Of a stretch of DNA of 38,009 nucleotides, positions 1 through 38,009 are shown in pieces; positions within the stretch are counted from its first letter, which is position 1, and every line of letters starts with the position of its first letter. The stretch lies in NCBI GenBank assembly GCA_949290865.1, contig CASETM010000059.1:1-38009 (forward strand), in the 5' to 3' direction. The translations under genes and the position numbers were made by a program. The notes beneath the pieces are model-generated. The model made no database searches, had not been told where the DNA came from, and saw nothing but the letters and a program-made list of their open reading frames with translations. Origin of the DNA: an uncultured Bacillota bacterium (GTDB taxonomy: Bacteria > Bacillota_I > Bacilli_A > Erysipelotrichales > Coprobacillaceae).

Positions 1-36
1 GGCCTATTATTTATTGGAAAGAATAAATAATAGGCC
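1..36. repeat. Perfect 15-bp inverted repeat (hairpin)
   Basis: GGCCTATTATTTATT (1-15) is exactly reverse-complementary to 22-36, with a 6-nt loop GGAAAG. On the plus strand no T-run follows (ACACAC), so it is not a standard plus-strand terminator. On the minus strand the bases that would follow lie outside the window. It could end a gene to the left or be a transcript-stabilising hairpin. Confidence 0.7.
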
Positions 37-69
37 ACACACTTGTGTTTCAAAGTCAACATGTTTTTC

Positions 70-109
70 AAAAAAATAAAAAGAGGAGTACATATTCATG
101 TAATCCTCT
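70..109 (-). terminator. Hairpin with minus-strand U-tract
   Basis: AGAGGAGTACAT (82-93) pairs with ATGTAATCCTCT (98-109) with one G/A mismatch and loop ATTC. Read on the minus strand the hairpin is followed by TTTTATTTTTTT, as in an intrinsic terminator. On the plus strand the left arm contains a good ribosome site (GAGGAG) and the right arm begins with an ATG that is immediately followed by TAA. No minus-strand gene is seen to its right, so its role is unclear. Confidence 0.45.
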
Positions 110-208
110 ATATCATTAGTTTATTAACTTAATGACATTGCCTTACAGCTGTTTCACTTTTACCAAGTAAGAGGAAATCATTGGCTGCTACATCAGGGGG
201 GGGATGAC

Positions 209-742
209 TTGCATGAACTTTATATTCTTTTGAAAGGACGAATCAAAGCGTGTAATACTACAGCGAATGGAATGACACGACTGTCAGCGATTTCGTATCC
301 AATAACAGTATTAGGAGAGGTGGAATTTTTAAATGGGCTGCCAATCAATAACGATGTTTATACTTTGGAACAATGCGATTTTCTGGCTATTTCTGTTGAT
401 CGGTATAGGAATGTGCTGTTTGAGGATCTGATATTTGTTCGCTTTTTGGCACAGCAGATTTCTTTGAAACTTTATAATACGAATCATAATACATCGATTT
501 CCATCAATTATCCGGTTGAAAACCGTTTAGCAGCTTATCTTGTATCCTGTCATGATCATGGTGTGATCAGGGAAAATTTTGTCAGTGTTGCTAGTTTGCT
601 TGGCTGTAGCTATCGTCAGCTGCAGCGCGTTTTAAACCAGTTCTGTCGTTGGGGCTATATCGAAAAAAAAGGACGCAGTCAGTATGTGATCATTGACTGG
701 GATGGCCTGCAGAATCTGGGACAAGATATCTATCGATTATAA
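209..742 (+). CDS. Crp/Fnr family regulator, YeiL-like, N-terminus uncertain
   Basis: Predicted cyclic-nucleotide-binding-fold transcriptional regulator. The C-terminal half (about residues 105-165, PVENRLAAYL and SYRQLQRVLNQF) resembles the E. coli YeiL winged helix. The N-terminal half keeps the beta-roll pattern LYILLKGRIKA and LGEVEFLNG. The annotated TTG start yields 177 residues, about 40 short of the usual 215-220. In-frame coding that still looks like the family (LQLFHF, WLLHQGGDD) continues upstream to 128, but an in-frame TAA lies at 125-127 and no ATG or GTG precedes the domain in that stretch. The real start may be ATT 137 or CTG 149, or the 5' end may be decayed. A run of eight G (196-203) lies within this upstream stretch. 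The cysteines of Fnr-type iron-sulfur sensors are absent. The ligand and targets are unknown. It could be a pseudogene. Confidence 0.6.
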   Translation: MHELYILLKGRIKACNTTANGMTRLSAISYPITVLGEVEFLNGLPINNDVYTLEQCDFLAISVDRYRNVLFEDLIFVRFLAQQISLKLYNTNHNTSISINYPVENRLAAYLVSCHDHGVIRENFVSVASLLGCSYRQLQRVLNQFCRWGYIEKKGRSQYVIIDWDGLQNLGQDIYRL

Positions 743-752
743 ACTGATATGA

Positions 753-772
753 TATAATCATCTTAGGGAGGA
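753..772 (+). promoter_or_regulatory. -10-like box and ribosome site before EamA gene
   Basis: TATAAT at 753-758 lies just after the regulator's stop codon, and AGGGAGGA at 765-772 precedes ATG 780. No convincing -35 is visible 16-18 bp upstream, so a separate promoter is only tentative. The ribosome site is clear. Confidence 0.35.
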
Positions 773-779
773 AAGAAAG

Positions 780-1775
780 ATGAAACAAAAAGGGAAGGCA
801 TCTTTGCTGGCATGTCTGGCGGCCTTGTTTTATGCGCTGAACATGCCGTTTTCTAAATTACTGTTAAATCAGGTTGAACCGACGATGATGGCGGCTTTTC
901 TGTATCTGGGAGCAGGAACAGGCATGACCGTCTTGTATATGCTGGATCGCCACAACAATGGAGTTCATGACCGCCTGACAAAGTCGGATCTGCCTTATAC
1001 GGTGACGATGATCGTTTTAGATATCATTGCACCGATCCTGCTGATGTTTGGTTTGGCTTATACGCTGGCGGCCAATGCATCCTTATTAAATAACTTTGAA
1101 ATTGTGGCTACTTCTTTACTGGCACTGTTTGTTTTTAGAGAAAAAATATCATTACGACTGTGGATCGGGATTACGCTGGTGACCCTGTCAAGCTGTGTGC
1201 TGACTTTTGAGGATAGAGCAAGCTTATCGTTTTCATGGGGCTCACTGCTGGTTTTGCTGGCTGCATCATGCTGGGGACTGGAAAACAACTGTACTAGAAA
1301 GATTGCTGATAAAAATACATATCAGATCGTTATGCTCAAAGGTGTATTTTCGGGACTGGGATCGTTGCTTATTGCTTTCGCTGTGCATGAACAGCTGCCA
1401 TCATTGCCAATCATGGGGCTGGTCTTGCTGCTGGGATTTGTTGCCTATGGCTTAAGTATTTTCTGCTATATTCAGGCTCAGGATATCCTGGGTGCGGCCA
1501 AGACAAGTGCCTACTATGCTTTGGCACCGTTTATGGGCGCTTTGATTTCATATGTATGCTTGCATGAGCCAATGTCGGACTTTTATGTTTTGGCGTTGGT
1601 GATCATGATCTTAGGAACGGTCATGGTCGTGATCGATACGATGATCGTTTATCATCGTCACGAACATGTTCATATCATCAGAAATGGTCATGAATATCAA
1701 AAAATTGTTCACAGTCATATGCACTGTCATCTTTTTTCGCATTATCATGATCATCGAAAAGGAGAAGAAATATGA
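780..1775 (+). CDS. EamA/DMT family transporter with His-rich tail
   Basis: Inner-membrane transporter of the drug/metabolite superfamily. It has about ten hydrophobic helices in two EamA repeats (roughly residues 8-140 and 155-287), including the repeat-like ALNMPFSKLL near the start and YYALAPFMGALISY in the second half. After the last helix comes a charged cytosolic tail (about 292-331) packed with histidine (HRHEHVH, HSHMHCH, HYHDHR), which suggests binding of a transition metal such as Zn, Ni or Co. Similar tails occur on other Firmicutes EamA proteins. The substrate is unknown. The stop codon overlaps the next ATG (ATGA, 1772-1775), so the methyltransferase is translationally coupled to it. 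Confidence 0.85.
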   Translation: MKQKGKASLLACLAALFYALNMPFSKLLLNQVEPTMMAAFLYLGAGTGMTVLYMLDRHNNGVHDRLTKSDLPYTVTMIVLDIIAPILLMFGLAYTLAANASLLNNFEIVATSLLALFVFREKISLRLWIGITLVTLSSCVLTFEDRASLSFSWGSLLVLLAASCWGLENNCTRKIADKNTYQIVMLKGVFSGLGSLLIAFAVHEQLPSLPIMGLVLLLGFVAYGLSIFCYIQAQDILGAAKTSAYYALAPFMGALISYVCLHEPMSDFYVLALVIMILGTVMVVIDTMIVYHRHEHVHIIRNGHEYQKIVHSHMHCHLFSHYHDHRKGEEI

Positions 1776-2527
1776 GTTATCAAAAACACAATGCCAGAAC
1801 GATCGATCAGTGGTGTCTGGATGGCTGGACATGGGGACAGCCCATTACCCATGAAGTTTTTCAGCAGGCAAAAGAGGGACATTGGGGTGTCTATCTGACG
1901 CCTACCAAAGTGGTTCCACATGAATGGTTTGGTAAACTGAAGGGCAAAAAAATCTTAGGTTTGGCCAGTGGCGGTGGCCAGCAGATACCTGTTTTTTCAG
2001 CTTTAGGAGGAATATGTACAGTATTGGATTACTCTTTACAGCAGTGCTTGACAGAGAAGGAAGTTGCTCAAAGAGAGGATTATCAGGTGACAGTGATCCA
2101 GGGCGATATGACTAAACCTTTTCCATTTGCTGACGAAAGTTTTGATCTGATCTTTCAGCCAGTTTCAAACTGTTATATTGAAGATGTCGATCATGTTTTC
2201 CGTGAATGTTATCGGGTTTTAAAACCTGGAGGAATTTATCTGGGTGGTTTTGACACAGGTATGAATTTTGCAGTAGACGAAACGGAAACACAACTCGTAC
2301 AGAAACTGCCATATCACCCTTTAAAAGATCCTCAGCTTTACCAGAAAGCAATACAAAGTGATGATGGTATCCAGTTCTCTCACACTTTAGAAGAACAGAT
2401 CAGGGGACAGTTTAAAGCAGGATTTGTTTTGCTTGATCTATATGAAGATACCAATCGCTCGGGACATCTTAAGGAATTAAATATTCCTGCTTTTGTCGCA
2501 ACTCGAGCTATTAAGAAAAAATCATGA
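1772..2527 (+). CDS. Class I SAM-dependent methyltransferase
   Basis: Soluble methyltransferase, 251 residues, of the Methyltransf_11 type. The SAM-binding motif I is ILGLASGGGQQ (about 60-70), a variant of the usual VLDLGCGTG. A later acidic loop (VIQGDMTKPFPFADESFDLI) and post-motif III (YRVLKPGGIYLGGF) fit the Rossmann fold. The start ATG overlaps the stop of the EamA gene and has an AAAGGAGA ribosome site inside that gene. The substrate cannot be told from the sequence. The coupling suggests a small-molecule substrate linked with the transporter, but this is inference. Confidence 0.85.
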   Translation: MSYQKHNARTIDQWCLDGWTWGQPITHEVFQQAKEGHWGVYLTPTKVVPHEWFGKLKGKKILGLASGGGQQIPVFSALGGICTVLDYSLQQCLTEKEVAQREDYQVTVIQGDMTKPFPFADESFDLIFQPVSNCYIEDVDHVFRECYRVLKPGGIYLGGFDTGMNFAVDETETQLVQKLPYHPLKDPQLYQKAIQSDDGIQFSHTLEEQIRGQFKAGFVLLDLYEDTNRSGHLKELNIPAFVATRAIKKKS

Positions 2528-2653
2528 TTATTGCTATAATAAGAAAAAGTAACAGCATACTGTATAAATAAATGCCGCTGTGTCAAATATATAATGACTA
2601 TGTACTTTATAAAATGAAAAGAATGATACAATTTTATGAAAAAGGTGGATATG

Positions 2654-2836
2654 ATGGAAGAAAAAGAAATCAGTGTAACAAAAACGGTTGTCAATAAAAC
2701 GGTCAAATCAGGAATTACTTTTGGCAGTGCTTTAGCTATGGTCATCAGCTATTCGACCTGGCATTCGGTTGGCTGGGCCATTATTCATGGGCTGATGAGC
2801 TGGGTATATGTGATTTATTTTGTTATTCGCTATTAA
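2654..2836 (+). CDS. Small conserved-type membrane protein, 60 aa
   Basis: Short protein beginning MEEKEISVTKTVVNKT, followed by two hydrophobic stretches separated around STWHSVGWAIIHG and ending VYVIYFVIRY. An ATG lies at 2636 in frame, but the ribosome site AAGGTGG (2642-2648) sits downstream of it and is best placed for ATG 2654, with ATG 2651 as alternative. The amphipathic N-terminus plus Trp-rich membrane segment resembles small unnamed proteins common in gut Firmicutes. Function unknown. It lies between the methyltransferase and a GNAT gene, with 127 bp upstream in which I see no clear promoter or terminator. Confidence 0.65.
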   Translation: MEEKEISVTKTVVNKTVKSGITFGSALAMVISYSTWHSVGWAIIHGLMSWVYVIYFVIRY

Positions 2837-2841
2837 GGGTC

Positions 2842-3306
2842 ATGATGTATTTGAGAAAGTACTGTCATTTAGACTGTCAGGAAATAGTGACTTTATTTAC
2901 AGAGACCGTTTATAAGATCAACCGTCATGATTATACCAGGGCACAATGTGATGCCTGGACCAGCAGCAGTCATGATCTGGAAAGGTGGCAACGGCTTTTA
3001 CAGGCACATGACAGCGTTGTTGCTGTCGAAAAGGGGAAGATTATTGGCTTTGGTGATATCGATGAAACCGGTTATCTAGATCATCTTTATGTTCACCATG
3101 AATACCAGAGACAGAAAGTTGCTACGAAGATCTGTGATTATCTCGAGCGCAATGCAGTGATGATAACGACACATGCTTCGATCACGGCGCGTCCGTTCTT
3201 TGAAAAACGGGGTTATCATGTTGTTAGGCAGCAGCAGGTATCTCGAGATGGTCAGCTGCTGACAAATTATGTTATGATCAAAGTCAGAAAGGATGAAAAA
3301 CGATGA
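2842..3306 (+). CDS. GNAT family N-acetyltransferase (YafP-like)
   Basis: Predicted acetyl-CoA-dependent N-acetyltransferase, 154 residues. The GNAT core is visible: IIGFGDIDETGYLDHLYVHHEYQRQKVATKICDYLE (about 65-101), with the acetyl-CoA pyrophosphate loop at YQRQKVAT in place of the commoner Q/RxxGxG/A, and the C-terminal ARPFFEKRGY typical of the YafP subgroup. The start is ATG 2842 or 2845; the ribosome site (AAGGG) overlaps the end of the preceding gene. The stop overlaps the next start (ATGA 3303-3306). The acetyl acceptor is unknown. Confidence 0.85.
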   Translation: MMYLRKYCHLDCQEIVTLFTETVYKINRHDYTRAQCDAWTSSSHDLERWQRLLQAHDSVVAVEKGKIIGFGDIDETGYLDHLYVHHEYQRQKVATKICDYLERNAVMITTHASITARPFFEKRGYHVVRQQQVSRDGQLLTNYVMIKVRKDEKR

Positions 3307-3662
3307 CGTCAATACAACAGTATATTGCTAAGCTAAACCCGGAACAAAAACCAGACATTATCAGATTTGCCGATCATATGACTCAGACTTACCCTCAGCT
3401 GACAGGTAAAATTTCTTTCGCAATGCCGATGTGGCTGTTTGGGCAGAAGATGAACGAAGGATATATTGCGGTATCGGCAGCGAAGCATCATTATACGATT
3501 CATTTTTCTGATGAAGTCTATGTACAGAATATAAAAGAGGAGCTGCATCTGCCTAAAGCAGGAAAAAGAAGTTTGCCGATTGATTATGGAAATGAAAAGA
3601 TGTGGCAGATCATAAAAGATAAGATTAGACAGTTTGTTGAAATGAATGGAGAATCATTATGA
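3303..3662 (+). CDS. DUF1801 domain protein (YdhG-like)
   Basis: Soluble 119-residue protein of the DUF1801/YdhG family. It has the typical order of an N-terminal helix (IQQYIAKLNPEQ), then ISFAMPMWLFGQK, then AAKHHYTIHF and a C-terminal helical SLPIDYGNEKMWQIIKDKI. B. subtilis YdhG has been proposed to be a frataxin-like iron chaperone, but many relatives are uncharacterised. Its start overlaps the GNAT stop and its stop overlaps the DUF1648 start, making a translationally coupled trio. Confidence 0.8.
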   Translation: MTSIQQYIAKLNPEQKPDIIRFADHMTQTYPQLTGKISFAMPMWLFGQKMNEGYIAVSAAKHHYTIHFSDEVYVQNIKEELHLPKAGKRSLPIDYGNEKMWQIIKDKIRQFVEMNGESL

Positions 3663-4123
3663 AAATAGAACGGACGAAATTTGATACAATACTTACGAGA
3701 ATCACGCAGGCAGTGATGATCTTGACGCTGATTTTCTATGGTGTTTACTGGTTCAAAACACCAGATACGATACCGATGCATTATAATCTGCAGGGACAGA
3801 TCGATCGCTGGGGCAGCAAATATGAAAGTCTGATTATTCCTTTGGGCATGATTATTCTATATATGCTGATGGCATTTTTAGAAAAAAAGCCATCGTTATG
3901 GAATACGGGGGTGACAATCACCCCTGAAAATAAGCAAAGAGTTTATCAGACGCTTTTACATTTTACAACGACAACCAGGTTCATTGTCATTGTTTTTTTC
4001 TCTTATCTGACGATTTGTACGCTTTTGGCTGTGCCACTAGGGAAGTGGGTACTTCTAGGCTGGCTGGTGACTTTAGCAGCTGATTTTATATTCTGGTTTT
4101 ATTTATTGTTCAAAGTCAGATAA
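3659..4123 (+). CDS. DUF1648 domain membrane protein
   Basis: Membrane protein of 154 residues with a DUF1648 signature after the first helix: TPDTIPMHYNLQGQIDRWGSK (about 34-54). It has four predicted hydrophobic helices (about 15-31, 58-75, 104-124, 130-150). Relatives include parts of SdpI-type immunity and sensor proteins, but the six-helix SdpI form is not seen, so no immunity role is claimed. Overlaps the preceding gene by ATGA. No obvious terminator follows. Confidence 0.75.
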   Translation: MKIERTKFDTILTRITQAVMILTLIFYGVYWFKTPDTIPMHYNLQGQIDRWGSKYESLIIPLGMIILYMLMAFLEKKPSLWNTGVTITPENKQRVYQTLLHFTTTTRFIVIVFFSYLTICTLLAVPLGKWVLLGWLVTLAADFIFWFYLLFKVR

Positions 4124-4175
4124 AAAAGTTCCCAAAAGAAAAGAAGATGCATATCATAAGGTAAGGAGAGATGAT

Positions 4176-4673
4176 ATGGATCCAAGATTCTACTTTGATG
4201 ATCATTATATGGAAAGGACAGAAGACGATGTTATTGGTGAAGAATTGATCACTTTACCAGAAGCAAAAGAACTTATTTTTCAATCGATTGCCAGTGAAAA
4301 AGAAGATGAGATGTTTTACCAGCAACTGTTGCAGCAGGCACCTTCTGCCGCTGAAAAAGAAATCATTGCTGGTATCCGTGATGATGAAAAAAAACATCGT
4401 CGTATTTTAAGAAAAATCTATCAAGAAATAACCGATCAGATGGTTACAGATGATATGATGATTCAAGAGATGAACTATGCATTAGATTATGAAAAAAATC
4501 TGCAGAAAGCTCTTTTTGGAGAACTGGCAGCAGTTCAGAAATATCGCAAGATCATGGCTAATATGGCGGGGCATCATTACCCATTGCTTATGGCAATCAT
4601 GTCTGATGAACTTCGTCATGCCAACATGTATAATTTTCTATTATGTAAAAAAAGAGACTATCATGCAAAATAA
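4176..4673 (+). CDS. Ferritin-like (rubrerythrin-type) diiron protein
   Basis: Predicted four-helix ferritin-like protein, 165 residues. Likely metal ligands form the usual pairs: Glu in EKEDEMFYQQL (about 41-45), ExxH in DEKKH (E71/H74), Glu in GELAAVQKY (E116) and ExxH in DELRH (E145/H148). The rubredoxin domain of true rubrerythrins is absent. The likely role is iron or peroxide handling; similar small proteins occur in spore formers and anaerobes. The ribosome site TAAGGAGAG (4160-4168) precedes ATG 4176. The stop is inside the terminator shared with mgtE. Confidence 0.75.
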   Translation: MDPRFYFDDHYMERTEDDVIGEELITLPEAKELIFQSIASEKEDEMFYQQLLQQAPSAAEKEIIAGIRDDEKKHRRILRKIYQEITDQMVTDDMMIQEMNYALDYEKNLQKALFGELAAVQKYRKIMANMAGHHYPLLMAIMSDELRHANMYNFLLCKKRDYHAK

Positions 4674-4692
4674 GCATGTCGTCTCTTTTTTA
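4647..4692. terminator. Bidirectional terminator between ferritin-like gene and mgtE
   Basis: A7-GAGAC (4647-4658) and CATGC (4662-4666) pair with GCATG (4674-4678) and GTCTC-T7 (4681-4691) around the loop AAAATAA. The A-tract on one side and T-tract on the other serve both strands. It contains the stop codons of both convergent genes (4671-4673 and 4690-4692). Confidence 0.85.
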
Positions 4693-6042
4693 CATAAGAA
4701 GTGGCAAAAACATATTGGCCAGCTGTAAAAAGATGAAGAATCCTAATACATCGGTTGCGGTTGTTAAAAAGATTGATGAAGCCAAAGCGGGATCCAGGTG
4801 TACAGCTTTTAAGGCTACAGGAATCAAAAAGCCAAAAATTCCTGAAATGACCAGATTGCCAATCATCGCAATACAGATAATAATTCCTAAATAGAAATTG
4901 CCGTACAAGCCATAAACGATGACACCTGTTATTGCCCCGGTAATCAAACCATTAAACATACCAACACAGATTTCTTTTTTCAGTGCTGGCCAGCAGTCAT
5001 TGAAATGAATTTCTCCTAAAGCAATGCTTCTGATCATGATTGATAATGTTTGACTTCCGGCATTACCGCCCATTCCGGTAACAATGGTCATGGTTGCTGA
5101 CAGGGCCACGATCTGTTCGATTGTTCCTTCAAACATTTTGACAACGAAGGACGCAAAAAATGCCGTTGCCAGATTAACGATCAGCCAAGGCAGACGCATC
5201 TGAATGGATTCAAACAGCGTAGAATCTAAAGATTCTTCTTTATTGACCCCGTGCATCTGTAACATATCTTCGGTATGTTCTTCCTGGATAACGTCGATGA
5301 TATCGTCAACGGTAATGATCCCCAGCAAAGCATGATTGTTATTGATGACCGGAATTGTTGTCAGGTCATATTTTGATACGAGTAAGGAAACATCTTCCTG
5401 GTCGGTTTCTGGGGTAACAGTAATAATATGATCGTCCATGATCGAATAAAGCTTGACGTCTCCTTCAGATGACAGGATGTCGCGGATATCAACTGTTCCA
5501 ACCAGCTGTTTTCTGCTGTTCAAAGCAAAGATGGTATCAATGACTTCAGTTTTTGGTGCGATTTCTTTGATCTTGATCAGTGCATTCTTCACTGTTAAAT
5601 GCGAATTCAAGGCTATATATTCGGTCGTCATCAAACCACCGGCAGTTTCTTTATCATAGCCTAACAGCTGTTCAATGACCTGTTTGTCATCAGCTTTCAT
5701 CAGATTGATCAGATTTTTACGCTTGCCAATGGGCAGTTCACCAAGAATGTCGACGATATTATCTTTAGATATATAATTAAATAATAGCAGTAATCGTCTG
5801 TCATCAATATACCTGATGATATCAATCTGCAGATCTTCATCAGCTTCTTCTAAGATTTCTGCCAGTTTTTCATCGTCGATATGGTTACATAAATATTTTA
5901 ATTTATCATCTTCCAGATCTTCGATTTCTTCGGCCAGATCGATTGCTTCGATATGTTCATAAATATCATCGATCAGATTTCTGTCATGTTTGACTAATGC
6001 CAGCAATAAGTTTTCTAATTGCTGTTTTCTGTTTGTGCTCAT
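4690..6042 (-). CDS. mgtE: Magnesium transporter MgtE
   Basis: Mg2+ channel/transporter of the inner membrane, 450 residues, normal length. Domain order: acidic N-terminal helical MgtE_N repeat domain (about 1-125), a CBS pair (about 132-255, including TTIPVINNNHALLGIITVDDI), a connecting helix, then five membrane helices with the family motif GGNAGSQTLSIMIRSIALGEI near 325-345. In known MgtE the CBS and N domains sense cytosolic Mg2+ and close the pore. The start at 6042 is preceded on the minus strand by CGGAGGTGATC. No M-box riboswitch is recognisable in the roughly 60-nt leader, so transcriptional Mg2+ control is not shown. Confidence 0.95.
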   Translation of the reverse strand: MSTNRKQQLENLLLALVKHDRNLIDDIYEHIEAIDLAEEIEDLEDDKLKYLCNHIDDEKLAEILEEADEDLQIDIIRYIDDRRLLLLFNYISKDNIVDILGELPIGKRKNLINLMKADDKQVIEQLLGYDKETAGGLMTTEYIALNSHLTVKNALIKIKEIAPKTEVIDTIFALNSRKQLVGTVDIRDILSSEGDVKLYSIMDDHIITVTPETDQEDVSLLVSKYDLTTIPVINNNHALLGIITVDDIIDVIQEEHTEDMLQMHGVNKEESLDSTLFESIQMRLPWLIVNLATAFFASFVVKMFEGTIEQIVALSATMTIVTGMGGNAGSQTLSIMIRSIALGEIHFNDCWPALKKEICVGMFNGLITGAITGVIVYGLYGNFYLGIIICIAMIGNLVISGIFGFLIPVALKAVHLDPALASSIFLTTATDVLGFFIFLQLANMFLPLLM

Positions 6043-6079
6043 TCGATCACCTCCGTTTTTCTTACTTATTATTTCCGGA

Positions 6080-6104
6080 TATTGAATATTATAACAACAT
6101 CCGG
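6080..6104 (-). other. Inverted repeat in mgtE leader
   Basis: CCGGAT and ATCCGG form a perfect 6-bp inverted repeat separated by an AT-rich loop of about 19 nt, between the predicted -10 box and the mgtE ribosome site. It may fold at the 5' end of the mRNA or bind a regulator. Boundaries are approximate. Confidence 0.35.
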
Positions 6105-6108
6105 TTTC

Positions 6109-6138
6109 ATTTTAGCCTATCTATTTTTAAATGGTCAA
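6109..6138 (-). promoter_or_regulatory. Sigma-A-type promoter for mgtE
   Basis: On the minus strand TTGACC (6138-6133) is followed after 18 bp by TAAAAT (6114-6109), placing the start of transcription near 6102, about 60 nt before the mgtE ATG. Confidence 0.65.
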
Positions 6139-6203
6139 CAGGAATTTTTATATAATTTGGAGATATGAAATGTTATAATGAAAAAAAGATAAGAGGGAAA
6201 AAA

Positions 6204-6818
6204 ATGGAAATCGTTTACAAAGATCAAAACCTTATTGTTTGTATCAAACCAGTGGGAATTGATTCTCAACATGAGCTGCCGGTACAGCTGAGTGAGTTGC
6301 TGAAAGGACAGATTTATGATGTTCATCGTCTCGATATTAATGTTGGAGGCATCATGGTTTATGCGCGCAATCGTAAAACAGCGGCAATGTTATCGCGCTG
6401 CATTCAAGAAGGAAGAATGGTTAAAGAATATCTGGCTATCGTTCATGGACAGCCTCCTGAACAGGCGGTGTGGGAAGATCTGTTATGGAAAGATTCTCGC
6501 AAGAATAAGGTTTATGTTGTGAAAAGAGAAAGAAAAGGTGTCAGAAAAGCTAAGCTGGAACTGAAAACGCTGCAACCAGGTGAAAAATCGCTGGTGCATA
6601 TTCGTCTGTACACGGGCAGAAGCCACCAGATCCGTGTCCAGTTTGCCAGTCGAGGTTTTCCTTTGGTTGGTGATCATAAATACGGATCACGAGATAAGCG
6701 GACCGCGCCACAGCTGTATTCATATCGATTGACATTTCCTTATCAGGAGAAGATGATGACTTTTGAAAGTAAACCGGAATGGGCAGATGAGATGATTGAA
6801 AGAGAAACCAACATATAA
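6204..6818 (+). CDS. RluA-family RNA pseudouridine synthase
   Basis: Converts uridine to pseudouridine in RNA. The catalytic motif HRLDINVGG (41-49) carries the conserved Asp44, and the C-terminal motif LYTGRSHQIRVQF...PLVGDHKYG is characteristic of RluA/RluC/RluD. No S4 domain; 204 residues, a short form of the family. I chose ATG 6204 over in-frame ATG 6165 because AAGAGGG (6191-6197) lies just upstream and the homology begins there. A perfect TATAAT at 6174-6179 may be its -10 box, without a clear -35. The target RNA cannot be told. Confidence 0.9.
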   Translation: MEIVYKDQNLIVCIKPVGIDSQHELPVQLSELLKGQIYDVHRLDINVGGIMVYARNRKTAAMLSRCIQEGRMVKEYLAIVHGQPPEQAVWEDLLWKDSRKNKVYVVKRERKGVRKAKLELKTLQPGEKSLVHIRLYTGRSHQIRVQFASRGFPLVGDHKYGSRDKRTAPQLYSYRLTFPYQEKMMTFESKPEWADEMIERETNI

Positions 6819-7194
6819 AGGCTTTTTATTATGGCTGGTGTTTTTTCTTGTTTCTTTTATGCCAGCCATTCAGCTTAAAGATAGAGATCTCGCAGGGAGA
6901 TTGTTTTTTGGTATCGGACTGATTGATCTGATCATTCTGATGACGATGATGTATTGTACAGAAAGAATTTATTGGTTTAGTGGAATCAGTTTTGAACAGG
7001 CACGTCAGGCTGGCAGTCAGCAGGAAAAAAACTATGCGCTGAGAATTTTGAAACGGTTTATGTATCTGCTGGGAATTTTTCTGATCTATGCATTTATTGG
7101 ACATATCTGGCATTTTCATATCTTGTTTGATATGGTGATTATTATTTTTGCGATGATTATAACGTGTTTCTCGATTTTTAAAATACAATTATGA
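6796..7194 (+). CDS. Small integral membrane protein, unknown
   Basis: Unrecognised protein of about 132 residues with four hydrophobic helices (about 8-23, 34-52, 86-105, 108-128) and a short charged loop (QARQAGSQQEKNYALRILKRF). The only in-frame start before the first helix is TTG 6796, inside the pseudouridine synthase gene (23-bp overlap), which suggests translational coupling. A 13-bp gap separates it from the next membrane protein gene, so the two are probably co-expressed. Confidence 0.6.
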   Translation: MKEKPTYKGFLLWLVFFLVSFMPAIQLKDRDLAGRLFFGIGLIDLIILMTMMYCTERIYWFSGISFEQARQAGSQQEKNYALRILKRFMYLLGIFLIYAFIGHIWHFHILFDMVIIIFAMIITCFSIFKIQL

Positions 7195-7207
7195 TAAGGA
7201 GGAACTT

Positions 7208-7534
7208 ATGATGGCTTTAGAAAATGGCTGTGCTCTTTTTGTGGGTTTGATGTGCTTTCTGGTGGCAGGTTATTATTTCTTTTCCCGCAAACCAATTACG
7301 ATATATAATCAAAGTCGGCCACCGCGCAGTGAAGATCTTAAGGATGTCCGCAAATACAATCGGGCAACAGCTTTACTGATGGCAGTTTATGGACTGATTT
7401 TTATGCTGGAAGGTTTGTTGATTGAAGATCCCATGGCCTGTCTGCTGGCAATGATTTTAACAGTTATGCCAGGTATCGTTGTTCTTTGTGCAATATATGA
7501 GATTGTGATTCTGAAAAAATATATGAAATGGTGA
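7208..7534 (+). CDS. Small membrane protein, unknown
   Basis: Protein of 108 residues with three hydrophobic segments (about 8-26, 53-71, 78-100) separated by a polar stretch, SRKPITIYNQSRPPRSEDLKD..KYNRA. The pattern resembles unnamed Firmicutes membrane proteins; I cannot assign a family. AAGGAGGA precedes ATG 7208 (7211 also possible). It is the last gene before a clear terminator. Confidence 0.65.
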   Translation: MMALENGCALFVGLMCFLVAGYYFFSRKPITIYNQSRPPRSEDLKDVRKYNRATALLMAVYGLIFMLEGLLIEDPMACLLAMILTVMPGIVVLCAIYEIVILKKYMKW

Positions 7535-7540
7535 AGTAAG

Positions 7541-7566
7541 AAACAGTGAATTTATCACTGTTTTTT
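7541..7566 (+). terminator. Intrinsic terminator
   Basis: AACAGTGA (7542-7549) pairs with TCACTGTT (7555-7562) around ATTTA, followed by a T-tract to 7566. Ends the transcript of the pseudouridine synthase and two membrane protein genes. Confidence 0.85.
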
Positions 7567-7628
7567 CAATTTATGAAATTCTTTTCAAACATTAGAAAAA
7601 AAGAATACAATAATTTCGAGGTGAAATT

Positions 7629-8558
7629 ATGGAATTGAGTTTTTTACTGATGCAGCAGATCTGTCAGCTGTTTATCATGATATTTTTTGGCTTTTTACTG
7701 GTAAGAAGAAAACTGCTGTCAAGTGATGACAGTAAAGTCTTATCAATGATCATTCTTTATGTCGCATCGCCTTGTGCTATCATCAATTCATTTATGATCG
7801 AATTTACCCAAGATAAGCTGTATGGCTTGCTGCTGTCGTTTTTAGGAGCAATCATAGTCCATTTGATCTTTATTCCTTTGGCCAATATTCTTGCCAAAGT
7901 GACCGGTTTTTCGCCAATCGAAAAAGCCACTATTATTTATTCTAATTCAGGGAATTTGATCATTCCGCTGGTTGGTGCCATCTTAGGGAAAGAATGGGTC
8001 TTATATACCAGCGGCTATATGGTCATTCAGACAATCCTGTTATGGACGCATGCGAAAAATCTGGTATGTAATGAAAGAACTTATGACTTTAAAAAGATTT
8101 TAGGGAATATCAATGTTTTGGCTATTATTGCCGGAATCTGTCTGTTTATTTTCCAGATTCCTTTGCCAAATGTGATCGTAGGAACGATGGATACTGTTGG
8201 CGGACTGATGGGAGCTTTGGCAATGATCGTTATTGGTATGCTGATCGGGCAGATGAATCTCAAAGACATCTTTGTTGAAAAAAGAACTTATCTGATTGCT
8301 TTGATGAGACTGATCGTTTTTCCATTGATTATTGTGTTTGTTTTTAAATTCAGTGGTTTGACACATGTTATTGATGACGCTAATCAGATCCTGCTGATCA
8401 CGACTCTGGCAGCGTGCGCACCACCCGCTGCGATGATTACGCAGTTTGCCCAGCTGTATAATAAACATCCTGGTTATGCCAGTATCATGAATGTCATGAG
8501 CGTCATGTTTAGTATTGTGACGATGCCACTGATCATCATGATCTATCAGATATTATAA
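7629..8558 (+). CDS. AEC family permease (auxin efflux carrier-like)
   Basis: Inner-membrane carrier of 309 residues with about ten hydrophobic helices in two halves. Family features include IIFFGFLLVRRKLLS at the N-terminus, YSNSGNLIIPLVGAILG (about 98-115) and the second-half CAPPAAMITQFAQLY (about 262-277). Bacterial relatives include malate and other carboxylate permeases, but the substrate is not predictable. The ribosome site GAGGTGAAA precedes ATG 7629. Transcribed alone between two terminators; a weak -10 (TACAAT, 7606-7611) lies upstream. Confidence 0.9.
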   Translation: MELSFLLMQQICQLFIMIFFGFLLVRRKLLSSDDSKVLSMIILYVASPCAIINSFMIEFTQDKLYGLLLSFLGAIIVHLIFIPLANILAKVTGFSPIEKATIIYSNSGNLIIPLVGAILGKEWVLYTSGYMVIQTILLWTHAKNLVCNERTYDFKKILGNINVLAIIAGICLFIFQIPLPNVIVGTMDTVGGLMGALAMIVIGMLIGQMNLKDIFVEKRTYLIALMRLIVFPLIIVFVFKFSGLTHVIDDANQILLITTLAACAPPAAMITQFAQLYNKHPGYASIMNVMSVMFSIVTMPLIIMIYQIL

Positions 8559-8609
8559 TAGAGCATGTTTTTTGCTTAATGACAGGCAATGAACATATAA
8601 TAGTATTGA

Positions 8610-8648
8610 AAAGATTTTAGCAGAAATGATAAACTAAAATCTTTTTTT
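8610..8648 (+). terminator. Intrinsic terminator after AEC permease
   Basis: AAAGATTTTAG (8610-8620) pairs perfectly with CTAAAATCTTT (8634-8644), loop 13 nt, followed by T to 8648. Confidence 0.85.
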
Positions 8649-8656
8649 ATACAGTA

Positions 8657-8685
8657 GTGACAGATAGAGGGAATAGATGTATAAT
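8657..8685 (+). promoter_or_regulatory. Promoter upstream of S41 protease operon
   Basis: GTGACA (8657-8662), 17-bp spacer, TATAAT (8680-8685). Transcription would start near 8692, inside the palindrome 8685-8703. A second possible promoter nearer the gene is the extended -10 TGGTAAAAT ending at 8785. Confidence 0.55.
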
Positions 8686-8703
8686 GTGTCTAAAAAAGAC
8701 ACA
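8685..8703. promoter_or_regulatory. Palindrome over the predicted transcription start
   Basis: TGTGTCT (8685-8691) and AGACACA (8697-8703) form a perfect 7-bp inverted repeat with 5-nt centre, overlapping the last base of the -10 box and the predicted +1. The position fits a repressor operator; as RNA it lacks a U-tract, so it is not a terminator. Confidence 0.45.
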
Positions 8704-8804
8704 CAAAAGAAAAAACTTTGTTTGCCAGAGAATTATTTGCGCATAATAAAATATAAAAGAAATTTATATGTAATTATGGTAAAATAGATGAGCGAGGTGA
8801 TAAG

Positions 8805-10247
8805 ATGGATGATTTTATAAGACCAAAGAAAATAATCCCGCAGCCTAAGAAAAAAAAGAACAGAAAAGAATTTCTACTGATCATACTGATCATCATCTGT
8901 TTGGGTATTGGGTATTTTGCCGGGTATATGTCTAAGAAGACAACAGTTGTTGAAAATAATAATAACGAAGATGTTGTCAGTGAAGTTTATGAAACATTGC
9001 GTGATCATTGGGTCAATGCCAATGATCAGGACTTTGATTTTAATACAGCGATCATCAGTGGCATGGTTGATGGCCTGGATGATCCGCACAGTGAACTTTT
9101 TAACAGTAAGGAAGCCAACAGTTTCAATGAAAGTGTAGCTGGTAATATTCAGGGAATTGGTGTCGGTTATTCACCAGTAGCGAAAGGTGCCATGATTACA
9201 AAAATCTATGACGATTCGCCAGCGTTAGAAGCAGGACTGAAAGTTGGTGATATTATCGTCAAGGCCGGGGATCATGAACTGTCTGGAGTTGACAGTGATC
9301 AAATCAAAGAATATGTTCGTGGCGAAGAAGGAACGACCATTACTTTAACGATCCTTAGAGGGAGAGAAACACTGCAGAAAGATGTTGAAAGGCGCTCTTT
9401 AGATACATCAGCATCTTATGAAATTCGTAAGGCCGGAAATACGACTTTTGGCTATATTGAACTGACAACTTTTGGTGTTGAAACAGCCAAAGAAGTTGAA
9501 AAAGCCCTGCAGCAGTTTCAGCAGGAAAATGTCACGGTGCTGGTGCTGGATCTAAGAGATAATGGTGGTGGCTATCTGACAGCAGCCGAAGGGATCCTTG
9601 ATCTGTTTTTTACATCTGATGAAGTAATCTACCAGATGCAGCAGAAAAATGATGCTGCAAAGAAATTCTATGCGGCCAGTGACACGTCTTATACCTTTGA
9701 TACAGGATATATCCTTGTTAATGGGAATACGGCCAGCGCCTCAGAAATGACTGCTGGCGCTTTGCAAAGTGAAAAAGGATTTAAGCTCATTGGTGAACAG
9801 ACTTATGGAAAAGGAACGGCGCAGACCCAGAAAACCTTATCCGATGGTTCGGTTCTCAAATATACATATGCCAAATGGATGATTCCTAATGGGACGTGTA
9901 TTGATGGCACCGGACTAGAACCGGATATCAAAGTTGAAAATGTATCGATTGACGATATTTCAACTGCTGAAGTCGAAGGAACGTTAAAAGCTGATTGTGT
10001 CAGTGATAAAGTGAAATCAATGCAGAAAATGCTTAATATCCTGGGTTATCATGTCGACCGTGAAGATGGATATTTTTCTCAGGCAACATGTGAAGCATTA
10101 AAGTCATTTGAAAGTGATAACTATTTAGAAGTAAATGGTGAATATGATGAAAATGATAAGCTGATGCTGGTTGCCAGAATACTGATTTATCTCAATAATC
10201 ATGAAAATGACAAACAGTATGATAAACTGATTGAAATTTTAAAATAG
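8805..10247 (+). CDS. S41 C-terminal processing protease with peptidoglycan-binding domain
   Basis: Membrane-anchored serine protease of the CtpA/CtpB type, 480 residues. A basic N-tail is followed by one membrane helix (about 23-41), a PDZ domain (about 112-190, [15 protein letters not shown]...GDIIVKAG), the S41 core with [11 protein letters not shown] (about 248-258), catalytic Ser311 in TASASEM and Lys336 in TYGKGTAQ (spacing 25 as in Prc and CtpB), and a C-terminal peptidoglycan-binding-type domain (about 393-460, [23 protein letters not shown]). The protease should face the outside at the wall. RBS GAGGTGA precedes ATG 8805. First gene of the uvrB-cca-uvrA-hprK-lgt operon; 11 bp separate it from uvrB. 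Confidence 0.93.
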
Positions 10248-10258
10248 GTGGTGAAAAT

Positions 10259-12232
10259 ATGGCTACATTTAAACTGGTTTCTCCTTTTCAGCCGATGGGA
10301 GATCAGATACAGGCGATCGAACAGCTGGTCGCTGGCTTAAAAGCAGGAAAAAAACAACAGGTATTGCTGGGAGGTACAGGAACAGGAAAAACGTTTACGG
10401 TAGCCAATGTGATCCAGCAGTATCAAAGACCAACTTTGGTTTTGGCGCATAATAAAACACTGGCGGGACAGCTGTATTCGGAACTGAAAGAGTTCTTTCC
10501 TGAAAACAGGGTCGAATACTTTATTTCTAACTTCGATTTTTATCAGCCTGAAGCCTATATTCCGGGCAGAGATCTTTATATTGATAAAAATGCCAAGACC
10601 AATTATGAAATTGAAATGTTAAGATCGGCGGCGATGAATTCGCTGATTGAAAGAGAAGATGTGATCGTGGTTGCTTCTGTCGCATCAATCTATGGTTTAG
10701 GAAATCCGGAACAGTATAAAGAAATGATCTTTTCCATCAGGGTTGATCAGGATATTGACAGAAGAGAACTGCTGACTTTTCTGGTGGATCGCCAGTATCA
10801 GCGAAATGATATCGAACAAAGCAAAGGAACTTTTCGTGTTCGTGGTGATGTCATTGAAATTGTCCCTGGTCATACCGAAAGCTGGCTGATCAGGATTGAA
10901 CTGTTTGGTGATACCGTTGAAAGGATCTGTGAGGTTGATCCTTTAACTGGGCATGTGTTAGCCTCTTATCGTACATATACGATCTATCCAGCCTATGGCT
11001 ATGTCACTAAAAAAGAACAGATGCTGCATGCCTGTGATACGATCACGGAAGAACTGGATGAAAGACTGCAGTATTTTAAGGATCAGACCAAACTGTTGGA
11101 ATATGAACGTCTGGAACAGCGTACCAGACATGATATAGAAATGTTGCGGGAAGTTGGCATGTGTCCTGGTATCGAAAATTATTCGCGTCACATTGACGGT
11201 AGAAAACCAGGTCAGCGTCCTTATACGCTGATTGATTATTTTCCTAAGGATTTTCTGCTGGTCGTTGATGAAAGCCATGTCATGCTGCCACAGGTTAGAG
11301 GTATGTATAATGGTGACCGTTCCCGTAAGGAAACACTGGTTGAATATGGTTTTCGTCTGCCTAGTGCCTTAGATAACAGACCACTGGTATTTGAAGAATT
11401 TGAAGAACTGATCCATCAGGCTATTTTCGTTTCGGCAACACCGGGAGACTATGAACTGGAAAAAGTTAATCATGAAGTCGTTGAACAGATCATCAGACCA
11501 ACAGGTTTGTTAGATCCGATCATTGAAGTTCGTCCAATTGCTGGTCAGGTTGATGATCTGATTGATGAAATTCATCAGCGGATGGAAAAGAATGAACGTG
11601 TTTTGATCACGACGCTGACCAAACGTATGGCGGAAGATCTCAGTGCCTATCTGGTGGAACTGGGATTAAAAGTGGCTTATCTTCATAGTGATACAAAGAC
11701 ATTGGAAAGAACCGAAATTTTAAGAGATCTGCGTCTAGGAAAATATGATGTTCTGGTCGGTATCAATCTGTTAAGAGAAGGGCTTGACCTTCCGGAAGTT
11801 TCGCTTGTCTGCATCCTGGATGCCGATAAAGAAGGATTCTTAAGATCAGAACGTTCGCTGATCCAGACGATTGGTCGTGCTGCTCGAAACAGTCATGGAA
11901 AAGTCATCATGTATGCCGATAAAATCACTGATTCAATGCGCAGTGCGATCGATGAAACAAGTCGACGTCGTCAGATTCAGGATCAGTATAATAAAGAACA
12001 TGGTATTACACCGACAACGATCAAAAAAGAAATCAGAGAAGCAATTCATGGTCAGGATGTTGTTGATGAAGCATCATCACTGATCAAAAAAGGTAAGAAA
12101 GCAAAGAAACAGGATAAACAGGTACTCATTAAAGAACTGGAAAAACAGATGAAAGAGGCTGCTAAAGTTCTTGACTTTGAACGCGCGATGGAATTAAGAG
12201 ATATGATCATGGAGCTGCAAGGTGAAATTTGA
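10259..12232 (+). CDS. uvrB: Excinuclease ABC subunit UvrB
   Basis: Damage-verifying helicase-like subunit of nucleotide excision repair; it takes over from UvrA and recruits UvrC. It is 657 residues, full length. Walker A GGTGTGKT (38-46), the damage-probing beta-hairpin region [16 protein letters not shown] (about 93-108), Walker B VVDESHV, helicase motif [11 protein letters not shown] and a C-terminal UVR motif (about 620-655, binding UvrC/UvrA) are all visible. GGTGGTGAAA precedes ATG 10259. Its 3' end overlaps cca by 11 bp. Confidence 0.98.
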
Positions 12233-13580
12233 TTTTAAAGAACTGGAAAAGCAGGTTCTGGATGATCTGGCCAGTCGTGGCCGTGTTTATCTTGTTGGTG
12301 GTATTGTAAGAGATATGCTGCTTTATGGCAGCTGCGATTATCATGATGTCGATGTCGAAGTCTATGATATTGATATTGAAGAACTGGAACAGATTTTATC
12401 ACATTATGGTCATGTCAATCTGGTAGGCAAGTGTTTTGGTATTTTAAAGCTGGATCAGTTGCCACACTTTGATTTTGCCTTGCCACGCATTGAGCATTCA
12501 CATGGTGACAGTCATCGAGATTTCAAAGTGGAAATTCATCAGGATCTTGATCTGTATGTTGCCAGTTCAAGAAGAGATTTTACGATCAATGCGATCATGT
12601 ATGATTATAAAAATGATGAGATCATCGATTTACACCATGGTATTGATGATCTTCATGATCATGTTTTAAGAATGGTCAATGCCCAAACTTTTGGCGATGA
12701 TCCTTTAAGGATCCTGCGTCTGGCGCAGTTTATTGCCAGACTGGAATTTGGAGTGGATCATCAGACCAAGCAGCTTTGTCAGGATATGGTAAAAAAAGGG
12801 GCGCTTGATCATTTGTCACATGAAAGGATCATGGCGGAATACCACAAACTGTTGATGGCACCGACGCCATCACTGGGTATCGTCTTTTTGCTGGAAACAG
12901 GGGCATTGTTTGAACCGCTGGCAGTACTGCAAACCTGCCAGCAAAGACGGGATTATCATCCTGAAGGAAATGTCATGAATCATACGCTGCTGGTCGTTGA
13001 TCTGGCAGCACAGTATAAACAGCAAACCAGCTGGCCACTGGCTTTTATGTGGGGAGCCTTGCTGCATGATATCGGTAAGCCAAAAGTGACAACACCTGCC
13101 GGCAGTGCGCCTGGACATAATGAAAGTGGTGTTGAAGTTTTTCGTGACTATTTTTCAGCCTATTTTGATGATAAAAAGATGAAAAGATATATTGAAACAA
13201 TGATCTATTATCATATGCATCTGATGAATATGGCACGAAATCATGCTCGCGACTACAGCTTTTATAAACTGTTAAAAGGCATTGATGGGATCATGCCGAT
13301 TAGTGATCTTGTCTGTATTTCTAAATGTGATAAATTAGGACGTTCATCTTATCAGCTGGAACCGATTTTACAGCTGGATCAATTTGTTGAAGAAAAAATA
13401 TCAAGACTGGGCGATCAGGCACTAAAACCGGTCATTACCGGGAAAGAACTGATAGCCTTAGGTTTTCATAAAGGAAAAGAATTTAAGGAATTACTGAATT
13501 GGGCTTATGATCTGCAAATGCGCGGACATAGCTATGAAAGCATTATCAAATTACTGAAAGGAAAACATGATGGAAGATAA
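12222..13580 (+). CDS. cca: CCA-adding tRNA nucleotidyltransferase with HD domain
   Basis: Adds or repairs the 3' CCA end of tRNA. Class II polymerase-beta-type head: LVGGIVRD (24-31), catalytic acidic pair HDVDVEVY (D42/D44), RRDFTINAI (about 113-121, with the RRDxxxN signature), then a tail with an HD phosphohydrolase motif (LLHDIGKP, about 284-291). 452 residues, similar to other HD-containing CCA enzymes. A poly(A) polymerase of the same fold cannot be wholly excluded. It starts within uvrB and ends within uvrA (14-bp overlap), an unusual position between two repair genes. Confidence 0.88.
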
Positions 13581-16389
13581 ATTAATTATTAAAGGAGCCA
13601 GAGAAAATAATTTAAAGAATATCGATATTGAAATTCCTAAAAATAAACTGGTCATCATGACAGGACTGTCAGGTTCAGGGAAAACATCACTGGCCTTTGA
13701 TACGATTTATGCCGAAGGGCAGAGACGTTATGTCGAATCGTTGAGTGCCTATGCCCGACAGTTTCTTGGCAATATGGAAAAACCTGATGTTGACAGTATC
13801 GAAGGACTGTCACCTGCGATTGCGATCGATCAGAAGACAACATCAAACAATCCTCGTTCAACCGTTGGAACGGTCACAGAAATCTATGATTATTTAAGAT
13901 TGCTGTATGCCAGAGTAGGAAAAGCATATTGTCCTCATCATGGTGTCGTGATCGAAAGTCAGACGATCAAACAGATGGCCGATACGATCGATCAGTATGA
14001 TGATGGTGACCGTCTGATGATCCTGGCACGTGTTGTCAAAAGACAAAAAGGAACATTCAAGGATTATTTTGCGGATCTGCTGAAAGATGGTTATTTAAGG
14101 GTCAATGTTGATGGACAGATGTATATGCTGGATGAAGATATTCAGCTGGAGAAAAATAAACGTCATAATATCGATGTGATCATTGACAGAATCGTTAAAA
14201 AAGAGGGATACCGTAGCCGTCTGATTGATGCCATCGAAGTAGCTTTGAAACTGACAGGCGGAGAAGTTGTGATCAGCAACCTGTCTAAAAATACCGAAGA
14301 GCTGTTCAGTGAACATTTGGCCTGTCCGATCTGTGGCTTTTCTGTTCCTAAACTGGAACCACGTCTGTTTTCTTTTAATAATCCGCTAGGGGCTTGTGAA
14401 GACTGTCGTGGTTTAGGAATTAAAAATGAGGTTGATATTGATCTGCTGATTCCAGATAAGAATAAGTCGATCAATCAGGGCGGAATTCGCTATTTTAAAA
14501 CGGCTGTTGGAACAAACCGAATTGAATGGCAAAGATTCCAGATCTTATGTAAAAATTACGATATTGATATGGATAAGCCATTAAAAGACTTTACTAAAAA
14601 GGAAATGAATTATATTCTTAATGGTTCAACAGAACCAATTAGTTATGAAATTGTTTCGGACAGTGGCAATGTCAACAAGACGACAAAGTTTATTGAAGGA
14701 ATCCAGACGCTGATTTCCAGAAGATATGAAGAAACAACATCAAAATGGTCAAAAGAATGGTATGCCTCTTTCATGGCCGAACATACCTGTCCAACCTGTC
14801 AGGGAAAACGATTGAATAATCAGGTGTTATCGGTCAGAGTTGGAGGACTGAATATTGCAGAGTTTACCGAACAGTCCATTGAACAGGCTTTGACTTTTAT
14901 TAAAAATATAAAACTGACTGACTATGAACTGAACATTGCTCGACTGGTTCTAAAGGAAATTGGAGACCGTCTGACTTTCCTGAATAATGTTGGTCTAGGC
15001 TATTTGACTTTAGCCAGAAGAGCGGGTGGTCTTTCAGGGGGAGAGGCACAGCGTATTCGTCTGGCAACTCAGATAGGAACTCGTTTAACTGGGGTCCTGT
15101 ATGTTCTTGATGAACCATCAATTGGATTGCATCAGCGCGATAATAACAAACTGATCAAATCACTGCAGGATATACGAGATCTGGGCAACAGCGTTCTTGT
15201 TGTAGAACATGATGAAGATACGATGCGTGCCAGTGACTATATCATTGACATTGGTCCTGGTGCTGGAGTACATGGAGGAGAAGTCATCTGTGCAGGGACA
15301 CCAGCAGAGGTTCAGGCCTGTGAGACATCGATTACTGGCCAGTATCTTTCTGGGAAGAAACGCATTGCGATTCCAGAAAAGAGAAGAAAAGGCAATGGTC
15401 ATTATCTCGAAGTCAAAGGGGCCAAAGAACATAATCTGAAAAATATCAATGTGAAATTCCCATTAGGAAAATTTAATGTCGTGACCGGTGTTTCAGGCAG
15501 TGGAAAGTCAACACTGGTCAATGATATCCTAGGGAAAGTTCTGATGCGTCATGTTTATCATTCAAAAGAAAGACCTGGTGAACATAAAGAAGTATTAGGA
15601 ACCGAATATATCGATAAGGTCATTGAGGTTTCACAGGACCCAATTGGCAGAACACCACGTTCGAATCCGGTGACCTATACTGGGGTTTTTGATGATATTC
15701 GTGAACTGTTCGCGCAGACAAATGAAGCGAAAATGCGCGGTTATGATAAAGGGCGTTTCTCTTTTAATATTAAAGGTGGCCGTTGTGAAGCCTGTCAAGG
15801 CGATGGTCTGAAAAAGATATCAATGCACTTTTTGCCTGATGTCTACGTTCCTTGTGAACAGTGTGGCGGGAAAAGATATAATGAAGAAACTTTGCAGGTA
15901 ACATACAAAGATAAAAATATTTATGATATATTAGAGATGACAGTAGAAGAAGCTCTTGGTTTTTTTGAAAATCTGCCAAAAATCAGAAATAAGATCCAAA
16001 CTTTATATGATGTTGGATTAGGATATATCAAATTAGGACAAAGTGCGACGACATTATCTGGTGGGGAAGCACAGAGGGTCAAACTGGCCAGTGAACTACA
16101 GAAAAAATCTACTGGAAAAACTGTCTATATTTTAGATGAACCAACAACTGGTCTGCATAGTCATGATGTTTCGCGTCTGATTGATGTTTTACAGCGTATC
16201 GTTGATCAGGGTGATACGATCATCGTTATCGAACATAATCTGGATGTGATCAAGGTAGCTGATCATATTATTGATTTGGGACCAGAAGGTGGTGACGGTG
16301 GCGGAAAGATCGTTGTTTCCGGCACACCGGAAAAAGTCGCTAAATGTCCACAGAGCTATACAGGACAGTTTTTAAAGCAATTATTATAG
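13567..16389 (+). CDS. uvrA: Excinuclease ABC subunit UvrA
   Basis: Damage-sensing ATPase of nucleotide excision repair, 940 residues, full length. Two ABC modules: Walker [14 protein letters not shown] (33 on) and [13 protein letters not shown] (about 643 on), with signature motifs [10 protein letters not shown] and [10 protein letters not shown]. Zinc modules: CPICG with CEDCRG in the first half, and CEACQG with CEQCGG in the second. The start may be ATG 13567 or 13570; GAAAGGAAAA lies just upstream within cca. Loads UvrB onto damage. Confidence 0.98.
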
Positions 16390-16399
16390 GAGGTTGCGT

Positions 16400-17344
16400 A
16401 TGAAATCAATTACTGTAGGTAAGTTGTTAGGTGGAAATGAAAACTATGTACAGATCACTGGTGATGAAGATGCGGTAAAAAGAGAAATTCTGATCAGCGA
16501 AGTCAATCGACCAGGGTTTGAACTGGCGGGATTTTTCAAGCACAGTGATTTTCGCCGTATCATTATTTTTGGTGAAAAAGAAGCTGCTTTTATTGAAGAA
16601 ATGTCAGATGAAAGACAGAAAGAAATTTTTCCTTGTCTGATCAATAAAGAAGTTCCTTGCATTGTTATATGTAAAGGTCATGAATGTCCACCTATTCTTA
16701 AAGATATTGCCAACGAAAGAAACTTTCCTATTTTTCTGACACAGATGGCAACAGGTCGGGTATCAAGCGAACTGATCAATACGCTGGAAGAAGCTTTGGC
16801 CAGAGAAACGCTGATTCATGGGGTTTTTCTGAATATTTATGGGAAAGGTGTCATTATCAAAGGTGACAGCGGTATTGGAAAATCAGAAATTGCCCTGGAA
16901 CTGGTAAAAAGAGGACATCTGCTGGTAGCTGATGATGCGGTTGAACTATATCGTCTGGGACAGACGATCGTAGGTAAGGCACCAGAAGTTTTGTCAAACT
17001 TACTGGAAATCAGAGGAATTGGTGTTATTGATGTTTCTAAGATGTTTGGGATCGCATCGATTCTGGATCGTGATAATGTCGATTTGATCATTCAGCTTGA
17101 TCGTTGGGTTCCTTCCCGCGAATATACACGTGTTGGGGTCGAAGAAAATGATATTGATGAAGACATACTGGGTATCAAGATACCAAAAGTTGTCGTACCA
17201 GTATCCAGTGGCCGCAGCATGTCGGTCATTATTGAAGCAGCCGTGATGAATATGCGTCTAAAAGATGTTGGGGTTGATTCCAGCAAAGAATTTGTCGAAA
17301 GAATTCTTAAGAATATCGACAGTAAAAATAAGGGTGAAGCATGA
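16400..17344 (+). CDS. hprK: HPr kinase/phosphorylase
   Basis: Bifunctional enzyme that phosphorylates and dephosphorylates Ser46 of HPr, the hub of Firmicutes carbon catabolite control. With ATG 16400 it has 314 residues: N-terminal domain, His140 (LIHGVFLN), Walker A GDSGIGKSE (155-163) and the family signature LEIRGIGVID (about 203-212). ATG 16400 is chosen over in-frame TTG 16394 because AGGAGG (16388-16393) is correctly spaced for it. Followed by overlapping lgt. HPr itself is not in the window. Confidence 0.97.
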   Translation: MKSITVGKLLGGNENYVQITGDEDAVKREILISEVNRPGFELAGFFKHSDFRRIIIFGEKEAAFIEEMSDERQKEIFPCLINKEVPCIVICKGHECPPILKDIANERNFPIFLTQMATGRVSSELINTLEEALARETLIHGVFLNIYGKGVIIKGDSGIGKSEIALELVKRGHLLVADDAVELYRLGQTIVGKAPEVLSNLLEIRGIGVIDVSKMFGIASILDRDNVDLIIQLDRWVPSREYTRVGVEENDIDEDILGIKIPKVVVPVSSGRSMSVIIEAAVMNMRLKDVGVDSSKEFVERILKNIDSKNKGEA

Positions 17345-18147
17345 GTTTATTTCCAGATGCGAAAACATTTATTGAAATTGGACCGTTTTCGATTCAATGG
17401 TATGCTGTGTGTATCATGGTCGGAGCTTTGATTGCTTATGGAATCGGTCAGTATAATTTAAGAAAGCTGGGTTATGATAAGGAACTGCTTTCTGATTATT
17501 TTGTGGCAGTTTTGCTGATAGGAATCGTTGGTGCCCGTTTATGGTATGTCATCTTTATGTGGAATGATCTTTACGCTGCCAATCCGATTGAAATTTTCTA
17601 TATTACCAATGGTGGACTGGCTATTCAGGGTGGTCTGATTGCTGGCTTGCTGTTTAGCTATTATTTCTTCAAAAAGAAAAAGATTCCTTTTCTGGTGGCT
17701 GGCGATGCGATCCTTCCGGGGGTTTTGATTGCTCAGGCCTGTGGCCGATGGGGTAACTTTTTCAATCAGGAAGCTTATGGCAGCATGGTCGATCTGGCTT
17801 TTTTGAAGAGTCTGCATTTGCCGGATTTTATCATTGAAAAGATGTATATTCAGGGGCATTACTATCAGCCGACTTTTCTTTACGAATCGATTGGCTGTGT
17901 GATTGGCTTTCTTCTGATCTTTTTCGTGGTCAGAAGATTTCAGGATAAACAGGGTTATCTGTTTTTCAGCTATTTTGTTTGGTATGGGACCATTCGCTTC
18001 TTTATTGAAGGATTACGTACGGACAGTTTATATGTTTTTGGTTTAAAAACGGCACAGCTGACATCGATTGCTTTTGTGATTGCTGGCATAGCTGGTTTGC
18101 TGTATTGCCATTACAAAGGGAAACCGGTGATGAAATATAAGGAATGA
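17341..18147 (+). CDS. lgt: Prolipoprotein diacylglyceryl transferase
   Basis: Inner-membrane enzyme that transfers diacylglycerol from phosphatidylglycerol to the lipobox cysteine of prelipoproteins. 268 residues, about seven helices, with family motif ACGRWGNFFNQEAYG (about 133-147) and the C-terminal FVWYGTIRFFIEGLRTD. The segment matching E. coli GGMSFHGG reads GGLAIQGG (91-98), so the position of E. coli His103 is Gln96. Overlaps hprK by ATGA. The hprK-lgt-ppaX order is a known Firmicutes arrangement. The stop is inside the operon terminator. Confidence 0.95.
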   Translation: MSLFPDAKTFIEIGPFSIQWYAVCIMVGALIAYGIGQYNLRKLGYDKELLSDYFVAVLLIGIVGARLWYVIFMWNDLYAANPIEIFYITNGGLAIQGGLIAGLLFSYYFFKKKKIPFLVAGDAILPGVLIAQACGRWGNFFNQEAYGSMVDLAFLKSLHLPDFIIEKMYIQGHYYQPTFLYESIGCVIGFLLIFFVVRRFQDKQGYLFFSYFVWYGTIRFFIEGLRTDSLYVFGLKTAQLTSIAFVIAGIAGLLYCHYKGKPVMKYKE

Positions 18148-18170
18148 TGTTTTTCATCATTCTTTTTTTT
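18142..18170 (+). terminator. Terminator of the ctp-uvrB-cca-uvrA-hprK-lgt operon
   Basis: GAATGATG (18142-18149) pairs with CATCATTC (18155-18162), loop TTTTT, then eight T. The left arm contains the lgt TGA. Confidence 0.88.
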
Positions 18171-18225
18171 GCAAATAACTTTCTTTTGCTGAAACAATGT
18201 TTATAATAGGATTGAGGAGATGAAT

Positions 18226-18873
18226 ATGAAGAAAGCTGTTATTTTTGATTTGGATGGGACAGTATTAAATACGGATTTACTGATTAAAAAATCGTTTATC
18301 CATGTTTTTAAGAAATATCGTCCCGACTATACTTTAAGTGAAGAAGAACTGTTATCATTTTTGGGGCCATCATTATATGATACTTTCAGCTGTTATTTTG
18401 AACAGAGCATGGTCAAAGAACTGATTGATTACTATCGTGAATACAATCATTCCCATCATGAAGATTATGTGACAATCTATCCAGGAGTCAAAGAAATGTT
18501 ACAGTATCTCAAAGATCACGGTTATCCGATGGCTATCGTGACAACGAAAGTTAAGGATGCGGCCTATATTGGTTTAAATCTGTTTGGGCTTACTGATTAT
18601 TTTCAGGTCGTGATCGGGCATGATGATGTTCATCGTTCTAAACCGGATCCTGAAGGTATTCTTTTGGCTTTAGATCAACTGGGAGTCAAAGATGGATATT
18701 ATATTGGGGATAATATTACTGATATTCTGGCCGGGAAAAATGCGGGATTGAAGACGATTGGTGTAAAATGGTCACCAAAAGGCTATAAACTGATGGCAAA
18801 GGAAGATCCTGATCTGCTGATCGATCATTTTAGTGAGATTATTGATTTTATTGAGGAGGATGAAAAATGTTAG
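18226..18873 (+). CDS. ppaX: HAD hydrolase, PpaX-like pyrophosphatase
   Basis: HAD-superfamily phosphatase, 215 residues. Motif I DLDGTVLNT (8-16) with nucleophile Asp8 and acid/base Asp10, motif II near AIVTTK, motif III Lys in HRSKPDPEG, motif IV GDNITDILAGKNAG. In B. subtilis PpaX follows hprK-lgt and removes the pyrophosphate made when HPr-Ser-P is dephosphorylated; the same position here supports that role, although a phosphoglycolate phosphatase is possible. ATG 18226 is preferred over in-frame ATG 18220 because TTGAGGAG abuts the latter. A TATAAT lies at 18202-18207 without a clear -35. Overlaps trxB by 7 bp. Confidence 0.85.
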   Translation: MKKAVIFDLDGTVLNTDLLIKKSFIHVFKKYRPDYTLSEEELLSFLGPSLYDTFSCYFEQSMVKELIDYYREYNHSHHEDYVTIYPGVKEMLQYLKDHGYPMAIVTTKVKDAAYIGLNLFGLTDYFQVVIGHDDVHRSKPDPEGILLALDQLGVKDGYYIGDNITDILAGKNAGLKTIGVKWSPKGYKLMAKEDPDLLIDHFSEIIDFIEEDEKC

Positions 18874-19778
18874 ATTTAATTATTGTAGGAGCTGGTCCAG
18901 CGGGACTGAGTGCCTGTTTATATGCATCAAGGGCTGGCTTGGATGTGCTGATCCTAGATATGGGGGCACCAGGCGGGAAGCTGAATGTGACGGCTCAGAT
19001 TGAAAACTATCCTGGGTTAAAGGCCACACCAGGTCCGGAAATTGCCTATACGATGTATGAAAGTGCATTAAGTTTTGGAGCGAAAATGGAATATGGCGAA
19101 GTTCTGGATATCAAAGTGGTCGATGATCATAAAGAAGTCGTGACTGCGAAAAAGACATATGAAGCCAAATATGTTTTGATTGCAACCGGAACAAAGGAAA
19201 GACAGATGCATCTGCCAAGAGAAAATGAACTGGTGGGGAAAGGAATTTCTTACTGTGCTGTCTGTGATGGCCCATTTTTTAAAGGTGAAGAAGTGGCTGT
19301 CATCGGGGGCGGAAATTCGGCTTTAGAGGAAGCTATGTATCTGGCATCAATCTGTCAGACGGTTCATCTGATCGTGCGTCGCGATGTGTTCCGCGCTGAC
19401 AAGATCATTCAGGACCGTTTAAGCAAATATGATAATATTGTTATACATTTCAAAAGAAAACCGTTTGCAATCATGGAAGAAAACAATAAAGTCAAAGGAC
19501 TGGTCTTAACGGACAGCGATACTGGTGAAAAAGAAGAACTGCTGGTTAAGGGAATCTTCCCATTTATTGGTTTAGATCCAATGAGCCGCTGTGTCGAAAA
19601 ACTGGGACTGATCAACAGTGAAGGTTATATCGATGCAGATGAAAATATGGAGACAAAGGTCAAAGGTATTTTCGTTGCTGGCGATGTCAGAAACAAAAGA
19701 CTGCGTCAGGTCGTGACAGCAACGAATGATGGGGCTATTGCTGGTCAGTATATTGCTAGTTTAAAGGAGCAGGAATAA
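18867..19778 (+). CDS. trxB: Thioredoxin reductase
   Basis: FAD/NADPH flavoenzyme that reduces thioredoxin. FAD-binding GAGPAGLSA (8-16), redox-active CAVC (Cys130/Cys133), NADPH-binding GGGNSALEEA (about 149-158) and C-terminal FAD motif GIFVAGDVR are present; 303 residues, normal length. GAGGAGGATG lies just before ATG 18867 within the end of ppaX. Confidence 0.96.
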   Translation: MLDLIIVGAGPAGLSACLYASRAGLDVLILDMGAPGGKLNVTAQIENYPGLKATPGPEIAYTMYESALSFGAKMEYGEVLDIKVVDDHKEVVTAKKTYEAKYVLIATGTKERQMHLPRENELVGKGISYCAVCDGPFFKGEEVAVIGGGNSALEEAMYLASICQTVHLIVRRDVFRADKIIQDRLSKYDNIVIHFKRKPFAIMEENNKVKGLVLTDSDTGEKEELLVKGIFPFIGLDPMSRCVEKLGLINSEGYIDADENMETKVKGIFVAGDVRNKRLRQVVTATNDGAIAGQYIASLKEQE

Positions 19779-19779
19779 G

Positions 19780-20475
19780 ATGAATGAATTTGAAAAAACC
19801 TATACGCAAAGTCAAAGCGAGGTCAAAACATTAAACGCGTATATTAATGATACGTTCAGATGGCTGATGCTTGGCGTTACGGTTACTTTTGTCACAGCCT
19901 TTACGGTTGAAAAAAGCCAGATCATGAATACGCTTTATCAGCATTCACTGCTGCCAGCAGTACTGGTACTTTTGGAACTGGGCATTGCTATGTATTTTGG
20001 CTTGAAACTGTTTAAAATGGATCCTATGGTTGCCAGAGTCATGTTTCTTGTTTATGCATTTTTAACTGGCTTAAGTTTTTCGGTGATTATTTCTTTTTAT
20101 ACAGCCATGAGCGTATCGATGGCTTTTCTGGTAGCTGCGGTCTTTTTCGGAATTCTGGTTCTGGCTGGTTCTTATACGCGTATTGATCTGACAAGAATTG
20201 GTAATATTTGTTATATTGGATTGATTGTATATATCGTTTATGCAATGCTATCAATGCTGCTGGGGTGGAATCAGTTTATTTTGCCGTTTATTGCTCTGGT
20301 CTTATTTGCGGGCATTACGGCTTATGATATGCAAAAAACGATAAATTTTTATCATCAGTTCCAAAGTAATGAAACGATGTTAAAAAGATTAAGCATTTTC
20401 AGTGCTTTTAATCTTTATTTGGATTTTATTAATATTTTTATTCAGCTTTTAAGAATATTTGGAGATAATGAATAA
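19780..20475 (+). CDS. Bax inhibitor-1/YccA family membrane protein
   Basis: Integral membrane protein of 231 residues with about seven helices and the UPF0005 pattern: N-terminal NAYINDTFRWLMLGV, central FLTGLSFSVIISFY and C-terminal LFAGITAYDMQKTINFY (about 173-189) with the conserved Asp and Tyr. Bacterial relatives such as YetJ act as pH-sensitive calcium leaks, others modulate FtsH; the role here is not known. Starts 1 bp after the trxB stop, so it is in the same transcript. Confidence 0.88.
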   Translation: MNEFEKTYTQSQSEVKTLNAYINDTFRWLMLGVTVTFVTAFTVEKSQIMNTLYQHSLLPAVLVLLELGIAMYFGLKLFKMDPMVARVMFLVYAFLTGLSFSVIISFYTAMSVSMAFLVAAVFFGILVLAGSYTRIDLTRIGNICYIGLIVYIVYAMLSMLLGWNQFILPFIALVLFAGITAYDMQKTINFYHQFQSNETMLKRLSIFSAFNLYLDFINIFIQLLRIFGDNE

Positions 20476-20505
20476 GGAGAATGCTAGTGCTTCTCCTTTT
20501 CTTTT
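20474..20505 (+). terminator. Terminator after ppaX-trxB-BI-1 unit
   Basis: AAGGAGAA (20474-20481) pairs with TTCTCCTT (20491-20498), loop TGCTAGTGC, followed by a T-rich tract. Confidence 0.82.
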
Positions 20506-20547
20506 CATATGATTTTTGATAGAATATCAATGAAAGGATGTGATCAT

Positions 20548-21396
20548 ATGGACCAAGTTGAAATTGTCATCGTTACCGGAATGTCAGGAGCAGGGAAGAC
20601 AACTGCGATGGCTGTTTTTGAAAATTTAGCTTATCGCTGTATTGATAATTATCCTGTTTCACTGCTGACGGAATTTGCTGAACTGGTCAAAGATGATTCT
20701 ACATATCAGAAAGTGGCTATGGCAGTGACTTTAGAGGATGCTCCGCGGGCTATACATCTGCTTTCTAATATTGACTGGATCAATAAATCGGTTGTTTTTC
20801 TAGACTGTGAAGACAGTATTCTGATCAAAAGATATAAGGAAACAAGAAGAACGCATCCTATCTTAATATCGAATAAAGCGTCAACATTGCTGGAAGCGAT
20901 TGAATATGAACGTAAATTGGCTAGAGCTATTTCAAAAGAAGCAAGTATACTGATTGATACTTCACATTTGAAAGGTGCGAAATTTCAGAAATTGATTGAA
21001 AATCATTTTCTGAAAAAAAATGAAGATCCTTTCAGGGTCAGCTTTGTGTCTTTTGGCTATAAGCATGGGATACCTCAGGATGCTGATTTACTGTTTGATG
21101 TAAGATTTTTGCCTAATCCTTTTTATATTCCTGAATTGAGAGAACTGACAGGAAATGATAAGGAAGTGTACGATTATGTTATTGATAAAGAAGAAACTCA
21201 GATTTTTATAGATAAAATGACAACATTGCTCGATTATTTGTTAAAACAGTATCAACAGGAAGGAAGAACGCATCTCATTATAGGAATTGGATGTACTGGT
21301 GGACAGCACCGTTCAGTCAGTCTGACAAATTATTTTGCTGATCATTATACTGGTGTTTACCGTGTTCATCGTCTGCATCGAGATGCCGTGCATTAA
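20548..21396 (+). CDS. rapZ: RapZ/YvcJ family nucleotide-binding protein
   Basis: P-loop protein of 282 residues. N-terminal Walker A GMSGAGKTTA, central VVFLDCEDSILIKRYKETRRTHP, and the C-terminal signature GIGCTGGQHRSVSL. In E. coli RapZ is an RNase adaptor controlling glmS mRNA through GlmZ; in B. subtilis YvcJ binds and hydrolyses nucleotides and influences competence. I chose ATG 20548 because AAGGATGTGATC, near-ideal for the 16S 3' end, lies just upstream; an upstream in-frame ATG at 20509 adds a non-family segment. The stop overlaps the whiA start (TAATG). Confidence 0.93.
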   Translation: MDQVEIVIVTGMSGAGKTTAMAVFENLAYRCIDNYPVSLLTEFAELVKDDSTYQKVAMAVTLEDAPRAIHLLSNIDWINKSVVFLDCEDSILIKRYKETRRTHPILISNKASTLLEAIEYERKLARAISKEASILIDTSHLKGAKFQKLIENHFLKKNEDPFRVSFVSFGYKHGIPQDADLLFDVRFLPNPFYIPELRELTGNDKEVYDYVIDKEETQIFIDKMTTLLDYLLKQYQQEGRTHLIIGIGCTGGQHRSVSLTNYFADHYTGVYRVHRLHRDAVH

Positions 21397-22346
21397 TGAA
21401 GGTATCTTTTGCCAGAAAAGTTAAAGAGGAAGTTGTCTTTAATGATTTTGACATCTGTTGTCAAAAAGCAATATTGAGTGCCGTAATCAAGATTAACGGA
21501 ACTCTTTCTTTATCTCATCAGGGACTGTTATTAACAGTCAGAACAGAGAATGCAAAAATTGCATCAAAGGTGCATAAAATGTTAAAAGAAGTCTATGCTC
21601 CTAAGATTGAATTTCTAGTATCGAAAAAAATGAAACTGAAGAAGAATAATGTCTATATTCTTAAAGTTTCAAAAGCAAAAGAAATATTGGAAGATCTCAA
21701 CCTGGTGAATGGACTGGGACTGCAGGTGCTGCCGGATGAAAAGCTGTTACGTAAAGAGTGCTGTAAACGCGCTTTTTTGGCTGGGGTTTTTCTAGCTTGT
21801 GGCTCGGTCAATGATCCAGAAACATCAAATTATCATCTGGAAATGTCAGTGAATGAAGAAGAATATGCAACGTTTATCTTAAAATTGATGAATCGTTTTC
21901 ATCTTCATGCCAAACAGATCAAACGCCGCAATAAATATATCGTTTATTTAAAGTCATCAGAAAAAATAGGTGATTTTTTAAGAGCAATTGGTGCCAGTCA
22001 ATCGGTCATGAGCTTTGAAAATACCAGAATTGAGCGTAATATGTCGAATACCTTTAACCGTTTGAATAACTGTGATATTGCTAATGATGTCAAATCAATG
22101 GTCTCTTCCAATAAGCAGCTGGAAGATATCAATATCATAGAGATGTTTAGAGGATTGGATATGCTTGATGAAAAAACTAGAAATGTCGCTCTGGTTAGAA
22201 GAAAATATCCTGAACTGTCTTTAAGTGAACTGAGTGAACAGTATTATCTCGAAACAGGAGAAACAATCAGCAAGTCGGGACTGCATCATCGCTTTAAAAA
22301 GATTAGTGAACTGGCTGCTGAACTGATGCAGATTCAAGGTGAATAA
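21396..22346 (+). CDS. whiA: WhiA-type sporulation/division regulator
   Basis: DNA-binding protein of 316 residues: N-terminal LAGLIDADG-homing-endonuclease-like fold without catalytic function (about 1-215, with FLAGVFLACGSVNDP near 128-142) and C-terminal helix-turn-helix (about 225-310, RRKYPELSLSELSEQYYLETG). In Streptomyces it controls sporulation septation; in B. subtilis it affects division and chromosome segregation. Directly follows rapZ. The gene yvcK, normally between the two, is missing here. Confidence 0.95.
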   Translation: MKVSFARKVKEEVVFNDFDICCQKAILSAVIKINGTLSLSHQGLLLTVRTENAKIASKVHKMLKEVYAPKIEFLVSKKMKLKKNNVYILKVSKAKEILEDLNLVNGLGLQVLPDEKLLRKECCKRAFLAGVFLACGSVNDPETSNYHLEMSVNEEEYATFILKLMNRFHLHAKQIKRRNKYIVYLKSSEKIGDFLRAIGASQSVMSFENTRIERNMSNTFNRLNNCDIANDVKSMVSSNKQLEDINIIEMFRGLDMLDEKTRNVALVRRKYPELSLSELSEQYYLETGETISKSGLHHRFKKISELAAELMQIQGE

Positions 22347-22554
22347 TATTCATGTTCTCTTTGGCAGAAGGGTCAAGGAATTACGTCATCTGCAGAATAT
22401 CTCTCAGGAAGAACTGTCATTTCGCTCAGGACTGTCAAAAAACTATATTTCAGATGTGGAACGGGGAACAAGAAACATTTCCCTGCAGGCGATTGCTAAA
22501 CTGGCTCATGGACTTAAGGTAGAAGTCAAAGAATTGTTTTATTTTTCTAAATAG
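22339..22554 (+). CDS. Small XRE-type helix-turn-helix regulator
   Basis: A 71-residue protein that is almost entirely one HTH_3 domain (about 8-66): LFGRRVKELRHLQNISQEELS, then RSGLSKNYISDVERG and LQAIAKLAHGL. The start appears to be GTG 22339, overlapping the last eight bases of whiA, with a weak AAGG just upstream, so its translation is probably coupled to WhiA. Typical size for a phage-like or stand-alone repressor, but no mobile element surrounds it. Target unknown. Confidence 0.8.
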   Translation: MNNIHVLFGRRVKELRHLQNISQEELSFRSGLSKNYISDVERGTRNISLQAIAKLAHGLKVEVKELFYFSK

Positions 22555-22562
22555 GAGGAATT

Positions 22563-22847
22563 ATGGAAATCTATCAGATCATTATCTTGATTGCTATTGC
22601 TGTTTTGATTATCAGTATTTTTTTAAATCTTTTATTTAATCCTCTGACCTGGATCGTTGTTGCTTTGCTGTTTCTCTATTCATATATTAAAAAACGTATT
22701 CTTTATCGTCAGATCAATGAATATAATGAACGTATGGAAGAAGAAATGGCAAGGAAGAAAGAAGCATACCGTTCTGGAGAGGCATATCGCAGAGGTGACG
22801 ATGATATCATAGATGTCAATTATGTCGAAAAAGATGAAGATAAGTAA
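22563..22847 (+). CDS. Small membrane protein with acidic tail
   Basis: Protein of 94 residues: two hydrophobic stretches at the N-terminus (about 4-26 and 28-43), then a charged helical cytosolic segment (YRQINEYNERMEEEMARKK) and an acidic end with DDDIIDVNYVEKDE, a pattern seen in DUF4834-like proteins. AGGAGGAATT precedes the ATG, 8 bp after the XRE gene. Function unknown. Last gene of the rapZ-whiA unit. Confidence 0.75.
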   Translation: MEIYQIIILIAIAVLIISIFLNLLFNPLTWIVVALLFLYSYIKKRILYRQINEYNERMEEEMARKKEAYRSGEAYRRGDDDIIDVNYVEKDEDK

Positions 22848-22874
22848 AATGGTCTATAATTTGACCATTTTTTT
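22847..22874 (+). terminator. Intrinsic terminator
   Basis: AAATGGTC (22847-22854) pairs with GACCATTT (22863-22870), loop TATAATTT, with T to 22874. Ends the rapZ-whiA transcript. Confidence 0.8.
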
Positions 22875-22903
22875 ATATATAATAAAATAAAGGAGTTAAG
22901 ATC

Positions 22904-23383
22904 ATGGAATGCAGAAACTGTGGGGCAAAATATCAGGGCCTGACGTGTCCCGTCTGTGGACATAAACAATTAAAGAAAGTGAAATGCTCGGTCTGTTCAA
23001 CAACCCTTTTTTCAGGACAGGAATACTGCCCAAAATGTGGCAGTCCAACGATATATCGAAAAAAAGTAGAAATCAGGAACATGACTAGCAATACAGCGAT
23101 TCAGGGCAGGACAGATCATTATTATTCATTCGGTGAAAGCTATGACTATAAAAAAGATGCCTACGATTATCGAGAAGTTCTGTCTAAGATGAATATGAAC
23201 TTTACAGCGATATTTGATCCATTAAGAAAGAACAGAATTCATACTCAGACGAAAAGACCAGGAAAACAGACTTCGGTACCGGGAATCGTTGTTTTGATTC
23301 TGGCACTGATCCTGTTCAGTATTATATCGACAATGATTTTTGGAAAGCAGTATGTACCAGATTTCTTAAGGAACTTAATGTAA
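22904..23383 (+). CDS. Zinc-ribbon protein with C-terminal membrane helix
   Basis: A 159-residue protein. The N-terminus has two CxxC...CxxC ribbons (Cys3/6/15/18 and Cys28/31/42/45), each expected to bind one Zn2+. A polar linker follows, and a single membrane helix lies near the end (about 126-145, GIVVLILALILFSIISTM). Tail-anchored topology puts the ribbons in the cytosol. Function unknown; such proteins are common in gut Firmicutes. AAGGAG precedes ATG. Sits between two terminators, so it is probably its own transcript, although no good promoter was found. Confidence 0.75.
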   Translation: MECRNCGAKYQGLTCPVCGHKQLKKVKCSVCSTTLFSGQEYCPKCGSPTIYRKKVEIRNMTSNTAIQGRTDHYYSFGESYDYKKDAYDYREVLSKMNMNFTAIFDPLRKNRIHTQTKRPGKQTSVPGIVVLILALILFSIISTMIFGKQYVPDFLRNLM

Positions 23384-23405
23384 AGAAAAATAATGATATT
23401 TACAG

Positions 23406-23441
23406 AAAAAACCAGGTTTGCTCATTTTCATCTGGTTTTTT
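23406..23441 (+). terminator. Intrinsic terminator after zinc-ribbon gene
   Basis: AAAAAACCAG (23406-23415) pairs with CTGGTTTTTT (23432-23441), loop of 16 nt. The T-run is part of the stem; A/T symmetry would allow function on both strands. Confidence 0.7.
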
Positions 23442-23453
23442 ATCAGTTATAAA

Positions 23454-23487
23454 TTGCCATTCTTTTTTTTGTGTGATATGTTAAAAT
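23454..23487 (+). promoter_or_regulatory. Probable promoter for second zinc-ribbon gene and murF
   Basis: TTGCCA (23454-23459) lies 17 bp before TATGTT (23477-23482); overlapping it is the extended -10 TGTTAAAAT (23479-23487). Confidence 0.5.
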
Positions 23488-23509
23488 GGTAATATTAGAG
23501 GTGATGAAA

Positions 23510-24709
23510 ATGTATTGCAGAAGATGTGGCCAATATGTGAGTGATGATATGATGTACTGTCCTCGCTGTGGCTTTGAGATAAAACAGTCAAAAAAAGTAT
23601 GTTATTACTGTAAACAGCCGTTAACTGAAAATGAAGAATACTGTCCTTACTGTGGAAGAAGTCAGATTATTCAGGAACATGAGGATCCTTATAAAGGATA
23701 CTGGAAAAAGCCGATACTTTGGATCATTCTGGTCGTACTGCTGACAGGATCGTTCTATATATCTGATTATATATCTGATCATCCTTTGGAACTTGAAGCA
23801 GTTTCAGAAAGTAATGGCAGTGAACAGATGGAAATTACTGGCGCAATGAATATTGCGATGATTGCTGCTAACAATCAGGGGGAAGGTACTGTGTATATTG
23901 ACAGCAGTTCGCTCTACTGTGTACGCGATCACAATCTGTATGTGGCTTCTTTGGATAAGCCAGGGGAAATGACAAAACTGATTGAAGGGTGTCAGGGATA
24001 TCTGTATATTACGCAGGGTAAACTGTATTTTTGTGATAATTACTATGATTACTACTGTTATGATTTACAGACAAAGGATAAGGAACTGCTTTTGGAAAAT
24101 ATTTATTATCCGATTATTGCGGATGGAAAACTTTATTATCAGTGTGATGAAGATAATGAAAGCATTCATTGTCTTGATTTAGAAAATAAGGAAGATAAGA
24201 AATTAAATGATACAGTTTCATATGATATAACGATTGATAATAAAGCCAATAAACTTTATTATCTAGCCCTTGATGAGGAAACCTATACTTTAAAAAGAAT
24301 GGATCTTGATGGACAGAATGATGAAGCTGTATATGAATGTTCAGGTTCATCAACTTTTGTATTAGATGATGATCATATATATATGTATGATAATGATAAG
24401 ATCATGAAGATTAGCAAAGACAGCAAAGAAGAAAAAGTTCTTAAAGAGAATCTCTATGGAGGCTATATCAATATCTGTCAAGATCAGTTGGTCTATACTT
24501 CTGATGTTTTATATAAGATGACAAAAGACGGTAAAAATGAGACAAAGCTGACTGATCAGTATGTTGAAAAGATACAAATCATCGGAGATTATATTATTGG
24601 TGAATGTTATTCTGGTTATGACAAAACGATTAATTTATGGAATATTGATGGCAATAATATGGAACTGTTTGGACAGATCGATGATTTTGAAGGTTTAGAA
24701 GAGGTGTAA
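23510..24709 (+). CDS. Double zinc-ribbon membrane protein with DUF5050-like beta-propeller
   Basis: A 399-residue protein. Two zinc ribbons (Cys3/6/17/20 and Cys31/34/45/48), one membrane helix (about 68-84), then an external domain of repeated short beta-strand units such as QGYLYITQGKLYFCDNYYDYYCYDLQ, IIADGKLYYQ and DDDHIYMYDNDKIMKI, resembling DUF5050/TolB-like propeller repeats. This puts the ribbons inside and the propeller outside. ATG 23510 is chosen because AGAGGTG (23497-23503) abuts ATG 23504. Two base pairs separate it from murF, so it may be linked with wall synthesis, but no function is known. Confidence 0.75.
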   Translation: MYCRRCGQYVSDDMMYCPRCGFEIKQSKKVCYYCKQPLTENEEYCPYCGRSQIIQEHEDPYKGYWKKPILWIILVVLLTGSFYISDYISDHPLELEAVSESNGSEQMEITGAMNIAMIAANNQGEGTVYIDSSSLYCVRDHNLYVASLDKPGEMTKLIEGCQGYLYITQGKLYFCDNYYDYYCYDLQTKDKELLLENIYYPIIADGKLYYQCDEDNESIHCLDLENKEDKKLNDTVSYDITIDNKANKLYYLALDEETYTLKRMDLDGQNDEAVYECSGSSTFVLDDDHIYMYDNDKIMKISKDSKEEKVLKENLYGGYINICQDQLVYTSDVLYKMTKDGKNETKLTDQYVEKIQIIGDYIIGECYSGYDKTINLWNIDGNNMELFGQIDDFEGLEEV

Positions 24710-24711
24710 AA

Positions 24712-26046
24712 ATGTACGTTTATGAAATACTTGAAGCAACACAGGGAAAACTGAAATCAGGTGACAGAAATGCAGAGATTACCAGTTTTACGCAGGACAG
24801 CAGAAAGGTCGCTTCTGGGGGAATGTATATTCCTTTAAAAGGAGAGAGATTTGATGGTCATCAGTTTATCAACAGTGCTTTTGAACAGGGAGCTGCAGCT
24901 GTGATAACACAGCAGGAAATCGACTATCCGGATAAAATCGTCATTGAAGTTGCTAATACTTTGCAGGCCTTAAAAGATATGGCGTGCTATTTACGTCAGC
25001 ATCGGCCTGTAAAAGTTGTTGGAATTACAGGAAGTGTTGGCAAGACCAGTACCAGAGATATGGTTTACAGCGTAGTCAGACAGAAATATAAGACATTAAA
25101 GACCGAAGGAAACTATAATAATGAAATTGGTCTGCCATTAACGATCTTACGATATCATGATGAAGAAGTCATGGTCCTGGAAATGGGGATGAATCATCTT
25201 GAGGAAATGTCACGCCTTTCAAAGATTGCTTTGCCTGATGTAGCTGCAATTACAAATGTTGGAACGGCTCATATTGGTGAACTGGGCAGCCGTGAGAATA
25301 TTCTGAAAGCAAAACTGGAAATCACTGACGGGATGAAAGATGGCAGTACATTGATCATCAATGATGATAATGATATGCTGCATACTGTCAGTATCCCAAG
25401 GCTGCAGGTCGTTCGTACTGGAAAAGATGATATCTGTGATGTTAAAGCGGCAGATATTGAGCTTGATGAAACCGGCAGTGCCTTTACGCTGGTTTGTCAG
25501 GATCAAAGCGAACATATCGAAATACCAGTACAGGGAGAACATAATATATCTAACGCTTTGATTGCTGCTGCTGTTGGTTTGGAACTGGGAATTTCTGTGG
25601 CAGATATCAAAAAAGGAATTGCTGCTTTTGAACTGACCAAAAACAGAATGGATATTATTGAAAAAGCTCGTCACATTACTGTTATTGATGGCACATATAA
25701 TGCCAGTGTTGATTCCATGAAGTCGAGTATCGATGTACTTTCTCAGTATAAAAAAAGAAAAGTGGCTGTTCTGGCTGATATGCTGGAACTGGGAAATTAC
25801 AGTGAACAGCTGCATCGCAGTGTTGGTGAATATATTGCTGATAAAAAGATCAATGTTTTTGTCTGTGTTGGCAAGGAAGCGTATTATATGTATGATGAAG
25901 CCAGAAAGACTATGGATCAGGTCTTCTATTTTGCCAATAATGCTGATCTGATAGCTCATTTGGATGAGATCATCTGTGATAATGATGTGATTCTTGTTAA
26001 AGGCAGTCATTCAATGAATTTAAAGGAAATTGTTGAAGCAATTTAG
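24712..26046 (+). CDS. murF: UDP-MurNAc-tripeptide D-Ala-D-Ala ligase
   Basis: Adds the D-Ala-D-Ala dipeptide to the UDP-MurNAc-tripeptide, the last cytosolic step of peptidoglycan precursor synthesis. 444 residues. N-terminal substrate domain (FTQDSRKVASGGMYIPLKGERFDGH), ATP-binding GITGSVGKTSTRD (104 on), NNEIGLPLTIL, EMGMNHLEEM, and C-terminal DGTYNASVDSMK are all present. RBS GAAGAGGTG precedes ATG. Works with ddl two genes downstream. Confidence 0.95.
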   Translation: MYVYEILEATQGKLKSGDRNAEITSFTQDSRKVASGGMYIPLKGERFDGHQFINSAFEQGAAAVITQQEIDYPDKIVIEVANTLQALKDMACYLRQHRPVKVVGITGSVGKTSTRDMVYSVVRQKYKTLKTEGNYNNEIGLPLTILRYHDEEVMVLEMGMNHLEEMSRLSKIALPDVAAITNVGTAHIGELGSRENILKAKLEITDGMKDGSTLIINDDNDMLHTVSIPRLQVVRTGKDDICDVKAADIELDETGSAFTLVCQDQSEHIEIPVQGEHNISNALIAAAVGLELGISVADIKKGIAAFELTKNRMDIIEKARHITVIDGTYNASVDSMKSSIDVLSQYKKRKVAVLADMLELGNYSEQLHRSVGEYIADKKINVFVCVGKEAYYMYDEARKTMDQVFYFANNADLIAHLDEIICDNDVILVKGSHSMNLKEIVEAI

Positions 26047-26055
26047 GAGGATGAG

Positions 26056-26682
26056 ATGAAAAAGAAGAAAATGCGTTTAAAGAAACAGTTTCGAATCATT
26101 TTAGTTCTACTGATTGCTCTTTTGGGAATATCTTTTTTTCAGCTGATTAAAAACAAGTTAAGTAATGAAGAAAATTCACTTGTTTCTGCAGAAGTCTTGA
26201 ATTATGAAGATATAATGCTAAAATATGCAAAAGAAAATCATATTGAAGAATATATAGAGCTGCTTCAGGCAATGATGATGCAGGAATCAGGAGGCAAGGG
26301 GAATGATCCAATGCAGTCTTCAGAATGTGAATTCAATACCCAGTTCGAAAAGGTTCCTAATGCCATTAATGAGCCGGAATATTCAATTAAAGTTGGTATC
26401 CAGTATTTTGCAAAATGTCTGGATAGAGCTAAGGTGCAATCCATCGATGATAAAAATGGTATCTATCTTGCTTTACAGGCATATAATTACGGGATAGGCT
26501 ATATTAATTATGTTCGTCAAAATGATGATCAGTATACGTACCAGAACGCAATCGATTTTTCTGAAAAATGCAAAACAGAACAGGGATTAAGTGTTTATGG
26601 GGACAGTAAATATGTTTATCATGTTTTAAGATATTATACAGATACATCTCTGGTCGATGACTGGCTGGAAACGTATTGTTAA
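26056..26682 (+). CDS. Membrane-anchored lysozyme-like muramidase
   Basis: A 208-residue protein with a basic N-tail and one helix (about 12-30), then a lysozyme-like domain (PF13702 type, as in CwlT N-domain). The probable catalytic Glu77 is in AMMMQESGG; further family features are DPMQSSE, VGIQYFAKCLDRA and ALQAYNYGIGYINYV. It should face the outside and cleave glycan strands. Sits between murF and ddl in one apparent operon (9 and 12 bp gaps), so hydrolase and precursor synthesis are co-expressed. Confidence 0.85.
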   Translation: MKKKKMRLKKQFRIILVLLIALLGISFFQLIKNKLSNEENSLVSAEVLNYEDIMLKYAKENHIEEYIELLQAMMMQESGGKGNDPMQSSECEFNTQFEKVPNAINEPEYSIKVGIQYFAKCLDRAKVQSIDDKNGIYLALQAYNYGIGYINYVRQNDDQYTYQNAIDFSEKCKTEQGLSVYGDSKYVYHVLRYYTDTSLVDDWLETYC

Positions 26683-26694
26683 AGGGAGATTATT

Positions 26695-27735
26695 ATGAAA
26701 CAAAAACTTATGGTGATATGTGGTGGACAGTCAAGCGAACATATCGTTTCGCGTATGTCATGTACTTCTGTCATGAATAACCTGAACAAAGATAATTATG
26801 AAGTGATTCTGGCAGGAATCGATAAAGACGGGACCTGGTATGAACTGGATCAAAATCATATGAATCTGGCAGATGAAAACTGGCTGGAAAACAGTCAGGT
26901 CATTGACAGTATCTTTGATCTGTTGAAAAAACAGGATGTGATCCTACCGGTGTTACACGGGGCCTATGGAGAAGATGGAACGATCCAGGGACTGTTTGAA
27001 CTGGCTGGGGTACCTTATGTCGGATGCAGGGTCTTAGGGTCAAGTGTTTCGATGGATAAGATTTATACCAAAAAGATTCTTGAAACAGTGGGGATTCCTC
27101 AAGTTAAATCAATATATGTAAAAAAACGCTATGATAGTCAGCTGGTTGTAGTTGATCATGAGTTTAATGAATCATGTGAAATAGAAGATGCTGTCGAACA
27201 GCAGTTAGGTTTTCCTTGCTTTATCAAAGCCAGTCGTTCAGGGTCAAGCGTAGGATGCTATCGCTGCAATACCAAAGCAGAACTGATGGATAAGCTGCTA
27301 GAAGCCAGCCAGTATGACAGACATATTGTTGTTGAAGAATGTATTGACTGTATTGAACTGGAATGTGCGGTTTTAGGCAATGACGATGTTATTGTCAGCC
27401 GTGTAGGGCAGATCATGCCTCATGGTGAATTCTATACATTTGAGTCAAAATATGAAGATGAAGAAAGCAAGACCTGTATTCCTGCCAAGGTTGATCAGGA
27501 AATACAGGAACAGATCAGAAAACTGGCTGTCAAAGTCTTTAAGGCCGTAGATGGTCATGGTTTAAGCCGAGTTGATTTCTTCCTTGATAAAAAGACAAAT
27601 CGGGTTTATCTTAATGAAATCAATACGATGCCAGGATTTACAAAAATATCGATGTATCCACAGTTAATGGAAGATTTTGGCATTTCTTACAGTGAATTAC
27701 TGGATCGACTGATTCAGCTGGCATTTGATAAATAA
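26695..27735 (+). CDS. ddl: D-alanine-D-alanine ligase
   Basis: ATP-grasp ligase making D-Ala-D-Ala for MurF, 346 residues. Seen: GGQSSEHIVS with Glu15, LHGAYGEDGTIQG, ATP-site FIKASRSGSSVG, the omega loop FYTFESKY, and metal-site NEINTMPGFT. The residue matching E. coli Tyr216 is Tyr253, the type associated with D-Ala-D-Ala rather than D-Ala-D-lactate products. The position matching E. coli Tyr212 is Phe. RBS AAAGGGAG. Last gene before the T-box leader; no strong terminator follows, only a weak TTGATAA...TTATCAA repeat (27741-27777). Confidence 0.95.
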   Translation: MKQKLMVICGGQSSEHIVSRMSCTSVMNNLNKDNYEVILAGIDKDGTWYELDQNHMNLADENWLENSQVIDSIFDLLKKQDVILPVLHGAYGEDGTIQGLFELAGVPYVGCRVLGSSVSMDKIYTKKILETVGIPQVKSIYVKKRYDSQLVVVDHEFNESCEIEDAVEQQLGFPCFIKASRSGSSVGCYRCNTKAELMDKLLEASQYDRHIVVEECIDCIELECAVLGNDDVIVSRVGQIMPHGEFYTFESKYEDEESKTCIPAKVDQEIQEQIRKLAVKVFKAVDGHGLSRVDFFLDKKTNRVYLNEINTMPGFTKISMYPQLMEDFGISYSELLDRLIQLAFDK

Positions 27736-27800
27736 TACTGTTGATAATTTAATAATAAGAGAATAAAAAGTTATCAATTAATAAATTTCTCGCAAATCCA

Positions 27801-27829
27801 TTGACTTTAAAAGAAAAAACGACTAATAT
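27801..27829 (+). promoter_or_regulatory. Sigma-A promoter of the leu-ilv operon
   Basis: TTGACT (27801-27806), 17-bp spacer, TAATAT (27824-27829). Predicted start of transcription near 27836, giving a leader of about 320 nt. Confidence 0.85.
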
Positions 27830-27835
27830 TAACAG

Positions 27836-28130
27836 TAACCATAAAATAAATACTTCGATAGGAACTAGTAGATATTATTTCAATGCATAGAGAGATCCTG
27901 GGTGGTGTAAAGGATCTGTTGGGTATTATTGAACTCATCCTTGAGTGGAGCGCTGAATGTGAGTAGGTGGCTACGGTAGCAACCGTTATTTTGCAAGAGT
28001 ATGAACTACTAGGTAGCGTACTTATTGAGGTGAATAAAGTGATTTATTCACGAATTGAGGTGGAACCACGAAGTAATAACTCTCGTCCTCAAAATGGCTG
28101 TATTGGCTGTTTTGAGCCGGGAGTTTTTTT
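27836..28130 (+). promoter_or_regulatory. T-box leader, probable Leu (CUC) specifier
   Basis: Fills the only long gene-free stretch (27736-28154). Stem I shows an AGTA S-turn motif (27867-27870), a distal hairpin GATCCT/AGGATC (27894-27899/27911-27916) with a GGTG loop, and specifier-loop sequence GAACTCA in which CTC (27934-27936) is the likely Leu codon. Stem II-type elements follow (about 27955-28015). The T-box sequence GAGGTGGAACCACG is at 28057-28070. The antiterminator pairs GAGG with CCTC (28087-28090) and ACGA (28068-28071) with TCGT (28083-28086), leaving the seven-base bulge TGGAACC. Uncharged tRNA would stabilise it and allow transcription of leuA onwards. Confidence 0.92.
28078..28130 (+). 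terminator. T-box-controlled terminator
   Basis: AACTCTCG (28078-28085) pairs with CGGGAGTT, and CTCAAAA (28088-28094) with TTTTGAG, then a T-tract ending at 28130. It uses the same TCGTCCTC bases as the antiterminator, so the two folds exclude each other. Confidence 0.9.
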
Positions 28131-28154
28131 AATATTATAAGGAGGAAAAATGGA

Positions 28155-29831
28155 ATGAATTACAAAAAGTATAAGAGATTTGAAACAATCAAACTAAAAG
28201 ATCGTACCTGGCCAGATAAAACCATTGAAAAAGCACCTATCTGGTGTTCGGTTGATCTGCGTGACGGTAATCAGGCACTGATTACACCAATGAAAATTGA
28301 AGAAAAAGTTGAAATGTTTCAATTACTGGTAGATCTTGGCTTTAAAGAAATCGAGGTAGGCTTCCCTTCTTCAAGCCAGATTGAATATGACTTTTTAAGA
28401 TTGCTGATTGATGAAAACCTGATTCCTGATGATGTCACAGTGCAGGTATTGACTCAAGCTAGAGAACATCTGATCAGAAGAACTTTTGAATCTTTAAAAG
28501 GATTAAATAAGGCAGTTGTCCATGTCTATAATTCAACATCAGTATTGCAAAGAGATGTAGTATTTAATAAAAATAAAGAAGAAATCAAACAGATTGCTAT
28601 TGATGGTGTGCAGCTAGTCAAAGATTTATCTAAAGACTTTGATGGGAAAGTTATTCTGGAATACTCACCAGAAAGCTTTACAGGAACAGAAGTTGATTAT
28701 GCATTGGAAGTTTGTGAAGCTGTGATGGATACATGGGGAGCTTCAAAAGATAATAAAGTCATCATCAACCTGCCATCAACAGTAGAAATGGATACACCAA
28801 ATGTTTATGCAGACCAGATTGAATGGATGTGCCGTCATTTCAGTGACAGAGAACGTGTGATTGTTTCTGTTCATCCTCATAATGACCGTGGCTGCGGTGT
28901 TGCAACAACGGAACTGGCACTTTTGGCTGGTGCTGACAGAGTTGAAGGAACATTATTTGGCAATGGTGAAAGAACAGGAAATGTGGATATTATCACATTG
29001 GCACTCAACATGTTTACTCATGGTGTTGATCCACAGCTTGAACTGGATGATATGAACAAAATCAAACATATTTATGAAAAATGTACAAAGATGGATGTTC
29101 CACCTCGTCAGCCATATGCTGGACAGCTTGTCTTTACCGCATTTTCCGGCAGTCATCAGGATGCCATCAATAAAGGAATGCATGCCTTTAAAGAAAGAAA
29201 TTCTCAAATCTGGGAAGTGCCTTATTTACCAATTGATCCTAGTGATTTAGGAAGACAGTATGAACCAATCGTACGTATTAATTCACAGTCAGGTAAAGGT
29301 GGTGTTGCCTATGTTATGGAAAGCATGTATGGCTATCATTTACCAAAGAATCTGCAGAAAGACTTTGCGAAGATCATTCAGGATATTTCTGAAGAAGAAG
29401 GAGAAGTATCACCTGAAAGAGTATACGATACATTTATTGAAGAATACGTTGATATCAATGAACCATACGAATTTATCAAACAGAAGATGACGGATATTTC
29501 AGAAGAAGATAATGAATATGAAAGACGTGCAGAAATTACGTTAAGAGATCATGGTGAAATCAAAACCGTTGTTGGTTATGGAAATGGACCAATTGATGCG
29601 GTTAAGGATGCTTTCAATTCCAGTGGCTTTGTTTACTCACATCTGTTAGATTACAGTGAACATGCTTTGACATCTGGTTCAAGTTCTAAAGCAGCAGCCT
29701 ATGTTTATTTAAGAGTCAAAGGCAGTGCTGTTCAGGAATATGGTGTTGGGGTTCATCCAAATATTACAACAGCAACGATCAAAGCTATTATTTCTGCAAT
29801 GAACAGAATACACAAACGTTTGAGAAAGTAA
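28155..29831 (+). CDS. leuA: 2-isopropylmalate synthase, long (type 2) form
   Basis: First step of leucine synthesis: acetyl-CoA plus 2-ketoisovalerate to 2-isopropylmalate. 558 residues, of the longer class (TIGR00970-like). It has the N-terminal extension before WCSVDLRDGNQAL, the HMGL-like catalytic TIM barrel with metal-binding VHPHNDRG and GNGERTGNVD (about 234-280), and a C-terminal LeuA regulatory domain (about 425-555) that normally binds leucine. AAGGAGG at 28139-28145 serves ATG 28155; the ATG at 28150 is out of frame and ends at once. First gene under the T-box. Confidence 0.95.
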   Translation: MNYKKYKRFETIKLKDRTWPDKTIEKAPIWCSVDLRDGNQALITPMKIEEKVEMFQLLVDLGFKEIEVGFPSSSQIEYDFLRLLIDENLIPDDVTVQVLTQAREHLIRRTFESLKGLNKAVVHVYNSTSVLQRDVVFNKNKEEIKQIAIDGVQLVKDLSKDFDGKVILEYSPESFTGTEVDYALEVCEAVMDTWGASKDNKVIINLPSTVEMDTPNVYADQIEWMCRHFSDRERVIVSVHPHNDRGCGVATTELALLAGADRVEGTLFGNGERTGNVDIITLALNMFTHGVDPQLELDDMNKIKHIYEKCTKMDVPPRQPYAGQLVFTAFSGSHQDAINKGMHAFKERNSQIWEVPYLPIDPSDLGRQYEPIVRINSQSGKGGVAYVMESMYGYHLPKNLQKDFAKIIQDISEEEGEVSPERVYDTFIEEYVDINEPYEFIKQKMTDISEEDNEYERRAEITLRDHGEIKTVVGYGNGPIDAVKDAFNSSGFVYSHLLDYSEHALTSGSSSKAAAYVYLRVKGSAVQEYGVGVHPNITTATIKAIISAMNRIHKRLRK

Positions 29832-29844
29832 GGGAGGTTTGAAG

Positions 29845-30339
29845 ATGAATAGACTTGTCTTATCCCTGCTGGTTGAAAATAATCCTGGTGTATTAAATCG
29901 TGTTGCCGGTTTATTCAGCCGCAGAGGTTACAATATTGAAAGTTTATCAGTTGGTAAAACGAATATTGAAGGAATGTCGAGAATGACGGTTGTCGCTCTC
30001 GGTGATGAACAGATCCTGACACAGATTGAAAAACAGTTAGGAAAACTGGTAGAAGTTATCGAGATATTCCAGCTGAATCCTGATGATTCAGTCTATCGTG
30101 AACTGGTGCTGATCAAGGTAGATGCCGATGAGGTACAAAGAACACAGATCGTATCGATCGTTGATATCTTTAGAGCACATATCATTGATGTTTCACCAGC
30201 ATCACTTGTCATTGAAGTAACTGGAAATACGAGAAAGGTTGATCAGTTGCTGACAATGTTAAACGGGTTCAATGTGACGGAAATCGTACGTACCGGAATG
30301 ATTGGTATGCATCGAGGACTTAGTCAGATTGATATATAG
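29845..30339 (+). CDS. ilvN: Acetolactate synthase small subunit
   Basis: Regulatory subunit of acetohydroxyacid synthase; stimulates the catalytic subunit and confers valine feedback. 164 residues with an N-terminal ACT domain (LLVENNPGVLNRVAGLFSRR, then YNIESLSVGKT) and a C-terminal ALS_ss_C domain. ATG 29845 is preferred to TTG 29839 because AGGGAGG (29831-29837) fits it. Its catalytic partner ilvB lies six genes away at the end of the operon, an unusual split. Confidence 0.95.
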   Translation: MNRLVLSLLVENNPGVLNRVAGLFSRRGYNIESLSVGKTNIEGMSRMTVVALGDEQILTQIEKQLGKLVEVIEIFQLNPDDSVYRELVLIKVDADEVQRTQIVSIVDIFRAHIIDVSPASLVIEVTGNTRKVDQLLTMLNGFNVTEIVRTGMIGMHRGLSQIDI

Positions 30340-30382
30340 TTGGCTATATGCCAATCAATTGAAAGTCATAGAAAATAAATAA

Positions 30383-31414
<1,032 letters not shown>

Positions 31415-31418
31415 TTAA

Positions 31419-31473
31419 ACAGCACACTTTAGTGTGTTGTCATTAGAAAGTGCAGTCACTTTCTAGTGACAAC
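31419..31473 (+). other. Two overlapping, mutually exclusive RNA hairpins between ilvC and leuC
   Basis: Hairpin A: ACAGCACACT (31419-31428) with AGTGTGTTGT (31431-31440), one G-U pair. Hairpin B: GTTGTCATTAGAAAGTG (31436-31452) with CACTTTCTAGTGACAAC (31457-31473), loop CAGT, 17 bp with one G-U pair. Both need bases 31436-31440. Neither is followed by a U-tract. Possible roles are mRNA processing or 3'-end protection. Confidence 0.6.
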
Positions 31474-31508
31474 CTACTAAGGTCAAAAAAGGAAAGGGGA
31501 TAATTATT

Positions 31509-32783
31509 ATGGCAATGACAATGACACAAAAGATATTGGCAGATCATGCCGGATTGGATCATGTTGTACCAGGACAACTGATAGAAGCAAAACTTGATGT
31601 TGTTATGGCTAATGACATTACTGGACCAATGGCACTGCCGATTTTCTATAAAATGGCAGATAAGGTTTTTGATAAAGATAAAGTGGTACTGGTACCAGAT
31701 CACTTTACTCCTAATAAAGATATCAAATCGGCTCAGAATTCAAGAGCAATCCAGGATTTTCAAAGAGAACAGGGCCTGACAAATCATATGGTGCAGGGAA
31801 AATGTGGAGTTGAACACGCGATTTTGCCAGAAAGAGGAATCGTTGTGGCAGGGCAATGTATTATTGGTGCAGATTCACATACCTGTTCATATGGAGCGTT
31901 AGGGGCTTTTGGAACCGGTGTTGGAACAACTGATATTGCAACAGGAATGGCAACAGGAGAATTATGGTTTAAGGTGCCTAGTGCAATTCGTTTTGTTTTG
32001 ACTGGAAAACCAACTGAATTTGTTAGTGGGAAAGATATTATTTTACATATCATCAGTCAGATTGGTGTTGATGGAGCACTGTATAAATCAATGGAATTTG
32101 TCGGTGATGGGATTGCCCATTTATCGATGGATGACCGTTTTACAATCTGTAATATGGCCATTGAAGCAGGAGCAAAAAATGGTATTTTCCCAGTTGATGA
32201 TCAGACAATTGCTTATATGAAGGAACATTCAACAAAAGAATATAAGATTTATGAAGCTGATGAAGATGCTGAATATGAACAGACAATTACGATTGATTTG
32301 TCAAAGATTAGACCAACTGTGGCTTTTCCACATTTACCAGGGAATGGACATACCATTGATGAAATTGAACAGATGGATAAGATCTATATCGATCAGGTCG
32401 TTATCGGTTCATGTACGAATGGACGTATGTCAGATTTAAGAAAAGCTGCCGCTATCCTTAAAGGAAAAACGGTTCATCCTGAAGTCAGGGTCATGGTCAT
32501 TCCTGCGACGCAGAAGATCTTCCTGCAATGTATCAGAGAAGGTCTGGCAGAAATATTTGTTGAAGCAGGATGTGCTTTCAATACACCTAGCTGTGGTGCC
32601 TGCATGGGTGGTCATATGGGTGTTATGTGTAAAGGTGAAAAATGTGTATCAACGTCAAATCGTAATTTCGTAGGACGTATGGGTGATACCGAATCATTGA
32701 TTTATCTGGCTTCACCACAGGTGGCAGCAGCCAGTGCATTGGCAGGTTATATTGCTAATCCTGAAAAGGTAGGTGACAAATAA
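31509..32783 (+). CDS. leuC: 3-isopropylmalate dehydratase large subunit
   Basis: Catalytic [4Fe-4S] subunit of isopropylmalate isomerase, 424 residues, the shorter aconitase-family form. Cluster cysteines are in SCTNG (about 300) and PSCGACMGG (about 360), with the substrate motif [20 protein letters not shown] (about 119-138). RBS AAAGGGG (31493-31499). The stop overlaps the leuD start (TAATG). Confidence 0.95.
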
Positions 32784-33259
32784 TGAAGATATATAAATAT
32801 AAAGATAATGTCGATACAGATGTAATTATTCCGGCTCGTTATTTGAATTCGTTTGATGCGAAAGAACTGGCAAGTCATGCTATGGTTGATATTGATCCTG
32901 ATTTTGCGAAAACAGTAGAACCAGGAGATATTATCGTGGCTGGACAGAACTTTGGCTGCGGATCTTCGCGTGAACATGCGCCATTATGCTTAAAAACAGC
33001 AGGGGTGAAATGTGTCATTGCAAAAAGTTTTGCCAGAATTTTTTACCGTAATTCAATTAATATTGGTTTCCCTATTATGGAATGTGAAGAAGCCGCCGAA
33101 AGAATTGAAGTCGGTGATGATATTGAAGTTGATTTTGCTTCAGGGATCATTACGAATAAAACAAAAAATGAAACTTACCAGAGTCAGCCATTTCCAGAGT
33201 TTCTGCAGAAGATGATCGATCTGGATGGCCTGGTCAATTACGTGAATTCTAAAAAATAG
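32783..33259 (+). CDS. leuD: 3-isopropylmalate dehydratase small subunit
   Basis: Partner subunit carrying the swivelling substrate domain, 158 residues, matching the short form that pairs with 420-residue LeuC. Conserved [16 protein letters not shown] (6-21) and [15 protein letters not shown] (about 53-67). Starts on the last base of leuC, indicating coupled translation. Confidence 0.95.
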
Positions 33260-33269
33260 GAGAAGACTT

Positions 33270-34352
33270 ATGGAAAAAAATATTGCCGTGATCAAAGGAG
33301 ATGGTATTGGACCAGAAATCGTTACTGAAGTGATGAAAGTTTTGGATGCCATCGCATCAAAATATGATCACAAGTTTCATTATAATGAAATCCTGATGGG
33401 TGGATGTTCAATAGATGCCTATGGCGTACCATTAAGCGATGAAGCATTGGCGGTCGCCAAAAGCAGTGACAGTGTGCTTTTAGGATCAATTGGCGGTGAT
33501 ACAACAACATCACCATGGTATCAGCTGGAACCATCATTAAGACCAGAAGCAGGACTGTTAAAGATCAGAAAAGAACTGGGACTGTTTGCTAATTTAAGAC
33601 CAGCCTATCTCTACGATGAATTAAAAGGAGCTTGTCCACTGAAACCAGAGCTGACTGAAGGTGGCTTCGATATGATGATCATGAGAGAACTGACTGGTGG
33701 GCTTTATTTTGGAAAACGTTCGACTGAAGAAGAAAATGGCGAAATGGTTGCCCGTGATTCAATGAGCTACAGTGAAAGTGAAATTAGAAGAATTGCCAAA
33801 CGTGGTTTTGATATAGCTATGAAAAGAAGAAAAAAAGTGACCAGTGTTGATAAAGCCAACGTTTTAGATACATCACGCCTATGGCGTAAAATTGTTTCTG
33901 AGGTTGCCAAGGATTATCCAGAAGTGACTTTAGAACATATGCTGGTTGATAACTGTGCAATGCAGCTGGTGAAAGATCCAAAACAGTTTGATGTTATTTT
34001 AACAGAAAATATGTTTGGCGATATTCTTTCTGATGAAGCCAGCATGGTCACTGGCTCAATCGGAATGCTGTCAAGTGCTTCACTAAGAGAAGATGCATTT
34101 GGAATGTATGAACCAAGTCATGGCAGTGCACCTGATATTGCTGGAAAGAATATTGCTAATCCTATCGCTACGATTCTTTCGGCAGCAATGATGCTACGCT
34201 ATTCGTTTGATATGGATCAGGAAGCAAAGGATATTGAAGAAGCAATTGAAAAAGTACTGAAACAGGGATATCGTACAACTGATATCATGTCATCAGGGAA
34301 AACATTAGTGTCAACGACACAGATGGGTGATCTGATTGTTGAAAATTTATAG
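33270..34352 (+). CDS. leuB: 3-isopropylmalate dehydrogenase
   Basis: NAD+-dependent oxidative decarboxylation of 3-isopropylmalate to 2-ketoisocaproate. 360 residues. Seen: [12 protein letters not shown] (6-17), NLRPA substrate arginine region, [19 protein letters not shown] with metal-binding Asp, [12 protein letters not shown] and [23 protein letters not shown] precedes ATG. Confidence 0.96.
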
Positions 34353-34364
34353 GAGGAAATAGGG

Positions 34365-36041
34365 ATGAAAAGTGATTTTGTCAAAAAAGGAACAGAAAGA
34401 GCTCCTCATCGTTCGTTATTTAATGCCTTAGGGTATACTGATGAAGAATTAGAAAGACCATTGATTGGGGTCATTAATTCATATAATGAAATTGTTCCAG
34501 GACATATGAATCTGGACAAGATCTGTGAAGCTGTTAAAAAAGGGGTTTATTTGGCTGGTGGGGTACCAGTAGAAATCCCAGCAATTGCTGTCTGTGATGG
34601 GATTGCGATGAATCATACGGGAATGAAATACTCGCTTGTTACCCGTGAATTGATTGCTGACAGTGCTGAAGCTATGGCTGAAGCACATCAGTTTGATGGT
34701 CTGGTTATGATTCCTAACTGTGATAAAAACGTTCCTGGTTTGCTGATGGCAGCGGCCAGAGTGAATATCCCAACTATTTTTGTTTCTGGTGGACCAATGC
34801 TGGCAGGAAGAAAAATGGATGGAAAAAGAACATGTCTTTCGACTCTGTTTGAAGCTGTAGGACAATTTAATGCCGGGAAAATGACAGAAGAAAAACTGCA
34901 TGAATTTGAACAGAAAGCATGTCCAACATGTGGATCATGTTCAGGAATGTATACAGCTAATTCCATGAACTGTCTGACAGAAGTCTTAGGTATGGGATTA
35001 AAGGGAAATGGAACAATTCCTGCTGTTTACTCAGAAAGAATCAGATTGGCAAAGCATGCTGGAATGCAGATCATGGAACTGGTCAAAAAAGATATTCGTC
35101 CTCGTGATATCATGACAGAAAAAGCATTTATCAATGCTTTGACAATGGACATGGCATTAGGATGTTCAACAAACTCTATGCTGCATTTACCTGCTATCGC
35201 TCATGAAGCCGGGGTTGAACTGAATCTGGAAATTGCTAATGAAATTTCAAAGAAAACACCTAACTTATGTCATCTGGCACCTGCTGGAGATACGTTTATG
35301 GAAGATCTTAATGAAGCTGGTGGTATTTATGCAGTGATGAATGAAATTAATAAATTAGGGCTGCTGGATACAAGTTTAATGACATGTACTGGAAAAACAA
35401 TTGCTGAAAATATTGCTGGATGTGAAAATCTGGATCCAGAAATTATCAGACCAGTTGAAAATCCATATTCGCCATATGGTGGAATTGCTGTCTTAAAAGG
35501 AAATATCTGTCCAAATGGCGCTGTTGTCAAACAGTCAGCGGTGGCCAGTGAAATGATGGTTCATAGCGGACCTGCTCGTGTCTTTGACAGTGAAGATGAT
35601 GCAATCAAAGCTATCAGAGCTGGAAAGATCGTTAAAGGTGATGTTGTTGTTATTCGTTATGAAGGTCCTAAAGGTGGTCCAGGAATGCGTGAAATGCTGT
35701 CACCTACTTCTGAAATTGCCGGAATGGGTCTCGATAAAGATGTGGCTTTAATTACTGATGGACGTTTCTCGGGAGCAACAAGAGGTGCTTCAATTGGGCA
35801 TGTTTCTCCAGAAGCTGCTTTAGGTGGACCAATTGCCTTTATTGAAGAAGGGGATATTATTGATATTGATATTACCCAACATGCAATGAATGTCAGAGTC
35901 AGTGATGAAGAAATGGCAGCCAGAAAAGCAAAATGGCAGCCAAGAGAACCAAGAATCAAAAAAGGATATCTTGTAAGATATGCAGCTTTAGTAACATCAG
36001 CTGATAAAGGTGCAGTATTACAAGCTCCAGAAGAAAAATAA
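34365..36041 (+). CDS. ilvD: Dihydroxy-acid dehydratase
   Basis: Iron-sulfur dehydratase making the 2-keto acids of valine and isoleucine. 558 residues. Cluster cysteines are in PNCDKNVPG (about 121-129) and [16 protein letters not shown] (about 190-205); C-terminal [21 protein letters not shown] contains the catalytic Ser region. AGGAGGAAAT precedes ATG 34365, 12 bp after leuB. Confidence 0.96.
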
Positions 36042-36065
36042 TAATATAAAAGGAGGAAAATGAAG

Positions 36066-37745
36066 ATGATGTTAACAGGTTCGGAAATTATTTGTGAATG
36101 CCTGATCGAACAGGGTGTTGATACTGTGTTTGGATATCCAGGAGGAACTATTCTTAACGTCTATGATGCTCTTTATCGTTATCAAGATAAAATCAATCAC
36201 GTTTTAACCTCTCATGAACAAGGGGCATGTCATGCTGCGGATGGTTATGCCAGATCAACTGGAAAAGTTGGTGTCTGTATGGCGACTTCGGGACCAGGAG
36301 CAACCAATCTAGTTACCGGAATAGCAACTGCTTATATGGATTCAACACCGCTGGTAGCGATTACTGCCAATGTTGGTGTAGATATTTTAGGACGTGACAG
36401 TTTTCAGGAAATTGACATTGCTGGAGTTACAATGCCAATTACTAAACATAATTTTATTGTTAAAGATATTAAAGATCTGGTTCCAACGATCAGAAAAGCT
36501 TTCTATATTGCTCAAGAAGGAAGACCTGGACCAGTACTTGTTGACGTAACAAAAAATGTTACTGCTGAAAAAATGGATTTTGAACCAAAGAAACCGGTGA
36601 CAGTTTATCCAAGAGTTGAAACATTTTCGGATAAAGAAATTGATCAGGCGATTGAACTGATCAAAGACAGTGAAAAACCATTTATTTTTGCTGGTGGTGG
36701 GGTTATTGCTTCTCATGCCAATCAGGAATTGAAAGAATTTGCGGAAAAAATTGATGCTCCAGTCTGTGAATCATTGATGGGGAAAGGGGCTTTTGATAAT
36801 ACCAGACCTCGTTATACCGGAATGATCGGGATGCATGGAACCAAGGCCAGCAATTTCGGTGTCAGCCGTTGTGATTTACTGATTACAATCGGAGCCAGAT
36901 TTTCTGATCGTGTGACAGGGAATGTGCAGACATTTGCACCACATGCTAAAATCATACATATCGATGTTGACGCTGCTGAAATCAATAAGAATGTCACAGT
37001 TGATCTGGGTATCGTTGGAGATGCCAAATCAGTTTTGACAAAACTGAATGAAAAGATCGACAGATTGAATCATCCACAATGGCTGAAAGAAATCAGAGAT
37101 CTGAAAGAAAGTTTCCCATTGAATTATGATGAAACAGGACTTTCAGGACCATATGTAATCGAACAGATCGACTATTTAACAGACAGTCAGGCTATTATCT
37201 GTACTGATGTTGGACAGCACCAGATGTGGACTGCGCAGTATTATCATTTCCGCCGTCCTCGTCAGCTGATTACTTCTGGTGGAGCAGGAACGATGGGATT
37301 TGGTTTAGGTGCAGCAATTGGTGCCAAATATGGAAATCCTGAACAGCATGTTTTCAATATTGCTGGTGATGGCTGCTTCAGAATGAACATGAATGAACTG
37401 GCAACCGCAAGCCGTTATAATGTGCCAATTATTGAAGTTGTTATCAACAATAAAGTTTTAGGTATGGTTAGACAATGGCAGACATTGTTCTATGGAGAAC
37501 GTTACAGTAATACAATCTTAGATGATAAGGTTGATTTCTGCAAGGTAGCTGAAGGTTTAGGATGCAAAGCGATTAAAGTCACATCTAAAGAAGGTGTTGC
37601 TCCTGCAATTAAAGAAGCAATGGCAACCAACGGACCAGTTCTGATTGAAGTTGTTATTGATAAAGATGATAAAGTTTTCCCAATGGTTGCACCAGGGGGA
37701 GCAATCGCTAAGGCGTTTGATGCAACTGATTTGAAAAATAAATAG
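36066..37745 (+). CDS. ilvB: Acetolactate synthase large subunit
   Basis: Thiamine-diphosphate enzyme that condenses pyruvate with pyruvate or 2-ketobutyrate. About 559 residues in three domains: N-terminal FGYPGGTILNVYDAL with catalytic Glu in SHEQGACHAADGYARS; a middle FAD-type domain (SLMGKGAFD, DLLITIGARFSDRVTG); and C-terminal ThDP motif GDGCFRMNMNELATASRYNVP...VINN. ATG 36060, 36066 and 36069 are all possible; AGGAGG (36051-36056) fits 36066 best. Last gene of the operon. Confidence 0.95.
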   Translation: MMLTGSEIICECLIEQGVDTVFGYPGGTILNVYDALYRYQDKINHVLTSHEQGACHAADGYARSTGKVGVCMATSGPGATNLVTGIATAYMDSTPLVAITANVGVDILGRDSFQEIDIAGVTMPITKHNFIVKDIKDLVPTIRKAFYIAQEGRPGPVLVDVTKNVTAEKMDFEPKKPVTVYPRVETFSDKEIDQAIELIKDSEKPFIFAGGGVIASHANQELKEFAEKIDAPVCESLMGKGAFDNTRPRYTGMIGMHGTKASNFGVSRCDLLITIGARFSDRVTGNVQTFAPHAKIIHIDVDAAEINKNVTVDLGIVGDAKSVLTKLNEKIDRLNHPQWLKEIRDLKESFPLNYDETGLSGPYVIEQIDYLTDSQAIICTDVGQHQMWTAQYYHFRRPRQLITSGGAGTMGFGLGAAIGAKYGNPEQHVFNIAGDGCFRMNMNELATASRYNVPIIEVVINNKVLGMVRQWQTLFYGERYSNTILDDKVDFCKVAEGLGCKAIKVTSKEGVAPAIKEAMATNGPVLIEVVIDKDDKVFPMVAPGGAIAKAFDATDLKNK

Positions 37746-37753
37746 CTGTTAAG

Positions 37754-37785
37754 AAAGAATAAGCAGATTTTTTGCTTATTCTTTT
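37754..37785 (+). terminator. Terminator of the leu-ilv operon
   Basis: AAAGAATAAGCA (37754-37765) pairs perfectly with TGCTTATTCTTT (37773-37784), loop GATTTTT, followed by one more T and an AT-rich stretch. Confidence 0.85.
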
Positions 37786-37803
37786 ATATTTCCAAGGAAA
37801 TAT
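37786..37803. repeat. 18-bp palindrome after ilvB terminator
   Basis: ATATTTCC and GGAAATAT flank AA as a perfect inverted repeat, lying 11 bp upstream of the TTGACA of the next promoter. It could be a second operator for that promoter or part of the operon's 3' end. Confidence 0.4.
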
Positions 37804-37814
37804 TCTGTCATTTC

Positions 37815-37845
37815 TTGACATTAGAGTAACTCTAAACAGTATGAT
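37815..37845 (+). promoter_or_regulatory. MerR-type promoter with 19-bp spacer and dyad
   Basis: TTGACA (37815-37820) and TATGAT (37840-37845) are 19 bp apart, and the spacer begins with the dyad TTAGAGT-A-ACTCTAA (37821-37835). An overlong spacer filled by an AGAGT...ACTCT dyad is the hallmark of promoters activated by MerR-family regulators through DNA untwisting. No plus-strand gene follows within the window: the first ATG (37850) opens only seven codons. Confidence 0.6.
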
Positions 37846-37882
37846 AATAATGGCAAAAGAAAATGAACGGTAGTGTCAAATA

Positions 37883-37912
37883 AGTTATGAAAAAATGAAT
37901 TTTTTCATAACT
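37883..37912. terminator. 13-bp hairpin, probable minus-strand terminator
   Basis: AGTTATGAAAAAA (37883-37895) pairs perfectly with TTTTTTCATAACT (37900-37912), loop TGAA. It lies just past the stop of the minus-strand gene fragment; A/T content within the stem allows termination on either strand. Confidence 0.6.
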
Positions 37913-37916
37913 AGAA

Positions 37917-38009
37917 TTACATAGTAGATTCTATGTAGTAATTCAATGCTTCATCCAGCAGTATGTTCCATTTGCTTGGCATATTATGTGTCTTTTTAAG
38001 ACAATCCAA
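37917..38009 (-). CDS. 3' end of an unidentified minus-strand gene
   Basis: Read on the minus strand from the window edge, one frame is open for 30 codons to TAA (37919-37917). It ends KKTHNMPSKWNILLDEALNYYIESTM, and a strong hairpin follows, as expected for a gene end. The Trp-containing basic segment followed by a helix is reminiscent of C-termini of some transposases, but I cannot identify a family and a chance open frame of this size is possible. Confidence 0.35.
   Translation of the reverse strand: MDCLKKTHNMPSKWNILLDEALNYYIESTM

Follow-up and report, generated by a model that had tools for sequence, protein, structure and literature searches.

A MerR-type promoter probably parted from its gene by an IS6-like element proposed to insert ahead of Shine-Dalgarno sequences

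Promoters regulated by MerR-family proteins have a spacer of 19 to 20 bp that carries a palindrome, as described in the available parts of PMC9909328 and PMC1526738. Among mobile elements, long IS6-like elements with a zinc finger and an extra N-terminal extension in the transposase make up clades VII and VIII of Clostridia, which mostly generate 8-bp target duplications, and their membership in the IS6/IS26 group was doubted by the authors who described them (PMC6807381, sections available). The nearest precedent that we found for targeting of the kind reported here is that of the TnGBS/ISLre2-type elements, for which the accessible text of PMC3942029 describes oriented insertion 15 to 17 bp upstream of the -35 box and ascribes it to the asymmetry of the 2 inverted ends. 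A large survey, in the part available, gave no gene-orientation preference for the IS6 family overall (PMC9208149), which neither contradicts nor supports a special habit of the IS branch examined here. The accessible part of a study of IS movement in Geobacillus kaustophilus HTA426 lists one IS6-type element on plasmid pHTA426 and reports no movement of it (PMC8024623). Judged by titles and abstract openings, the literature held no report of an IS that targets Shine-Dalgarno sequences, and the terms Shine-Dalgarno, ribosome and start codon were absent from the available portions of PMC6807381 and of the IS6 review PMC7986276.

The DNA analyzed here, referred to as the window, is a stretch of 38,009 nucleotides that represents the entire contig C59 (CASETM010000059.1) in an assembly of 107 contigs from an uncultured bacterium of the family Coprobacillaceae. 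With a probability of about 0.9, its right end holds an autoregulated merR promoter behind ilvB that was parted from its gene by an IS landing just upstream of the Shine-Dalgarno sequence, at a position that is not accidental. The observations on which this account builds are the promoter, the conserved gene in relatives, the IS terminus, the presence of the IS in multiple copies and the 8-bp duplications at its sister copies. The features of the region are as follows:

36060..37745, plus strand: open reading frame of the upstream neighbor, which we take to be an ilvB-like gene for the acetolactate synthase large subunit; same neighbor in genome G005
37756..37786, plus strand: stem-loop and T-rich tract (AGAATAAGCA...TGCTTATTCTTTT), probable ilvB terminator, read in the sequence and conserved in G005
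37815-37820, plus strand: -35 box TTGACA, read in the sequence and identical in G005
37821-37835, plus strand: MerR-type operator dyad TTAGAGT-A-ACTCTAA within the spacer, based on the sequence, shuffles and family genomes
37840-37845, plus strand: -10 box TATGAT, read in the sequence and identical in G005
37846..37868, plus strand: remnant of the merR 5' leader, truncated just before its Shine-Dalgarno sequence according to an alignment with the leader in G005
37861..37868, plus strand: AAATGAAC, presumed 8-bp target duplication adjoining the IS terminus; second copy absent from the assembly
37869..37895, minus strand: right terminal inverted repeat of the IS6-like element, GGTAGTGTCAAATAAGTTATGAAAAAA; same 27 bases at contigs C52, C84 and C74 and in other genomes
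37883..37912, no strand assigned: hairpin rich in A+T within the IS end that may terminate the transposase gene (RNA fold of -10.9 kcal/mol for 37880-37912)
37917..38009, minus strand: 3' end of the IS transposase gene (30 codons and the stop), with the remainder lying beyond the contig end; 94% identity to residues 450-481 of the 481-amino acid transposase in genome G006

The spacer between the -35 and -10 boxes measured 19 bp and enclosed a perfect 7-1-7 dyad. The exact dyad occurred once in the window, the expectation at up to 2 mismatches being 0.20 matches. The composite site, defined as TTGAC, a spacer of 18 to 20 bp with a perfect half-site of at least 7, and TAnnnT, likewise had one occurrence in the window, and none of 300 dinucleotide shuffles produced it; across the whole genome, a search for the promoter pattern that allowed as many as 2 mismatches gave a single site. 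All elements of the strong MerR-family target described in the initial annotation (TTGACA, a 19-bp spacer, the dyad and TATGAT) were thereby confirmed. The site resembles MerR-family promoters in its over-long 19-bp spacer, in the palindrome between the boxes and in the adjoining regulator gene; unlike mer, for which dyads of 7-4-7 or 9-4-9 have been described, the dyad here is 7-1-7 and the regulator has a membrane segment (available parts of PMC9909328 and PMC1526738). It is a MerR-type promoter that, judged from its position, would here autoregulate merR. We also observed a dyad ATTTCC-AA-GGAAAT at 37788-37801, between the ilvB terminator and the -35 box, that was fully conserved in G005 although the neighboring bases differ; it could be a second operator.

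The same locus in the congener [Clostridium] spiroforme An567 (G005, JACJKV010000006.1) showed the same succession of ilvB, terminator and promoter, with a MerR-type gene directly behind the promoter. The An567 promoter was identical through TTGACATTAGAGTAACTCTAAA and TATGATAATA, and was followed by AAGGAGG and an open reading frame of 366 amino acids that matched Pfam MerR_1 (E 4e-18). This protein and 5 relatives contained 2 hydrophobic segments after the MerR domain, a two-helix membrane segment. Relatives of the 366-amino acid protein were identified in 10 of the 43 family genomes at E<=1e-40, and a promoter of this type was located upstream of the gene or its operon in 9 of them: directly before merR in 7 (G005, G006, G008, G010, G027, G035 and G041), and in G001 and G002 before an operon of the order lipoprotein-merR-merR. 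In the tenth, G003, the contig ends 775 bp upstream of the gene. The dyad was conserved in the relatives inspected, against the refuting case named in the initial annotation. The expected target gene was found behind the promoter in the congener, whereas an IS6-like terminus starts 23 nt past the -10 box in the window, which supports the earlier suggestion that an insertion displaced this gene.

Of the 17 family sites that fitted the pattern, 7 stood ahead of merR and 2 ahead of the merR operon, 6 lay in front of a GNAT-like acetyltransferase gene and 1 in front of an old-yellow-enzyme-like gene, and the last was that of the window; the GNAT-like and old-yellow-enzyme-like names were given by reading the sequence by eye. 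The strict pattern was also present at 12 loci in the genome_contigs set, where besides merR of An567 it preceded transporters, cation ATPases and other genes (named by eye); at one of the 12, L086, our script found no frame within reach. The 28-64 matches in G001-G003 were dismissed as without meaning, their positions being inside unrelated coding sequence. It was also noted that the GNAT-like acetyltransferase gene is preceded by a related promoter with the dyad TTACAGT-N-ACTGTAA, or a near variant, at L093, L101, L102, L104, L106 and L109, in 5 family genomes. Furthermore, the first MerR-type gene of G005 is followed by another (L009:3911-4858), which encodes one hydrophobic segment at the C-terminus and has a long-spacer dyad promoter of its own, TTGACCATGGTCTTAGACCATACCTTAAACT, and the MerR-type gene behind the conserved promoter in G006 (C1:86299-87429) appears split into a frame of 124 amino acids and a separate downstream frame.

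The sequence from 37869 onwards is repeated in the same genome, with 100% identity to the ends of contigs C52 and C84 over 141 and 140 bp. Two statements of the initial annotation have to be modified because of this. The seven-codon frame behind the promoter exists at 37850-37873 (ATG GCA AAA GAA AAT GAA CGG TAG), but its last bases, 37869-37873, are those of the IS terminus, so that it arose through the insertion. The convergent minus-strand gene end is also present, but it is no host gene: it encodes the C-terminal part of an IS transposase that the contig end truncates. Contig ends at such repeats can pass for convergent genes.

A full-length copy in G006 was 1693 bp long, with inverted ends starting with GG, a target duplication ACTTCAAA and a transposase of 481 amino acids; the ends were asymmetric, with GGTAGTGTCAAAAATAG on the left and GGTAGTGTCAAATAAGT on the right. 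The transposase matched the Pfam domain DDE_Tnp_IS240 at 34.7 bits against a cut-off of 27, as expected for an IS6/IS240-type DDE transposase, and also the zinc ribbon Zn_ribbon_IS1595, whereas the NCBIfam equivalog for the IS6 family proper gave 81.3 bits, below its curated cut-off of 125. Because of this lower score we call the element IS6-like, as is argued for the long forms in the available text of PMC6807381. The combination of an 8-bp target duplication and inverted ends starting with GG was observed at 2 copies in the genome of the window and at the G006 copy. As described there, clade VIII (ISHahy6, ISHco2 and ISTet2) would share with the present element a length of about 1.7 kb, a transposase of 450 to 480 amino acids, the zinc finger, the further N-terminal extension and the 8-bp duplication. 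Unlike clade VIII, both ends begin with GG here, and relatives were also found in Coprobacillaceae genomes, Geobacillus and lactobacilli. These comparisons are by description, and set the G006 copy (1693 bp, 481 amino acids, Zn_ribbon_IS1595) beside elements given as >1700 bp with transposases of about 453 amino acids (PMC6807381, sections available). No match to the transposase was found in phages, and searches of viral_contigs with single proteins added nothing to the contigs already found, one of which was found again.

The genome of the window contained 3 right ends of the IS (C59, C52 and C84) and 3 left ends (C2, C8 and C47). Two pairs could be formed, with C52 and C2 sharing the 8-bp duplication TAAAGGAT, and C84 and C47 sharing AAGAGATA. 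It is because these 2 sister copies and the G006 copy have 8-bp duplications that AAATGAAC is presumed to be one as well. This flank of C59 matched none of the 3 left-end contigs, and the left end on C8, which precedes a ClC-type channel gene (named by eye), had no right-end partner; a rearrangement between IS copies is therefore possible. A hybrid promoter formed with the outward TTGACA of the IS ends was also considered and rejected, since by eye no -10 box lies at 16 to 18 bp in the flanks.

When the left ends on C2, C47 and C8 and in G006 were read outwards, the 8-bp flank was followed by exactly 15 nt with a G-rich Shine-Dalgarno sequence and then by ATG. A rule of exactly 15 nt was formed on these 4 junctions, and more distant relatives were then chosen without regard to their flanks: 11 plasmid records, included if half or more of the transposase was present, 5 IMG/VR loci and a second, distinct IS beside the first in G006. 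Of the plasmid records, 6 had no readable left end. Excluded were the plasmid loci L129, L130, L131 and L135, which form one lineage with no recognizable left terminus, the masked plasmid locus L133 and the plasmid locus L134, which lacks its left part, as well as L138, whose element is that of L139, the inner tandem-copy junctions in L137 and L140, and an internal end repeat in L136. The window copy was left out of the count since its left end is outside the assembly, and no further left ends were found in 40 contig starts of G034 (which has about 90 contigs). The IS tails that place the junctions were picked after the sequences had been viewed.

In 13 of the resulting 14 readable left junctions, the ATG was located 15 nt (10 junctions) or 16 nt (3 junctions) after the 8-bp flank; of the 10 junctions added after the rule was formed, 9 fit if 16 is allowed (6 at 15 and 3 at 16). 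All 13 have the left end of the IS facing the gene and retain the Shine-Dalgarno sequence; the hosts of this IS and its relatives belong to the family of the window, Geobacillus and lactobacilli. The exception, on pHTA426 of G. kaustophilus, has the G-rich stretch in place and its first ATG at 22. Positions 4 to 7 of the flank were purines in 14 of 14 junctions, with G in 12, 13, 10 and 13 of them. At 0.0134 per site, the density in the window of ATGs with 40 open codons multiplied by the 2 offsets, a fit of 13 out of 14 by chance has p ~6e-24; this is a rough yardstick, and some junctions come from related elements. Duplications of 8 bp on both sides were found for 11 of the 14 junctions and were lacking for C8 and Geobacillus L126; for L140 the comparison covered the left flanks of its 2 copies, those of L128, L139 and the second G006 IS were read by eye, and the IS ends of L139 and L140 fit with one base changed. 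Behind the ATG, 2 of the 13 frames were short or not the longest that the script listed (45 codons in Pediococcus L128, and no 40-codon frame within the first 60 nt of flank in L140), and in L137 the script preferred an earlier in-frame TTG. In the uninterrupted merR leader of An567, GGAGGATCAGCATA (14 nt) separates the position matching AAATGAAC from the ATG, so the insertion in the window fits the rule of 15 to 16 nt within one base.

Judging from these junctions, we think it likely that a group of long IS6-like elements, widespread in Bacillota, targets Shine-Dalgarno sequences and inserts 15 to 16 nt plus the 8-bp duplication before the start codon, with the left end toward the gene, and that the zinc ribbons and N-terminal domain of the transposase read the G-rich DNA; the orphan merR promoter would be one case. 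Like the TnGBS/ISLre2-type elements, this IS has asymmetric ends. The promoter-targeting TnGBS, ISLre2 and ISKra4 (Mutator-like) elements differ in having another kind of DDE transposase, and the mark here would be the Shine-Dalgarno sequence and start codon (PMC3942029, part available).

The promoter is a genuine finding with an ordinary explanation, namely a merR promoter under autoregulation that an IS has separated from its gene. How the IS chose its place does not appear to be ordinary. By analogy with the MerR family, a regulator dimer bound to the dyad in the over-long 19-bp spacer would hold the promoter off until a signal makes the dimer untwist the spacer DNA, upon which merR mRNA would be made; we infer this cycle of repression and activation, the activity of merR and the fate of the gene in this strain. 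In this strain, an IS6-like element of about 1.7 kb, with an N-terminally extended zinc-ribbon transposase, has most likely inserted just upstream of the merR Shine-Dalgarno sequence, with the transposase gene pointing back at the promoter. The promoter would now read into the 3' end of the IS. For the regulator this may mean silencing, expression from IS-borne or readthrough transcription, or loss; a target gene reached by readthrough may lie beyond the window, since the assembly ends in the IS. The fixed distance before start codons and the single orientation suggest that the transposase probably recognizes G-rich Shine-Dalgarno DNA.

Insertions in genes are selected against and intergenic ones generally favored, and the precise positions ahead of Shine-Dalgarno sequences might thus reflect survival, insertions elsewhere having been lethal or lost, rather than target choice. 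We hold this to be highly improbable, since selection alone is not expected to fix a distance of 15 to 16 nt and one orientation in 13 of 14 junctions from several genera, given the chance estimate above. Even less credible is a functional promoter that makes a small or antisense RNA reading against the end of the transposase gene, the initial annotation having proposed such an RNA as one option. The boxes of the promoter are intact, and a transcript from it would be antisense to the 3' end of the transposase gene and would cross the A+T-rich hairpin, but the bases past 37868 are IS sequence, the arrangement was created by a mobile element, and the congener has a protein gene there. Moreover, 16 of the 17 family sites precede protein-coding frames, the window being the sole exception.

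The fate of merR bears on a third alternative, that C59 and C8 flank a single rearranged copy of the IS, across which the promoter now faces the ClC channel gene, merR having been deleted or moved. No other IS ends lacked a partner, the assembly of the window contains no merR (best match 30%), and IS6-type elements have been described to make deletions and inversions that swap flanks (PMC7986276, part available). However, pgk, which is found beyond merR in An567, also lacks its 5' part in this assembly, contig C95 ending inside it, and the absence of merR is explained most simply by a contig missing between C59 and C95. Furthermore, clc in the congener sits behind another gene (GntR-like by eye) and not near ilvB. 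We therefore regard the rearranged copy as unlikely, and insertion of the IS between the promoter and merR as the preferred reading.

The insertion rule matters more than the promoter itself. If it is true, each jump would unplug one gene from its promoter and leave the translation signal intact, the orphan merR promoter being one case. A transposon able to locate ribosome-binding sites would lend itself to use as a tool and would be a natural means by which promoters and genes become unlinked, and recognition of a translation signal in DNA by a DDE transposase would make the target choice directly testable.

Two further arrangements of IS ends were observed. A near-perfect palindrome of 58 bp (G000:C74:10693-10750, L016) resembles a minimal MITE, being composed of 2 terminal repeats of the IS placed back to back, with no 8-bp duplication seen in its flanks. 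In L137 and L140, ends of a long IS6-like element occur in tandem, with an 8-bp flank between the copies.
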